This document shows positions 1 through 64,000 of a stretch of DNA of 64,000 nt, piece after piece. The stretch lies in the NCBI GenBank assembly GCA_902621855.1, contig CACNNQ010000001.1:124001-188000 (forward strand), written 5' to 3'. Every line of letters starts with the position of its first letter. The stretch's first letter is position 1. Under the pieces are notes generated by a model. It made no database searches. It was given only the letters and a program-made list of their open reading frames with translations, and was not told where the DNA came from. The stretch is from an uncultured Alphaproteobacteria bacterium (GTDB lineage Bacteria > Pseudomonadota > Alphaproteobacteria > HIMB59 > GCA-002718135). The position numbers were made by a program, and so were the translations under genes.

Positions 1-1
1 A

Positions 2-310
2 AAGGCATTTGGATATTATGTTGATGGAAAAGTTACAGCAGTTTTAGGCACACATACTCATGTGCCAACGGCAGACAGTGTTATTTTACCTAAAGGTACA
101 GCTTATCAAACAGATGTTGGGATGTCAGGTGATTATAATTCAATAATTGGTTTTGATATAAATAATCCAATACATGGATTTGTTAAGGGGTACAGGGCAG
201 AAGGTAGATTTACACCTGCTACTGAAAACATAACAGTATGCGGGGCTTTAATAGAGATTGATACTAATACTGGTTTAGCTAAAAATATCACCCCAATTCA
301 AGAGACATAA
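2..310 (+). CDS. YmdB / TIGR00282 family metallophosphoesterase, C-terminal part
   Basis: This is the last ~102 residues of a gene whose start lies before the window; the frame is open from base 2. The segment GTHTHVPTAD followed by LPKGTAYQTDVGM is the C-terminal metal-ligand block (GTHTH) of the YmdB / TIGR00282 calcineurin-like phosphoesterases. Characterised members hydrolyse 2',3'-cyclic nucleotides. The protein has no signal peptide in the visible part and is probably cytoplasmic. It lies 79 nt upstream of yebC on the same strand, an arrangement I recall from other alphaproteobacteria. The family call is firm; the substrate is not known from sequence. Confidence 0.85.
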   Translation, partial: KAFGYYVDGKVTAVLGTHTHVPTADSVILPKGTAYQTDVGMSGDYNSIIGFDINNPIHGFVKGYRAEGRFTPATENITVCGALIEIDTNTGLAKNITPIQET

Positions 311-389
311 TTTACATATATTAGACACATTTACCTAATATTTTATATCTTTACTAACATCGGATTAAATATTTATAAATCTAATCGAA

Positions 390-1142
390 ATGGCAGGGCA
401 CTCGAAATTTAAAAATATTATGCACCGGAAAGGTGCTCAAGATAAAAAAAGAGCAAAAGTTTTCTCAAGACTTGGAAGAGAAATTTCTGTTGCTGTCAAA
501 GTAGGAGGTGAAGATATTGAGAGTAATATTAGATTAAGATCTGCAATTACGTCGGCCAAGTCACTTAATATGCCAAAAGATAATATTGAGAGAGCAATAA
601 AAAAAGGTAAAGGAAATGACCCGGATACTAATTATGAAGAAGTAAGATATGAAGGTTATGGACCTGATGGAGTAGCTATAATAGTAGAAGCTCTTACAAA
701 TAACAAAAATCGTACCGCATCTGAAATCAGATCTACATTCAGTAAGTATGGAGGTAATCTTGGAGAGATCGGAAGTGTAAGTTTTGGTTTTGAAAGATTA
801 GGGAATATTTCCTTAAATAGAAATTTAGTAAAAGAAGAAGATTTATTTGATTTTCTTTTAGAAAATGAAACCGACGATTATGATGTAAATGATGACGAGT
901 ATATAATTTACTGTGATCAAAATAAACTTCATCAATTAAATGATAAAATCATTAAAACATATGGTCAAACTAATTATTCAAATCTTATATGGAAAAGTAA
1001 AAACTCTGTTAACATAGATAAAGAAACTGCAGATAAATTGTTTAAATTATTAGAAATATTAGAAGATAATGATGATGTTCAAGGCGTTTCATCTAACTTT
1101 GAAGTTGACGAAAACGTAATGTCATCCTTAACATCTCAATGA
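390..1142 (+). CDS. yebC: YebC/PmpR family (TACO1-like) translation or transcription regulator
   Basis: The 250-residue product starts MAGHSKFKNIMHRKG and continues with KVFSRLGREISVAVK, the hallmark start of the DUF28 / YebC family, at the usual family length. Members of this family have been linked to relief of ribosome stalling at proline-rich stretches (TACO1, YebC) and, in other hosts, to transcription control (PmpR). Which applies here cannot be told. The acidic C-terminal third (runs of D/E/N) is typical. The gene ends 10 nt before a small nuclease-like gene and is probably cotranscribed with it and tolQRAB. Confidence 0.95.
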   Translation: MAGHSKFKNIMHRKGAQDKKRAKVFSRLGREISVAVKVGGEDIESNIRLRSAITSAKSLNMPKDNIERAIKKGKGNDPDTNYEEVRYEGYGPDGVAIIVEALTNNKNRTASEIRSTFSKYGGNLGEIGSVSFGFERLGNISLNRNLVKEEDLFDFLLENETDDYDVNDDEYIIYCDQNKLHQLNDKIIKTYGQTNYSNLIWKSKNSVNIDKETADKLFKLLEILEDNDDVQGVSSNFEVDENVMSSLTSQ

Positions 1143-1152
1143 AAGGTAAAGA

Positions 1153-1446
1153 ATGCCAGATAAAGCTTGGAAAAAAAGAGAAAGAGACGTAGCAAACTAT
1201 TTCAATGGAAAAAGAACACCTTTGAGTGGCGGTAATGGGAAAGTCACTCGAGCAGATGTAATCCATGAAAATTTATTTATTGAATGTAAATTGAGAGCGA
1301 AACATACTGCGATATCATTATGGGATGATACAGCTAAATTAGCAAAAGAAGAAGGCAAAACACCTGTAATAGCTTTATGTGAAAAAAATAGACCTGGTTT
1401 TTGGGTTATGGTTCACAGTAGCGACTTAGAAAAAATAAAGAAGTAA
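1153..1446 (+). CDS. small PD-(D/E)XK nuclease-like protein (possible Holliday-junction resolvase analogue)
   Basis: A 97-residue protein without a name I can assign. It contains an N-terminal helix with Glu10 (KKRERDVANYF), then a basic/glycine segment (residues 19-33), Asp35 and Glu44-x-Lys46 in FIECK. This spacing of E, D and ExK is the active-site layout of PD-(D/E)XK nucleases and resembles archaeal Hjc resolvases and small phage endonucleases. It sits 10 nt after yebC and 3 nt before tolQ. In many proteobacteria ruvC-ruvA-ruvB occupies that position, and none of those genes is in this window. The nuclease fold is well supported by motif. A junction-resolving role is inference from fold and position. 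Confidence 0.6.
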   Translation: MPDKAWKKRERDVANYFNGKRTPLSGGNGKVTRADVIHENLFIECKLRAKHTAISLWDDTAKLAKEEGKTPVIALCEKNRPGFWVMVHSSDLEKIKK

Positions 1447-1449
1447 TTT

Positions 1450-2157
1450 ATGTCGGATATTAGTAATATAGATATTGTTAGCGAAGCCCCGGACTTTTCT
1501 ATGTTTGGTTTGTTCATGCAAGCAGATATCGTTGTTAAGTCAGTAATAATTGTTTTAATTCTGGCGTCACTATACTCATGGAATGTGATAGTTAGTAAAA
1601 TTTTAAGAATGAGACAATTAAAAAAATTGGAGAGAGAATTTGAAGATATATTTTGGTCTGGCAATTCTTTTGAGGATCTATACGAAACATTGAATTTCAA
1701 TAAATCTGATCCTAAATCAAAAATTTTTTGTGCTGCAATACTAGAGTGGAAAAAAAGTAAGTCTCAATTTGATCAAAGTTCAAATTTGAATTTACTTAAA
1801 GATAGAATGCAAAGATCAATGACTGTCATTTTTAATAAAGAAAGTGAAAATGTAGAGAAGAATTTAACTTTTTTAGCAACAGCTGGATCTACCGCTCCTT
1901 TTATTGGTTTGTTTGGAACAGTTTGGGGAATAATGAATAGTTTTAAATCAATTGCTATCGCTCAAAACACTAATTTAGCTGTTGTTGCTCCTGGAATAGC
2001 TGAAGCTTTGTTTGCTACTGCTCTAGGGTTATTTGTAGCAATTCCTGCAGTTGTTGCCTACAATAAAATCTCCAATGATATTTCTAAGTATTTCATTTCT
2101 TTAGAAACATTTATGGATGAATTCACCACAATTTTTTTTAGACAACTAGAGAAATAA
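1450..2157 (+). CDS. tolQ: Tol-Pal system proton channel subunit TolQ
   Basis: The 235-residue inner-membrane protein has three hydrophobic segments (about residues 26-48, 141-163 and 185-205), as in the MotA/TolQ/ExbB family. The conserved block NLTFLATAGSTAPFIGLFGTVWGIM covers the second segment, and APGIAEALFATALGLFVAIPA the third. TolQ forms the proton channel with TolR and energises TolA for outer-membrane constriction at division. It is the first of the contiguous genes tolQ-tolR-tolA-tolB-pal-cpoB and begins 3 nt after the nuclease-like gene. The ybgC thioesterase gene that often precedes tolQ is absent. Confidence 0.96.
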   Translation: MSDISNIDIVSEAPDFSMFGLFMQADIVVKSVIIVLILASLYSWNVIVSKILRMRQLKKLEREFEDIFWSGNSFEDLYETLNFNKSDPKSKIFCAAILEWKKSKSQFDQSSNLNLLKDRMQRSMTVIFNKESENVEKNLTFLATAGSTAPFIGLFGTVWGIMNSFKSIAIAQNTNLAVVAPGIAEALFATALGLFVAIPAVVAYNKISNDISKYFISLETFMDEFTTIFFRQLEK

Positions 2158-2161
2158 TAAA

Positions 2162-2587
2162 TTGATAATTCATTCAAACTCATCAAAAACTAGAAGAAGA
2201 AAATATACTCAGATGAGTGAGATTAATGTTACACCATTTGTTGATGTAATGCTAGTTTTGCTTATAGTATTTATGGTAACTGCACCCTTATTGACTGTAG
2301 GTATTCCTGTCGATTTGCCAAAAGTAAAAGCAACAGCACTAACAGATCAAAAAGATCCTATTGAAATTACAGTAAATTTAGAAGGTGAGGTTTACATAGG
2401 AGAGTCGCTAGTAGATGTCGAAAATCTAATACCGAGAATAAATGCAATTACAGAGCAAAATACTGAAGCCAGAATATATATAAGGGGTGATAGAGTTGTT
2501 GCATATGGAAGAGTAATGGAAATCATGTCCATAATTAATTCGGCTGGTTATGTAAAAGTTGCATTAATTACACAAAATGTAGAATAA
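2162..2587 (+). CDS. tolR: Tol-Pal system subunit TolR
   Basis: The 141-residue protein has one N-terminal membrane segment (about residues 25-45). It contains the ExbD/TolR signature MSEINVTPFVDVMLVLLIVF, in which Asp28 corresponds to the proton-pathway aspartate. A periplasmic domain follows, with the usual VYIRGD-like strand (IYIRGDRVVAYGRVM). The chosen start is TTG at 2162, four bases after tolQ. It gives the basic cytoplasmic tail (KTRRRKY) seen in other TolR proteins. Starting at the internal ATG of MSEIN would remove that tail. Confidence 0.95.
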   Translation: MIIHSNSSKTRRRKYTQMSEINVTPFVDVMLVLLIVFMVTAPLLTVGIPVDLPKVKATALTDQKDPIEITVNLEGEVYIGESLVDVENLIPRINAITEQNTEARIYIRGDRVVAYGRVMEIMSIINSAGYVKVALITQNVE

Positions 2588-2590
2588 ATA

Positions 2591-3649
2591 ATGGAAAGAA
2601 TTAGTTATAATTCTATGAATTCTCTCATATTTTTAGATAAACTCAATCCCAATAATTCAGGCATTTTTTTTTCTATATTGTTGCACTTAGTGATTTTGTT
2701 ATTTGCAGTAGGTATTCCTAACTTTTTTAGTTCAAAGGAAATTTTTATACCAAACATTATTCCAATTGAGATATTAAATGTAGATGATAATACTAACTTT
2801 GAAAAAACACTAGATAAAAAAGAAACTAAAACAAATAGTACACCTAAAATAAATAAATTTAATTCTTCAGAAAATAACGAAATTAAAAAAGAATTTATAA
2901 TTGATGAAAATATAAAAACTATAAATGATAGTGATTCTGTCACTATTGAAATAAAAGAAAAAATTAATGCAACAGTAATTGAAAAAAAAAGTATTAAAGT
3001 TCAAGAGAAAAAAATTATAGAACCTCAAACCAAAGTAGAGACTATAAAAACAAATAAAATAAAACCAAAACTTAAACCAAATAAAAACTTAGAGCAACCC
3101 CAGCAGAATATTTCCGATCTTCAAATTCAACCAAAAATAATCAAAAAAAATGATATTGATAAAAAAAATGACATTGCCAAACCAAAACAAAAACCTAAAG
3201 AAGATTTCAATATAGCTTCAATGTTAAAGGATTTAAGGAATGAAAAAAATAATAAAATTGTTAAAGAAGAAAAAGTTGAAGAAGATAAAAAACAAGAAGG
3301 TAATGAAAATCTTAATCAAGCCAACATTTTGTCTATTTCAGAAATTGATCTTTTGAGACAACAACTATCCTCATGTTGGAACGCACCTGCAGGTGCTGTT
3401 ATTAATTTAGGTGATAAAGTAACTATATCTGCTAAAATTCAACAAAACATGAGAGTTTTTGAGAACTCTGTCCGTATTGTTGACACAAATATATCTAAAA
3501 GTAATCCTTTTTATGGACCAATAACTGATAGTGCAATGAGAACTCTTTTAAATCCAGAATGTACTCCGCTTAAATTACCTAAAGATAAATATAATTTATG
3601 GAAAAATCTTACAATTACTTTTGATTACAGTATTATGAAAGGTTATTGA
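2591..3649 (+). CDS. tolA: Tol-Pal system protein TolA
   Basis: The 352-residue protein has one membrane segment at about residues 25-45, a long periplasmic linker (about 60-245), and a C-terminal TolA domain. The C-terminal domain carries the conserved LLRQQLSSCWNAPAG motif, with two cysteines in all (SCW and PEC). The linker is very rich in Lys, Asn, Ile and Glu, where many TolA proteins have Ala/Lys-rich helices. This probably reflects the AT-rich genome. TolA transmits TolQR energy to TolB-Pal. It begins 3 nt after tolR, and its TGA stop overlaps the tolB ATG by one base. Confidence 0.93.
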   Translation: MERISYNSMNSLIFLDKLNPNNSGIFFSILLHLVILLFAVGIPNFFSSKEIFIPNIIPIEILNVDDNTNFEKTLDKKETKTNSTPKINKFNSSENNEIKKEFIIDENIKTINDSDSVTIEIKEKINATVIEKKSIKVQEKKIIEPQTKVETIKTNKIKPKLKPNKNLEQPQQNISDLQIQPKIIKKNDIDKKNDIAKPKQKPKEDFNIASMLKDLRNEKNNKIVKEEKVEEDKKQEGNENLNQANILSISEIDLLRQQLSSCWNAPAGAVINLGDKVTISAKIQQNMRVFENSVRIVDTNISKSNPFYGPITDSAMRTLLNPECTPLKLPKDKYNLWKNLTITFDYSIMKGY

Positions 3650-4965
3650 TGTATAAGCTTATTTTATTATTAACGTTTCTAGCAGTTTGTAAATATTCAA
3701 ATTCCTTAGAGGTTACACTAACCCAAGGTAGTATTAAACCGACTCCAATAGCGATTACTAATATTTTTTCTAAGAATTCAAATTATGAAAAAATTGGTAA
3801 AAATATTTCAAATGTAATTTCCGATAATCTTGAAAGATCTGGATTATTTATCCCATTGGATCAAAAAGCTTTTATTCAGAATAATGAATCTTTATCTAAA
3901 CAACCTCGGTTTGAAGATTGGAAAGTTATTAAAGCGCAACATTTAGTGTCAGGTAAAATTTCAGGTGATAATGGTAAAATTTCAGTAGAGTTTAGATTGT
4001 ATGATGTGTTTCAACAAAAACAATTAGTCGGCCGCAAGTATGATACTAACGAAAAAAATTGGAGAAGAGTGGCCCACATAATATCTGACTCTGTTTTTAA
4101 AAATATAACTGGTGAAGGTGGTTACTTTGATACAAGAATTGTTTATGTCGCTGAGACAGGACCAAAGGATAACAAACAAAAAAGATTAGCTATAATGGAT
4201 CAAGATCAATCAAACCATCGTTTTTTAACAGATGGATCATACCTGGTTTTAACTCCTCGGTTTTCTCCAAACTCTCAAAAAATCACTTACATGTCGTATG
4301 TAAATAGAAATAGTCCTAGAGTTTATATTTTTGATATCGAAACTGGTAAACAGGAAATAGTAGGAGAATTTCCTGGGATGACATTTGCTCCACGGTTTTC
4401 TCCTGATGGTAGTAAAATAGTTATGTCTTATACAGATCCTGATATTGGTAATTCTGAAATATATATTCTTGACTTAAATACTAGAATTTCAACTAGAATT
4501 ACCGATAACTCATCTATTGATGTTTCAGCAAGTTTTTCACCTGATGGTAAACAAATTGTTTTTAATTCGGATAGAAGTGGTCGCCGTCATCTGTATGTAA
4601 CTGATACTCTGGGAAAAAAAGTCAAAAGAATTAGCCGTGAAGCCGGAAGTTATTATACACCAGTCTGGTCACCAAGAGGAGACATGATTGCATTTACAAA
4701 ACAAGAAGGTGGACAATTTTATATTGGTGTTATGGAAAAAGACGGTGCTAATGAAAGAATGATTGCTAAATCTTTTCATGTTGAAGGACCGACATGGGCA
4801 CCAAATGGAAGGTTTTTAATGTACTTTAAAGAGGAAAGAACTGCACAAGATGGTTCTGGTGGTGAATCTAGCCTATATTCAATAGATTTAACTGGTTACA
4901 ATGAGAGAAAAGTAATAACACCGCTAGGTGGATCCGATCCAGCTTGGTCTCCATTAATGCACTAA
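3649..4965 (+). CDS. tolB: Tol-Pal system periplasmic beta-propeller protein TolB
   Basis: The product is about 438 residues, with an N-terminal signal peptide ending near residue 20, a TolB-N domain (about 20-150), and a beta-propeller. The propeller repeats are marked by PRFSPN, PRFSPDG, ASFSPDG and PVWSPRG, ending with DPAWSPLMH. TolB is periplasmic and binds Pal and TolA. I chose ATG at 3649, which overlaps the tolA TGA stop in TGATG; the TTG one codon earlier is an alternative. Length and domain order match the family. Confidence 0.96.
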   Translation: MYKLILLLTFLAVCKYSNSLEVTLTQGSIKPTPIAITNIFSKNSNYEKIGKNISNVISDNLERSGLFIPLDQKAFIQNNESLSKQPRFEDWKVIKAQHLVSGKISGDNGKISVEFRLYDVFQQKQLVGRKYDTNEKNWRRVAHIISDSVFKNITGEGGYFDTRIVYVAETGPKDNKQKRLAIMDQDQSNHRFLTDGSYLVLTPRFSPNSQKITYMSYVNRNSPRVYIFDIETGKQEIVGEFPGMTFAPRFSPDGSKIVMSYTDPDIGNSEIYILDLNTRISTRITDNSSIDVSASFSPDGKQIVFNSDRSGRRHLYVTDTLGKKVKRISREAGSYYTPVWSPRGDMIAFTKQEGGQFYIGVMEKDGANERMIAKSFHVEGPTWAPNGRFLMYFKEERTAQDGSGGESSLYSIDLTGYNERKVITPLGGSDPAWSPLMH

Positions 4966-5067
4966 TTGGATATAAATTCAAAAAAATATATGAAAAATTT
5001 AAAAAAATGTTAAGAAAATAGCATTAATTAAATTTAGCTAGCAAAGTATTAGGGGAGCGCGATTAAT

Positions 5068-5586
5068 ATGTTTTATAAGTTTTTAATTACATCAATATTA
5101 GTTTTATTTGTTGCAGCTTGTGCAACAAAACCAAAAGACGAAGGAGAAAGTAGTGGATCTGGGTCGTCTAGTTCAGGAGATAGCGTATCTGAAGGGACAA
5201 TTACAGAAACTTCTGGCTCCGGTATAGTCGCTGGATCTCAGGAGGATTTAATAGTTAATGTTGGAGACAGAGTTTTCTTCGGCTATGATAGTTCTGATTT
5301 AGATTCAGATGCACTTGAATTACTTCAAGATCAAGTAGCATGGTTAAAACAAAATAGCGGAGTATCAGTCACTATTGAAGGCCATTGTGATGAAAGAGGC
5401 ACTAGAGAGTATAACCTTGCACTTGGAGAAAAAAGAGCACAAGCCGTAAAAAACTATCTTATCGGTCTAGGTATTAACCCAGATAGAGTATCTACAATCA
5501 GTTATGGTAAGGAAAGGCCAGCTGTAGTGGGTTCTAACGATGGTGCTTGGGCACAAAACAGAAGATCTGTTACAACTGTAAATTAG
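5068..5586 (+). CDS. pal: peptidoglycan-associated lipoprotein Pal
   Basis: The 172-residue lipoprotein has a signal peptide ending in the lipobox VAAC (Cys18). A Ser/Gly-rich flexible linker (about residues 27-60) and an OmpA-like peptidoglycan-binding domain follow. That domain contains VTIEGHCDERGTREYNLALG and RAQAVKNYL, the standard Pal motif. Pal anchors the outer membrane to the cell wall and is pulled by TolB/TolA at division. A good ribosome binding site (AGGGGAG) precedes the ATG, and a 102-nt gap separates it from tolB. A perfect hairpin terminator follows it, so pal can be the end of a transcript. Confidence 0.97.
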   Translation: MFYKFLITSILVLFVAACATKPKDEGESSGSGSSSSGDSVSEGTITETSGSGIVAGSQEDLIVNVGDRVFFGYDSSDLDSDALELLQDQVAWLKQNSGVSVTIEGHCDERGTREYNLALGEKRAQAVKNYLIGLGINPDRVSTISYGKERPAVVGSNDGAWAQNRRSVTTVN

Positions 5587-5605
5587 TTTTTAACCTTAAT
5601 ACTTA

Positions 5606-5634
5606 GGCGCTATTTTTGATAGCGCCTTATTTTA
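5606..5634 (+). terminator. Rho-independent terminator after pal
   Basis: GGCGCTAT and ATAGCGCC form a perfect 8-bp stem with the 5-nt loop TTTTG, followed by TTATTTTAAT. It stands out in an AT-rich background. It lies 20 nt after the pal stop, before cpoB, so it should end or dampen tol-pal transcripts. Confidence 0.85.
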
Positions 5635-5662
5635 ATCTAAATTCGATAATACTTTTGGGATT

Positions 5663-6565
5663 ATGATCCAGCTTTTATTTTTTGTTCTTTTTTCTTTATT
5701 AACTTTCAATGCATATTCAAATGAAAATCTTCTTACAATTCAACAACAAATTGAAAGATTACAAAGAGAAGTTTCTGATTTATCACAAACCGTTTTTAAA
5801 GATGATGGTAATATCGACAAACAGCAAGATAACAATTTAGTAACTAACTTATCTGCTATAGACATGAGAATATATGATTTAGAAAAAGATGTAAAAAATT
5901 TAAATGCAATTCTTGAGGATATTTTTTTCCAAATTGAAGACGTAGTTTCTAAAATAAATAATATTGAGAACAATTTTGAATTTTTTGAAGATAAATTTAA
6001 AAATACAACAAAAATTGACAAACAGTCAAATAAACTACAAAGTAATAATTTGGATCAAGCAAATGAAGAAAATACTTTAGGATCAATTAAAATTTCATCT
6101 GATGAAACACAATCAGATCAAGAAGCAGAAATAAATAATGATAAAAATGATGCCAAAAAACAAAACCTGGATTTATCTCCCGAAGATCAATTTCAAGTAG
6201 CATTTGACAATATTAGAAAAAAAAATTGGCAAGAAGCAAAAAATCTTCTTAAAGATTTCATAGCAAATAATAGTAATAATCAACTTTCAGGATCTGCATA
6301 TTATTGGCTTGGAGAGTTATACATTTTAGAAAAAGAATACAGAGAAGCCGCACTTACCTTTGCAGAGGGTTTTCAAAATTTTCCTACAAGCATTAAAGCT
6401 CCAGACATGTTATTCAAATTATCTCAATCTCTATATTTAGTTAATAAGATTGATGAAGCATGTAAAACAGTTGAAAAATTCATTATTGATTATCCTAAAA
6501 ATAAATTAATTAAAAAAGCTAACTTACAGCTCAATGATTACGGATGTTTAGATGATAAGGAATGA
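5663..6565 (+). CDS. cpoB: cell division coordinator CpoB (YbgF)
   Basis: The 300-residue periplasmic protein has a signal peptide (first ~19 residues), a coiled-coil segment (about 22-60 and 70-115; LTIQQQIERLQREVSDLSQ), and a variable acidic/Asn-rich linker. A C-terminal TPR domain (about 175-295) contains SAYYWLGELYILEKEYREAA. CpoB works with TolA and penicillin-binding protein machinery at the septum. It is the usual last gene of the tol-pal cluster, but here it is separated from pal by a terminator. Its stop overlaps the tilS start by 4 nt. Confidence 0.9.
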   Translation: MIQLLFFVLFSLLTFNAYSNENLLTIQQQIERLQREVSDLSQTVFKDDGNIDKQQDNNLVTNLSAIDMRIYDLEKDVKNLNAILEDIFFQIEDVVSKINNIENNFEFFEDKFKNTTKIDKQSNKLQSNNLDQANEENTLGSIKISSDETQSDQEAEINNDKNDAKKQNLDLSPEDQFQVAFDNIRKKNWQEAKNLLKDFIANNSNNQLSGSAYYWLGELYILEKEYREAALTFAEGFQNFPTSIKAPDMLFKLSQSLYLVNKIDEACKTVEKFIIDYPKNKLIKKANLQLNDYGCLDDKE

Positions 6566-7533
6566 AACTAAATAATTATAATTTTCAAAAAAACTTAAAT
6601 AAAAACTTTTCATTTGAAAATAATCCATCAGTAGCAGTAGCTGTTTCTGGTGGGCCTGATAGTATGGCTTTGTTATATTTAATTACAAACTGGATTAAGA
6701 TAAAAAAAGGACAAATAACAGTTTTAATTGTTGATCACAAATTAAGAAAACACTCAAAAGAAGAAGCCAATTCTATTTACGAATTCCTAACTTCAAAAAA
6801 AATTAAAACTAGAATTCTCAATGTAAGAAAAAAAAATGTAATAAAAAAAAATATGAATGAGGCTAGAAATAACAGATACAATTTACTTACCAATTATTGC
6901 AGAAAAAAAAATATTCTTCATTTATTCGTTGGTCATCATTTAGATGATAATCTAGAAACATTTGTTTATCGTAAAGTTTCTGGTAGTGATTTTGAAGGCT
7001 TACAATCAATAAAAAATAAATCTGTTAATAATAAAATAATTATTGCTCGTCCCTTAGTTTATTATAAAAAAGATGAAATTTTAAAATATAATAAAAAAAA
7101 CTCTATACCCTTCATTAAAGATGAGTCTAACCATAACTTAAAATTCACTCGACCAATTATTAGAAAATTTTTGAATGAAACAGATAATTCAAATTTAAGT
7201 CAAATAAAAAAAGATTTTGAAAAAATTAAAACTTATTCATCGATTTATAATTCTTTTATTTCTCAGATTTTAATAAAAAATATCAAAGTCATAAAAAAAA
7301 AATATGTTATTTTAAATTTGGAAAGTATACTAATACTTGATGAGTTGATAATCACTAAAATTATCATAAAGATTTATAATTTTTTCTTTCATAAGAATAG
7401 TTTTGTAAGATCCAAAAAAGTTAATATTCTCATTAAAGAAATTAAAAGTAAGAATTTTAATAAATTTAATCTTAAGAGTATGTTAGTTCAAAAACATAAC
7501 AATTCTCTTATTTTTTCAAAAAAAAATAACTAA
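6562..7533 (+). CDS. tilS: tRNA(Ile)-lysidine synthetase TilS
   Basis: The 323-residue enzyme has the PP-loop ATPase motif SGGPDS (residues 29-34) and GHHLDDNLETF further on, both diagnostic of TilS. It converts C34 of the CAU-anticodon tRNA-Ile to lysidine so that AUA is read as Ile. This matters in an AUA-rich genome like this one. The protein is shorter than E. coli TilS (432 residues) and lacks a clear C-terminal tRNA-binding extension. It overlaps cpoB by 4 nt (ATGA) and precedes ftsH, the cpoB-tilS-ftsH-glmM order common in alphaproteobacteria. Confidence 0.93.
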   Translation: MKLNNYNFQKNLNKNFSFENNPSVAVAVSGGPDSMALLYLITNWIKIKKGQITVLIVDHKLRKHSKEEANSIYEFLTSKKIKTRILNVRKKNVIKKNMNEARNNRYNLLTNYCRKKNILHLFVGHHLDDNLETFVYRKVSGSDFEGLQSIKNKSVNNKIIIARPLVYYKKDEILKYNKKNSIPFIKDESNHNLKFTRPIIRKFLNETDNSNLSQIKKDFEKIKTYSSIYNSFISQILIKNIKVIKKKYVILNLESILILDELIITKIIIKIYNFFFHKNSFVRSKKVNILIKEIKSKNFNKFNLKSMLVQKHNNSLIFSKKNN

Positions 7534-7585
7534 TTTTTATTAAAGTATTGTGTTTTTTTAATTATTTCCTATGTAATATATAATA

Positions 7586-9487
7586 ATGAAAAATATCAGT
7601 AAAAATGTTGTTTTATGGATTATAATAGGCCTACTACTGATTGTCTTGTTTAACCTTTTCCAAGGATCCTCATCAACAAATAACAGTTCAAAAATATCTT
7701 TCTCAGACTTTATTGCTGCTACGGAAAGTGGCACTGTTTCTGAAGTAAATATAAGTGGTAACAACATAACAGGATATTTAAACGATGGTAGAGCATTTAA
7801 CACATTTACTCCTAACTACCCCAATTTAGTTGATAAATTAAACCAATATGGTGTTAAAATTAATGCCGAACCTGCTGACAGATCTATGCATCCGCTTTTA
7901 AGTGTTCTTTTATCTTGGTTTCCAATGCTCCTTCTTATCGGAGTTTGGATATTTTTTATGCGCCAAATGCAATCTGGAGGAGGTAAAGCAATGGGTTTTG
8001 GAAAGTCTAAAGCCAAACTACTTAATGAAGCAGTTGGAAAAGTAACCTTTGATGACGTAGCAGGTATTGATGAAGCAAAACAAGAATTAGAAGAAGTTGT
8101 AGAGTTTTTAAAAGACCCACAAAAATTTTCAAGACTTGGAGGCAAGATACCAAGAGGAGCATTGCTTGTAGGCCCACCAGGTACTGGTAAAACACTCCTT
8201 GCAAGAGCAATTGCTGGAGAAGCAAATGTACCTTTTTTCTCAATTTCTGGTTCAGATTTTGTTGAAATGTTTGTTGGTGTTGGAGCTAGTAGAGTTAGGG
8301 ATATGTTTGATCAAGGTAAGAAAAATGCTCCTTGTATAGTATTTATTGACGAAATTGATGCAGTGGGTAGACATAGAGGAGCTGGGTTAGGTGGTGGTAA
8401 CGATGAAAGAGAACAAACACTTAATCAATTATTGGTTGAAATGGATGGTTTTGAGGCTAACGCAGGAGTAATTATAATTGCAGCAACTAACAGACCAGAC
8501 GTGTTAGACCCAGCGCTACTAAGACCGGGCAGATTTGACCGACAAATAACTGTGTCAAATCCTGATGTTATGGGTAGAGACAAAATCCTGAAAGTTCATA
8601 TTAAAAAAATTAAAGTTTCTCCCAAATTTGACTCTAAAATTATTGCAAGAGGGACTCCTGGTTTCTCAGGTGCCGATTTAGCAAATTTAGTTAATGAAGC
8701 GGCTTTACTTGCGGCAAGAAAGAATAAAAGAATGGTTACTCTAGAAGATTTTGAAAGTGCAAAAGATAAAGTTATGATGGGTGCAGAAAAAAGATCTATG
8801 GTGATGAGTGAAGATGAAAAGAAGCTAACAGCATATCACGAGGCTGGTCATGCAGTAGCTACTTTGCACTCACCTGCTTCAGATCCAATACATAAAGCAA
8901 CTATAATTCCAAGAGGTAGAGCACTAGGAATGGTCATGAGACTACCAGAAAAAGATCAACTTTCTATGCGAAAAGACCAGATGAAAGCTCATCTTTTAAT
9001 TGCTACAGGTGGTAGAATAGCTGAGGAAATGATTTTTGGTAAGGATAAAATTACAAATGGTGCAGCAAGTGATATTCAAATGGTAACGAACCTAGCAAAA
9101 AAAATGATTACCGAATGGGGAATGAGCGAGAAACTTGGAAGATTAAGATATAATAGTGACAGTGAAGAAGTTTTCTTAGGTCATTCAGTAGCCCAATCTA
9201 AAAACCTTTCAGACTCCACAGCTAAACTAATTGATGAAGAGGTTAGGTTTCTCGCAGAAGAAGCTGAAAATAATTGCAGAAAAATACTTCAAGATAATAT
9301 TGAAGAACTTCATATAGTAGCTAAAGGACTACTAGAATACGAAACACTTTCTGGTGATGAAATCAAAGATCTTATTAAAGGAATTAAACCATCCAGGGAC
9401 GACTTTGACAATACTATTGATAAACCCAAAAATACTGCTCCATCTGTACCTAAAACGGGCGGATCCGCTGCTGCACCAGCAAACTAA
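7586..9487 (+). CDS. ftsH: ATP-dependent zinc metalloprotease FtsH
   Basis: The 633-residue membrane protease has two membrane segments (about residues 8-25 and 104-125) flanking a periplasmic domain. An AAA module follows, with Walker A GPPGTGKT (196-203), Walker B IVFIDEID (251-258) and [10 protein letters not shown]. The zinc site is HEAGH (418-422). It degrades misfolded membrane proteins and regulators such as RpoH; rpoH is also in this window. The C-terminus is a short Pro/Ala/Gly tail, as in other alphaproteobacteria. Length is normal for the family. Confidence 0.98.
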
Positions 9488-9490
9488 ATT

Positions 9491-9533
9491 TAAAAGACTT
9501 CACTTTATTTATTTTTTTTAATAAAAGACTTCA
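9491..9533. repeat. 12-nt direct repeat between ftsH and glmM
   Basis: TAAAAGACTTCA occurs at 9491-9502 and again at 9522-9533, 31 nt apart, on either side of a T-rich stretch. The second copy ends exactly at the base before the glmM ATG. No Shine-Dalgarno sequence is evident there. It may be a local duplication or a protein-binding pair. Confidence 0.6.
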
Positions 9534-10881
9534 ATGTCTAAGATATTTGGTACCGATGGTATACGGTGCTTAGTTAATGAGGAACCTCTTTCCGCTGAAA
9601 CTTGTCTCAAAATCTCAAAGACAGTTGCATTCCTTTTAAAAAAGAAAAATTCTAAAAATAGTAGAGTTGTCATTTGTAAAGATACTAGATTATCAGGTTA
9701 TTTATATGAGCCACTTGTTACTGCTGGATTTATTTCTATGGGTATGGATGTAATTTTAGTTGGTCCACTTCCTACACCAGTTGTACCATTAATGATTAAA
9801 ACTTTAGGAGCTGATATTGGTGTAATGATTACTGCTTCTCACAATACTTATGAATATAATGGACTTAAATTTTTTGATAGCACTGGAACAAAATTAAGCT
9901 CATTAATAGAGCAAAAAGTTGAAAAAATAGTTTTGGATAATAAAAAATATTCTAAAGTCTCAAATAATACATTTGTATCAGGAAAAGCAAGAAGACTGGA
10001 AGATGCTTCAGGCAGGTACTCAGAATTTTTAAAAGGCACATTATCAAAAACAACTTCCAAGAGAAAATTAAAAATTATTTTAGATTGTGCAAATGGGGCT
10101 ACATACAATATAGCTCCAAATTTATTCTGGGAATTAGGGCATAATGTAATTGCTATAAATAATAATCCAGATGGCTTAAACATAAATAAAAACTGTGGTG
10201 CGGTCAATGTTAAATCACTTACTCATAATGTCATTAAAGAGAAGGCTGATATTGGTTTTGCATTTGATGGTGATGGAGATAGGCTGATAGTTGTAGATGA
10301 AAAAGGAAAAGTGGTTGATGGTGATAGGATTATAGGATTGTTATGTAAAAGTTATATAAAACCAAAAAAAAAATCTAAACAACATGATGTAATTATAACT
10401 GTTATGTCTAATATGGGATTAGAAAAATATCTCACAAAAAAATTAAAATTAAAGATTAAACGTACATCTGTTGGAGATATAAATGTTATTAATCAAATGA
10501 AAAAATCCAAATCTATGATAGGTGGTGAACAATCAGGACATATAATTTTGTCAGAGTATTCTAATTCAGGTGATGGAATTTTAGCAGCTTTAAAAATTAC
10601 TGAAATTTTGATTTCAAATTACAATAAGGCAAGTAAACTTTTTGATTTATATAATGATTTTGCTCAGGTAAAAATTAACTTGAGTTATAAAACAAAGAAT
10701 ACTAAATTATTAAAAATTCTTGGTAAGTTAAAAAAAGATAGATTGTATAATAATAAAAAAATAAGATCTCTTGTTAGGTTGTCTGGCACTGAACCATTAT
10801 TAAGAATACTAGTTGAAGGACAAGAAATTACTGAAGTTAAAAAGAAATCCCTAGAAATTAAAAAATTAGTAAGGCCTTACC

Positions 10882-10889
<8 letters not shown>
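9534..10889 (+). CDS. glmM: phosphoglucosamine mutase GlmM
   Basis: The 451-residue enzyme has the phosphoserine motif ITASHN (Ser102), the metal loop DGDGDR (245-250), GGEQSGH, and the phosphate-binding RLSGTEPLLRI near the C-terminus. It interconverts glucosamine-6-phosphate and glucosamine-1-phosphate for UDP-GlcNAc synthesis, supplying peptidoglycan and lipopolysaccharide. Length matches the family. The last 8 nt overlap the TTG start of hisZ. Confidence 0.97.
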
Positions 10890-14117
<3,228 letters not shown>

Positions 14118-14147
14118 AATATGCCTATAGCACAAATAAAATATAAT

Positions 14148-15119
14148 TTAATATTTATGTAATAATTCTATTAAATTCTTAAAATCATCAGGAATTTCAA
14201 TATCAAAATTTACCCTTTTTTTTAATGTAGGATGATCAAAACCAAGATGATAGGCGTGTAATGCCTGTCTTTCAAAATTTTTTAAAATCATAAATTTATT
14301 AAATGTATTTTTGTCTTTTCCAAATTGATTAATTTTACTTTTTCCATAAAGCTTATCACCAATTATTGGAGAATTTTTAGAAGTTAGATGAAGTCTAATT
14401 TGATGTGTTCTTCCGGTATGTAAATGACAGTCAACTATACTAGCAATACCAAAAGTTTTTTCTAATTTAATATCAGTTTTAGAATATTTTCCAAAACCCT
14501 TATTATTTAAACTCATTTTTTTTCTATTTTTTTTATTTCTCTCTATGTATCCTTCAATTGATTGATTATCAGGGGTTCCCCAAACTATTGCTTTATATCT
14601 ACGAGATATCGTATGTTCTTTAAATTGTTTGGCTAAATTAATATGAACATTATTATTTTTTGCAACAACAAGAATTCCACTGGTATCTTTATCTAAACGA
14701 TGTACTATTCCAGGTCTAGCACTGTTATCTAAATTGCTCAGTTGATTATTAGTATGATGCATAAGAGCATTTACAAGAGTACCACTTTCATTTCCGGGAG
14801 CTGGATGCACAACCAAATTTGGAGGTTTATTTATAATGATTAAATCTTCATCCTCAAAAATAATGTTTAATTCAATATTTTCAGCTGAATGTTTTACTTC
14901 TTTTTTTAAGATAATATTTATAGAGTAATTTTCATTTTCTTTAGTTATGTAAGATGGATATTTTATCTCCTTTTCATCAAGACATACATTACCATTTAAT
15001 ATCAAAGTTTTAATTTGAGTTCTTGAATATCCCTCTAATTTCGAAACAAGAACTTTGTCTAGTCTTTGTGAACTTAATTGTTTATTTATAGTTAATTTAA
15101 CATTATAAAATTTGTTCAT
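14148..15119 (-). CDS. rluD: 23S rRNA pseudouridine synthase RluD-type
   Basis: The 323-residue protein has an N-terminal S4 RNA-binding domain (about residues 8-65, QRLDKVLVSKL) and an RluA-family catalytic domain. The catalytic Asp is in HRLDKDTSGILVVAKN, and GRTHQIRLHL follows. This architecture fits RluD, which makes pseudouridines in helix 69 of 23S rRNA. It lies next to rpoH, a common alphaproteobacterial order. Its ATG (15117-15119 read on minus) shares two bases with the ATG of the divergent gene on the plus strand. Confidence 0.88.
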   Translation of the reverse strand: MNKFYNVKLTINKQLSSQRLDKVLVSKLEGYSRTQIKTLILNGNVCLDEKEIKYPSYITKENENYSINIILKKEVKHSAENIELNIIFEDEDLIIINKPPNLVVHPAPGNESGTLVNALMHHTNNQLSNLDNSARPGIVHRLDKDTSGILVVAKNNNVHINLAKQFKEHTISRRYKAIVWGTPDNQSIEGYIERNKKNRKKMSLNNKGFGKYSKTDIKLEKTFGIASIVDCHLHTGRTHQIRLHLTSKNSPIIGDKLYGKSKINQFGKDKNTFNKFMILKNFERQALHAYHLGFDHPTLKKRVNFDIEIPDDFKNLIELLHKY

Positions 15120-15411
15120 GTCTCAAAAAATTCTCAAATTTATTGTTATATTTTTAGGTATATTGATAGTTATTTGTTTTCTAGCTCTTGTTTACGGTTT
15201 GTATATAAAAACAACAAAAAAACAAAGTAATTTGGAAACAAATTTAATTAATTACAATTTAAATTTAGAAAAAGGGCACAAAATTACAGATATAGATTTG
15301 ATTGATGATAATAGGATTTTATTCACAATAAAAAATAATGATAAAGTTTATGCTTTAATATATGATATACAAACATCAAATGTCACAAAAATAGATACTG
15401 CAAATGAATAA
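15118..15411 (+). CDS. small single-pass membrane protein (DUF6476-like)
   Basis: A ~97-residue protein with one hydrophobic helix (about residues 8-28) and a ~65-residue soluble tail with a beta-rich look (DIDLIDDNRILFTIKNNDKVYALIYD). I do not know its function. Size and topology resemble the alphaproteobacterial DUF6476 group, but I cannot confirm that. ATG 15118 is preferred over TTG 15112. The gene overlaps xseB by 8 nt (ATGAATAA), so it is probably cotranscribed with xseB and tlyA. Confidence 0.7.
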   Translation: MSQKILKFIVIFLGILIVICFLALVYGLYIKTTKKQSNLETNLINYNLNLEKGHKITDIDLIDDNRILFTIKNNDKVYALIYDIQTSNVTKIDTANE

Positions 15412-15622
15412 AGATAATAATTTTGAAAATAATTTAAAAAAACTCGAGTCTATTGTAGATAAATTAGAAAATGGTGAAGTAGATTTAGAAGAATCTGTAA
15501 AACTTTACGAAGAGGGAATGAATTTGAAAAAAGCATGTGAAGAAAAGTTGAAAAATATTGAAAGCCAAATAAAAAAAATTAAGCAAGAAAATAGTAAAGT
15601 CACAAAAGAAGATTTTAAGTAA
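15404..15622 (+). CDS. xseB: exodeoxyribonuclease VII small subunit XseB
   Basis: The 72-residue helical protein has NNLKKLESIVDKLENGEVDLEESVKLYEEGMNL followed by a Lys/Glu-rich helix, the classic XseB pattern. With XseA (not in this window) it forms the single-strand DNA exonuclease VII. It starts inside the end of the preceding membrane-protein gene and is followed 9 nt later by tlyA. The alphaproteobacterial neighbour dxs is missing from between them. Confidence 0.93.
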   Translation: MNKDNNFENNLKKLESIVDKLENGEVDLEESVKLYEEGMNLKKACEEKLKNIESQIKKIKQENSKVTKEDFK

Positions 15623-15631
15623 TTTTCAGAT

Positions 15632-16381
15632 TTGAGTAAAAATATAAAAATAAGACTTGATCAGCTTTTAATTGATAGAAACTTGGCTGAAACTAAATCA
15701 AAGGCCCAATCCATGATTATGGCAGGACAAGTTTATGTAAACGATAAAATTATTACCAAAAGTGGCAACAGTTTTAATGAAAACTCAAAAATAAAAATTA
15801 AGCAGCTTCATCCACCATGGGTATCAAGAGGTGCATTTAAATTACTGGAAGCGATTGACCATTTTAAGATTGATATTAAAAATAAAATTTGCCTAGATAT
15901 AGGTTCATCAACTGGTGGTTTTACAGAAGTTCTTTTAAAAAAAAATGCCAAAAAAATATATTCAATTGATGTTGGCACAAATCAACTTCATGAAAAACTA
16001 AAAAAAGAAAAAAAAATTATTAGTATAGAAAATTTTAATGCTAAATATTTAGATAATTCTATTATTCATGAAAATATTGATTTAATTGTCTGTGATGTAA
16101 GTTTTATAAGTTTAACAAAGGTTATTGAGCCTAGCTTGAAACTTTTATCAAAAAAAGCTGAGATTATATCCCTGATCAAGCCTCAATTTGAAACTAAAAA
16201 AATAAATTTGAAAAAGGGTATTGTAAAAGATCCTATTATTCATGGGCAAGTTTGTAATGATATATCGAAGTGGTTTAAAACAAAGACTAATGCTGAAGTG
16301 ATTGGGCTAGTTGAAAGTCCAATAACTGGACCAAAAGGGAATAAAGAGTTTTTGATATATTGTGTTTTAGAGAAATCTTAA
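15632..16381 (+). CDS. tlyA: TlyA-type rRNA 2'-O-methyltransferase
   Basis: The 249-residue protein has an N-terminal S4 domain (about residues 5-65, [22 protein letters not shown]) and an FtsJ-like methyltransferase domain. The SAM site is [17 protein letters not shown], and [13 protein letters not shown] and LIKPQFE follow. In mycobacteria, TlyA methylates 16S and 23S rRNA cytidines. The name haemolysin is historical. The start is TTG. The last 15 nt overlap the convergent aroC. Confidence 0.9.
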
Positions 16382-17437
16382 ACAGTGATCAGCTAGAGTT
16401 GTTGCAACCATTGCTTCACCAACAGGAACAGCTCTTATCCCTACACAAGGATCATGACGACCTTTAGTTGATATTGTCGTTTCTTTTAATTTTGTATTAA
16501 TTGTTTTTTTTGTTGATAATATTGAGCTTGTTGGTTTTACTACAAATCTAGTAATTAATTCTTGACCAGTTGTAATTCCTCCAAGAACCCCGCCATTATT
16601 ATTAGAAAGAAATATAGGTTTTTTATTTTTAATTCTCATTTCATCAACATTAGAAATTCCAGTTTCATAAACACTGCTAAATCCATTACCCATTTCTACA
16701 CCTTTAACAGCATTAATAGACATCAATGCCTTAGCTATATCAGAGTCTATTTTTTCATAAATAGGCTCTCCTAATCCAGCTGGCAAACCTTTTACTCTAA
16801 TTTCAATGATGGCACCTAAAGAGGAGCCAGATTTTCTTGCAGTTTGTATTTCGTTTTCCCATATTTTAATAATTTCTTTATCAGGACTCCAAAAATTATT
16901 TTTTGGAATAAAATTATTATTCCAATTATCATAATTAATTTTATGATTACCTATTTGAATTAATGCACCTGTTATTACAACTTGATTTTTTATTTTATTA
17001 TTTATGATTTTTCTTGCTATTGCCCCTGCTGCTACTCTCATCGAAGTTTCTCGAGCACTAGATCTACCACCACCTCTATAATCTCTTATACCATATTTTT
17101 TCCAATATGTGTAATCTGCATGACCTGGTCTAAATTTACTTTTGATATCACCATAATCTTTTGATCTCTGATCTTGATTATAAATAATTAGAGAAATAGG
17201 ATGACCAGTTGTTTTTCCTTCAAAGGTTCCAGATAGTATTTCAACTTTATCCTCTTCTTTTCTCTGAGTTGTAAATTTTGACTGACCAGGTTTTCTTTTA
17301 TCTAAATAGGGTTGAATATCTTTTTCAGTTAAATTAATATTTGATGGAACTCCATCGACAACACACCCAATGGCTTTGCCATGGCTTTCTCCCCATGTAG
17401 TAAAATTAAAGATTTTTCCTATTGAATTAGAAGTCAT
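16367..17437 (-). CDS. aroC: chorismate synthase AroC
   Basis: The 356-residue enzyme has the chorismate synthase signatures [16 protein letters not shown] near the N-terminus and [14 protein letters not shown] with [23 protein letters not shown] and RHDPC occur near the end. It makes chorismate from EPSP using reduced FMN, the last shared step of aromatic amino-acid synthesis. It follows fabI with a 4-nt ATGA overlap, so the two are probably one transcript. Confidence 0.97.
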
Positions 17438-18261
17438 TTTTTAGAATTTGTAAATTCACCTAATAATTCAGAAATACTTTCACTCTCATCAACTGCAACC
17501 ATTCCTACAGTATGATAGCCGCAATCGACATGTTGTATCTCACCAGTAACAGCACCCCCAAGATCACTTAAGAGATATAAAGCAGAATTTCCAACATCTT
17601 GCTGATTAACATTTCTTTTAAGTGGAGCATTAAGCTCGTTCCATTTTAGAATAAATCTAAAATCACCTATTCCTGATGCCGCCAAAGTTTTAATTGGGCC
17701 AGCACTAATGGCATTAACTCTTATATTTTTTTCTCCCAAATCAACTGCTAAATATCTCACACTGGCCTCTAAAGCTGCTTTTGCAACTCCCATAACATTA
17801 TAATGAGGCATAACTTGTTCTGATCCATAATATGTTAAAGTTAAGATTGAACCACCGTTTTTCATTAAAGGTTCTGCAAGCCTACAAGCCTCTGTAAAAG
17901 AATAACATGATATATGCATAGTTTGTTTAAAATTATCAGAAGATGTATTGTAATATTTACCTCTTAATTCATCTTTGTTGGAAAAACCAATTCCATGAAC
18001 AAGAAAATCTAATTCACCCCATTTATTTTTAAGTGTTTCAAAAACATTATTCATGCTTTGTGAGTCTAAAACATCACAAGGAATAATAGTGTTAGATCCT
18101 ATTTCATCTGCAAGTGGTTGTACTCTTTTTTTAAGAGCTTCTCCTTGATAAGTAAGTGCTATTTCTGCTCCCTGTTCTGCTAATTTTTTCGCAATACCCC
18201 AAGCAATAGATCTGTCATTTGCCACTCCCATAATCAGACCTTTTTTATTTTGCATCAACAT
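17434..18261 (-). CDS. fabI: enoyl-[acyl-carrier-protein] reductase (NADH) FabI
   Basis: The ~275-residue short-chain dehydrogenase family enzyme has the FabI-type cofactor site [14 protein letters not shown] near the N-terminus. The catalytic Y-x6-K is YNVMGVAK, and [13 protein letters not shown] follows. It reduces trans-2-enoyl-ACP in fatty-acid elongation. ATG 18261 (or the ATG two codons later) is chosen. The open frame extends ~37 codons further upstream, but that part is not FabI-like and runs into the pdxH region. Confidence 0.95.
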
Positions 18262-18329
18262 ATTGTAAATCAGTGTTTTTTTATAAATATAGATATATAT
18301 ACTTATAAAATAATATTCATATCTATAAT

Positions 18330-18935
18330 ATGCAATCAAATCAAAAATTAATAAATTCTGATAAAAAACCATTTGAACTCTTTAAAGAGTGGTTTGAAGA
18401 GGCAAAGAAAAATGAAATTAATGATCCAAATGCCATGAACCTTGCTACTATATCTTCTGACGGTAAACCTAGCTCACGAATTGTTTTACTTAAATCATAT
18501 AATGATAAAGGTTTTGTTTTTTACACAAACTCAAATAGTAAAAAAGGTAGAGCTATTCAAAACAACGATAGTGTAGCTTTAAATTTTCATTGGAAATCAT
18601 TACAAAGACAAATAAGAATAGAAGGTGATGTTTCACAAATTTCTGATGCTGAAGCTGATGAATATTATAATTCAAGACCACTAGGAAGTAGAATAGGAGC
18701 TTGGGCTTCATTGCAGTCAGAAGAACTAGATGATAGATCAACATTAACTAAAAGAGTGAAAGAATTTGAAAAAAAATTTTCAAATAATGATGTGCCAAGA
18801 CCATCGCATTGGAATGGTTACCTAGTAACGCCTTTTTTAATTGAATTTTGGCAAGATATGCCGTTTAGATTGCATGACAGGCTTGAGTTTTGTATGGAAA
18901 ATGATCGTTGGGTTACTAGGAAATTATATCCCTAA
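18330..18935 (+). CDS. pdxH: pyridoxine/pyridoxamine 5'-phosphate oxidase PdxH
   Basis: The 201-residue FMN enzyme has PNAMNLATISSDGKPSSRIVLLKSY, FHWKSLQRQIRIEGDVS, SRPLGSRIGAWAS and the C-terminal WQDMPFRLHDRLEF. It oxidises PNP and PMP to pyridoxal phosphate. It is divergent from fabI with a 68-nt spacer, and its stop overlaps the convergent nucleotidyltransferase gene by 4 nt. Confidence 0.96.
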   Translation: MQSNQKLINSDKKPFELFKEWFEEAKKNEINDPNAMNLATISSDGKPSSRIVLLKSYNDKGFVFYTNSNSKKGRAIQNNDSVALNFHWKSLQRQIRIEGDVSQISDAEADEYYNSRPLGSRIGAWASLQSEELDDRSTLTKRVKEFEKKFSNNDVPRPSHWNGYLVTPFLIEFWQDMPFRLHDRLEFCMENDRWVTRKLYP

Positions 18936-19366
18936 TTATCTTCTTTCCATTTTTGTAAAATCCATGAACTAGAATTTGATTTATTGTCCCCGCCTATACC
19001 CCAAAGTAACTCTATATTATTTTTTTCACAAAATTTTGATTCTGGTGTTGTACTATTATTTCTATCACCTCCATTTGCAAATTTTATAATTGATTTTGGA
19101 TATTTATTTTTTACTTTTTTAAGACCATCAATGCATGTCTTATCTCCATCATCAAATTCAATAACATCAATAACATTTTTTAACTCGTTCATAATTATAG
19201 TTCTTTCAATAAAAGGAAGAAATTCCTTACCCTTCTTTTTTTGAAGCCATAAATCAGAATTTAGCAAAACTACAACTTCACCATATTTAGCTGCTTCTTG
19301 AATTAATTTTATATGACCACTGTGAACTGGGTCAAAACCGCCACTGACAACAACTATTTCACGCAT
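18932..19366 (-). CDS. RfaE/HldE C-terminal-like nucleotidyltransferase
   Basis: The 144-residue cytidylyltransferase-fold protein has GGFDPVHSGHIKLI, with the HxGH nucleotide-binding motif at residues 15-18, and RTIIMNEL. It resembles the nucleotidyltransferase half of HldE/RfaE and glycerol-3-phosphate cytidylyltransferases, but no sugar-kinase domain is attached. The conserved ISSTK/R-like C-terminal motif is not obvious. The substrate is unknown. It overlaps pyrE by 8 nt and is the last gene of the tauE-led minus-strand operon. Confidence 0.72.
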   Translation of the reverse strand: MREIVVVSGGFDPVHSGHIKLIQEAAKYGEVVVLLNSDLWLQKKKGKEFLPFIERTIIMNELKNVIDVIEFDDGDKTCIDGLKKVKNKYPKSIIKFANGGDRNNSTTPESKFCEKNNIELLWGIGGDNKSNSSSWILQKWKEDN

Positions 19367-19994
19367 ACTTGCTTCTCCATTTTTCTGGGTCTGCTAAAAA
19401 TTCTTTTAAGTTTAAAACCTCATTCTCAGAATATATTTTTTCACTTTCAATATAATTTATTATATCTTTCCATGTACACAGTGAGTGCATATTTACATTT
19501 AATTTAAATAATTCTGATTCTTTGAAATTAAAAATATCATAATAAAAGATTACAAATATATCTTTGACTCTTAATCCAGCTTCACGCATTGCGTTAATAA
19601 AAATTATTTTACTACCTCCATCAGTAGCTAGATCTTCAACTAAAAGAGTTTTTTGATTATTTTCAAATTCACCTTCAATTTGTTTATTTTTCCCAAAACC
19701 TTTTATTTTTTTTCTAATGTAAATCATTTGTTTATCTAATTCTTGAGCAATAAAAGCAGCATAGGGAATTCCAGCAGTTTCTCCACCAGCAATAATTTCT
19801 GCCTCAATATTATTTTTAATTAAATAATCTACAGCTTTATCAATTATAAAATTTCTTTCTTTTGTAAAAGAAATAATTTTTCTACAATCAACATAAACAG
19901 GACTAGTTAAGCCTGATGTAAGAGTAAAATGTTTATCAAATGAAAAATTAACAGACTTTATATCTACTAATATTTTAGCTATCTCTTTTGACAT
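19359..19994 (-). CDS. pyrE: orotate phosphoribosyltransferase PyrE
   Basis: The ~211-residue enzyme has LTSGLTSPVYVDCRKI near the N-terminus, ETAGIPYAAFIAQEL, and the PRPP-binding motif LLVEDLATDGGSK. It makes orotidine monophosphate in pyrimidine synthesis. I start it at ATG 19994 (MSKEIAKIL), 4 nt after the upstream usp stop. The open frame runs 17 codons further upstream into usp. Confidence 0.94.
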   Translation of the reverse strand: MSKEIAKILVDIKSVNFSFDKHFTLTSGLTSPVYVDCRKIISFTKERNFIIDKAVDYLIKNNIEAEIIAGGETAGIPYAAFIAQELDKQMIYIRKKIKGFGKNKQIEGEFENNQKTLLVEDLATDGGSKIIFINAMREAGLRVKDIFVIFYYDIFNFKESELFKLNVNMHSLCTWKDIINYIESEKIYSENEVLNLKEFLADPEKWRSKYA

Positions 19995-19998
19995 ATTT

Positions 19999-20472
19999 TT
20001 AAGTAATTTGTGCAATATGTTCAAATGATAAATTTCCAGGCACAATCATTATCGGTATTCTTAGGTTTGTTATTTCATTACTCACCAGAGAAGTTATTAT
20101 TGGACCGGGATTTTTACTATTTGGATCAGTATTGGCTGCTAAAACAAGAACATTAATATTTTTTTCCTCATCTAATAATTGTTTTAATTCAGTTATAGTA
20201 TCCCCCTCTCTTAAAGAGAGAGCAGGATAGTCACCTGTTCTTTCTTGGACAAATGCGGCAGCTTTTTTAAGAATTGTTTCTGCTTCTTCTCTAGCTTCTT
20301 CTTTCATAATATCTGTAACACCTTTGGTTGTTAGAACATCTAAAGGTTCTATGAAAGTTGCAATAATAATTTTTCTTCCTGTTTTTTTTGATCTTGCGCA
20401 AGCATACTCAAGAGCTGTATTCATTTCTTCTGAATTATCTGCAACAACTAGAATATATCTTTCATCACTCAT
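19999..20472 (-). CDS. universal stress protein (UspA family)
   Basis: The 157-residue single-domain Usp has YILVVADNSEEMNTALEYACARSKKTGRKIIIA at the start and VSNEITNLRIPIMIVPGNL at the end. The usual G-x2-G-x9-G(S/T) ATP loop is weakly conserved, so it may not bind ATP. It overlaps the TIGR02186 gene by 4 nt and lies 4 nt before pyrE. It is thus embedded in an operon led by a TauE-type exporter. The function is unknown beyond the family. Confidence 0.85.
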   Translation of the reverse strand: MSDERYILVVADNSEEMNTALEYACARSKKTGRKIIIATFIEPLDVLTTKGVTDIMKEEAREEAETILKKAAAFVQERTGDYPALSLREGDTITELKQLLDEEKNINVLVLAANTDPNSKNPGPIITSLVSNEITNLRIPIMIVPGNLSFEHIAQIT

Positions 20473-21233
20473 TTACTTCTCCTAAATAAAGCAGCAGCAA
20501 TAAAACCAGAAAATATTGCAAAAATAATTACAAAAACCCCATATGTAGCTGCATTTTCGTTAGCAAAGTCAAATATTTGACTTCCTACACCTGTTTTTTT
20601 TATAACTATATTTTTTTGATCAGTACTCATAATTGTATTATTTCTTATATAGTAAATATCAACATTATAAATCCCTGGTATTGTATTTGTTGGAAAAAAA
20701 ACGCTAGTTTGAAATAATTTATCTTTGACCTTTTTCATTTCAAAACTTTTATAAAATAGTTGTTCTTTTTTTATTCTAACAAAATTTTCATTCCAATTTT
20801 TTTGATCATTTTCGAAAATAAAATTTTGATTAAAAGTCTTATTATTTAAAATTTTTTCAAAACTTAGATCCTCATTAATTAATATCGATTCAGGCAAGAT
20901 TTCGTTAATTTCTTTAGATGAGGATAAAAAGAATAAAGATGGAATGTTACTATAGGTAACGTATTGATTATTTATCCATATCCCAAAATACCTCTCTTTT
21001 TTTTGTATTCTCATTTTTGACGGCGGACCTTTTATTGTCAAAAGTGTCTCATGATCATTTTTTAGTAATCCAAAAATAATAATTTCTTTTCCATTAAAAT
21101 CTGTTTTTAATTCAATACTATCTTCAGATAAGTCAAAGTAAATTTCTTCAGCATGAAGAAAGTTATAAAAAAAAATTATAGTCAATAAAATTGTTAGATT
21201 AAAAGCAAACTTTATATATAAATTTTTAATCAT
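20469..21233 (-). CDS. TIGR02186 family membrane-anchored protein
   Basis: The 254-residue protein has an N-terminal signal or anchor helix (about residues 10-28). An extracytoplasmic beta-rich domain follows (DLSEDSIELKTDFNGKEIIIFGLL, IKGPPSKMRIQKKERYFGIWIN), and a C-terminal membrane helix (about 228-248) ends with RRSK. This matches the alphaproteobacterial family TIGR02186, which is characteristically found next to TauE/SafE transporters, as here. The role is unknown; an accessory subunit of the exporter is the natural guess. It overlaps both neighbours. Confidence 0.8.
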   Translation of the reverse strand: MIKNLYIKFAFNLTILLTIIFFYNFLHAEEIYFDLSEDSIELKTDFNGKEIIIFGLLKNDHETLLTIKGPPSKMRIQKKERYFGIWINNQYVTYSNIPSLFFLSSSKEINEILPESILINEDLSFEKILNNKTFNQNFIFENDQKNWNENFVRIKKEQLFYKSFEMKKVKDKLFQTSVFFPTNTIPGIYNVDIYYIRNNTIMSTDQKNIVIKKTGVGSQIFDFANENAATYGVFVIIFAIFSGFIAAALFRRSK

Positions 21234-21633
21234 CTATTTTTGTCAATTCTAAAATATAAAATTCTAAATAAAATCCAATTAATGCAAAAATTGATACTAA
21301 TAAAAAAGATGCTTTCTCAATCAATATATCAATCACTAATATATCTTTTTGCAAAAGCATATAAATTGGAATTACAGTAGATAAAATAATAATACTTAGT
21401 TTTGCAAATGAAACATTAAATAATATGTCTGTAAATATTTTATTAAGATCTTTTTTAATAAATACTCTGAAATTTGACCAAATATATATTTTGATAAATG
21501 AATTTATTACAATTATTAGAATTATTAAATATTCAATATTCTTTAGATTAAAATCAATAGTTGTAAAAATAAAATATATGAAAAGACAAACTACGATCAA
21601 TAAATTAGTTGCAAAATTAAATATTGAAATCAT
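21226..21633 (-). CDS. unknown 4-TM membrane protein
   Basis: A 135-residue, very hydrophobic protein with about four membrane helices (about residues 5-25, 33-53, 76-96 and 105-128) and a short polar end (TKIDD). I do not recognise a family. It is locked between tauE (4-nt overlap) and the TIGR02186 gene (8-nt overlap), so it is translated with them. It could be part of the same transport complex; that is inference from position only. Confidence 0.65.
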   Translation of the reverse strand: MISIFNFATNLLIVVCLFIYFIFTTIDFNLKNIEYLIILIIVINSFIKIYIWSNFRVFIKKDLNKIFTDILFNVSFAKLSIIILSTVIPIYMLLQKDILVIDILIEKASFLLVSIFALIGFYLEFYILELTKIDD

Positions 21634-22544
21634 ATCATTACCAATGAAAATAAATCATTTGGCCTTAAAACTAGATCTGTAAAAATTTTACCACAGACAC
21701 CCAGTACTAATATAGCCAAAATACCTCTCAAATATTCTGCTTTTAATTTAGACCCAAAAATTACACCAATTTGTGCACCAATTACTCCTCCAAATATCAT
21801 TAGTGCAGACAGCACAATATCTACATTATAATTTATGTAGGATTGAAAGAATGTTGCATTAGCGGTAACAAAAATAATTTGAAATAAAGATGTCCCAACT
21901 ACTATACTTGTCGGCATTCCAAGTATATATACCATTGCAGGTATCATTATAAATCCTCCTCCAACTCCCATCATTGCGGACATTACTCCAACTGCGAACC
22001 CTATCAGTACAGGTGGTATCGCACTTATATAAAGTTTTGATCTATGAAAGCGAACTTTGAATGGAAGTCCATGAAACCAAGAATGTTGATGCAGTTTTGT
22101 TCTTTTAGTGTTTCTTGCTCTATACTGTTTTATTGTTGTTCTTGCGCTTTCAAAAGCCATACTAAAACCAATAAAACCTAAAAAGAAAAGAAATAATAAC
22201 TGAATAACTAAATCTATTTGCCCAAAGTTTTTTAGATAACTGAAAATATTTACACCAACTGTGGAGCCAATTAAACCTCCTATTAAAAGGAATATACCCA
22301 TCTTTATATCAACATTTCTTTTTCTCCAGTGAGCAATAAAACCTGAAACTGAAGTTGCTAAAACGTGTGGAGCTTCAGAACCAACAGCAACAACCGGAGG
22401 TATGCCTAAAAAAATTAAAAGTGGTGTCATTAAAAATCCACCACCAACTCCAAAAATTCCTGAAAGTATTCCTATACTCATACCAATAAAGATAATCAGA
22501 AAAATATTGACGTTCATTTCAGCTATTGGAAGGTAAATTGACAT
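21630..22544 (-). CDS. TauE/SafE family anion exporter
   Basis: The 304-residue membrane protein shows the two-repeat TauE/SafE pattern: GILSGIFGVGGGFLMTPLLIF near residue 25 and GVMSAMMGVGGGFIMIPAMVYI near residue 185. It has 7-8 membrane helices. Members export sulfite, sulfoacetate or other organosulfur-derived anions. The central loop (about 135-165) is basic and His-rich. It heads the operon that includes the 4-TM protein, the TIGR02186 protein, usp, pyrE and the nucleotidyltransferase gene. Confidence 0.88.
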   Translation of the reverse strand: MSIYLPIAEMNVNIFLIIFIGMSIGILSGIFGVGGGFLMTPLLIFLGIPPVVAVGSEAPHVLATSVSGFIAHWRKRNVDIKMGIFLLIGGLIGSTVGVNIFSYLKNFGQIDLVIQLLFLFFLGFIGFSMAFESARTTIKQYRARNTKRTKLHQHSWFHGLPFKVRFHRSKLYISAIPPVLIGFAVGVMSAMMGVGGGFIMIPAMVYILGMPTSIVVGTSLFQIIFVTANATFFQSYINYNVDIVLSALMIFGGVIGAQIGVIFGSKLKAEYLRGILAILVLGVCGKIFTDLVLRPNDLFSLVMI

Positions 22545-22607
22545 GTTTTTTTATAAATTTTATATAATTATTACTTAATAAGTACAAATTATATTTATTT
22601 TAGAAAA

Positions 22608-23702
22608 TTATATAAAATTATTTAGTACTATGATTCCGATATAACTAACAATTCCAACACAACAAGCTGCAGAAAAACCAACATAAAATGGTCTTATGCC
22701 TAAGCTTTTTAAAGAAACTAAATTTGTACTTATACCAACAGCTGCCATTGCTATTGCTAATGAATACTCAGCGATAGATTTAATAATATTGATGATTAAT
22801 TGCCAGTTATTATTATTTAATATTTCAAAAGCTAAATTACTATTTTGAATTCCATAATCTCCAATTGATCTTATAAGGCCCATAAGAATAAAACCAATTA
22901 TGAAAATTGGAAACATAGATATTAATGATGGTTTACTATTATTCTTACCAATATCATTTCTTAGATAGATATAGCTTATCGTAGGAATTACGATTATCAT
23001 GCTTACATTTCTTACTAATTTTGTAATCGTTGCTATATCCATAGTTTTTGGTGAATTGAATTGTTCTGCATATATCAATCCAGCACCAGCAACCTGAGCT
23101 GTCTCATGTATTGAAGTTCCAAGAAATAATCCTGATGCTAACTCATCTCCGCTAAAAAGATAATATGCCATAAATGGATAGAGAAACATTGCAATTATTC
23201 CAAATATTGTAATATTTGCTATGGCATAAGCAACTTCCTCTTTATCAGCATTAATTGCAGGACTAGTTGCTACAATTGCGGTTGCTCCACAAATACTTGT
23301 TCCAACTGCAATTAATGATCCCATTTTTGAAGAAACATTTAATAACTTGCATAAATAATTTACAACCAAGATTGATATAATAATACAAGCAACAATTAAA
23401 GGAATTCCAACTGTTCCAACTTTAAAAATATCTAAAAGTCCTAGTCTAATACCAAGACATATTATTCCTAATCTTAGAATAAATTTTAAAGAAAACTTAA
23501 TTCCTTCTAATAAAAAATTATTAATATGAAATATATTTCCTATCAAAAGACCAAAAATTATTGACAACATTATTGGTGATATTGGACTTTTTTTTAAATT
23601 TAAAATTTCTTTTCCGATAAAATCACTTAGGTATATGCCTGAATAAGCAATTACAAAACAAAAGATAATTCCTGGGAATATTTTAGATATTGAGCTTACC
23701 AT
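22608..23702 (-). CDS. YeiH family putative sulfate exporter
   Basis: The 364-residue protein has about ten membrane helices. It contains the UPF0324/YeiH motif AVGTSICGATAIVATSPAINADKEEVAYAIA and GLFLGTSIHETAQVAGAG. The family is annotated as putative sulfate or sulfonate exporters; direct biochemistry is scarce. It lies between mobA and tauE on the minus strand, placing two sulfur-anion-type exporters side by side. Length fits the family. Confidence 0.85.
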   Translation of the reverse strand: MVSSISKIFPGIIFCFVIAYSGIYLSDFIGKEILNLKKSPISPIMLSIIFGLLIGNIFHINNFLLEGIKFSLKFILRLGIICLGIRLGLLDIFKVGTVGIPLIVACIIISILVVNYLCKLLNVSSKMGSLIAVGTSICGATAIVATSPAINADKEEVAYAIANITIFGIIAMFLYPFMAYYLFSGDELASGLFLGTSIHETAQVAGAGLIYAEQFNSPKTMDIATITKLVRNVSMIIVIPTISYIYLRNDIGKNNSKPSLISMFPIFIIGFILMGLIRSIGDYGIQNSNLAFEILNNNNWQLIINIIKSIAEYSLAIAMAAVGISTNLVSLKSLGIRPFYVGFSAACCVGIVSYIGIIVLNNFI

Positions 23703-23753
23703 TTAAAATATTCTTTATACAAAAAAAATATTTTTTACATATTTATATTATAC

Positions 23754-24356
23754 TTAGATATTTTTTGCAGTATTCCATTCTTCTTGAGTATTAACATTAA
23801 AAAAATTCTTTTCTTGACTCTTGTCAAATTCAACAAATTTATATTTGTGTTTTTTAACCCAAAACATAATTTTACTATTTTTTAATTTTAGCTCATTTTC
23901 TAAACTAGTTATTAACGATATATGCCACATTGCTATTACAGGATGATGTCTACTATTTGATCTTGCAATCAATATTTTTACATTTTCATCATATGCCTCT
24001 AAAAACTTACCTAAAAGATTATCAGGTAAAAATGGGGTATCACTTGGAACAGTAAAAACCCATTCTTTATTTGTGTAATTTTCTTTAGCCCACAACATAG
24101 ATGTGTGAATTCCTGCTAAAGGTCCTACAAAACCTTTAAATTTATCTTCAATTATTGGGTAATTAATTTTCTTAAAACTTTTTAAGTCATTAGCATTTAT
24201 TATTATTTCATTATCGTATTTTTTAAGCTTGTTTATTATTTTGTCTAAGATTGTAATTCCATTTATTTTAGCAAAAGCTTTAAATCCACCTCCAAATCTT
24301 TTTGACTGACCTCCAGCAAGTATTGCAAACAAAATTTTTTTTTTATTTATGGTCAA
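23754..24356 (-). CDS. mobA: molybdenum cofactor guanylyltransferase MobA
   Basis: The 200-residue nucleotidyltransferase has AILAGGQSKRFGG near the N-terminus, GPLAGIHTSM, and VPSDTPFLP with the metal-binding Asp. It attaches GMP to molybdopterin to make the bis-MGD cofactor used by the formate dehydrogenase in this window. It overlaps the upstream fdhD by 14 nt, so the two are coupled. Confidence 0.93.
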   Translation of the reverse strand: MTINKKKILFAILAGGQSKRFGGGFKAFAKINGITILDKIINKLKKYDNEIIINANDLKSFKKINYPIIEDKFKGFVGPLAGIHTSMLWAKENYTNKEWVFTVPSDTPFLPDNLLGKFLEAYDENVKILIARSNSRHHPVIAMWHISLITSLENELKLKNSKIMFWVKKHKYKFVEFDKSQEKNFFNVNTQEEWNTAKNI

Positions 24357-25161
24357 TTCTATGTTCCCCCGAAAGTGCTAAATATTTTTTTCCTTTTGCT
24401 CGTCCAATAAGTGTTAAATTCGAGCCTCTCGCCAGCTCTACACCCCATGCTGTGAATCCTGATCTAGAAATTAATATTGGAATACCCATTTTTATAGTTT
24501 TAATAACCATTTCACTAGTTAGTCTTCCTGTGGTGTAAAAAATTTTATTTGAAGAACTAATTTTTTTTAAAAACATAAAACCAGCAATTTTATCTACAGC
24601 ATTATGTCTTCCTACGTCTTCCATATAAATCAATGGTTTATTATCATGAATAATGGCACAGCCATGTATTGCTCCTGTTTCTAAATATAAGCTTGGTGTT
24701 AATGTAATTTTTTTTGAAATTTCATAAATCCATTTATGTTTAATTTTCTTTTTGGATTTTAACTTTAATTTTTTTATTTCTTCATAGATATCTCCAAATA
24801 CCGTGCCTATTGCACAACCACTAGTTGTTATTTTTTTTCTTAATTTTTTTTCATAATTCGTTTTACGTTTTGTTCTTACAACAACCACACCTAAATCTTT
24901 ATCAATTTCAATTTTTGAAATTATATCATTTTTTTTAAGCATATTTTGGTTTAATAAATACCCAACTGCAAGATATTTTGGATGATCACTAATAGACATT
25001 AGCGTTACTATCTCTTGATTATTTAAAAAAATTGTAAGAGCTTTTTCATTAATAACTTTAGAAATTATTTTATTTCTTTTCTCATCAAAACCATTTAGTT
25101 TCGAAATTAAGGACTTATTATTAATGTCAGGTGATACTAAATATTTTTCTTTTTTTGCCAT
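24343..25161 (-). CDS. fdhD: formate dehydrogenase sulfurtransferase FdhD
   Basis: The 272-residue protein has DHPKYLAVGYLLNQ, the cysteine motif ITTSGCAIG (Cys116), TGAIHGCAI, VGRHNAVDKIAG, and TGRLTSEMVIK with GIPILISRSG. FdhD passes sulfur to the Mo/W-bisPGD cofactor of formate dehydrogenases. E. coli uses Cys121 and Cys124 in a CxxC motif; only one cysteine is present at this site here. It is divergent from the tupB-like permease gene with only 26 nt between starts. Confidence 0.93.
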   Translation of the reverse strand: MAKKEKYLVSPDINNKSLISKLNGFDEKRNKIISKVINEKALTIFLNNQEIVTLMSISDHPKYLAVGYLLNQNMLKKNDIISKIEIDKDLGVVVVRTKRKTNYEKKLRKKITTSGCAIGTVFGDIYEEIKKLKLKSKKKIKHKWIYEISKKITLTPSLYLETGAIHGCAIIHDNKPLIYMEDVGRHNAVDKIAGFMFLKKISSSNKIFYTTGRLTSEMVIKTIKMGIPILISRSGFTAWGVELARGSNLTLIGRAKGKKYLALSGEHRIDHK

Positions 25162-25187
25162 ATGTTGTAATTAAACTAATAATTTAA

Positions 25188-25880
25188 ATGAACATATTAG
25201 AAATTTTCACAAATTCCATACTATTAATAATTACTTTAGATAATGAACTATGGGACATTATACTTTTATCCTTATTTGTAAGTTTTACTGCTCTAATTAT
25301 TGCATCATTATTGGGATTTACAGTAGGGTATTATTTTGCAATCTATAATTTTTATTTCAAAAAAATTATTTTAATAATCATTAACTCATTGATGGGTATT
25401 CCTCCAGTTGTAGTTGGTTTAATTGTTTATTTTATTTTTGCATCTGGCGGTCCTTTAGGTATCCTACAGCTTCTATACACACCTTCTGCGATGATTATTG
25501 CTCAAACTATAATAATTTTTCCAATAATTGCTTCATTGTCTCATGAGATATTTTCTAAAAATTGGTTTGAATTTAAAGATCAGATAAGATCATTAAATAT
25601 TCCTTTTTTGGGTTCTGTAAAACTTTTATTTAACCATAGTTATTTTTTATTAATAACAACATTATTATCTGCTTTTGGGAGAGCAATTTCAGAAGTTGGA
25701 GCAGTTATGATTGTGGGCGGTAATATTGATCATTATACACGAGTAATGACAACTGCTATATCGTTAGAAACTAGAATGGGAAATTTAGAATACGCTATGG
25801 CATTAGGTTTAGTTTTAATATCAATAACAATAATTATTTACTGTCTTGTGTATTTATTAAATAATAGATCAATTAAATGA
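25188..25880 (+). CDS. tupB: TupB-like tungstate/molybdate ABC transporter permease
   Basis: The 230-residue membrane protein has about five or six helices. The permease loop GRAISEVGAVMIVGGNIDHYTRVMTTAISLET is the pattern of TupB tungstate permeases (GGNI...TRVMTTAI). ModB of molybdate systems is the alternative. The EAA-type loop contacts an ATPase. No ATPase or binding-protein gene is adjacent; mobB follows with a 4-nt overlap. The location inside a molybdopterin/formate dehydrogenase cluster supports metal-oxyanion uptake. Confidence 0.8.
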   Translation: MNILEIFTNSILLIITLDNELWDIILLSLFVSFTALIIASLLGFTVGYYFAIYNFYFKKIILIIINSLMGIPPVVVGLIVYFIFASGGPLGILQLLYTPSAMIIAQTIIIFPIIASLSHEIFSKNWFEFKDQIRSLNIPFLGSVKLLFNHSYFLLITTLLSAFGRAISEVGAVMIVGGNIDHYTRVMTTAISLETRMGNLEYAMALGLVLISITIIIYCLVYLLNNRSIK

Positions 25881-26359
25881 AAATAGTAGGAATTGTTGGC
25901 TGGAAGGACTCAGGAAAAACAACTATTGCAACTAAAATTATAAATAAACTTAGCTCAAAAAATTTTCGTGTTGCTTCAATCAAACATGCGCATCATGAGT
26001 TTGATATAGATCATGAAAATACAGATAGCTTTAAGCATAGATTGGCGGGATCCTCTCAAGTAATAGTTAGTTCATCGAAGCGGTGGGTTAAAATATCAGA
26101 GCTAAACAATTCAAAAGAAAAAAAATTAGATGAATTAATTAATCAACTTTCAGAAATTGATATTGTAATAGTGGAGGGTTTTAAAAATGAAAATCACCCA
26201 AAAATTGAAATAATTAAAAATGATAATGATAATTACTTATTTAGCAAAATTAAAAATGTCAAAGCAATTATTACAAATAATAAACTTGAGACTGACTTGA
26301 GAATTTTTAAAAGTGACGAAATTGATAACATAGTCGATTTTATTTTGAGAGAATTTTAA
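25877..26359 (+). CDS. mobB: molybdopterin-guanine dinucleotide biosynthesis adapter MobB
   Basis: The 160-residue GTPase-like protein has the Walker A motif GWKDSGKTT near the N-terminus, IKHAHHEFDIDH and DIVIVEGFKNENHPKIE. It assists MobA in cofactor maturation. It starts inside the permease gene end (ATGA) and its stop overlaps the moeA ATG by one base, giving a tupB-mobB-moeA unit. Confidence 0.92.
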   Translation: MKIVGIVGWKDSGKTTIATKIINKLSSKNFRVASIKHAHHEFDIDHENTDSFKHRLAGSSQVIVSSSKRWVKISELNNSKEKKLDELINQLSEIDIVIVEGFKNENHPKIEIIKNDNDNYLFSKIKNVKAIITNNKLETDLRIFKSDEIDNIVDFILREF

Positions 26360-27573
26360 TGAATAAATTACCTCTTACCAAAAAACAAATTGTAAATTTA
26401 TTTAAAAAACAAAAGATTGTTATTCTTAATTCTGAAAAAGTTAATTTAGAAAATTCAGAGGATAGATTTCTTTATGAAAATATAAAAAGTAAAATTAATT
26501 TACCTCCTTTTAATAATTCTGCTGTGGACGGTTATGCTATTTTAAAAGCAGATTTAAAAACAAAAAAGATTTTTTTTTGTAACAGACGAATAGCTGCTGG
26601 AGATAACAAAAATATAAAAGTAAAACCTGGTGAAGCAGTAAGAATTTTTACTGGTGCAAAAATGCCTACGAATTCATCAACTATAGTTATGCAGGAAAAT
26701 ACATACAAGAAAGGAAATAAAATTCATTTAATTAAAATTCCAAAATTTGGAGATAATTATAGATTAAAGGGTGAGGATATAAAGAAAAACCAAAAAATAT
26801 TAGAAAAGGGGTCTAAATTAAATCAACAAAATATAAATTTAATTGCTGCTACTGGTATTAGTAAAATAAAAGTATTTAAAAAAATTAAAATTGGTTTCTT
26901 TACAAGTGGTAATGAATTACGAAAACCAACTAAAAATTTAAAAAATTCTGAAATAAATAATTCAAATTATTATAGTTTAAATAATTTACTTGATAAGAAT
27001 TTTATAGAAAAAAAATATTGCGGAAATTTAAAAGATAATTTCAAATCTATTAAAAATAAAATTTTTAATACTTCAAAAAAATTTAATGTTATAATAACTG
27101 CTGGTGGTGCATCTGTTGGTGATGAAGATCATTTAATTAAAGTTTTATCCGAGTTAGGTAAAGTATATTTTTGGAGAGCAGCAATAAAACCAGGAAGACC
27201 TATTGCAGTTGGAAAAATAAATAAGTGCTACATAATTTGCTTACCAGGTAATCCAGTTTCTGTTCAATTATTATATGCAATGTTAGTAAAACCATTAATA
27301 GAAAAACTATCTGGTGGAAATTTTAAGCTCCCATCTTCAAGTAAAATTACAGTAAATTTTTCTATGAAGAAAAAAACAAAAAGAATGGAGTGGTTACGCG
27401 TAAATAAAGAAACTATAAATAATAAAAATATTGCAAATAAATTTCCTAAACAAGGTTCTGGTATGATTAGTTCTATATCCTATTCAGATGGTATAATTGA
27501 AATTGATGAAAATGTTTCTCAAGTAAACAAAGGAGATATATTTGATTTTTATAACTATGAAAGTCTATTTTAA
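26359..27573 (+). CDS. moeA: molybdopterin molybdenumtransferase MoeA
   Basis: The 404-residue protein has LPPFNNSAVDGYAI, FTGAKMPTNSSTIVMQE, GGASVGDEDH, KPGRPIAVGK and CLPGNPVSVQLLYAML, the standard MoeA/gephyrin-E motifs. It inserts molybdate (or tungstate) into adenylylated molybdopterin. It is the last gene of the plus-strand cofactor unit. Its TAA overlaps the stop of the convergent tusA in TTAA. Confidence 0.95.
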   Translation: MNKLPLTKKQIVNLFKKQKIVILNSEKVNLENSEDRFLYENIKSKINLPPFNNSAVDGYAILKADLKTKKIFFCNRRIAAGDNKNIKVKPGEAVRIFTGAKMPTNSSTIVMQENTYKKGNKIHLIKIPKFGDNYRLKGEDIKKNQKILEKGSKLNQQNINLIAATGISKIKVFKKIKIGFFTSGNELRKPTKNLKNSEINNSNYYSLNNLLDKNFIEKKYCGNLKDNFKSIKNKIFNTSKKFNVIITAGGASVGDEDHLIKVLSELGKVYFWRAAIKPGRPIAVGKINKCYIICLPGNPVSVQLLYAMLVKPLIEKLSGGNFKLPSSSKITVNFSMKKKTKRMEWLRVNKETINNKNIANKFPKQGSGMISSISYSDGIIEIDENVSQVNKGDIFDFYNYESLF

Positions 27574-27821
27574 TTTTTAATTTTAAATCTATAACGAATT
27601 ATGATTTTATCTTTTATTTTTTCACAACTTAAATATTCATAGTTAGACTGATCACAATAATGTTCAAAGTCTGCTTCAGCCAAAGGATCGGTTGCAATAA
27701 TTTTAATAATTGTATCTTTATCTAATTCTGAAGCTAGTTTTCTAGCCTTAAGCACTGGTATAGGACATTCTGTACCACTAGTATCAAGAACTAATTCTTC
27801 ATTTTCAACTGAATCTTTCAT
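27570..27821 (-). CDS. tusA: TusA/SirA family sulfur carrier
   Basis: The 83-residue protein has the single-Cys motif CPIP (Cys19 to Pro22) after LDTSGTE, and TDPLAEADFEHYC. This matches TusA, a sulfur relay protein for tRNA thiolation and, in E. coli, for molybdenum cofactor supply. Its position between moeA and the formate dehydrogenase genes suggests sulfur delivery to FdhD or MoCo; that link is inferred. It is divergent from the fdsGB gene, with 40 nt between starts. Confidence 0.9.
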   Translation of the reverse strand: MKDSVENEELVLDTSGTECPIPVLKARKLASELDKDTIIKIIATDPLAEADFEHYCDQSNYEYLSCEKIKDKIIIRYRFKIKN

Positions 27822-27861
27822 AATTTTCTGATACTTAATATATAGTATAATATTAATTGGA

Positions 27862-29565
27862 ATGGATAAATTTGTTTCTCAAACAGAAACTTCTTTAAAA
27901 AAGAAGAAAAGACGTTGGACTCCAAAAGGAAGACAAGTCGAAGATAAATATTTAGATGAAGTTTCTAAATTGTTTTCAGGGTTAATATTTAAACGAGATG
28001 AATTAATAGAATATTTGCATATATTACAGGATAAATTTGGTGTTTTGTACGATAAGCATCTGGTAGCTTTATCAACTATAATTAATTTACCACTCTCCGA
28101 AATTTATGAAGTTGCAACTTTTTATGCTCACTTTAATATTGTTAAAGATAGTAAAGATTATAACCCAGTAAATGTTGTAAGGGTTTGTGAAAGTTTAACT
28201 TGTGAATTATTTGGTGCACACAGATTACTTCAAGATATAAAAAAATTAGAAAATAAAAATATAAAAGTCGTACCTGGGCCATGCATGGGAAGATGCAATG
28301 TTGCTCCTACTGTTTGTGTAGGGAAAAATTATGTTGATGTGGCTAATTTCGATAAAGTAAAAAAAACAATCGATGAAAAAAAATTTGATCCCTTTATTCC
28401 AGATTATATAAAATTATCTTCTTATAAAAAAAATGGTGGTTATGAAATTGCGAACAAAATAAAAAATGGTGTTATCTCAAAAAAACAAATTTTGGATTCA
28501 TTAAATGAAAGTGGATTGAAAGGTAAGGGCGGCGCTGGATTTCCTACAGGAAAAAAATGGGAAATTGTTTCAAATTACAATGGTAAAAAATATGTTGCTG
28601 TTAATGGTGATGAAGGTGAACCAGGAACATTTAAAGATAGATCATATTTAGAAAGTGATCCACATAGATTTTTAGAAGGAGCTTTAATTGCCTCCTATTT
28701 TATAAATGCTCAAAAAGTTTACATTTATATGAGAGATGAATACCCAACAGTTATAAAAATTTTACTTGATGAAATAAATAAAATGGAAGATGAAGAAATA
28801 ATTCCAAAAGACTTTTTCATAGTAAGAAGAGGAGCCGGTGCCTATATTTGCGGAGAAGAATCAGCAATGATAGAAAGTATTGAAGGCAAAAGAGGATTGC
28901 CAAGGCATAGACCACCTTATGTGGCCGAAATTGGTTTATTTGGATGTCCTACTTTAACAAATAATTTAGAAACTCTTTTTTGGGTAAGAGATATAATTGA
29001 AAAAGGAGCAAAGTGGTTTGCTAAAAAAGGGTCCAATGGAAATAAGGGTTTTCACAGTTTTTCAGTATCTGGAAGAGTAAAGAGCCCAGGTGTAAAAGTT
29101 GCCCCAGCCGGTATAACAATTCAACAATTAATTGATGAGCATTGTGATGGTATGGCAGATGGACATACTTTTAAAGGATATCTTCCAGGAGGTGCATCAG
29201 GCGGTATTCTACCCGCTACTATGAATGATATTCCACTTGATTATGGATCAAAAGAATTAATGGATGCCGGATGTTTTTTAGGTTCAGCGGCAGTAGTTGT
29301 GTTATCGGATCATGATAATATGAAAGATGTTGCGCTTAATTTACTAAAATTTTTTGAGGAGGAAAGTTGTGGTCAATGTACACCATGCCGTTCCGGTACA
29401 GAGAAAACCGTAAAATTAATGCAAGAAAAAAATTGGAATAAGGAAAAATTAAAAGATTTAAGTGAAGTTATGGCTCAAGCATCGATATGTGGTTTAGGAC
29501 AAGCTGCAACAAACCCATTAAATTCTGTTTTAAAATATTTTAGCAATGAAATAACATATGACTAA
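27862..29565 (+). CDS. fdsB: NAD-dependent formate dehydrogenase, fused FdsG-FdsB (NuoE-NuoF-like) subunit
   Basis: The 567-residue protein fuses two subunits. Residues about 30-165 are NuoE/FdsG-like, with [2Fe-2S] cysteines 109, 114, 141 and 145. Residues about 195-560 are NuoF/FdsB-like, with the FMN/NAD site GLKGKGGAGFPTGKKW (218-233), NGDEGEPGTFKDR, and [4Fe-4S] cysteines 503, 506, 509 and 543 (CGQCTPC). In Rhodobacter capsulatus FdsG and FdsB are separate. The protein takes electrons from FdsA and reduces NAD+. It overlaps the fdsA start by 8 nt. Confidence 0.93.
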   Translation: MDKFVSQTETSLKKKKRRWTPKGRQVEDKYLDEVSKLFSGLIFKRDELIEYLHILQDKFGVLYDKHLVALSTIINLPLSEIYEVATFYAHFNIVKDSKDYNPVNVVRVCESLTCELFGAHRLLQDIKKLENKNIKVVPGPCMGRCNVAPTVCVGKNYVDVANFDKVKKTIDEKKFDPFIPDYIKLSSYKKNGGYEIANKIKNGVISKKQILDSLNESGLKGKGGAGFPTGKKWEIVSNYNGKKYVAVNGDEGEPGTFKDRSYLESDPHRFLEGALIASYFINAQKVYIYMRDEYPTVIKILLDEINKMEDEEIIPKDFFIVRRGAGAYICGEESAMIESIEGKRGLPRHRPPYVAEIGLFGCPTLTNNLETLFWVRDIIEKGAKWFAKKGSNGNKGFHSFSVSGRVKSPGVKVAPAGITIQQLIDEHCDGMADGHTFKGYLPGGASGGILPATMNDIPLDYGSKELMDAGCFLGSAAVVVLSDHDNMKDVALNLLKFFEEESCGQCTPCRSGTEKTVKLMQEKNWNKEKLKDLSEVMAQASICGLGQAATNPLNSVLKYFSNEITYD

Positions 29566-32311
29566 AGAGATAACAAAGTTTTATTTAGACGAAAAGTTAG
29601 TTGAAGCAAATGCTGATGAAACTATTTGGCAAGTTGCAAATAGACTTGGAACAGAAATACCACATCTATGTTATTCTGATAAACCTGGCTATAGAGCAGA
29701 TGGAAATTGTAGAGCATGTATGGTTGAAATTGAGGGAGAACGTGTATTGGCAGCATCATGTATTAGAAAGCCAACTGATAGTATGAAAGTAAAAACTTCT
29801 TCAGAAAAGGCTAAAAAATCTAGAGAGTTGGTTTTTGAATTACTTCTAGCAGACCAGCCAAAAAAAGAAATTGCTCATGATAATAATTCAGACTTTTGGA
29901 AATGGATGGATAAAGTTGAAGTTAAGGAAAGTAGATTTCCAAAAAAAACTCCATGTCAGGCAGACGTTTCTCATCCTAGTATGGCTGTAAATCTAGATGC
30001 ATGCATCCAATGTAATCTTTGTGTAAGAGCATGTAGAGAAGTTCAGGTCAACGATGTAATTGGAATGGCATATCGAGGAGAAAATTCTAAAATTGTATTC
30101 GATTTTGATGATCCAATGGGTGATAGCACATGTGTGGCATGTGGTGAATGTGTACAAGCTTGTCCTACTGGAGCATTAATGCCAGCATCTATTGTAGATA
30201 AAGACGGCATTGGACATAGTAATGTTGATAAAAAAATTGATAGCGTTTGTCCTTATTGCGGAGTGGGTTGTCAGATAGAATACAATGTAAAAGATAACAA
30301 TATTAAATACGTGAATGGTGTTGATGGTCCCGCAAACAAGAATAGATTATGTGTAAAAGGAAGGTTTGGTTTTGATTATGTAAATAATCCAGAAAGACTT
30401 ACTAAGCCATTGATTAGAATTAAAGACAAAGCAAAAGATTTACATCCAAACATTAATTTTTCAAATATTCATGAATATTTTAGAGAAGCATCTTGGGATG
30501 AAGCATTAGATTATGCAGCACGAGGATTTTTAAAACTTAAAAAACAAAGAAATGGTAAAAGTAATCTTGCGGGATTTGGATCAGCTAAATGTTCAAATGA
30601 AGAAGCATATTTATTTCAAAAATTAATACGAACTGGTTTTAATACTAATAATGTTGATCATTGTACGAGGCTTTGTCACGCGTCATCTGTAGCTGCTTTA
30701 TTAGAAACTATTGGTTCAGGAGCTGTTACTGCTCCGTTCTATGAAGTTGAACATTCTGATGTCATAATCGTTATCGGTGCTAATCCGACTGAAAACCATC
30801 CAGTAGCAGCAACTTTTTTTAAAAATGCTGCAAAAAAAGGTTCCAAATTAATTGTTATGGATCCTAGAGGTCATTCTTTAAAAAAACATGCAACTCATAT
30901 GTTACAATTTAAACCAGGATCTGATGTTGCTCTCTTAAATTCAATAATGAATGTTATTGTTGAAGAAAATTTATTTAATTCTCAATACATTAAAAAACAA
31001 ACTGAGGGATTTGATAAATTAAGAAAACATTTAATGAATTATTCACCTGATATAATGGAAAACGAAACAGGTATTGATCCAGAATTAATAAGAGAAATAG
31101 CACGCTTATATGCCAGTACGAATAAAGGAATTATTTTTTGGGGGATGGGCATTTCTCAACATACACATGGTACCGACAATGCTAGATGTTTAATTTCTCT
31201 AGCCTTAATGACAGGTAACGTTGGAAAAAGAGGATCTGGTTTACATCCTTTAAGGGGACAAAATAATGTTCAAGGAGCGTCTGATGCCGGCCTTATACCA
31301 ATGATGTACCCTGATTACCAATTAGTTGACAAAGATAATAATAAAGATTTTTTTGAAAAACTTTGGAAGACTCCCTTAGATGATAAAAAAGGTCTAACCG
31401 TTGTCGAAATTATGGACTCTATTCATGAGAATATAATTAAAGGTATGTATATACTTGGTGAAAATCCAGCTATGTCCGACCCTGATCTTAATCATGCAAG
31501 AGAAGCTCTACAAATGTTAGAGCATTTAGTAGTTCAAGATATTTTTTTAACTGAAACAGCAACATATGCGGATGTTATTTTCCCAGCTTCAGCATGGCCT
31601 GAAAAAAATGGAACAGTTACTAATACTAATAGACAAGTACAGATGGGAAGAAAAGCTTTAGACTCTCCAGGTCAAGCGAAAGAAGATTGGTGGATAACGA
31701 ACGAACTTGGAAAAAAAATGGGTTTAAATTGGAAATATAAACATCCCAAGGAAATTTATGAAGAAATGTCATTAACAATGCCTTCATTAAACAATATATC
31801 TTGGGAAAGATTGGAAAATGAAAACTCTGTAACTTATCCAAGTAAATCTCCAACTACACCAGGGGATGAAATTGTTTTTGGTGATAAATTTCCAAATGAA
31901 AATGGTAAAGGTAAATTTGTTCCAGCTAGTGTTACTGCACCAGATGAAGTACCTGATAAAGAATTTGCGATGATACTAACCACAGGAAGGCAATTAGAGC
32001 ATTGGCATACAGGAGCCATGACAAGAAAGGCATCGAATTTAGATGCCATTGAACCAGAACCTTCGGTTTCAATATCACCTAAAGACATAATTAAAAATAA
32101 TATGAAAGCTGGTGATAAAATAAAAGTCACAACTAGAAGAGGCTCAATAGATATCAGAGTAAGGCAAGATAGGGCCATTCCTGATGGAGTCATATTTATT
32201 CCATTTTGTTATAATGAGTCTGCTGCTAATCTTTTAACTAATCCAGCTTTAGATCCATATGGAAAAATTCCTGAATTTAAATATTGTGCAGCAAAAATTG
32301 AGAAGTTATAA
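29558..32311 (+). CDS. fdsA: NAD-dependent formate dehydrogenase catalytic subunit FdsA
   Basis: The 917-residue enzyme starts with a [2Fe-2S] ferredoxin domain (Cys38, 51, 54, 68). Two [4Fe-4S] ferredoxin motifs follow (149-159 and 192-202), then the [4Fe-4S] motif of the catalytic domain (CPYCGVGC, 231-238, plus Cys265). The molybdenum ligand region is DHCTRLCHASS, with Cys374-His375 equivalent to the Cys-His pair of R. capsulatus FdsA. The site is cysteine, not selenocysteine. It oxidises formate to CO2 in the cytoplasm. The typical fdsD gene is not seen downstream. Confidence 0.95.
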   Translation: MTKEITKFYLDEKLVEANADETIWQVANRLGTEIPHLCYSDKPGYRADGNCRACMVEIEGERVLAASCIRKPTDSMKVKTSSEKAKKSRELVFELLLADQPKKEIAHDNNSDFWKWMDKVEVKESRFPKKTPCQADVSHPSMAVNLDACIQCNLCVRACREVQVNDVIGMAYRGENSKIVFDFDDPMGDSTCVACGECVQACPTGALMPASIVDKDGIGHSNVDKKIDSVCPYCGVGCQIEYNVKDNNIKYVNGVDGPANKNRLCVKGRFGFDYVNNPERLTKPLIRIKDKAKDLHPNINFSNIHEYFREASWDEALDYAARGFLKLKKQRNGKSNLAGFGSAKCSNEEAYLFQKLIRTGFNTNNVDHCTRLCHASSVAALLETIGSGAVTAPFYEVEHSDVIIVIGANPTENHPVAATFFKNAAKKGSKLIVMDPRGHSLKKHATHMLQFKPGSDVALLNSIMNVIVEENLFNSQYIKKQTEGFDKLRKHLMNYSPDIMENETGIDPELIREIARLYASTNKGIIFWGMGISQHTHGTDNARCLISLALMTGNVGKRGSGLHPLRGQNNVQGASDAGLIPMMYPDYQLVDKDNNKDFFEKLWKTPLDDKKGLTVVEIMDSIHENIIKGMYILGENPAMSDPDLNHAREALQMLEHLVVQDIFLTETATYADVIFPASAWPEKNGTVTNTNRQVQMGRKALDSPGQAKEDWWITNELGKKMGLNWKYKHPKEIYEEMSLTMPSLNNISWERLENENSVTYPSKSPTTPGDEIVFGDKFPNENGKGKFVPASVTAPDEVPDKEFAMILTTGRQLEHWHTGAMTRKASNLDAIEPEPSVSISPKDIIKNNMKAGDKIKVTTRRGSIDIRVRQDRAIPDGVIFIPFCYNESAANLLTNPALDPYGKIPEFKYCAAKIEKL

Positions 32312-32318
32312 ATATTTT

Positions 32319-32441
32319 ATGATAAAAAAAACATTAATAATTTTATTTCTTGTATTTAGTCCAATCACAGCATGCTCTACATTAAGTGAATTAAACGAAA
32401 GAGTAAAAGGTGATGGGGTTCCTTATATTCCTGGAATTTAA
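32319..32441 (+). CDS. very small lipoprotein (40 aa)
   Basis: A 40-codon gene 7 nt after fdsA. It has a basic start (MIKK), a hydrophobic core and a lipobox SPITAC with Cys19, then only ~22 mature residues ending in VPYIPGI. The lipobox and signal peptide are clear, so it is probably a genuine lipoprotein. I do not recognise its family or function. Being directly after fdsA it may share that transcript. A longer in-frame extension upstream lies inside fdsA and is unlikely. Confidence 0.6.
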   Translation: MIKKTLIILFLVFSPITACSTLSELNERVKGDGVPYIPGI

Positions 32442-32452
32442 TTTATAAAATT

Positions 32453-32479
32453 CTTGTCGAATTTATATTTTAATATAAA
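32453..32479 (+). promoter_or_regulatory. possible promoter of tRNA-Thr
   Basis: CTTGTC at 32453-32458 (one mismatch to the alphaproteobacterial CTTGAC) and TATAAA at 32474-32479 with a 15-nt spacer. The -10 is 13 nt before the tRNA-Thr 5' end, a normal distance. The spacer is short, so this is tentative. Confidence 0.35.
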
Positions 32480-32491
32480 TGCAAAATTTAT

Positions 32492-32567
<76 letters not shown>

Positions 32568-32579
32568 CCCTAATAACAT

Positions 32580-33341
32580 TTAAGTTGAGTAAAACTGATA
32601 TAAAACAATCGATGTTGCATTAGAGACATTCAAACTATCAATTTCAAATTTTAAATTGCTTTTCATGTTTATGTTCATTATTTCATCGCATTCCTTTTTT
32701 ACTAATTCTCTAATGCCTTTTCCTTCAGAACCAAAAACTAATACTGATTTTTGTGAAAAAATTAATTTTGAGTTTTTATTTTTCGAAGTGTCAAAGCCAT
32801 AAATCCAATAATTATTTTTTTTAAGAAAAGAAATAGTCCTTCTTATATTTGTCACTCTAATATAATTTACAATTTCTGCAGCACCAGAAGCTGATTTATA
32901 AAGCGATGATGTCAATTCTGGTGAATTATCTTTTCCAACAATAATTCCTGCACAATCAAATAATGCACATGATCTCATTATTGAGCCAATATTTTGAGGA
33001 TCAGTTACTTGATCTAAAATTAATATTACTGATTTTGCTTTCTTACTTTCTGTTTTTACAAATTCTTCTAAACTTGGCCTTACAAAATCTTTTGTTTTTA
33101 GAACTACTCCCTGTGTTGTGTTCTCATTTCCAAATCTGGTTATAAATTCATTTTGAGGAAGAATTGTAATTTTTTGTATTTTAGATTCATATTTTTTGGC
33201 TAATTTAATCTGATTTTTACTAATTATGAGCTCAATATGCCCTCTTTTATCATTTTGGAGAGCTGCTCTAACAGAATGTTGACCAAAAATTGTATGAATT
33301 CCTTGGTTTTTATTAGTTTTATTATTTCTAAACTTACTCAT
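32580..33341 (-). CDS. rlmB: 23S rRNA (guanosine-2'-O-)-methyltransferase RlmB / TrmH family
   Basis: The 253-residue SPOUT-fold methyltransferase starts with GIHTIFGQHSVRAAL (substrate-binding N-terminal domain). It has ILILDQVTDPQNIGSIMRSCALF, then VLVFGSEGKGIREL and MNSLNVS-type motif (KFEIDSLNVSNATSIVLY), the SAM-binding trefoil knot. RlmB methylates G2251 of 23S rRNA in E. coli. It is oriented against the flanking tRNA genes and ends 12 nt from tRNA-Thr. Confidence 0.92.
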   Translation of the reverse strand: MSKFRNNKTNKNQGIHTIFGQHSVRAALQNDKRGHIELIISKNQIKLAKKYESKIQKITILPQNEFITRFGNENTTQGVVLKTKDFVRPSLEEFVKTESKKAKSVILILDQVTDPQNIGSIMRSCALFDCAGIIVGKDNSPELTSSLYKSASGAAEIVNYIRVTNIRRTISFLKKNNYWIYGFDTSKNKNSKLIFSQKSVLVFGSEGKGIRELVKKECDEIMNINMKSNLKFEIDSLNVSNATSIVLYQFYST

Positions 33342-33466
33342 TATTCAATATCACAGATTTGTGTAATTAATACAATCTAGATATGTACAAAATAGCATTT
33401 TTTGTCTAAAAGGCCGTTGCTTTTACGAGTATACGTATTTTGCAAAGGTGAAGTTGCTGTTTTAGA

Positions 33467-33493
33467 TTGACATATATACTAATTTATTAGTAT
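33467..33493 (+). promoter_or_regulatory. promoter upstream of tRNA-Tyr / tRNA-Gly / tuf
   Basis: A perfect TTGACA (33467-33472) is followed by TAGTAT (33488-33493, spacer 15) or TATTGG (33491-33496, spacer 18). The tRNA-Tyr 5' end is at 33512, the expected distance. The perfect -35 makes this the best candidate for driving the tRNA-tuf transcript. The rest of the 170-nt gap after rlmB shows no gene. Confidence 0.55.
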
Positions 33494-33511
33494 TGGCCAA
33501 TTTCTCCAAAT

Positions 33512-33597
33512 GGAGGGGTGGTCGAGTGGTTAAAGGCAGCGGACTGTAAATCCGCCCGCGTGAGCGTACGTAGGTTCGAATCCTACCCCCTCCACCA
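33512..33597 (+). tRNA. tRNA-Tyr (anticodon GTA)
   Basis: 86 bases including encoded CCA. Acceptor GGAGGGG/CCCCTCC, anticodon stem GCGGA/TCCGC with loop CTGTAAA (GTA), a long variable arm (CCGCGTGAGCGTACG region, class II) and T stem GTAGG/CCTAC. The long variable arm and GTA anticodon fix the identity. Confidence 0.97.
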
Positions 33598-33656
33598 AAA
33601 TGGAGGTATAAGGATAAAAGCAAAAAAGTTGAGTGTGTGAAGCAGTCAGTTTAGTT

Positions 33657-33730
33657 GCGGGTGTAGCTTAGTGGTAAAGCTCCAGCCTTCCAAGCTGGCT
33701 ACGAGGGTTCGATTCCCTTCACCCGCTCCA
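33657..33730 (+). tRNA. tRNA-Gly (anticodon TCC)
   Basis: 74 bases including encoded CCA. Acceptor GCGGGTG/CACCCGC, D stem GCTT/AAGC, anticodon stem CCAGC/GCTGG with loop CTTCCAA (TCC), and T stem GAGGG/CCCTT. It lies 59 nt after tRNA-Tyr and 29 nt before tuf, as in the E. coli tyrU-glyT-thrT-tufB transcript. Confidence 0.97.
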
Positions 33731-33759
33731 TAACAAAAATATTTATTGGGGTAAATAAA

Positions 33760-34950
33760 ATGGCAAAAGCAAAATTCGAAAGAAACAAACCACATTGCAA
33801 CATTGGTACTGTTGGACACGTGGATCATGGAAAAACTACATTAACTGCAGCTATAACAAAAGTTCTAGCTGAATCAGGAGGAGCAGAATTTACTGCTTAC
33901 GATCAAATTGATAAAGCACCTGAAGAAAAAGAACGTGGTATCACAATTTCAACAGCACATGTTGAATATGAAACGGACAACAGACATTATGCGCACGTCG
34001 ACTGTCCTGGCCACGCAGACTATGTAAAAAATATGATTACTGGTGCGGCACAAATGGACGGTGCAATACTTGTTGTTAATGCGGCAGATGGACCAATGCC
34101 TCAAACAAGAGAACATATTCTCTTGGCTAGACAGGTAGGAGTTCCTGCGCTTGTAGTTTATATGAACAAAGTAGATCAAGTTGACGATAAAGAGCTTATT
34201 GACTTAGTTGAAATGGAAGTAAGAGAATTATTATCTTCCTATGAATTTCCTGGTGATACTACCCCAATCATCAAAGGTTCTGCTCTTGCTGCCGTTGAAG
34301 GTAGAGACGACGAAATTGGAAAAAACTCAATTATGGAATTAATGAAAGCTGTTGATGAGCATATACCACAACCAGACAGACCTAAAGATAAACCTTTCTT
34401 GATGCCAGTTGAGGATGTGTTCTCAATATCAGGTAGAGGTACTGTTGTTACAGGTCGTATTGAACAAGGTATCATAAAAGTTGGAGAGGAAATTGAAATT
34501 CTTGGAATTAGAGAAGCCCAAAAAACAACATGTACTGGAGTTGAAATGTTTAGAAAACTTTTGGACTCAGGTGAAGCTGGTGACAATGTTGGTGTGCTTT
34601 TAAGAGGTACAAAAAGAGAAGAGGTTGAAAGAGGCCAAGTTCTTGCTGTACCAGGATCTATTAAACCTCACACTAAATTTAAAGCCGAGGCATATGTTCT
34701 CAAAAAAGAGGAGGGAGGAAGACATACGCCTTTTTTCTCAAACTATAGACCTCAGTTTTACTTTAGAACAACTGATGTAACTGGAACCATTAAACTACCA
34801 GAGGGAACTGAAATGGTAATGCCAGGAGATAATATCACAATGGAAGTTACCCTTCTTTCACCCATTGCTATGGACAAAGGATTAAAATTTGCAATTAGAG
34901 AAGGTGGTAGAACAGTCGGTGCTGGAGTTGTTGCTGAAATTATTGAATAG
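33760..34950 (+). CDS. tuf: elongation factor Tu
   Basis: The 396-residue GTPase has [15 protein letters not shown] (G1), the effector loop with [14 protein letters not shown] (G3), MNKVDQVDD (G4) and SALAAVEG (G5). Domain 2/3 sequences follow to the usual end [14 protein letters not shown]. It delivers aminoacyl-tRNA to the ribosome. It sits in a tRNA-linked transcription unit. No second tuf follows fusA in this window, so this may be the only copy. Confidence 0.99.
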
Positions 34951-34987
34951 TTTTAGAGACCTCTCTATTAGTTGACTACTTACTTAT

Positions 34988-35063
34988 AGGAGTGTAGCTC
35001 AACTGGTAGAGCACCGGTCTCCAAAACCGGGGGCTGCGGGTTCAAGTCCTGCCACTCCTGCCA
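34988..35063 (+). tRNA. tRNA-Trp (anticodon CCA)
   Basis: 76 bases including encoded CCA. Acceptor AGGAGTG/CACTCCT, D stem GCTC/GAGC, anticodon stem CCGGT/ACCGG with loop CTCCAAA (CCA), T stem GCGGG/CCTGC. It lies between tuf and secE, a widely conserved location for tRNA-Trp in Proteobacteria. Confidence 0.97.
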
Positions 35064-35080
35064 ATTATGAGAAATGAAAT

Positions 35081-35296
35081 ATGAATATTGAAAAGAAAAA
35101 AACATCTCCTGCACTTTTCGTAAGACAAGTGAGACAAGAGATGCAAAAAATTACATGGGCACAAAGAAGAGACGTATTTATTTCTTCAGCAATTGTAATT
35201 CTTCTAATAATTTTGTTTTCATTATTTTTTCTTTTGACAGATCAAATTTGGTCTTTTTCAATAAAACAAATTATAAAAATTGGATCAGGTATATAA
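35081..35296 (+). CDS. secE: preprotein translocase subunit SecE
   Basis: The 71-residue protein has the SecE core VRQEMQKITWAQRRDVFISSAIVI followed by a single membrane helix (about residues 36-62). It stabilises the SecY channel. It belongs to the short, single-helix form usual outside gammaproteobacteria. It ends one base before the nusG ATG at 35298. Confidence 0.95.
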   Translation: MNIEKKKTSPALFVRQVRQEMQKITWAQRRDVFISSAIVILLIILFSLFFLLTDQIWSFSIKQIIKIGSGI

Positions 35297-35297
35297 T

Positions 35298-35831
35298 ATG
35301 TCAAATACAAGATGGTACGTACTCCATGCTTATTCAGGTTATGAAAAAAAAGTAGCTGATAGCATAATTGATCAAGCTAATAAATTAGGTATTAAGGATC
35401 AAATCGAAGATATTTCAGTACCAACTCAGAACATAGTTGAAGTCAAAAGAGGTGTAAGAGTAAATACAGAAAGAAAAATTTTTCCTGGTTATATTCTTAT
35501 TAAAATGAATTTAAATGATGATACCTGGCATATTATTAAAACAACACCTAAGTTAAGCGGTTTTTTAGGAAATAAAGGTAAGCCAATACCAATTAGCAAT
35601 GCTGAAGCAAAAAGAATATCGGAACAAGTAATAGATGGTGTAGAGAAAACAAGACCAGCAATAATGTACGATGTTGGTGAACAAGTTAAGGTTATAGATG
35701 GTCCTTTTGCTTCATTTAATGGTGAAATAGAGGAAATCGATGAAGAAAAAGCTAGACTTAGAGTTGCTGTTTCAATATTTGGTAGATCAACTCCAGTTGA
35801 TTTAGAGTATTCCCAAGTCGAGAAAGTATAA
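35298..35831 (+). CDS. nusG: transcription elongation/termination factor NusG
   Basis: The ~177-residue protein has the NGN domain (RWYVLHAYSGYEKKVADSI at the start, FPGYILIKM) and a C-terminal KOW motif (VIDGPFASFNGEIEEID). It binds RNA polymerase and links to Rho or ribosomes. I use ATG 35298 (MSNTRWYVL); a TTG six codons earlier overlaps the secE end. Confidence 0.97.
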   Translation: MSNTRWYVLHAYSGYEKKVADSIIDQANKLGIKDQIEDISVPTQNIVEVKRGVRVNTERKIFPGYILIKMNLNDDTWHIIKTTPKLSGFLGNKGKPIPISNAEAKRISEQVIDGVEKTRPAIMYDVGEQVKVIDGPFASFNGEIEEIDEEKARLRVAVSIFGRSTPVDLEYSQVEKV

Positions 35832-35834
35832 ATT

Positions 35835-36263
35835 ATGGCTAAAGAAATATTAGGTTTAATAAAACTTCAGATACCTGCTGGTGGAGCAAATCCATCACCT
35901 CCTGTAGGTCCTGCACTTGGTCAAAGAGGGTTAAATATTATGGATTTCTGTAAAGCTTTTAATGATAAAACTAAGAATTTAGAAAAAGGTGCACCAATAC
36001 CTGTAATTATAACTGCCTATAAAGATAGGAGTTTTGATTTTATTACTAAATTACCGCCAGTAAGTTATTATCTCAAAAAAGCTGCTAAGATTAAAAAGGG
36101 TAATTCAACTCCAGGTAGAACTTTAGTCGGAAAAGTATCAATGGCTGATATCGAAAAAATAGCTCAAGAAAAAATGGATGATTTAAATGCCATTGATATT
36201 AAAGGTGCAGTAAATATGGTTAAGGGTTCGGCTGTCTCAATGGGTATGGAGGTAATAAATTAA
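35835..36263 (+). CDS. rplK: 50S ribosomal protein L11
   Basis: The 142-residue protein has [33 protein letters not shown] and the 23S-binding C-terminal domain ending [16 protein letters not shown]. It forms the GTPase-associated stalk base. Its stop shares a base with the ATG of rplA. Confidence 0.98.
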
Positions 36264-36955
36264 TGAAACTTTCAAAGAATAGAAAAAATTCTATACAAGA
36301 TTTAGATCTAGATAAATTATATGATCCTATTGATGCAATAAAAATTTTAAAATCTAAATCTTATGTAAAATTTGATGAAACTGTCGACGTCTCCATTAAT
36401 TTAAATATTGATCCTAATAAAACTGATCAAAATATCAAAGGCGTGCTCAATTTACCCAAAGGAACAGGAAAAAAAACTATAGTGGCAGTTGTCACTTCTG
36501 AAAATAACTTTGATGATGCGAAAAAAAATGATGCTGATTTAGTCGGTGGTAAAGAACTTATTGATGAAATTGCAAAAAATAACAAAATCAATTTTGACAT
36601 TTTAATAGCTTCACCTGACATGATGCCCGCTTTGGGTAAAATAGCTAAGATTTTAGGACCAAAAGGTCTAATGCCAAACCCTAAACTTGGTACTGTAACA
36701 TCTGATATTGGTAAAGCGGTAAACAACTCTAAAACAGGTCAAATTAAATTTAAAAATGAAAAATCAGGTATTATTCACGCTGGAATTGGTAAACTAAGTT
36801 TTAATGAGGAAGATATTTTAACTAACCTCAAAACTTTTTACTCTTTTATTACAAAGAATAAACCAGATGCTGTTAAAGGTGCATTTATAAAAAAAGTTTC
36901 CATAGCTTCAACTATGGGTGTTGGACTAAAAATTAACCATGCAAGCTTGCGTTAA
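36263..36955 (+). CDS. rplA: 50S ribosomal protein L1
   Basis: The 230-residue L1 has KFDETVDVSINLNIDP, LPKGTGKK, LGPKGLMPNPKLGTVT and the C-terminal SIASTMGVGLKI. It forms the mobile L1 stalk and commonly represses its own operon. It is followed by a 181-nt leader before rplJ. Confidence 0.98.
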   Translation: MKLSKNRKNSIQDLDLDKLYDPIDAIKILKSKSYVKFDETVDVSINLNIDPNKTDQNIKGVLNLPKGTGKKTIVAVVTSENNFDDAKKNDADLVGGKELIDEIAKNNKINFDILIASPDMMPALGKIAKILGPKGLMPNPKLGTVTSDIGKAVNNSKTGQIKFKNEKSGIIHAGIGKLSFNEEDILTNLKTFYSFITKNKPDAVKGAFIKKVSIASTMGVGLKINHASLR

Positions 36956-36965
36956 TTGTTCAACA

Positions 36966-36982
36966 GATGGTTAACAACCATC
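36966..36982 (+). promoter_or_regulatory. small hairpin after rplA
   Basis: GATGGTT and AACCATC form a perfect 7-bp stem with a 3-nt loop, 10 nt after the rplA stop. No T-tract follows. It may be an RNA-processing or pausing structure at the start of the rplJ leader. Confidence 0.4.
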
Positions 36983-37061
36983 ACCTGTCAAAGACTGCAG
37001 GAGCTTTAAGCTTAATTTCCTGCATAGACTGAAGTAAGTCAAAGATTTACTTCTTGACAGG
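36983..37061 (+). promoter_or_regulatory. L10 (rplJ) leader-type autoregulatory RNA
   Basis: Within the rplA-rplJ gap, CCTGTCAA near 36984 pairs with TTGACAGG at 37054-37061 to close a large domain. Inside it lie GCAGGA/TCCTGC arms near 36998 and 37019, and GAAGTAAG...TTTACTTC near 37031-37053. A closing stem with internal helices and an AGACTGAAG bulge is the known arrangement of the L10(L12) binding leader upstream of rplJL. The structure is by eye, not by a covariance model. Confidence 0.65.
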
Positions 37062-37100
37062 CTTAAAGTTAGTTTGATGAGCAAATTAACTTTAGCTAAC

Positions 37101-37119
37101 ATTAGATTTTAAATCTAAT
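37101..37119 (+). promoter_or_regulatory. 9-bp palindrome before rplJ
   Basis: ATTAGATTT and AAATCTAAT are perfect inverted repeats around one T, 17 nt upstream of the rplJ GTG start. A preceding AAAGTTAGTTTG/CAAATTAACTTT hairpin spans 37065-37093. These may be the switchable stems of the rplJ leader, regulating access to the ribosome binding site GAGG. Confidence 0.45.
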
Positions 37120-37136
37120 AATAAACCGAGGTTGAC

Positions 37137-37658
37137 GTGAAACGTTCTGAAAAAAAAGATTTTGTCTCAAAACTCAAAGATGAAATCTCAAATTCCTCCT
37201 CTATAATAGTTGCAGAATATTCTGGATTGACTGTTGCAGAGTCTGAAAATTTGAGAAAGGAAATGAGAGTAAATGGGGCAAAATTTAAAGTAACTAAGAA
37301 CAGACTCACTAAACTTGCTATTGCCGACACTCAATTTAAAGAAATTGCAAATTTGTTTAAAGGACCAACCGCAATTGCTTATTCAGCTGATCCAGTTGCT
37401 CCAGCAAAAGTTGCAGTAGGTTTTGAAAAAAAATTTGAAAACTTTAATATTATCGGCGGAGGTTATAATGGTGAAAAAATTGATAAAAATAAAATTGATT
37501 TTTTAGCAAAACTTCCGTCTATAGATGAGTTACGTGCCAAACTTATTGGTCTGATTTCAGCTCCAGCTCAAAAGATAGTTTCAGTAACTATTGAGCCAGG
37601 GGGACAAATTGCTAGACTTTTGAGTTCTAAGAGTAGCAATTCACAAGAGTCGAACTAG
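37137..37658 (+). CDS. rplJ: 50S ribosomal protein L10
   Basis: The 173-residue protein has SIIVAEYSGLTVAESENLRKEMR, GAKFKVTKNRL, KGPTAIAYS, and the C-terminal helix that binds L7/L12 dimers (SIDELRAKLIGLISAPAQKI). It starts with GTG behind GAGG. The leader upstream and the rplL gene 18 nt downstream show the conserved L10-L12 unit. Confidence 0.97.
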   Translation: MKRSEKKDFVSKLKDEISNSSSIIVAEYSGLTVAESENLRKEMRVNGAKFKVTKNRLTKLAIADTQFKEIANLFKGPTAIAYSADPVAPAKVAVGFEKKFENFNIIGGGYNGEKIDKNKIDFLAKLPSIDELRAKLIGLISAPAQKIVSVTIEPGGQIARLLSSKSSNSQESN

Positions 37659-37676
37659 GTAATAAGGAGTAATATA

Positions 37677-38051
37677 ATGGCTGATTTAAATAAAATTGTT
37701 GAAGATCTATCTTCTTTAACTGTTCTAGAGGCAGCTGAACTTAGCAAAATGCTTGAAGAAAAATGGGGAGTATCAGCAGCAGCACCTGTAGCTGTAGCAG
37801 CAGCACCTGCAGCTGGTGGAGACTCACCTGCTGAAGAAAAATCTGAATTTGATGTTGTGCTAGCAGAAGCTGGTTCAAATAAAATTGCAGTGATCAAAGA
37901 GGTTAGAACAATAACTGGTCTTGGCTTAAAAGAAGCAAAAGATCTAGTAGAAGGTGCTCCAAAACCTCTTAAACAAGGAGTTAAAAAAGAAGATGCCGAG
38001 GCTATGAAGAAATCTTTAGAAGCTGCTGGTGCTAAAGTTGAATTAAAATAA
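37677..38051 (+). CDS. rplL: 50S ribosomal protein L7/L12
   Basis: The 124-residue protein has an N-terminal dimerisation domain ([24 protein letters not shown]), an Ala-rich hinge (about residues 35-52) and the C-terminal factor-binding domain ([22 protein letters not shown]). It recruits elongation factors to the ribosome stalk. A clear ribosome binding site (AAGGAG) precedes it. A strong hairpin follows before rpoB. Confidence 0.98.
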
Positions 38052-38056
38052 ATTTT

Positions 38057-38078
38057 AACCCCTTTATTTAAAGGGGTT
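38057..38078 (+). terminator. hairpin between rplL and rpoB (attenuator or processing site)
   Basis: AACCCCTTT and AAAGGGGTT form a perfect 9-bp stem with a 4-nt loop (ATTT). It starts 5 nt after the rplL stop and lies 21 nt before the rpoB ATG. It is followed by ATTTAAAAAAA rather than a T-run. This fits a partial terminator or an RNase III-type processing site, as at the E. coli rplL-rpoB junction. Confidence 0.6.
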
Positions 38079-38099
38079 ATTTAAAAAAAGGGAAATCGG

Positions 38100-41000
38100 A
38101 TGAGTTTAGCTTTTATTAACGAAAAAAAAATTAGAAAATCTTTTGGAAAAATTCCTCTAGTAACATCACTACCAAATTTAGTTGAAGTTCAAAAAAGATC
38201 TTATGACAATTTTTTACAACTCAAAGTGGACCCCGAGAAAAGAGAAAATTCAGGCCTACACGCAGTTTTTAAATCTGTTTTCCCAATTCATGATTATGCT
38301 GAAAGAGCAACGGTAGACTATGTAAGTTATAACTTAGGAGTTCCAAAATACGATTTTGATGAGTGTTCTCAAAGAGGCATGACCTATGGTGCACCATTGT
38401 TAGTAAATTTTAGATTAATAATATGGGATATCGATGAAATTGCAGGAACAAAATCAGTTAGAGATATTAAAGAACAAGAAGTTTACATGGGGGATATTCC
38501 TCTAATGACAAAAAATGCTACATTTGTTGTCAATGGTACTGAAAGAGTAGTTGTAAGTCAAATGCATAGATCACCAGGAGTTTTTTTTGATCATGATTTT
38601 GGAAAAACACATACTAGCGGTAAATACTTATATAATGCAAGAATTATACCTTATAGAGGCTCTTGGTTAGACTTTGAGCATGATGCTAAAAATAATATTC
38701 ATGCAAGAATTGATAGGAAAAGAAAATTTCCAGTTACAACATTATTAAAATGTCTTTTGAGCAAAAGCTCAGAAATATATTTAAAAGATTGCGAAAAAAA
38801 TAAAATTGATCCAGATCCAAAAAAAATATTAGGTATGACTGGAGAAGAAATTCTAGAAATCTTTTATGAAAATATACTTTATAAAAAAAATCAGTATGGT
38901 TGGCAATTCAAAGAAGATCTGTCGTTTTTCAAAAGTAAAATATTAACTTATGACATTTTAGATACAAATACAGGAAAAATTTTAATAAATAAAGGAATTA
39001 AAGTAAATCAAAAAATAATAAACGAAATTAAGAAAAAAAACTTTTCAAATTTAACTATTAGTAATGAATCTTTAAATGGACACTTTATTGCTTCTGACAT
39101 AATCGATACTAAAACTGGAAAAATATTTTATGAAGCTGGTTCAGAAATAGATAATGAATTTTTAGAATTTCTTGATGAGTATAAAATTAATAAACTAGAT
39201 ATACTTAAAGCAGATAACATCGAAATAGGTTCATATATAAGAGGAACTTTGCAATTGGATAAAGCAAGATCTAGAGAAGAAGCATTATTTGAAGTATTTA
39301 AAATACTTAGACCAGGTGAACCCCCAACAATAGAAACTGCAGAAAATTTATTTAAAAATTTATTTTTTAATGCCGATCGATACGATCTTTCATCTGTTGG
39401 CAGGTTAAAAATAAGTGCTAAATTCAAAAAAGATACTCCGGTTGATCAGAGAGTATTAGATAAAAGTGACATCTTAGATGTTGTAAAACACATGCATAAC
39501 TTAATAGATGGAAAAGGTGAAATTGATGATATTGATCATCTAGCTAACAGAAGAGTAAGGTCTGTTGGTGAATTACTGGAAAACCAATTTAGAATTGGTC
39601 TCCTTAAAATGGATAGGGCAATTAAGGAAAGATTAAGTTCTCTTGAGGTAGATAATATTATGCCTCAAGACATAGTTAATGCTAAGCCAGTTGTTGCTTC
39701 AATTAAGGAATTTTTTGGCCTAAGCCAGTTGAGCCAATTTATGGATCAGACTAATCCTTTAAGTGAAATTACTCATAAAAGGAGAGTCTCGGCTCTAGGC
39801 CCAGGCGGTTTGAATAGAGAAAGAGCTGGTTTTGAAGTTAGAGATGTTCATCAAACACATTATGGTCGCATATGTCCAATCGAAACTCCAGAAGGTGCAA
39901 ACATTGGTCTGATTAACAGTTTAGCTTCATACTCGAGAATAAACAAATATGGATTTATTGAAACTCCATATAGAATAGTCACAAATGGAAAAGTTACAGA
40001 TAAAGTAATTTATCTCAGCGCTATTGATGAAGAAGACTTTGTTATCGCACAAGCAAATGCTGAAATAGACACAAAAGGTAGATTTTCTAACGAAGTTATA
40101 AGCTGTAGAAAAAATGGAGAGTTTATTAATGCAGATGTTGATGCAATCGACCTAATGGATGTTTCTCCACAACAACTTGTATCTGTTGCATCTTCCCTTA
40201 TTCCTTTTTTAGAGAATGATGATGCTAACAGAGCATTAATGGGCTCAAATATGATGCGTCAAGCTGTTCCTCTTGTAAAACCTAAAGCTCCTCTTGTTGG
40301 AACCGGAATGGAATATACAGTAGCAAAAGATAGTGGCTCAACTGTTGTAGCTAAAAGAGAGGGTATTGTTGATCAACTAGATTCAAACCGTATAGTCATT
40401 AGAGTAACTGACAAAAATGACAAATCTTTAAATAAGATTGATATATATAACCTCGCAAAATTTCAGAGATCTAATCAAAATACTTGTATTTCACAAAGAC
40501 CTTTAGTTAATGTTGGTGACAAGGTAAACAAAGACCAAGTAATAGCCGATGGTCCAGCAACTGATTTAGGTGAGTTAGCTTTAGGCAGAAATGTACTAGC
40601 AGCTTTTATGCCATGGAATGGTTATAATTTTGAAGACTCAATATTAATTTCAGAAAAAGTTGTTCAAGATGATGTTTTTACATCCATTCATGTAGAAGAG
40701 TTTGAAGTAATGTCCAGAGATACAAAATTAGGACCTGAGGAAATCACCAGAGATATCCCTAATGCTAGTGAAGAAATGCTTATAAATTTAGATGAAACAG
40801 GAATTGTTTATATAGGTGCTGAGGTAACATCAGGTGATATTCTAGTAGGCAAAGTTACTCCTAAGGGAGAAACTCCAATGACACCAGAGGAAAAATTACT
40901 AAGAGCAATTTTTGGTGAGAAAGCAGCTGATGTTAAAGATACAAGTCTTCGTGTCCCACCAGGTGTTAAAGGAACCGTTGTAGAAATTAGAGTTTTTTCT

Positions 41001-42305
41001 AGAAGAGGTATTGAAAAAGATGAAAGAGCAATAAGTATTGAAAATCATCAGATAGAGAACGTAGCAAGAGATAAGGATGATGAACTCAATATTCTTGAAA
41101 AAAGTTTTGCTAATTATTTAAGAGACTTATTAGTTGGTAAAACCTATGTGGCAGGTAACGATAAATTACAAAAAAATACTCAACTAACTTTTGAATCTAT
41201 TGAGAGCCTTTCATTAAGCGAATTACTCAAAATAAATATATCTGAAGAAAAAACAAATAGAGAAATTGAATCTCTAGTAAAAAATTATGAAAATCAATTA
41301 GGTAACATAAATCAGAAATTTGAAAACAAAATTGATAAAATTCAAAGTGGAGACGAGCTTTTACCAGGCGTACTTAAACTTATAAAAGTTTTCATAGCAG
41401 TAAAGAGAAAATTACAACCTGGTGATAAGATGGCAGGTAGACACGGTAATAAAGGAGTCATATCTAAAATTTGCCCAGTTGAAGATATGCCATATCTTGA
41501 GGATGGTACACCTGTGGACATAGTTTTAAATCCTTTAGGAGTACCTAGTAGAATGAACATAGGTCAGATACTTGAAACACATCTTGGTTGGGCATCTGCT
41601 TCTTTAGGAAGGCAGGTAAGTGAAATTATGCAAAAAATCCAAACTCAGGGACAAACTAAAGATCTTAAAAATAAACTTTTAGATATCTATGATATGGTTA
41701 GCCACAAAAAAGTGATTGAAAATATGAACGATGATGAAATATTAGACTTAGCTAATAATCTTAAAGAGGGTATCCCTTTCTCGACACCTGTTTTTGATGG
41801 TGCAAAGGAAAAAGATATAACAAATCTGTTAGAAAAATCTGGGGTATCAACAACTGGCCAAGAAGTATTATATGATGGCATAACTGGCAAAAAATTTGAA
41901 AGACCAGTTACAGTTGGATACATGTACATGTTAAAACTACACCACTTAGTTGATGAAAAGATTCATGCAAGATCAATTGGGCCATACAGTTTAGTTACTC
42001 AACAGCCATTAGGAGGTAAAGCTCAATTTGGTGGACAAAGATTCGGTGAAATGGAAGTTTGGGCACTTGAAGCTTATGGAGCAGCTTATACATTACAAGA
42101 AATACTTACTATTAAATCAGATGATGTAGCAGGTAGAACAAAAGTTTATGAATCAATAGTCAAAGGAGATAATAATTTTGAATCTGGTACTCCAGAGTCC
42201 TTCAACGTAATGGTTAAAGAATTAAGATCTCTTGGTTTAAATCTTGATTTTAAAGAAAATTTAAAGGAAAATAATTTAACAAACTTAATAGGTACAAATG
42301 AATAA
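38100..42305 (+). CDS. rpoB: DNA-directed RNA polymerase subunit beta
   Basis: The 1401-residue protein carries the standard beta motifs. These include [19 protein letters not shown] (rifampicin region), [48 protein letters not shown], and [30 protein letters not shown] near the C-terminus. It is full length. Its end overlaps rpoC by 8 nt (ATGAATAA). A hairpin before the gene may set its dose relative to rplJL. Confidence 0.99.
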
Positions 42306-45300
42306 AGAATTAACTAACATTTTTAATCAAAGTCTGGGTGTTCAAAACTTTAACAGCTTAAAAATTGCAATAGCTAGTCCGGAAGATATAAGATCTTGGT
42401 CTTTTGGTGAAATTAAAAAACCTGAAACAATTAACTACAGAACTTTTAAACCAGAAAAAGATGGACTTTTTTGCTCTAGAATATTTGGACCAGTAAAAGA
42501 TTACGAATGCTTATGTGGCAAATACAAAAGAATGAAGTTCAGAGGTATCATTTGCGAAAAATGTGGAGTTGAAGTTACATTATCAAAAGTTAGAAGAGAT
42601 AGAATGGGCCATATAGAACTTGCTGCGCCTGTATCCCACATATGGTTTATGAAATCACTTCCTAGTAGAATTGCTACCTTACTAGATATGACTATAAAAA
42701 ATCTCGAGAAAGTTTTATATTTTGAGCAATTTATAGTCGTTGAGCCTGGTTTAACAGATTTAAAGAAAGGTGAAATAATATCAGAGGAACAATTTATTGA
42801 TTATCAAGATCAATACGGCGAAGACTCATTTAGTGCGGCGATAGGAGCTGAGGCTATTGAACAAATGTTACTAAGTATTGATTTAGAGGATGATTATAAA
42901 CAACTTAAAATAGAGTTAACTGAAACAAAATCAGAATTAAAAAAAACTAAAATCACTAAGAGATTAAAATTATTAGAATCTTTTATTATATCTAAGAATA
43001 AACCTGAGTGGATGATTTTAAGAGTATTACCCGTAATACCTCCTGAGTTAAGACCACTAGTTCCATTAGATGGTGGTAGATTCGCTACTAGCGATTTAAA
43101 TGATTTGTACAGAAGAGTAATTAATAGAAATAATCGTTTAAAAAGACTAATAGATCTTAGAGCGCCAGATATTATTATTAGAAATGAAAAAAGAATGCTT
43201 CAAGAATCTGTTGACGCTCTTTTTGATAATGGAAGAAGAGGAAGAGTAATTACATCTACTAACAAGAGACCTCTAAAATCATTATCAGATATGTTAAAAG
43301 GTAAGCAAGGAAGATTCAGACAAAACCTTCTAGGTAAAAGGGTAGATTATTCAGGCAGATCTGTAATTGTTGTTGGTCCCAATTTAAAATTACATCAATG
43401 TGGAATTCCAAAGAAAATGGCTCTAGAATTATTTAAACCATTTATCTTTCACAAGTTAGATATTTATGGGTGGGCAAATACTATCAAAGCAGCGAAAAAA
43501 TTAGTTGAAAAAGAAGATCCTAGAGTTTGGGATATTTTAGAAGAAGTTATACGCGAACATCCTGTACTTTTGAATAGAGCCCCAACTCTACATAGATTAG
43601 GAATTCAGGCATTTGAACCAATCCTGATTGAAGGGAAGTCAATTCAGCTGCATCCACTAGTTTGTACTGCATTTAATGCAGATTTTGATGGAGATCAAAT
43701 GGCAGTTCACGTTCCTTTGAGTTTAGAAGCTCAACTTGAAGCTAGAGTATTGATGATGAGCACCAATAATATTTTGTCACCATCTAGTGGAAAACCAATT
43801 ATAGTTCCATCTCAAGACATTGTACTTGGTATCTATTATTTGTCCATCTTAAGAAATAAACAAAAAGGAGAAGGTCGTTATTTTGTAGATTTAAATGAAA
43901 TTTTAAAGGCTTTAGAAAACAACGATATCTCATTACATACAAAAATTAATTCAAGAGTTAAAAATTTTGATAATACATTTGAGATTGTAGAGACCACTCC
44001 AGGTAGAATGATTCTTGGTAATGCACTGCCTCTAAATCAAAATATTAATTTTAATATGATAAATAAAGTTTTAACTAAAAAAGAGGTAAGCAATATCATA
44101 GATAATGTTTATAGACATTGTGGGCAGAAAGAGACGGTTTTATTTGCAGATAAAATAATGCAAATTGGCTTTAAGTACGCTGCTATTGCAGGAATTTCAT
44201 TTGGTAAAGATGATTTAATAATACCAGATGATAAACAAAATCTTATTGAAGCAACACAACTAAAAGTTAAAGATTACGAAAGTCAGTACCAGGATGGCCT
44301 TATCACTCAAGGAGAGAAATACAATAAAGTTGTTGATGCATGGTCAGAATGCACAAATAAAGTAGCTGATAAAATGTTAGAGGTAATATCAAATCCATCT
44401 GATGAACAACCTATAAATTCTGTTTATATGATGGCTCATTCAGGAGCTAGAGGTTCTGCTGCACAGCTAAAACAATTATCCGGAATGAGAGGTTTAATGG
44501 CTAAACCATCTGGAGAAATTATTGAAAATCCAATCAAATCAAACTTTAAAGAAGGTTTATCAGTTCTTGAATATTTTACCTCAACCCATGGTGCAAGAAA
44601 AGGTCTTGCAGATACTGCATTAAAAACAGCGAGTAGTGGTTATCTTACAAGAAGATTAGTAGACGTAGCACAAGATGCAGTAATTAGAGAAGAAGACTGT
44701 GGCACAAAAAATGGAGTTGTGGTTGAAGAAATTGTAGAATCTGGGAATATAACTTCATCTCTATCGGAAAGAGTTCTGGGGAGGACTCCAGTAGACGAAA
44801 TATTGGATGATAATGGACAATTAATAGTTAAATCTGGTGAAATAATCTCTGAACGTCATTTAGATAATATTGCTAAACTTGGATCAAGGTCTTTAAAAAT
44901 ACGATCAGTTCTAACGTGCGAAACTGAAGACGGAATATGTTCTAAGTGTTATGGAAGAGACCTAGCTAGAGGTACGCCTGTTAACATAGGAGAGGCAGTG
45001 GGTATTATTGCAGCGCAATCAATAGGTGAACCTGGAACTCAATTAACTATGAGAACCTTTCATATTGGTGGAGCTGCAAGTTCTTCTGTAGAACAATCTA
45101 ATTCAGTTTCTCCAATAGAAGGTAAGATTAAATTAGAGAATATAAAAATTATTACTGATAAAATGAATAATAAAATTATTCTAAGCAGAAATGCCAAAAT
45201 AAAAATTATTCAAAACGATGAAGAAAAATTTTCTTCATTTGTCCCATTTGGTGCAAAATTATTAGTTGATGACAATGAAAATGTTAAAGTAAATAAAATA

Positions 45301-46416
45301 CTAGCAGAATGGGATCCATATACTTTACCAATCATAGCTGAGAAAAATGGTTACGCTAAGTATATTGACTTAAAGCAAGGTGCTTCATTCAGAGAAGCTA
45401 TTGATGATACGACTGGTATATCAAGTAAAATAGTAATTGATTGGAGTCAAAATCAGAAAAGTAAAAACTTCAAACCATCAATTAATATTAGCGATGATTT
45501 AAGTAATGAAAATGATGATAAAGTTTTAAACTATCCAATGTCCATAGATACCATAATTAGTGTTGAAGATGGTCAACAAATTTCAGCTGGTCAAGTTCTT
45601 GCAAGAATACCAAAAGAATCATCTAAGACTAAAGACATTACTGGAGGTCTTCCAAGGGTAGCTGAATTATTCGAAGCAAGAAAGCCTAAAGACCCAGCTA
45701 TAATGTCAGAGATGGATGGAAAAATCTCTTTTGGCAAGGATTACAAAAACAAAAGAAGAGTTATAATAACCAGTCTTGAGGAAGACAAAAATATTGAACT
45801 GCTTATACCTAGGTCTAAGTATTTAAATGTCCAGGAAGATGACTTTGTAAAAAAGGGTGATATTTTAGTTGAAGGAACTCCTGTTCCTCATGATATACTT
45901 AGAATCTTAGGCGTTGAAGAGTTAGCTAGATATTTAGTTAGAGAGGTTCAGTCTGTTTACAAGCTTCAGGGAGTTTACATAAATGATAAACATATTGAAA
46001 CAATTGCTAGACAGATGTTACAAAAAGTTCTTATAATTGAACCTGGTGATTCTAACTTAATAGTTGGAGAACAAATTCAAAGAAGAGACGCAATAAAAAT
46101 TAACAAAATTTTAGAAAGCCAAAATAGAAAAATAATAGATTTTGAGCCTGTTCTTCTTGGTATTACTAAAGCTAGTTTACAAACAAACTCTTTCATATCG
46201 GCAGCCTCCTTCCAAGAAACTACAAAAGTTTTAACTGATGCTGCAACACTTGGAAAAGTTGATACACTGAATGGTCTAAAAGAAAATGTAATAGTTGGTA
46301 GATTAATACCCGCTGGAACAGGTAGAATGACTTCTGAATACGAAAAAGTTGCTAATTCCAGAGATCAAGAAATTTTAAGTAAAAAAGATCATGAAAACCA
46401 AGAAAATACTGATTAA
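42298..46416 (+). CDS. rpoC: DNA-directed RNA polymerase subunit beta'
   Basis: The 1372-residue protein has the zinc-binding [23 protein letters not shown] near the N-terminus. The catalytic loop [12 protein letters not shown] carries the three magnesium aspartates. The second zinc site ([13 protein letters not shown]) and [19 protein letters not shown] follow. It is full length and overlaps rpoB. A promoter-like region follows before rpsL. Confidence 0.99.
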
Positions 46417-46429
46417 AAATAGTTATTTT

Positions 46430-46457
46430 CTTGACTTTACATGATTGAATTTATAAA
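46430..46457 (+). promoter_or_regulatory. probable promoter of the str operon (rpsL)
   Basis: CTTGAC at 46430-46435, the usual alphaproteobacterial -35, and TATAAA at 46452-46457 with a 16-nt spacer. It starts 14 nt after the rpoC stop and 61 nt before the rpsL ATG. The 101-nt gap otherwise holds only the leader and an AGGAAA-type ribosome binding site (GAGGAAAA). Confidence 0.6.
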
Positions 46458-46517
46458 GACCCGCTACGATTTGTTAAAGGTCGTGGATTAAATCCAAACA
46501 CTTAACTTGAGGAAAAA

Positions 46518-46889
46518 ATGCCAACTATTAATCAACTTGTTCGAAAAGGTAGAACAACTGTTAAAAAAAGGAATAAAGTTCCAGCATTAGATTCAAGCCC
46601 TCAAAAAAGAGGGGTGTGTACTAGAGTTTATACCACAACTCCAAAAAAACCTAACTCAGCTCTTAGAAAAGTTGCTAGGGTTAAACTAACTAACGGGCAG
46701 GAAGTGTCAGCATATATTCCAGGTGAAGGACATAACTTACAAGAACATTCCGTAGTTTTAATTAGAGGCGGCAGAGTTAAAGATTTACCTGGAGTGAGAT
46801 ATCATATCCTTAGAGGTACACTTGATACACAAGGTGTAACTTCTAGAAAACAAAGAAGATCTCTATATGGGGCAAAGAGACCAAAGTAA
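46518..46889 (+). CDS. rpsL: 30S ribosomal protein S12
   Basis: The 123-residue protein has [28 protein letters not shown] and [12 protein letters not shown]. The decoding-site lysine and proline residues are the usual ones. It is the first gene of the rpsL-rpsG-fusA group with its own promoter. Confidence 0.99.
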
Positions 46890-46891
46890 TT

Positions 46892-47362
46892 ATGTCTAGA
46901 AGAAGAGCTGCAGAAAAAAGAACTATACTACCTGACCATAAGTATAAAGATTTGGTTTTAGCTAAATTTATGAATAGGATTATGGAAGATGGAAAAAAAT
47001 CTGTTTCTGAAAAAATAGTATATGGAGCATTTGATATTGTTTCAAATAAAACTGATAAAAGTCCAATAGATTTCTTTCATGAAGCTTTGAATAATGTGAA
47101 ACCCACACTTGAAGTTCGCTCAAGAAGGGTAGGTGGTGCCACCTACCAGGTACCAATGGAAGTTAGACCAAAAAGAGCACAAACACTTGCTATGAAATGG
47201 ATAGTTGACTCTGCCATCAAAAGAAATGAAAAAACAATGAGAGAACGAGTAGCAAATGAAATTCTTGATGCTTTTAATAATAAAGGCAATGCCGTTAAGA
47301 AAAGAGAAGAAACTCATAAAATGGCAGAGGCTAATAGAGCTTTCTCTCATTTCAGGTGGTAA
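46892..47362 (+). CDS. rpsG: 30S ribosomal protein S7
   Basis: The 156-residue protein has [51 protein letters not shown] and [15 protein letters not shown] at the C-terminus. It starts two bases after rpsL. It nucleates folding of the 16S 3' domain. Confidence 0.99.
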
Positions 47363-47365
47363 CAT

Positions 47366-49444
47366 ATGTCCAGATCACATCCTTTAAATAAATATAGAAA
47401 TATTGGAATCATGGCCCACATTGATGCTGGTAAAACAACAACTACTGAGAGAATTTTATACTACACTGGAAAATCTCATAAAATAGGTGAAGTGCACGAT
47501 GGTGCAGCAACTATGGATTGGATGGAGCAAGAACAAGAAAGAGGTATTACCATAACTTCAGCTGCAACAACTTGTTTTTGGAATGATCACAGAATTAATA
47601 TAATTGACACACCTGGTCACGTCGATTTTACAATAGAAGTGGAAAGATCTTTGAAAGTTCTTGATGGAGCTGTAGCAGTTTTTGATGGTGTTGCGGGAGT
47701 TGAGCCTCAATCAGAAACAGTCTGGCGTCAAGCAGATAAATATAATGTACCTAGAATGTGTTTTATTAATAAGCTTGATAGAACAGGTGCTAACTTTTTT
47801 ATGTGTGTCGATATGATTACTGAAAGATTAGGTTCATATCCACTTGTAACTCAACTACCTGTTGGAATAGAAAGCAACCTAAAAGGTGTAGTTGATCTAG
47901 TTTCAAATAATGCAATTATTTGGCAAGATGAAAGTCTAGGTGCAAAATTTGACGTAGTTGAAGTTCCTGATGAATTAAAACAACAAGCTTCAGAATATAG
48001 AGAAAAGCTTATTGAAAAAGCAGTCGAAGAAGATGACGCAATAATGGAAAAGTATCTAGATGGAAAGGAACCGTCAATTGAAGAATTAAAATTATGTATT
48101 AGAAAAGGAACAATAAAAGGTTCATTTGTTCCTGTCTTAACTGGTTCAGCTTTTAAAAATAAAGGAGTTCAACCTCTGTTAGACGCAGTAATTGATTATA
48201 TGCCCTCACCTATAGATGTTGATAGTGTTAAAGGCTCAGGAATTGATGACAATACAAAAGAATTATTAAGAAAATGTGACGACAACGAACCTTTCAGTGC
48301 TTTAGCCTTCAAGATTATGACTGATCCGTTTGTAGGAAGTCTAACGTTTACTAGAATTTATTCTGGAACTATTAATACTAAGGATAGTGTCTTAAATTCT
48401 AATTCAGGAAAAAAAGAAAATATAGGTAGAATGTTATTGATGCACGCAAACAATAGAGAAGAAATTAAAATAGCACATGCCGGTGATATAGTAGCTCTTG
48501 TTGGCCTTAAAGATGTTACTACTGGTGAAACTTTATGTTCGCCAACAAAACCAATTGTTTTAGAGAGGATGGATTTCCCTGATCCTGTTATAGAAGTTGC
48601 GGTAGAACCGAAAACTAAGGCTGACCATGAAAAAATGGGACAAGCCCTTGGAAGATTGGCTCAAGAAGATCCGAGCTTTAGAGTAACAACAGATCATGAA
48701 AGCGGTCAAACAATTATCAAAGGAATGGGTGAATTACATTTAGAAATTTTAGTCGACAGAATGAAAAGAGAATTCAAGGTTGAAGCTAATGTAGGAGCTC
48801 CTCAAGTCGCCTACAGAGAAACAATCTCAAATACATTTGATGTAGACTACACTCATAAGAAACAATCAGGAGGAGCTGGTCAATTTGCACGTGTTAAAAT
48901 CAAATTTGAACCAGGAGAACCTGGAAGTGGTTACGAATTTGTTAATCAAATAAAAGGTGGAAATATACCTACAGAACATATACCAGGCGTAGAAAAAGGT
49001 TTAATTGCACAGCAGCAAACAGGGGTTATAGCAGGTTTTCCATGCATAGATTTTAAAGCAATTCTCTATGACGGTGCATATCACGATGTGGATTCAAGTG
49101 TACTTGCTTTTGAAATTGCTGCAAGGGCTGCATTCAGGGAAGGTATATCAAAAGCCAATCCAGTTTTACTTGAGCCAATGATGAAAGTTGAAGTTGTTAC
49201 TCCAGAAGAATATATGGGAGATGTAATTGGAGACTTAAACAGTAGAAGAGGTCAAGTACAAGAAATGTCAACAAGGGGCAACGCCAATGTAGTAGATGCT
49301 ATGGTTCCATTAGCAAATATGTTTGGTTATGTTAATAATCTTAGATCTTTATCTCAAGGTAGAGCCAATTATACTATGCAGTTTGATCACTATGAACAAG
49401 TGCCCTCAAATGTTGCAGATGAAGTGAAAGCAAAGTTAGCATAA
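47366..49444 (+). CDS. fusA: elongation factor G
   Basis: The 692-residue GTPase has [20 protein letters not shown] (G1), [19 protein letters not shown] (G3), [10 protein letters not shown] (G4), and the domain IV/V sequences [14 protein letters not shown] and [16 protein letters not shown]. It translocates the ribosome. It follows rpsG by 3 nt. The next gene is rpsJ, with a one-base overlap, and not tuf. Confidence 0.99.
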
Positions 49445-49752
49445 TGGATAATCAAAATATTAGAATTAGATTGAGAGGTTATGATAACTCTCTTCTAGAT
49501 AGTAGTACGTTAGATATAATCAATACAGCTAAACGAACAGGAGCAAAAGTAAAAGGACCAATACCTTTGCCTACAAGATTTGAAAGATTTACGGTTAATA
49601 AATCTCCACATGTTGACAAAAAAAGTAGAGATCAACTCGAAATTAGAACACATAATAGATTACTAGATATAATCGATCCAACTCCACAGACTGTAGATGC
49701 ACTGATGAAACTTGATTTATCTGCAGGAGTAGAAGTAGATATTAAAATTTAG
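49444..49752 (+). CDS. rpsJ: 30S ribosomal protein S10
   Basis: The 102-residue protein has [46 protein letters not shown] and RTHNRLLDI. It also acts as NusE in antitermination. Its ATG shares a base with the fusA stop, joining the str and S10 operons. Confidence 0.98.
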
Positions 49753-49754
49753 AT

Positions 49755-50399
49755 ATGAGTAGATCAGGTTTAATTGCAACTAAAATTGGAAACTCTAGTT
49801 TTTTTAATGAAAGTGGAATATCCTCTCATGTTACAATACTAAAAGTAGATGATTGCATAGTTTCAAATGTCAAAACTATCGAAAAACATGGCTATACAGC
49901 TGTTCAACTATCAAGCATTGATACAAAAAAAGACCTGAATAAAATAAATAAACCACAAAGAAAAAACTTTTCATCAATTAATTTAGAACCAAAAAAAATT
50001 ATTAAAGAATTTAGAGTTGATAATTCAAATCTACTTGAGATCGGGACTAAACTCAATGTGAATCATTTTAAAATAAATCAATTTATTGACGCCAGTAGTT
50101 TTTCAACAGGAAAAGGTTTTGCAGGTGTAATGAAAAGACATAATTTTGGTGGATTAAGAGCTTCTCATGGAGTGTCAATATCTCATAGATCACATGGTTC
50201 AACTGGTCAAAATCAAGACCCTGGAAGAGTATTTAAAGGAAAAAAAATGGCTGGAAGAATGGGTTTTAAAAAAGTAACAAAACAAAACTTAAAGATACTT
50301 GAAGTTGATGAAGATAATAATCTATTAATAGTAAAAGGTTCTATTCCAGGAAAAAAAAACTCAATAATCTTTATAAAAGACTCAATAAAAAAGAATTAA
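49755..50399 (+). CDS. rplC: 50S ribosomal protein L3
   Basis: The 214-residue protein has SGLIATKIGNSSFFNESG and the central loop FSTGKGFAGVMKRHNFGGLRASHGVS with PGRVFKGKKMAGRMG, which reaches the peptidyl-transferase centre. The glutamine that is methylated in many L3 proteins lies in GSTGQNQDPG. Confidence 0.98.
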   Translation: MSRSGLIATKIGNSSFFNESGISSHVTILKVDDCIVSNVKTIEKHGYTAVQLSSIDTKKDLNKINKPQRKNFSSINLEPKKIIKEFRVDNSNLLEIGTKLNVNHFKINQFIDASSFSTGKGFAGVMKRHNFGGLRASHGVSISHRSHGSTGQNQDPGRVFKGKKMAGRMGFKKVTKQNLKILEVDEDNNLLIVKGSIPGKKNSIIFIKDSIKKN

Positions 50400-51023
50400 A
50401 TGAAAAAATCTATTTTAAATTTGAATAACAACGAAGTTGGTACTATTGATTTAGACGAAAATGTTTTTGGTCAAAAAATATTACCAGATATACTTCATCA
50501 ATACATTAGATATCAGAATGCTAAATCAAGACAAGGATCACATAAAGTAAAATCAAGATCTGAAGTAAAAGGAAGATCTAAAAAACCATTTTCTCAAAAG
50601 GGTACTGGAAACGCAAGGCAAGGTAGCAATAAACCACCTAACTTTAGAGGTGGTGCTGTATCTATGGGGCCTAATAACAGAGATCATTCTTTTACTCTAA
50701 ATAAAAAAGAGAGAAAACTTGCATTGAAATCTGCGCTATCCTCCAAATTACATGAAGATAAGCTATTTATTATAGACACATTCAAAATTAGTAGTCATAA
50801 AACTAAAGATTTAAATAAAACCTTAAAAGAATTTGAATACAATTCTGCACTTTTTATTCATGAAAAAGAAGGAGTTGATAATAACTTTAAACTAGCATCT
50901 TCCAATATTCCTAAAATATCTATACTCAACCAAAATGGCATAAATGTAAAAGACATTATAACTTTTGACAAAATCTTTATTGAAAAAAATTGTTTAGAAG
51001 AGATTTCAAAGAGGCTTTCATGA
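50400..51023 (+). CDS. rplD: 50S ribosomal protein L4
   Basis: The 207-residue protein has the extended loop with KVKSRSEVKGRSKKPFSQKGTGNARQGSNKPPNFRGGAVSMGPNNRDHS, diagnostic of L4. It lines the exit tunnel and regulates the S10 operon in E. coli. It begins immediately after rplC and overlaps rplW by 4 nt. Confidence 0.97.
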   Translation: MKKSILNLNNNEVGTIDLDENVFGQKILPDILHQYIRYQNAKSRQGSHKVKSRSEVKGRSKKPFSQKGTGNARQGSNKPPNFRGGAVSMGPNNRDHSFTLNKKERKLALKSALSSKLHEDKLFIIDTFKISSHKTKDLNKTLKEFEYNSALFIHEKEGVDNNFKLASSNIPKISILNQNGINVKDIITFDKIFIEKNCLEEISKRLS

Positions 51024-51337
51024 AAAATTTTAATAAACCAATATCTTCAGAAAAAGCTTTTAGTATAATTAAAAAACCAATAACTACAGAAAAATCTACT
51101 AATCTTCAGCAATTTAACCAATACTCTTTTGTTGTGTCAAAAACCTCTAATACAAATGAAATTAAACAAGCCATTGAAAAACTTTTTAAAGTTAAAGTGA
51201 TTAAAATTAATACTTCTATTACAAGAGGAAAAGCAAAATCTTTTAAAGGTAATTTTGGTTACAGAAAAGACACAAAAAAAGCAATAGTTACTCTTCAAGA
51301 GGGTAATACTATTGACTCAGCACTGGAGATTAAATAA
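51020..51337 (+). CDS. rplW: 50S ribosomal protein L23
   Basis: The ~105-residue protein has [43 protein letters not shown] and [23 protein letters not shown]. It docks trigger factor and SRP at the exit tunnel. I start at ATG 51020 inside the rplD stop (ATGA); an upstream TTG is in frame but lies within rplD. Confidence 0.96.
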
Positions 51338-52158
51338 TGTTGAATAAATTCAAACCTGTTACACCTGGTTTAAGAGGAACCATCTTGGTTTCTAAAAAAC
51401 ATCTTTCTAGTGAAAAACCTGTCAAATCTTTATCAAAACCACTTAATTCAACAGGTGGAAGAAACAATCAAGGAAGAATTACTTCTAGACGTATGGGGGG
51501 TGGAGTAAAAAGGAAATATAGGATAATTGATTTTAAAAGAAATAAGTTTGACGTCTCTGCGGAAGTAATTAGAAACGAATATGATCCTAATAGATCATCT
51601 TTCATTTCTCTTCTTAAGTATGAAGATGGCGAGCTAAGATATATAATATCTCCAAAAAATACTAAAATAGGGGATAAATTAGTTTCAGGAGATAATGTCG
51701 AGATCAAAAATGGTAACTGTTTGCCTTTAAAGAATATTCCAGTAGGAACAAATATTCATAATATTGAATTAAAACCAGGTGGAGGAGGACAACTTATTAG
51801 ATCAGCTGGATCTTCAGCCCAAATAGTATCTAAAGAAGAACCGTATGTTCAAATTAAATTAATATCTGGTGAAATCAGGCACATTAATAAAAATTCTAAA
51901 GCTACTATTGGAGAAGTTTCAAATTCAGATCATAAAAATATTAAATTAGGTAAAGCAGGTAGAAAAAGATATTTAGGTTTTAGACCCAAAGTTAGGGGCG
52001 TTGTTATGAACCCTGTCGACCACCCACATGGTGGTGGTGAAGGAAGAACTTCTGGTGGAAGAAATCCTGTTACTCCATGGGGTGTTTCAACAAAAGGTAA
52101 GAAAACTAGAAATAATAAAAGAACTAACTCTTTTATTATAAAAAGAAGGAAGAAATAA
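51337..52158 (+). CDS. rplB: 50S ribosomal protein L2
   Basis: The 273-residue protein has [45 protein letters not shown], and the C-terminal [30 protein letters not shown], with the conserved histidine of the peptidyl-transferase region. It shares a base with rplW and with rpsS. Confidence 0.99.
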
Positions 52159-52439
52159 TGACCAGATCTGTATGGAAAGGACCTTTCGTTGATTCACAAC
52201 TAATTAAGAAAGCTGAAAAATCCTCACTTTCTGGAAGAAAAGAGGTGATCAAAACATGGTCTAGAAGATCAACAATTTTACCACAATTTGTTGGATTAAC
52301 TTTTGGTGTATATAATGGTCAAAAATTTGTCCCAGTTACAATAAATGAACAAATGGTCGGTCATAAACTGGGTGAATTTTCTCCTACCAGATCATTTAAA
52401 GGTCACACGGCAGCAGATAAGAAAGCAGAAAAAAAATGA
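52158..52439 (+). CDS. rpsS: 30S ribosomal protein S19
   Basis: The 93-residue protein has [35 protein letters not shown] and [17 protein letters not shown], the S19 signatures. It binds near the 16S head with S13. It overlaps rplV by 4 nt (ATGA). Confidence 0.98.
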
Positions 52440-52807
52440 GCAAAAATATATCAATAGCTTTAGCTAAAGACAAAATGATGCGAGTGAGTCCATTAAAACT
52501 CTCTCTTGTTGCAAACAGTATAGTAAACAAAACTGCTAATTCCGCCATCAATCAACTTAAGTTTTCTAATAAAAGGATATCAAAAAGTGTTTTAAAAGTT
52601 TTAAATGCAGCAATAGCAAATGCTGAGAATAATAAACAATTGGACATAGATAAACTTTATGTCAAAGAGGCTTTTGTTGGAAAAAGTTTAAGAATGAAAA
52701 GATGGAGACCTAGAGCTAAAGGTCGGGCAGGATCTATAATTAAACCATTTAGTAATATTACAATTATTGTTGAAGAAAGAAATCAAAAAAATAAGGAAGA
52801 TAAGTAA
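52436..52807 (+). CDS. rplV: 50S ribosomal protein L22
   Basis: The 123-residue protein has [28 protein letters not shown] and the C-terminal hairpin [29 protein letters not shown], which reaches into the exit tunnel. It overlaps both rpsS and rpsC. Confidence 0.97.
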
Positions 52808-53484
52808 TGGGACAAAAAGTAAATCCTCATGGAATAAGACTTGGAATAAATAAAACATGGTCTTCAAGATGGTATTCCAAATCAGAATATTCAAAATTGT
52901 TGCATCAAGATTTAAAGATAAAATCTTACGTCGAAAGTAAATTAAAAAATGCAAGCATTTCAAAAATCAATATTGAAAGAGCTGCTAAAAAACTAAGAGT
53001 ATCAATATTTAGTTCAAGACCAGGTATTATAATTGGAAAAAAAGGTGCTGATATTGAGTCTTTAAAAAACAACCTATCTAAACTATCCAATCTTGAGGTT
53101 TTTCTTGATATAAAGGAAGTAAGAAAACCAGAAGTTGAAGCAAAATTAGTAGCTGAAAATATAGCCAACCAACTTGAAAAAAGAATTTCTTTTAGAAGAG
53201 CAATGAAAAAATCTGTTCAATCTGCAATGCGTTTAGGTGCAAAGGGTGTTAAAGTTGTTTGTAGTGGCAGATTAGGTGGTGCAGAAATAGCAAGAACAGA
53301 AAAATATCATGAAGGAAGTGTTCCTTTACACACATTAAGAGGAGATATCGATTATGCCACAGCTGAAGCTGATACTACATATGGAATTTGTGGAATAAAA
53401 GTTTGGATAAATAAAGGAGAAATTTTAACTAAAGACCCTTATGCAAGTGAAAAAAAACAAATTGATCAGGGAAGTGTAAGATAG
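52807..53484 (+). CDS. rpsC: 30S ribosomal protein S3
   Basis: The 225-residue protein has [18 protein letters not shown], the KH domain [18 protein letters not shown] and the C-terminal [26 protein letters not shown]. It helps form the mRNA entry helicase site. Its start shares a base with the rplV stop. Confidence 0.98.
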
Positions 53485-53494
53485 AAATATGAAT

Positions 53495-53905
53495 ATGCTC
53501 TCTCCAAAAAAGACAAAATTTAGAAAACAATTCAAAGGTAGAATACATGGTAATGCAAAAGGCAATTATAATCTTAACTACGGTAGCTTTGGTTTAAAAG
53601 CATTAGAGCCAGAAAGAGTCACTTCAAGACAAATTGAAGCTGCTCGTAAAGCAATTACTAGATATTTAAAACGTGCCGGTAGGATGTGGATTAGAATATT
53701 TCCTGATGTTCCTGTATCAAAAAAACCTGCTGAAGTTAGAATGGGTAAGGGAAAAGGATCAATAGAATTTTGGGCTTGTAGAGTAAAGCCAGGTAGAATT
53801 ATGTTTGAAGTTGATGGCGTTGATATTAAAGATGCTAGAAAAGCAATGACCTTGGCGGCAGCTAAACTTCCAATAAAATGCAAATTTGTGGAAAGAAATA
53901 TATGA
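53495..53905 (+). CDS. rplP: 50S ribosomal protein L16
   Basis: The ~136-residue protein has [50 protein letters not shown] and [25 protein letters not shown]16 proteins nearly always begin MLxPK, so I use ATG 53495; an ATG two codons upstream (53489) is possible. It overlaps rpmC by 4 nt. Confidence 0.96.
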
Positions 53906-54102
53906 ATAAGAAAGTAAAAAAAAGCACCGATATAATTAAATTAAAGGAAGAAATATTAAATTTAAAAAAAACACTAGTTAATTTCTATTTTCAGAAATCT
54001 TCTGGACAGTTAGAAAAAACCTCTAGTATTAAAAAAACTAAAAGAGATATTTCTCGATTAAAAACTAGAATAACTGAAATTAGTGGAGTAAAAAATGCCT
54101 AA
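53902..54102 (+). CDS. rpmC: 50S ribosomal protein L29
   Basis: The ~66-residue helical protein has [44 protein letters not shown], the two-helix L29 pattern. It starts at the ATG embedded in the rplP stop (ATGA). It overlaps rpsQ by 8 nt. It sits at the exit tunnel next to L23. Confidence 0.92.
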
Positions 54103-54340
54103 AAGATTGTTATCCGGTACAGTTGTTTCTGCTAATTCTAACAAGACCATAGTAGTAAAAGTTACTCGTAGAGTTAAACATAAATTGTATAGAAAAATTA
54201 TTTCTCTTTCAAAAAAATATCATGCACATGATGAAAAAAATGAATTTAATGTTGGAGACTTAGTTTCTATAATTGAAACCAGGCCCTATTCAAAACTCAA
54301 AACTTGGATTGCTGTCTCAAATAGCGGAGAAGAAAAATGA
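54095..54340 (+). CDS. rpsQ: 30S ribosomal protein S17
   Basis: The 81-residue protein has [61 protein letters not shown]. This is the S17 OB-fold. It overlaps rpmC and rplN. Confidence 0.97.
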
Positions 54341-54705
54341 TTCAAATGCAATCAAATTTATTTGTTGCTGATAATTCTGGGGCTAGAAAAATACAATGTA
54401 TAAAAGTTTTGGGAGGTTCTAAAAGAAGATCAGCCTCAATAGGAGACATCATAGTAGTATCAATTAAGGACGCAATCCCAAGAGCGAAGGTTAAAAAAGG
54501 TGATGTGTATAAAGCAGTAATCGTGAGAACTTCAAAGGATTTTCAAAGAAATGACGGATCTACTATTAGATTTGATAAAAATGCAGCAGTACTTCTTGAT
54601 AAACAAGAAGAACCTATTGCAACAAGGATTTTTGGTCCTGTAACAAGAGAATTAAGAACAAAAAAATTTATGAAAATAATCAGTTTAGCACCCGAGGTAT
54701 TATAA
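54337..54705 (+). CDS. rplN: 50S ribosomal protein L14
   Basis: The 122-residue protein has [50 protein letters not shown] and FGPVTRELR. It is the binding site of RsfS. It starts in the rpsQ stop (ATGA) and shares its last base with rplX. Confidence 0.98.
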
Positions 54706-55019
54706 TGAATATAAAATTTAAACTAAAGAAGGGTGATGAGGTAATTGTGTTAGCAGGAAAAGATAAAGGTAAAAAAGGTAAAATTATAAAAATGCTTCCG
54801 AAAAAAAACAAAGCAATTGTATCTGAAATTAATAAAGTTAAAAAAAATCAAAAACCAGATAATAATCAAGCAGGTGGTATTATAGAAAAAGAAATGCCTA
54901 TTCACATTTCTAATTTATCTTTTTATGATAAAAACTTAGATAAAGGTATACGTATTGGATTTAGATATTCTGATAACAAAAAATTAAGATTTAATAAATC
55001 TACAGGTAAGGATTTATAA
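54705..55019 (+). CDS. rplX: 50S ribosomal protein L24
   Basis: The 104-residue protein has the KOW motif KKGDEVIVLAGKDKGKKGKIIKMLPKKNKAIVSEIN, then QAGGIIEKEMPIHISNL and GFRYSDNKKLRFNKSTGK. It initiates 50S assembly. Confidence 0.97.
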   Translation: MNIKFKLKKGDEVIVLAGKDKGKKGKIIKMLPKKNKAIVSEINKVKKNQKPDNNQAGGIIEKEMPIHISNLSFYDKNLDKGIRIGFRYSDNKKLRFNKSTGKDL

Positions 55020-55020
55020 T

Positions 55021-55572
55021 ATGACTAGATTATTAGATTTGTATAAAAATAATATAACCAATGATTTAATGTCTAAACTGAAAATTAATAATATACACGA
55101 AGTCCCAAAGATTAGAAAAATTGTTCTAAATATGGGAATAGGAGAAGCAAAAGACGATAGTAAACTTACTGATAAAGCAGTTGAAGATTTAACTCTGATA
55201 TCCGGTCAAAAAGCAATTAAAACAAAAGCAAAAAAAGCAATTTCGGGATTTAAAATTAGGTCCGGCATGCCTTTAGGGGCTATGGTTACGCTTAGAAACA
55301 AAATCATGTACGAGTTTCTAGATAGATTAATTAATATTGCATTACCCAGAATAAGAGATTTTAGGGGTTTAAATTCAAAAAGCTTTGATGGTAATGGAAA
55401 TTTTTCTATAGGAATAAAAGAACATATAATTTTTCCTGAAATAAACTTTGATAAAATTGATAAGGTTAGAGGTCTGGATATAACAATCTGCACTTCTGCT
55501 AAGTCAAATAACGAAGCATTAGAATTATTAAAATCATTTAATATGCCTTTTAAGGATGAAAGAATAAATTAG
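55021..55572 (+). CDS. rplE: 50S ribosomal protein L5
   Basis: The 183-residue protein has [53 protein letters not shown], and [26 protein letters not shown]. It binds 5S rRNA. It begins one base after rplX. Confidence 0.98.
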
Positions 55573-55579
55573 GAGTATC

Positions 55580-55885
55580 ATGGCAAAATCTAGTTCAATT
55601 CAAAAAAATAAATCAAGACATAAGCTGATTGAAAAATTTAGTGAAAAACGTAAACTTTTAAAATCTAAAGTAATGGACAAGTCACTTTCTTTAGAAGATA
55701 GAATTATGTTTCAAAATAAATTAAATGAACTTCCAAGAAATAGTTCATCAATAAGGCACAGAAATAGATGTGAACTAACTGGCAGATCTAGAGGAGTTTA
55801 TAGAAAATTTGGTCTTTCTAGAATTAAAATAAGAGAACTTTCAATGACTGGTAATCTACCAGGGGTTGTTAAGTCTAGTTGGTAA
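55580..55885 (+). CDS. rpsN: 30S ribosomal protein S14 (zinc-free form)
   Basis: The 101-residue protein has [55 protein letters not shown]. It is the long C-minus form without the CxxC zinc ribbon, as usual in Proteobacteria. A ribosome binding site (GGAG) precedes it. Confidence 0.97.
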
Positions 55886-55897
55886 GGAGATTGTATA

Positions 55898-56296
55898 ATG
55901 GCTTTTAACGACGCACTATCAGATATGTTAGCAAGAATCAAAAATGCACATAGGGCAAAAAAAACTTATACATCTTGTTTTAAATCAAAACTTAACATAA
56001 ATGTTTTATCTGTACTTAAGGATGAAGGATACATAAGAGACTTTAAAAATATCGAAGAAAAAAATGGTATTGGCAGTATTAAAATTGATTTGAAATATTA
56101 TAATGGCTATCCAGTAATTAAGAATATTAAAAGAATATCTAAACCAGGTATAAGAGTTTACTCAAAAATTTCCGAATTAGATAAACCATATGGTGGTTTA
56201 GGAATATCTATTTTATCTACACCAAAGGGTGTTATGTCTGATCAACAGGCAAGAAAAAATAATGTTGGCGGTGAAGTTCTTTGTGAGGTCTTTTAA
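55898..56296 (+). CDS. rpsH: 30S ribosomal protein S8
   Basis: The 132-residue protein has DALSDMLARIKNAHRAKK, VLKDEGYIRDF, and the C-terminal GGLGISILSTPKGVMSDQQARKNNVGGEVLCEVF. In E. coli S8 represses the spc operon by binding its mRNA. It is preceded by AAGGAG and shares a base with rplF. Confidence 0.98.
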   Translation: MAFNDALSDMLARIKNAHRAKKTYTSCFKSKLNINVLSVLKDEGYIRDFKNIEEKNGIGSIKIDLKYYNGYPVIKNIKRISKPGIRVYSKISELDKPYGGLGISILSTPKGVMSDQQARKNNVGGEVLCEVF

Positions 56297-56829
56297 TGTC
56301 AAGAATAGCAAAAAATACTATTAAAATTAATCCAGACATAGCATGCAGTTTTGATAACGGCAATTTTACAGCTAAAGGTAAGTTAGGCGAGATGAAAATT
56401 AAAATTCTACCTATTTTTACAATTAAGATTGATCAAAATGAAGTTTCAGTACTACCTAAAAATGAAACTTCGAAGAATAATCCTAATTGGGGTACGACAC
56501 GAGCTTTAGTTTCTAACATGATAAAAGGTGTCTCAGAAGGTTTTTCAAAAACATTGGAATTAAACGGTACTGGGTATAGAGCCAGTATATCAGGATCTAA
56601 ACTTAAATTACAATTAGGATACAGTCACGATATTGATTTTGAAATTCCTAATGAAGTTAAGATTGAATGTCCTAAGCAAAATATTATTAACCTACAAAGT
56701 TTTGATAAAGAAAAACTAGGTGCAACTGCAGCAAAAATCAGATCTTTTAGAAAACCCGAACCTTTTAAAGGTAAAGGTATCAAGTATTCAAATGAATATA
56801 TATTTAGAAAAGAAGGTAAGAAAAAATAA
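56296..56829 (+). CDS. rplF: 50S ribosomal protein L6
   Basis: The 177-residue protein has GTTRALVSNMIKGVSEGFSKTLELNGTGYRA, LQLGYSHDIDFEIP and the C-terminal RKPEPFKGKGIKYSNEYIFRKEGKK. It lies near the sarcin-ricin loop. rplR follows after one base. Confidence 0.98.
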   Translation: MSRIAKNTIKINPDIACSFDNGNFTAKGKLGEMKIKILPIFTIKIDQNEVSVLPKNETSKNNPNWGTTRALVSNMIKGVSEGFSKTLELNGTGYRASISGSKLKLQLGYSHDIDFEIPNEVKIECPKQNIINLQSFDKEKLGATAAKIRSFRKPEPFKGKGIKYSNEYIFRKEGKKK

Positions 56830-56830
56830 A

Positions 56831-57163
56831 ATGAAAAAAAGATCAGAAAAAGTAAGATTTAAGTTAAAAAAAGTTTCCAATCGAAATCGTTTAACAGTAT
56901 TCAAATCAAATTCACATTTATACGCTCAATTAATTGATGACTCTAGGGGTTCTACTTTAGCAAGCGCCTCTTCGATAGAGAAAGGCATTAAAGATAAAAA
57001 ACTTTCAAAAAAAGAATTAGCTGAATTAATCGGTAAAGAAATTGCAAAAAAAATTATTTCTAAAGGTATTAAAGATGTAGCCTTTGATAGAGGTAAGTAT
57101 AAATATCATGGTTTGATAAAAATACTTGCTGATGCTGCGAGAAGTGAAGGTTTAAATTTTTAA
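56831..57163 (+). CDS. rplR: 50S ribosomal protein L18
   Basis: The ~110-residue protein has [31 protein letters not shown] and the C-terminal [27 protein letters not shown]. It binds 5S rRNA with L5. I start at ATG 56831 ([10 protein letters not shown]), directly after rplF; the open frame extends upstream only inside rplF. Confidence 0.96.
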
Positions 57164-57172
57164 AGGAGTAAT

Positions 57173-57679
57173 ATGTTTGAGAATGATAAATCAGAATATA
57201 GTGAGCATTTAGTAACAATCAACAGAGTTGCTAAAGTTGTAAAGGGAGGAAGGAGATTTGGTTTTGCAGCAATTATGATTGTTGGTGATAGTAAAGGAAG
57301 AGTTGGGTTAGGCACAGGAAAAGCAAAAGAGGTTCCTGAAGCTGTAAGAAAAGCTACTGAAAATGCAAAAAATAAAATGGTAAGAGTTCACTTAAAAGAT
57401 AACAGAACTATACATCATGATATAGTTGGTAGATTTGGTGCCGGAAAAGTAATACTTCGAACTGCTGCACCTGGAACAGGAATTATTGCAGGCGGACCAA
57501 TGAGAGCTTTATTTGAATCTTTAGGTATTAAAGATGTTGTAGCTAAATCAACTGGGACTTCAAATCCACATAATATGTTAAAGGCAACATTTAATGCTTT
57601 TAAATCTTCCGAGTCTCCTAAGTCTGTAGCTTCCAAAAGATCAAAAAAAATTAATGAAATAAACTATAAGAGTAATTAA
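57173..57679 (+). CDS. rpsE: 30S ribosomal protein S5
   Basis: The 168-residue protein has [52 protein letters not shown] and the C-terminal [39 protein letters not shown] precedes it. It is followed directly by rplO; the rpmD (L30) gene normally between them is absent. Confidence 0.98.
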
Positions 57680-58138
57680 ATGAAAATTAATCAACTAAAA
57701 TCTAATAAGACTTCGGGTAAAAGAAGAAAAAGGGTTGGAAGAGGTTCTGGCTCTGGTTTAGGAAAAACATCTGGAAGAGGAGTAAAAGGTCAAAAATCTA
57801 GATCAGGTGTTTCTATAAGTGGTTTTGAAGGTGGACAGATGCCTTTATACAGAAGACTCCCAAAAAGAGGTTTTAAAAACCCATTTTCTAAAAAAATTCA
57901 AAAAATTAACTTTAATACTTTAAGCTTTTTATCAAAAAAACATAACCTTAATTTAGAAAAAATTTCAGAAAAAGAACTCTTTGAAAAGAAAATTTTTCAT
58001 AAATCAAAAGGTAAATTAAAATTACTTAATGTAGGTAAAATTGAAAAACCAATAAATATTGAAATTTCGTATGCATCTAAAAAAGCTATAGAGGCTCTTG
58101 AAAAAATTGGTGGAAAAATAAATTTACTAACTAAATAA
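57680..58138 (+). CDS. rplO: 50S ribosomal protein L15
   Basis: The 152-residue protein has [57 protein letters not shown], the L15 signature. It begins at the base after the rpsE stop. Confidence 0.97.
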
Positions 58139-58139
58139 A

Positions 58140-59480
58140 ATGGCTACACCGGCAAATAGATTAGCGAACAACCTAAACTTTGGAGCGTTAGGCAAAGCTA
58201 CTGAGCTAAGACAGAGATTGTTATTTACACTTGGTGCGCTTATTGTATTTAGACTTGGAACATTCTTGCCAATACCTGGTATTAATCCAATTGCTCTTCA
58301 GCAGTTTTTCGAACAACAATCTTCAGGAATACTAGGTATTTTTGATACATTTTCTGGAGGAGCACTTGGAAGAATGGGTATATTTGCTCTTGGTGTAATG
58401 CCTTATATTTCTGCATCAATAATAATGACATTAATGCAATCTGCAGTTCCATATTTAAAATCTTTAAAGGAGCAAGGATCAAAAGGCAGAAGACAGTTGT
58501 TACAATATTCAAGATATTTAACAGTATTAATAGCAGCTCTTCAAGGTTATGGAGTTTCAATCGGTTTAGAGTCAATGCAAACTATGTATGGAAACATTGT
58601 TTTTGAACCAGGTTTATTTTTTAGAATGACTACAGTTATAACTCTTGTTGGAGGTACTATATTTCTTATGTGGCTAGGTGAGCAAATTTCTTCCAGGGGG
58701 GTTGGTAATGGAATATCACTTATCATTACGGCTGGTATTATTGCTAATTTACCAAGTGCTTTTGTTAGCACTCTTCAGCTTGGAAGAACTGGAGAATTAA
58801 GTATTGCATTCATACTTGGAATATTAATATTAATATTATTTTTAATAATATTTATTGTTTTTATCGAAAAAGCGCAAAGAAGACTCCCAGTTCAATATCC
58901 AAAAAGACAAGTTGGAAATAAGATTTATGGTGGTCAAAGTTCACACTTACCTCTTAAAATTAATACCGCTGGAGTTATTCCAGTAATCTTTGCCTCTTCA
59001 ATTTTATTATTACCAAATACAATGTCTGGATTTGGTGCTGGATCATCAAGTGAAATTTTTATTATGATTTCAAGCTATTTAGGAAGAGGTCAGCCACTAT
59101 ATTTATTATTTTATGCAGCAATGATAATATTCTTTGCTTTTTTCTATACCGGAATAGTATTCAACCCTGATGAACAAGCAGAAAATCTTAGAAAATATGG
59201 CGGTTTTATTCCAGGAATTAGACCTGGAGAAAATACAGCGAACTACATCGAGTTTGTCTTAACTCGCATTACAACTATCGGAACAATTTATCTTACATTT
59301 GTTGCACTTCTTCCAGAATTTTTGCTCTCTAGAACATCCATACCATTTTATTTAGGTGGTACTGCGTTATTGATAGTTGTTGTGGTTATGATAGATTTTA
59401 TAACACAAGTTCAATCTCACTTATTCCAACATCAATATGAAAACTTATTGAAAAAAACTAAATTAAAAGGAAGAAGATAA
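58140..59480 (+). CDS. secY: preprotein translocase subunit SecY
   Basis: The 446-residue protein has about ten membrane helices. Conserved segments are TLGALIVFRLGTFLPIPGIN, FALGVMPYISASIIMTLMQ, GNGISLIITAGIIANLP and the C-terminal TALLIVVVVMIDFITQVQSHL. It forms the Sec channel with SecE and SecG. It is followed by adk, and no rpmJ (L36) lies after it in this operon. Confidence 0.98.
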   Translation: MATPANRLANNLNFGALGKATELRQRLLFTLGALIVFRLGTFLPIPGINPIALQQFFEQQSSGILGIFDTFSGGALGRMGIFALGVMPYISASIIMTLMQSAVPYLKSLKEQGSKGRRQLLQYSRYLTVLIAALQGYGVSIGLESMQTMYGNIVFEPGLFFRMTTVITLVGGTIFLMWLGEQISSRGVGNGISLIITAGIIANLPSAFVSTLQLGRTGELSIAFILGILILILFLIIFIVFIEKAQRRLPVQYPKRQVGNKIYGGQSSHLPLKINTAGVIPVIFASSILLLPNTMSGFGAGSSSEIFIMISSYLGRGQPLYLLFYAAMIIFFAFFYTGIVFNPDEQAENLRKYGGFIPGIRPGENTANYIEFVLTRITTIGTIYLTFVALLPEFLLSRTSIPFYLGGTALLIVVVVMIDFITQVQSHLFQHQYENLLKKTKLKGRR

Positions 59481-59481
59481 A

Positions 59482-60051
59482 TTGACAAATATAATTTTCT
59501 TTGGCCCACCTGGTGCAGGCAAAGGAACACAAGCAAAAAAAATATCAGATTTTTTTAAACTTCAACACCTATCTACAGGTGAAATTTTGAGATTAAAGAT
59601 ATCACAAAAAGATGAGTTAGGTTTAAAATTAAAAGATATTATAGCTAGTGGAAAATTGGTTTCCGATGATGTCCTAAATGAAATTGTTGCTGAAAAGATT
59701 GTTACATGTAAAGATACTGGTTTTATACTTGATGGGTATCCAAGAACACTTAATCAATCCCGATTTTTAGAAAAAATTCTTAAAAATAATTTTTTAAAAC
59801 TAAATTTTATTTTTAATATTAATATTACTTTTGATACATTAAAAAATAGAATAATAAATCGCTCTAAAGAGGAGGGAAGAGAAGATGATAATCTAGATGC
59901 TATAAAAACTAGATATGATGCGTATATACAAACTACAACTGAGGTTTCAAATTATTACAGTTCAGAAAATCCTGAAATTTTCTTTGATATTGATGGAAGT
60001 GATCAAATCGAGGAAATTACAAATAAAATTAAAAAAATCATTGTAAAATAA
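59482..60051 (+). CDS. adk: adenylate kinase (short form)
   Basis: The 189-residue enzyme has IIFFGPPGAGKGTQAKKI (P-loop), STGEILR, GFILDGYPRTLNQ and the lid region NRSKEEGREDDNLDAIKTRYDAY. The lid is short: the ~30-residue LID insertion of E. coli Adk is missing. It converts ATP and AMP to two ADP. The start is TTG, one base after secY. Confidence 0.96.
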   Translation: MTNIIFFGPPGAGKGTQAKKISDFFKLQHLSTGEILRLKISQKDELGLKLKDIIASGKLVSDDVLNEIVAEKIVTCKDTGFILDGYPRTLNQSRFLEKILKNNFLKLNFIFNINITFDTLKNRIINRSKEEGREDDNLDAIKTRYDAYIQTTTEVSNYYSSENPEIFFDIDGSDQIEEITNKIKKIIVK

Positions 60052-60082
60052 TGATTTTCTGCCAAATTTTATCATTTCTTCA

Positions 60083-60111
60083 CTTGACTAAAGCCTGATA
60101 AATCATGTATT
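60083..60111 (+). promoter_or_regulatory. possible promoter of the alpha operon (rpsM)
   Basis: CTTGAC at 60083-60088 and TGTATT at 60106-60111, with a 17-nt spacer, lie in the 87-nt gap between adk and rpsM. The -10 is 27 nt before the ATG. The gap is the only long one in the rpsJ-rplQ array, which supports a secondary promoter. Confidence 0.5.
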
Positions 60112-60138
60112 CACCCACATTCATTTTCAACAAATACA

Positions 60139-60519
60139 ATGGCTAGAATATCTGGAGTAAACATACCTACTAATAAAAGAGTGCATATTGCTCTTACGTA
60201 TATTTACGGTATTGGAATGAAAGTTGCTAATAATATTTGTGAATCAGCCTCAATAGATATCTCAAAAAGAGTTAGTGAGCTTAACGATGAAGAATTAAAT
60301 AAAATTAGAGATCTAATAGATAAGAATTACTCAGTAGAAGGTGATTTAAGAAGAAAAGTGTCAATGGATATTAAAAGATTAAACGATCTAGGGTGTTATA
60401 GAGGATTGAGACATAGAAAAAAACTTCCAGTAAGAGGACAAAGAACTCATACTAATGCTAGGACAAGAAAAGGTAAAGCTGTTGCTATAGCAGGAAAGAA
60501 AAAAGTTACTAAAGGGTAA
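60139..60519 (+). CDS. rpsM: 30S ribosomal protein S13
   Basis: The 126-residue protein has [53 protein letters not shown], the S13 motifs. It contacts the P-site tRNA and the B1 bridge. It starts a promoter-preceded block with rpsK, rpoA and rplQ. Confidence 0.99.
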
Positions 60520-60520
60520 A

Positions 60521-60901
60521 ATGGTAGAGAAAAAAAAATCAAAAATTAAAAAGAAAGTCTCTTCGGGAGTAGCTCATATAGTGTCCTCTTTTAACAATAC
60601 TATTATCACTATATCTGACGAAAAAGGTAATGCGCTAGCTTGGTCTTCTGCGGGTCATAAAGGTTTTAAAGGTTCAAGAAAATCCACTCCCTATGCAGCT
60701 CAAATTGCAGCTGAAGATGTTGGAAATAAAGCTAAAGAATATGGTCTTAAATCTCTTAAGGTTGAAGTATCAGGTCCAGGATCAGGAAGAGAGTCAGCTC
60801 TTAGATCGCTACAATCAATTGGTTATGTAATATCATCAATTAAAGATGTTACACCTATACCACATAATGGTTGTAGGCCAAGAAAACGAAGAAGAGTTTA
60901 A
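60521..60901 (+). CDS. rpsK: 30S ribosomal protein S11
   Basis: The 126-residue protein has [49 protein letters not shown] and the C-terminal [20 protein letters not shown], the S11 motifs. It begins one base after rpsM. Confidence 0.99.
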
Positions 60902-60919
60902 TTTTAAAGGAGTAAATAA

Positions 60920-61942
60920 GTGTTACAGAAAAATTGGAGCGAATTGATTAAACCTAACAAAATGGAAGTAAATCTTGAAGAAACTAATGGAAAAATTGGC
61001 GTATTGACCGCAGAGCCTCTTGAAAGAGGGTTTGGTTTAACTCTTGGAAATGCAATTAGAAGAATTTTACTTTCTTCTTTACAAGGAGCTGCAATTACTT
61101 CAATCAAAATTAAAGGTGTTGTTCACGAATTCTCAACAATACCAGGAGTGAAAGAAGATTTGACTGACATATTATTAAATTTAAAAAATGTAGCTGTTAA
61201 GGTGCATTCACCTGGTCTTAAAAAAATGTATCTTAAATCATCTGGGTCAGGTGAGTTACGCGCAGGAAATTTTGAGACTGATTCTGAGACTGAAATTATG
61301 AACCCAGATCAATTAATTATGACTTTAGATTCCAATGCAGAACTAGAAATTGAGGCAAATGTTGAAACTGGAAAAGGATATGTTTCAGCTGAAGTTGCTG
61401 AAGATGAAAACAAGATTATAGGTGAAATAAAATTAGATGCTATGTTTAGTCCCGTTGTTAAGACCTCTTATAAAGTAGAAAATAGTAGAGTAGGTCAAGT
61501 AACTGACTATGATAAACTAATCTTTGAAGTTGAAACAAATGGTGCAATTTCACCAGATGATGCTATTGCATTAGCAGCTAGGATTTTACAAGATCAACTT
61601 CAGCCTTTTATTAACTTTGATGAACCAGAGATTGCTCCTGATCAGTCACAAGTTGAAAAATTATCATTCAATTCTAATTTACTTAAAAAAGTTGAAGAAC
61701 TTGAACTGTCTGTAAGGTCAGCTAATTGTCTGAAAAATGATAATATTATATACATAGGGGATCTTGTTCAAAAATCTGAATCTGAAATGCTTAGAACACC
61801 AAATTTTGGTAGAAAATCGCTAAACGAAATTAAGGAAGTGTTGCAAGTAATGGAGCTTAACTTAGGAATGTCAGTTCCAGATTGGCCTCCAGATAATATA
61901 GATGAACTCGCAAAAAAATATGAGGATCCTTTTAATAAATAG
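60920..61942 (+). CDS. rpoA: DNA-directed RNA polymerase subunit alpha
   Basis: The 340-residue protein has the N-terminal assembly domain ([31 protein letters not shown]) and a C-terminal domain with the promoter-contacting helices ([47 protein letters not shown]). It starts with GTG behind AAGGAG. rplQ follows directly. Confidence 0.99.
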
Positions 61943-62380
61943 ATGAAACATAATATTAAAAATAAAAAGCTTAATAAAACTTCAAGTCACAGGAAGGCTA
62001 TGTTTATGAACATGTCAAACTCTTTAATTAAACATGAGCAAATAACAACTACTCTTCCTAAAGCTAAAGAATTAAAAAGGTTTGTTGAAAAAATCATTAC
62101 ATTAGGAAAAAAAGGTAGTCTTGAGTCTAGAAGAAAAGCAATTTCTATACTACAAGATAAAAAAATGACCGAAAAAGTTTTCAGTATTTTTTCTGATAGA
62201 TACAAAAATAGAAATGGTGGTTATACAAGAATTATAAAGATAGGTAACAGATTTGGAGATAATGCTCCTACAGCAATAATAGAATTAGTTGATAGGGACG
62301 AAAATGCTAAAGGCTTAGATAGTGGCCCCGTTGTAGAGAAAAAAACTACTGAGGAAGTAGAAGAACAACCACAAGCATAA
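61943..62380 (+). CDS. rplQ: 50S ribosomal protein L17
   Basis: The 145-residue protein has [49 protein letters not shown] and the C-terminal [27 protein letters not shown]. An acidic C-terminal tail ([14 protein letters not shown]) follows. It is the last gene of the ribosomal array. Confidence 0.98.
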
Positions 62381-62386
62381 ATTAAT

Positions 62387-62755
62387 TTGCTTCAATTGTT
62401 ATTAGTATCATCCGGGGGAGCTTTAGGTGCTTTATTACGATTTTATCTAGGAAATTTTTTAAAGATTTATTTTCTAAACAATTTTTATGCAACTCTTTCA
62501 ATAAATATTGTTGGATCTTTCCTTATCGGATACTTGGTTTCTCTAGGTTATATAAAAAATTTGTCTGAAACTTTTATAAAATACTTTCTTATAATTGGTT
62601 TACTAGGTTCTTTTACAACTTTTTCTGCCTTTTCTTATGAAGTTGTAGATTTATTTTTATCTAAAAAATTATTTTATGGTATCGTTTATGTAATTTCATC
62701 AGTATTTTTTTGTATAATCGCAGCATATATAGGAATATATATAAATAAGGTTTGA
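62387..62755 (+). CDS. crcB: fluoride ion channel CrcB/FluC
   Basis: The 122-residue protein has about four membrane helices. Conserved motifs are GGALGALLRFYLG, SINIVGSFLIGYL and GLLGSFTTFSAFSYEV, in which the Phe/Thr track lines the pore. It exports fluoride as a dimer. The start is TTG 6 nt after rplQ, and the stop overlaps the next TTG. Confidence 0.94.
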   Translation: MLQLLLVSSGGALGALLRFYLGNFLKIYFLNNFYATLSINIVGSFLIGYLVSLGYIKNLSETFIKYFLIIGLLGSFTTFSAFSYEVVDLFLSKKLFYGIVYVISSVFFCIIAAYIGIYINKV

Positions 62756-63660
62756 TTAGAAAATACAAAATAGATCAAAATTTATGTATAAGATTAGATA
62801 AATATCTTAAAATAAAATTTAGTGCTTTAACTCAAAGTTTTATTGAAAAAAATATTAGAAAAAAAAATATTCTTGTTAATAACTCTAAAAAATCTTCAAA
62901 ATATATAATTCAATTGAATGATGAAATAAAGATTCTAAATTTTCATAAAGATAAATATAAAAATAAAATAATTTTTAAAAAAAACAAACAAATACCTAAA
63001 AAAATCATTGAAAATTTTAAATCATGTATAATTTTTCAGAATGATAATTTTATTATTTTTAACAAATGGTCATCAATTGCAACTCAGGGTGGAAGTAAAA
63101 TAAATATTTCAGTAGATGACATAATAAAATTTATTTCCTCTGATTATAGGTTAGTTCATAGACTTGATAAGGAAACATCTGGTCTATTAATAATAGCAAA
63201 GAATTTAAAAACTGCAAAAATTTTTGGTAATTTATTCAAATTAGGTGTTATTGAAAAAACATACATAGCTTTTTGTGAAGGAAAACCTAAATTAAAGGAG
63301 TCAAACGTTAACTTAGATATTAAAAACAAATACAATAAAATTGAAAATACTAAAACCCTTTATAAAGTTTTAGAGACAAATAATGGCATTTCTTTAATAT
63401 TATATAAACCTCTTACTGGGAAAACTCATCAATTAAGAATTGTATCAAAAAAATTAGGTTGTCCTATAATTGGCGATAAAAAATATAATCCCTTTTCGAA
63501 ATTCCAAAGTGAGGAACTTAAACTGAATGCTTTTAATTTAAAATTTCTCTATAAGGATAAAAAATTTGAATTTTCATCAAATTTAACAAAAAATATATCT
63601 ATTTTTATGAAGAAAAATAAATTTAAAAACTTGAATAAATATAATATCTTTAAACTTTAG
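62752..63660 (+). CDS. RluC/RluD-family 23S rRNA pseudouridine synthase
   Basis: The 302-residue protein has an S4-like N-terminal domain (about residues 7-60) and the catalytic motif LVHRLDKETSGLLIIAKN, then GKTHQLRIVSKKLGCPIIGDKKY. It is a second RluA-family enzyme, alongside the RluD-type gene at 14148. RluC (which modifies U955, U2504 and U2580 in E. coli) is the likely match from its size and separate location, but I cannot tell the target. It overlaps crcB by 4 nt and lipB by 11 nt. Confidence 0.85.
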   Translation: MIRKYKIDQNLCIRLDKYLKIKFSALTQSFIEKNIRKKNILVNNSKKSSKYIIQLNDEIKILNFHKDKYKNKIIFKKNKQIPKKIIENFKSCIIFQNDNFIIFNKWSSIATQGGSKINISVDDIIKFISSDYRLVHRLDKETSGLLIIAKNLKTAKIFGNLFKLGVIEKTYIAFCEGKPKLKESNVNLDIKNKYNKIENTKTLYKVLETNNGISLILYKPLTGKTHQLRIVSKKLGCPIIGDKKYNPFSKFQSEELKLNAFNLKFLYKDKKFEFSSNLTKNISIFMKKNKFKNLNKYNIFKL

Positions 63661-64000
63661 ATAGTTTTTCTAAAAAAATATTTAGAAATTTTTTATCAAA
63701 TTCTTCTTTTGAAATTTTTACACCTAATTCTAGCAAAGATGTATTCTTATAATTTTTTAGTCCACAAGCGTGAATGTAATCATAGTATTTTAAATCTGGA
63801 TTAATATTTACACTTAATCCATGATAAGTTATCCACTTTGATATTCTTAAGCCAATAGCTCCAATTTTCATTTCTTTTTTAAATTTCACATTTTTGGTCT
63901 CTGTAACCCATATTCCAACTCTATCTTTAAATGATCTTGCTTTTACACCATACAAATTAAGTAAACTAATCAAAGAATTTTCAATAATACTTATAAAGAT
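63650..64000 (-). CDS. lipB: octanoyltransferase LipB, C-terminal part (cut by window edge)
   Basis: The 116 visible residues are open to the right edge, so the N-terminus lies beyond the window. The block MKIGAIGLRISKWITYHGLSVNINPDLKYYDYIHACGL is the LipB motif carrying the catalytic Lys and Cys region. LipB moves octanoyl from ACP to lipoyl domains of the pyruvate and 2-oxoglutarate dehydrogenases and the glycine cleavage system. It converges on the pseudouridine synthase gene with an 11-nt overlap. Confidence 0.93.
   Translation of the reverse strand: MFISIIENSLISLLNLYGVKARSFKDRVGIWVTETKNVKFKKEMKIGAIGLRISKWITYHGLSVNINPDLKYYDYIHACGLKNYKNTSLLELGVKISKEEFDKKFLNIFLEKLSKV

Follow-up and report, generated by a model that had tools for sequence, protein, structure and literature searches.

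The stretch of DNA analysed here (the window, 64,000 nucleotides), which derives from a 1.48 Mb genome of the alphaproteobacterial order HIMB59, carries a tight run of forward-strand genes in which yebC (390..1142; Pfam PF01709, E 8e-49, and PF20772, E 3e-32) is followed by an open reading frame of 97 codons (1153..1446), tolQ (1450..2157; PF01618, E 4e-36) and tolR (2162..2587; PF02472, E 9e-30), with more tol-pal type genes downstream. The reading frame lies 10 bp downstream of yebC and 3 bp upstream of tolQ and is therefore probably cotranscribed with the tol genes; an AAGG at 1143..1146 on the same strand is a possible ribosome binding site. The open reading frame coordinates, together with the Pfam assignments of YebC, TolQ and TolR, confirm the claim of an earlier note on this DNA that a single 97-codon gene occupies the yebC-tolQ junction, an interval with no space for ruvC, ruvA, ruvB or ybgC.

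The gene order which that note had taken as usual, yebC-ruvC-ruvA-ruvB-ybgC-tolQ, is indeed present in two related genomes (L227 and L228), where it continues into tolR, and linkage of yebC, ruvC, ybgC and tol is widespread (PMC3403352). Because these canonical relatives read yebC-ruvCAB-ybgC-tolQ, the window gene sits in the exact place of ruvCAB (and ybgC), with yebC and tolQ as the left and right borders of the slot. Its 97-residue product is an Hjc-like PD-(D/E)XK nuclease of the phrog_2002 family and is our candidate Holliday junction resolvase.

Glu10, Asp35, Glu44 and Lys46, the residues on which the earlier note had based its nuclease call, are found at the claimed positions of the translated reading frame. 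They form the acidic and lysine catalytic set of the PD-(D/E)XK superfamily (E, D, E-x-K) and are invariant across 42 aligned homologues, mainly viral and with identities down to about 40%, as are W6, K7, A14, F17, R21, G26, H38, L56 and K69. Glu10 (motif I; codon at 1180..1182 on the forward strand, as for all codons given here) is located in helix 1 and is equivalent to Glu10 of the phage resolvase Hjc_15-6 (PMC8805305). The codons of R21-T-P-L-S-G26 (1213..1230) specify an R-x-PLSG loop common to the archaeal-type Hjc of Thermus phages, Asp35 (motif II; 1255..1257), for which metal binding is expected, aligns with the SD of the same Thermus phage enzymes, and Glu44-Cys45-Lys46 (motif III, E-x-K; 1282..1290) falls on a modelled strand comprising residues 41-47. 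Measured against published definitions of Hjc motifs I, II and III (PMC8805305), motif II (hDhhXp) and motif III (hhh(E/D/Q)hK) are both present, as ADVIHE and LFIECK, and motif I ((G/P)X4EX9-11G(F/Y)) is represented by its strict Glu (E10) with differing flanks (A5; G19-K20). Two viral homologues (L334 2992-3267 and L335 885-1160) have PVLG in place of PLSG and a shortened loop, with E, D and E-x-K intact, which appears to be a natural variant of the loop preceding Asp35.

An AlphaFold2 model based on 42 diverse sequences (pLDDT 87.4, pTM 0.81), superseding a poor first model from a narrow alignment (pLDDT 65), predicts helices at residues 2-16 and 53-66, strands at 41-47 and 70-76, and short strands near 20-21 and 36-37. 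Its best structure matches are of the PD-(D/E)XK type. Archaeal Hjc structures take the 11 top places in a Foldseek comparison with the PDB (probability 0.85-0.98; E 0.027-0.1, none individually significant), ahead of tRNA-splicing endonucleases. VIA-align ranked Pyrococcus furiosus Hjc first, with a Z of 7.7 over 87 residues, a range also reachable through common structural arrangement, and also listed the phage Hjc 7bgs (Hjc_15-6), while matches in BFVD below E 0.001 include a predicted viral protein labelled Holliday junction resolvase. The fold scores are suggestive when taken singly and consistent when taken together, and the model and structure comparison give the PD-(D/E)XK core that had been proposed from the motif, and the solved structures closest to this model are archaeal Hjc.

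Searches against PHROGs assigned the protein to phrog_2002, 'Holliday junction resolvase' (E 2.6e-10; residues 3-94 on profile positions 16-112 of 130), a name that is itself a transferred annotation. This family, which is known from phages and mainly through annotation, is also matched by the sister-family protein, the marine viral homologues and a gut-phage homologue. Pfam-A (to E 1) and NCBIfam hold no model for the protein, a Fip1 match at E 0.13 being attributable to chance, and sequence-profile searches of the PDB returned no credible relative; an 'A32' match at E 0.27 in that search was likewise dismissed as chance. The Pfam models of RuvC (PF02075), RusA (PF05866) and RecU (E up to 1) left it unmatched, the predicted fold being PD-(D/E)XK and not the RNase H fold, and a plasmid search gave no match. 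Since no Pfam Hjc match was obtained up to E 1, we file the protein as an Hjc-like member of phrog_2002 rather than as a member of the Pfam Hjc family.

The nuclease gene is part of the core genome of the order and is strongly constrained by purifying selection. Of the order's 41 genomes, 36 encode it; it is present as one copy in every one of the ten genomes with a completeness of 90% or more, and the five genomes without it are 56-82% complete. A GTDB-wide scan recovered 80 loci, nearly all from single-cell genomes of uncultured marine Alphaproteobacteria, and the yebC-nuclease gene-tolQ arrangement was found in 78/78 testable loci. The ratio pN/pS is 0.065 for the nuclease gene vs 0.166 for YebC and 0.119 for TolQ.

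The earlier note had called for a search for ruvC, ruvA and ruvB elsewhere in the genome, and that search, in this genome and its relatives, detected neither RuvC nor RuvA nor a genuine RuvB. None of the order's 41 genomes, one of which is single-contig and 99% complete, gave a match to RuvC (PF02075), RuvA or RusA (PF05866); the resolvase search of these genomes covered RuvC, RuvA, RuvB and RusA. In every genome of the order RuvB_N gave weak matches, the strongest reaching 31 bits. However, the RuvB C-terminal domain was absent from the three of these genomes examined and present in controls, and we therefore rejected the RuvB_N matches as true RuvB and attribute them to other AAA proteins. 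RecG is present in most of the 41 genomes as full-length matches of 570-669 bits. Across 385 Alphaproteobacteria, RuvC was detected in 353 genomes, the window gene in nine and both in none (Fisher p 6e-11, phylogeny not corrected). Four of the nine carriers come from f25, a family that is not part of the order and has genomes of 0.8-1.1 Mb and an identical yebC-gene-tolQ layout; RuvC and RuvB were also not found in it.

Other lineages have filled the same position with different phage-type genes. In family f99, the four genomes sampled, which are single-contig and 1.2-1.3 Mb in size, all encode a RuvC-like phrog_1770 protein of 164-166 aa (E 5e-36 in G137) directly after yebC (L238 5928-6425, L355 4196-4693, L356 3905-4399 and L357 1570-2064), followed by ybgC and/or tolQ. 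Family f119 likewise has a phrog_1770 protein directly after yebC (L239 5305-5805), 37% identical to that of f99. Canonical RuvC is absent from these four f99 genomes and the f119 genome, and RuvB_C from G137 and G157, the two genomes with phrog_1770 in the slot that were examined. The three RuvC-retaining genomes with phrog_1770 relatives carry them outside the yebC slot. A third kind of gene occupies the slot in family f50, where yebC is followed by a PDDEXK_15 nuclease of 168 aa (PF24608 'Phage putative PDDEXK endonuclease', E 2e-21; L230 5437-5943 and L236 1446-1952) and then by tilS-like and ftsH-like genes, with tolQ not adjoining, in genomes without RuvC and RuvB. We rejected a common family for the phrog_2002 gene and the f50 PDDEXK_15 gene and treat the two as distinct because hhalign gives them a probability of 0.5%. 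RuvB_C was absent in 4/4 examined genomes with these other phage-type resolvases in the slot.

Three phage-type families in one slot, with RuvB lost in each case, are difficult to account for other than by use of this position to express the resolvase of the cell. This refilling is the strongest argument for a resolvase function and suggests that a resolvase has been selected for at the yebC-tolQ position. We consider it likely that the yebC-tolQ junction is a resolvase slot in Alphaproteobacteria and that in streamlined lineages ruvCAB has been replaced in situ at least three times, by single genes of phrog_2002, phrog_1770 and PDDEXK_15, with loss of RuvAB each time. A separate observation concerns G173 (1.9 Mb, 99% complete), which has no RuvC, RuvB_C or recognised substitute after yebC (L231).

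Outside the order, the nearest relatives of the window protein (67-82% identity) are found in marine phages, and relatives are encoded on no fewer than 131 IMG/VR contigs. In 70/70 testable contigs, all marine and among L121-L198, the viral gene immediately precedes that of the terminase large subunit, lying within 800 bp of it and often overlapping it. In the one viral contig that was read throughout, the terminase small subunit comes first and a head-tail connector follows. The marine phage nuclease is probably a packaging-linked resolvase. A phage resolvase beside terminase makes sense because packaging requires debranched DNA, as illustrated by T4 endonuclease VII, a packaging-associated enzyme that frees stalled Y-DNA (PMC10893049). 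Querying viral sequences with the gut-phage homologue recovered no kin. In Bacteroides phage BS162P1 (L119 7323-8315), an HNH homing-type domain and the nuclease domain share one open reading frame, and a short stretch from the N-terminal part of the nuclease gene (R-x-N-x-VVV-x-x-PTSK) is repeated on both sides; compared with the standalone gut-phage homologue (L120 2905-3315), this looks like a homing endonuclease insertion with duplication.

In the nuclease tree, the cellular sequences form three clades (f1, f2 and f25), each single and placed separately among viral sequences. This placement suggests as many as three transfers, but the AU test does not reject a clade uniting all cellular sequences (p 0.13). 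A tree of YebC, TolQ and TolR places f1 with f2 and f25 apart; here too a single clade is not rejected (p 0.29). Transfer from virus to cell would be the simplest reading of the nesting among viral sequences.

Based on these results, we propose that the small virus-type Hjc-like PD-(D/E)XK endonuclease is the chromosomal resolvase of the order and has replaced RuvC in situ, with RuvAB lost, a reading that we hold to be highly likely. The earlier note had suggested either a non-homologous replacement for RuvC or a small endonuclease that came from a phage and became fixed in the tol operon. The first is supported by the position in the RuvC slot and the lack of RuvC, RuvA and genuine RuvB, the second by membership of a viral family in that same slot, and the two look like one and the same thing. 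By analogy with Hjc enzymes, the window protein would cleave four-way junctions. A homodimer would bind the junction; in each subunit Mg2+ would be bound by Asp35 and Glu44, Glu10 and Lys46 would make up the rest of the active site, and paired nicks in two opposite strands would yield two duplexes. Branch migration, normally the task of RuvAB, could be handed over to RecG.

Given its association with terminase in viruses, the enzyme may originally have been a broader debranching or packaging nuclease. It is conceivable that the window protein is a promiscuous branched-DNA nuclease (acting on flaps, forks and Y-junctions) kept for debranching stalled forks, with Holliday junctions handled elsewhere or by RecG and a topoisomerase. 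The position of the viral kin next to both terminase subunits and the debranching demands of packaging, as known from T4, are in keeping with such a role, and selectivity is often lower in viral than in bacterial resolvases (PMC3864405). However, the slot is that of RuvC and is filled elsewhere by other resolvase families, no RuvC or RusA is left for junction resolution, and the closest folds are Hjc, which together make this explanation unlikely.

A domesticated phage gene that acts against phages, by packaging interference or by cutting replicating phage DNA, and that came to lie in the tol operon by chance, would account for the close viral homologues with 67-82% identity. We judge this very improbable, given that the protein is unmatched by the PADLOC anti-phage defence models, and that the gene is a fixed, single-copy member of a core operon, is more tightly constrained by purifying selection than the genes on either side, and is mutually exclusive with RuvC, whereas defence genes are usually patchy in distribution. 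A selfish homing-type endonuclease inserted at the yebC-tolQ junction, for which the homologous domain fused to an HNH homing-type endonuclease in L119 might speak, is hardly credible, since the HNH part is missing from L120 and the marine homologues and the gene has one fixed site in 78/78 loci and one copy in 10/10 near-complete genomes, with none scattered.

To our knowledge, RuvABC is regarded as near-universal in bacteria, and the known exception, RecU, retains RuvAB. We found no description in the open literature of an in-place replacement of RuvABC by a chromosomal Hjc-like resolvase, which does not prove that none exists. If the virus-type resolvase reading is true, some of the most abundant ocean bacteria use virus-type resolvases and do so without RuvAB branch migration. 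A whole order lacks RuvABC and has one 97-residue virus-type enzyme in the vacated place, so that resolution and RuvAB branch migration appear to be separable in a free-living ocean lineage. That unrelated viral resolvases have come to fill one slot again and again amounts to a natural experiment on what is required of a resolvase, and would be a clear case of a core housekeeping enzyme supplied by viruses. The same reading provides a probable function for more than 100 unannotated viral genes adjoining terminase.

In sequence, the window protein has its nearest characterised relatives in the archaeal-type resolvases of Thermus phages. Junction cleavage has been demonstrated for Hjc_15-6 of Thermus phage Tth15-6 (motif E-SD-EVK), relatives of which occur in phages P74-26 and P23-45 (PMC8805305). 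Hhalign aligns the P74-26 resolvase with the window protein over R-x-PLSG...D...(I)E-x-K (36% identity, 33 columns, pairwise E 6e-4), and the Hjc_15-6 group shares both the motif order E...R-x-PLSG...D...E-x-K and a small PD-(D/E)XK core. However, the D-to-E spacing is 13 in Hjc_15-6 and 9 in the window protein (D35-E44), the P74-26 protein has 177 aa and belongs to PHROG 23036 as opposed to 97 aa and PHROG 2002, and the Thermus enzymes are encoded by phage genes whereas the window gene is chromosomal and fixed in the RuvC slot. Archaeal Hjc (P. furiosus 1gef and Archaeoglobus fulgidus 2wcw) provide the best fold matches, with four identical catalytic positions, and by analogy the window protein would also be expected to be an Mg2+-dependent dimeric resolvase. 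Unlike them, it is shorter, bacterial or viral in origin, without a sequence-profile match to Hjc, and only partly conforms to the motif I flanks. The phage proteins of phrog_2002 belong to the same family by profile, with about 40-82% identity to the window protein, and differ in setting, being encoded beside terminase (marine phages) or within other phage modules (gut Bacteroides phages) rather than in a cellular yebC-tol operon. RusA, a prophage-derived resolvase reported to work with RecG and able to act without RuvAB, is similar in being a phage-type resolvase, but it belongs to another family and is typically found in prophages and not as a core-operon gene. RecU of Firmicutes is a known non-orthologous replacement for RuvC and, like the window protein, a PD-(D/E)XK enzyme in its stead. 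However, RecU accompanies retained RuvAB and seldom adjoins ruv genes (PMC1193525, PMC3403352), whereas in the HIMB59 order RuvAB has also been lost and the new gene occupies the RuvC slot itself.
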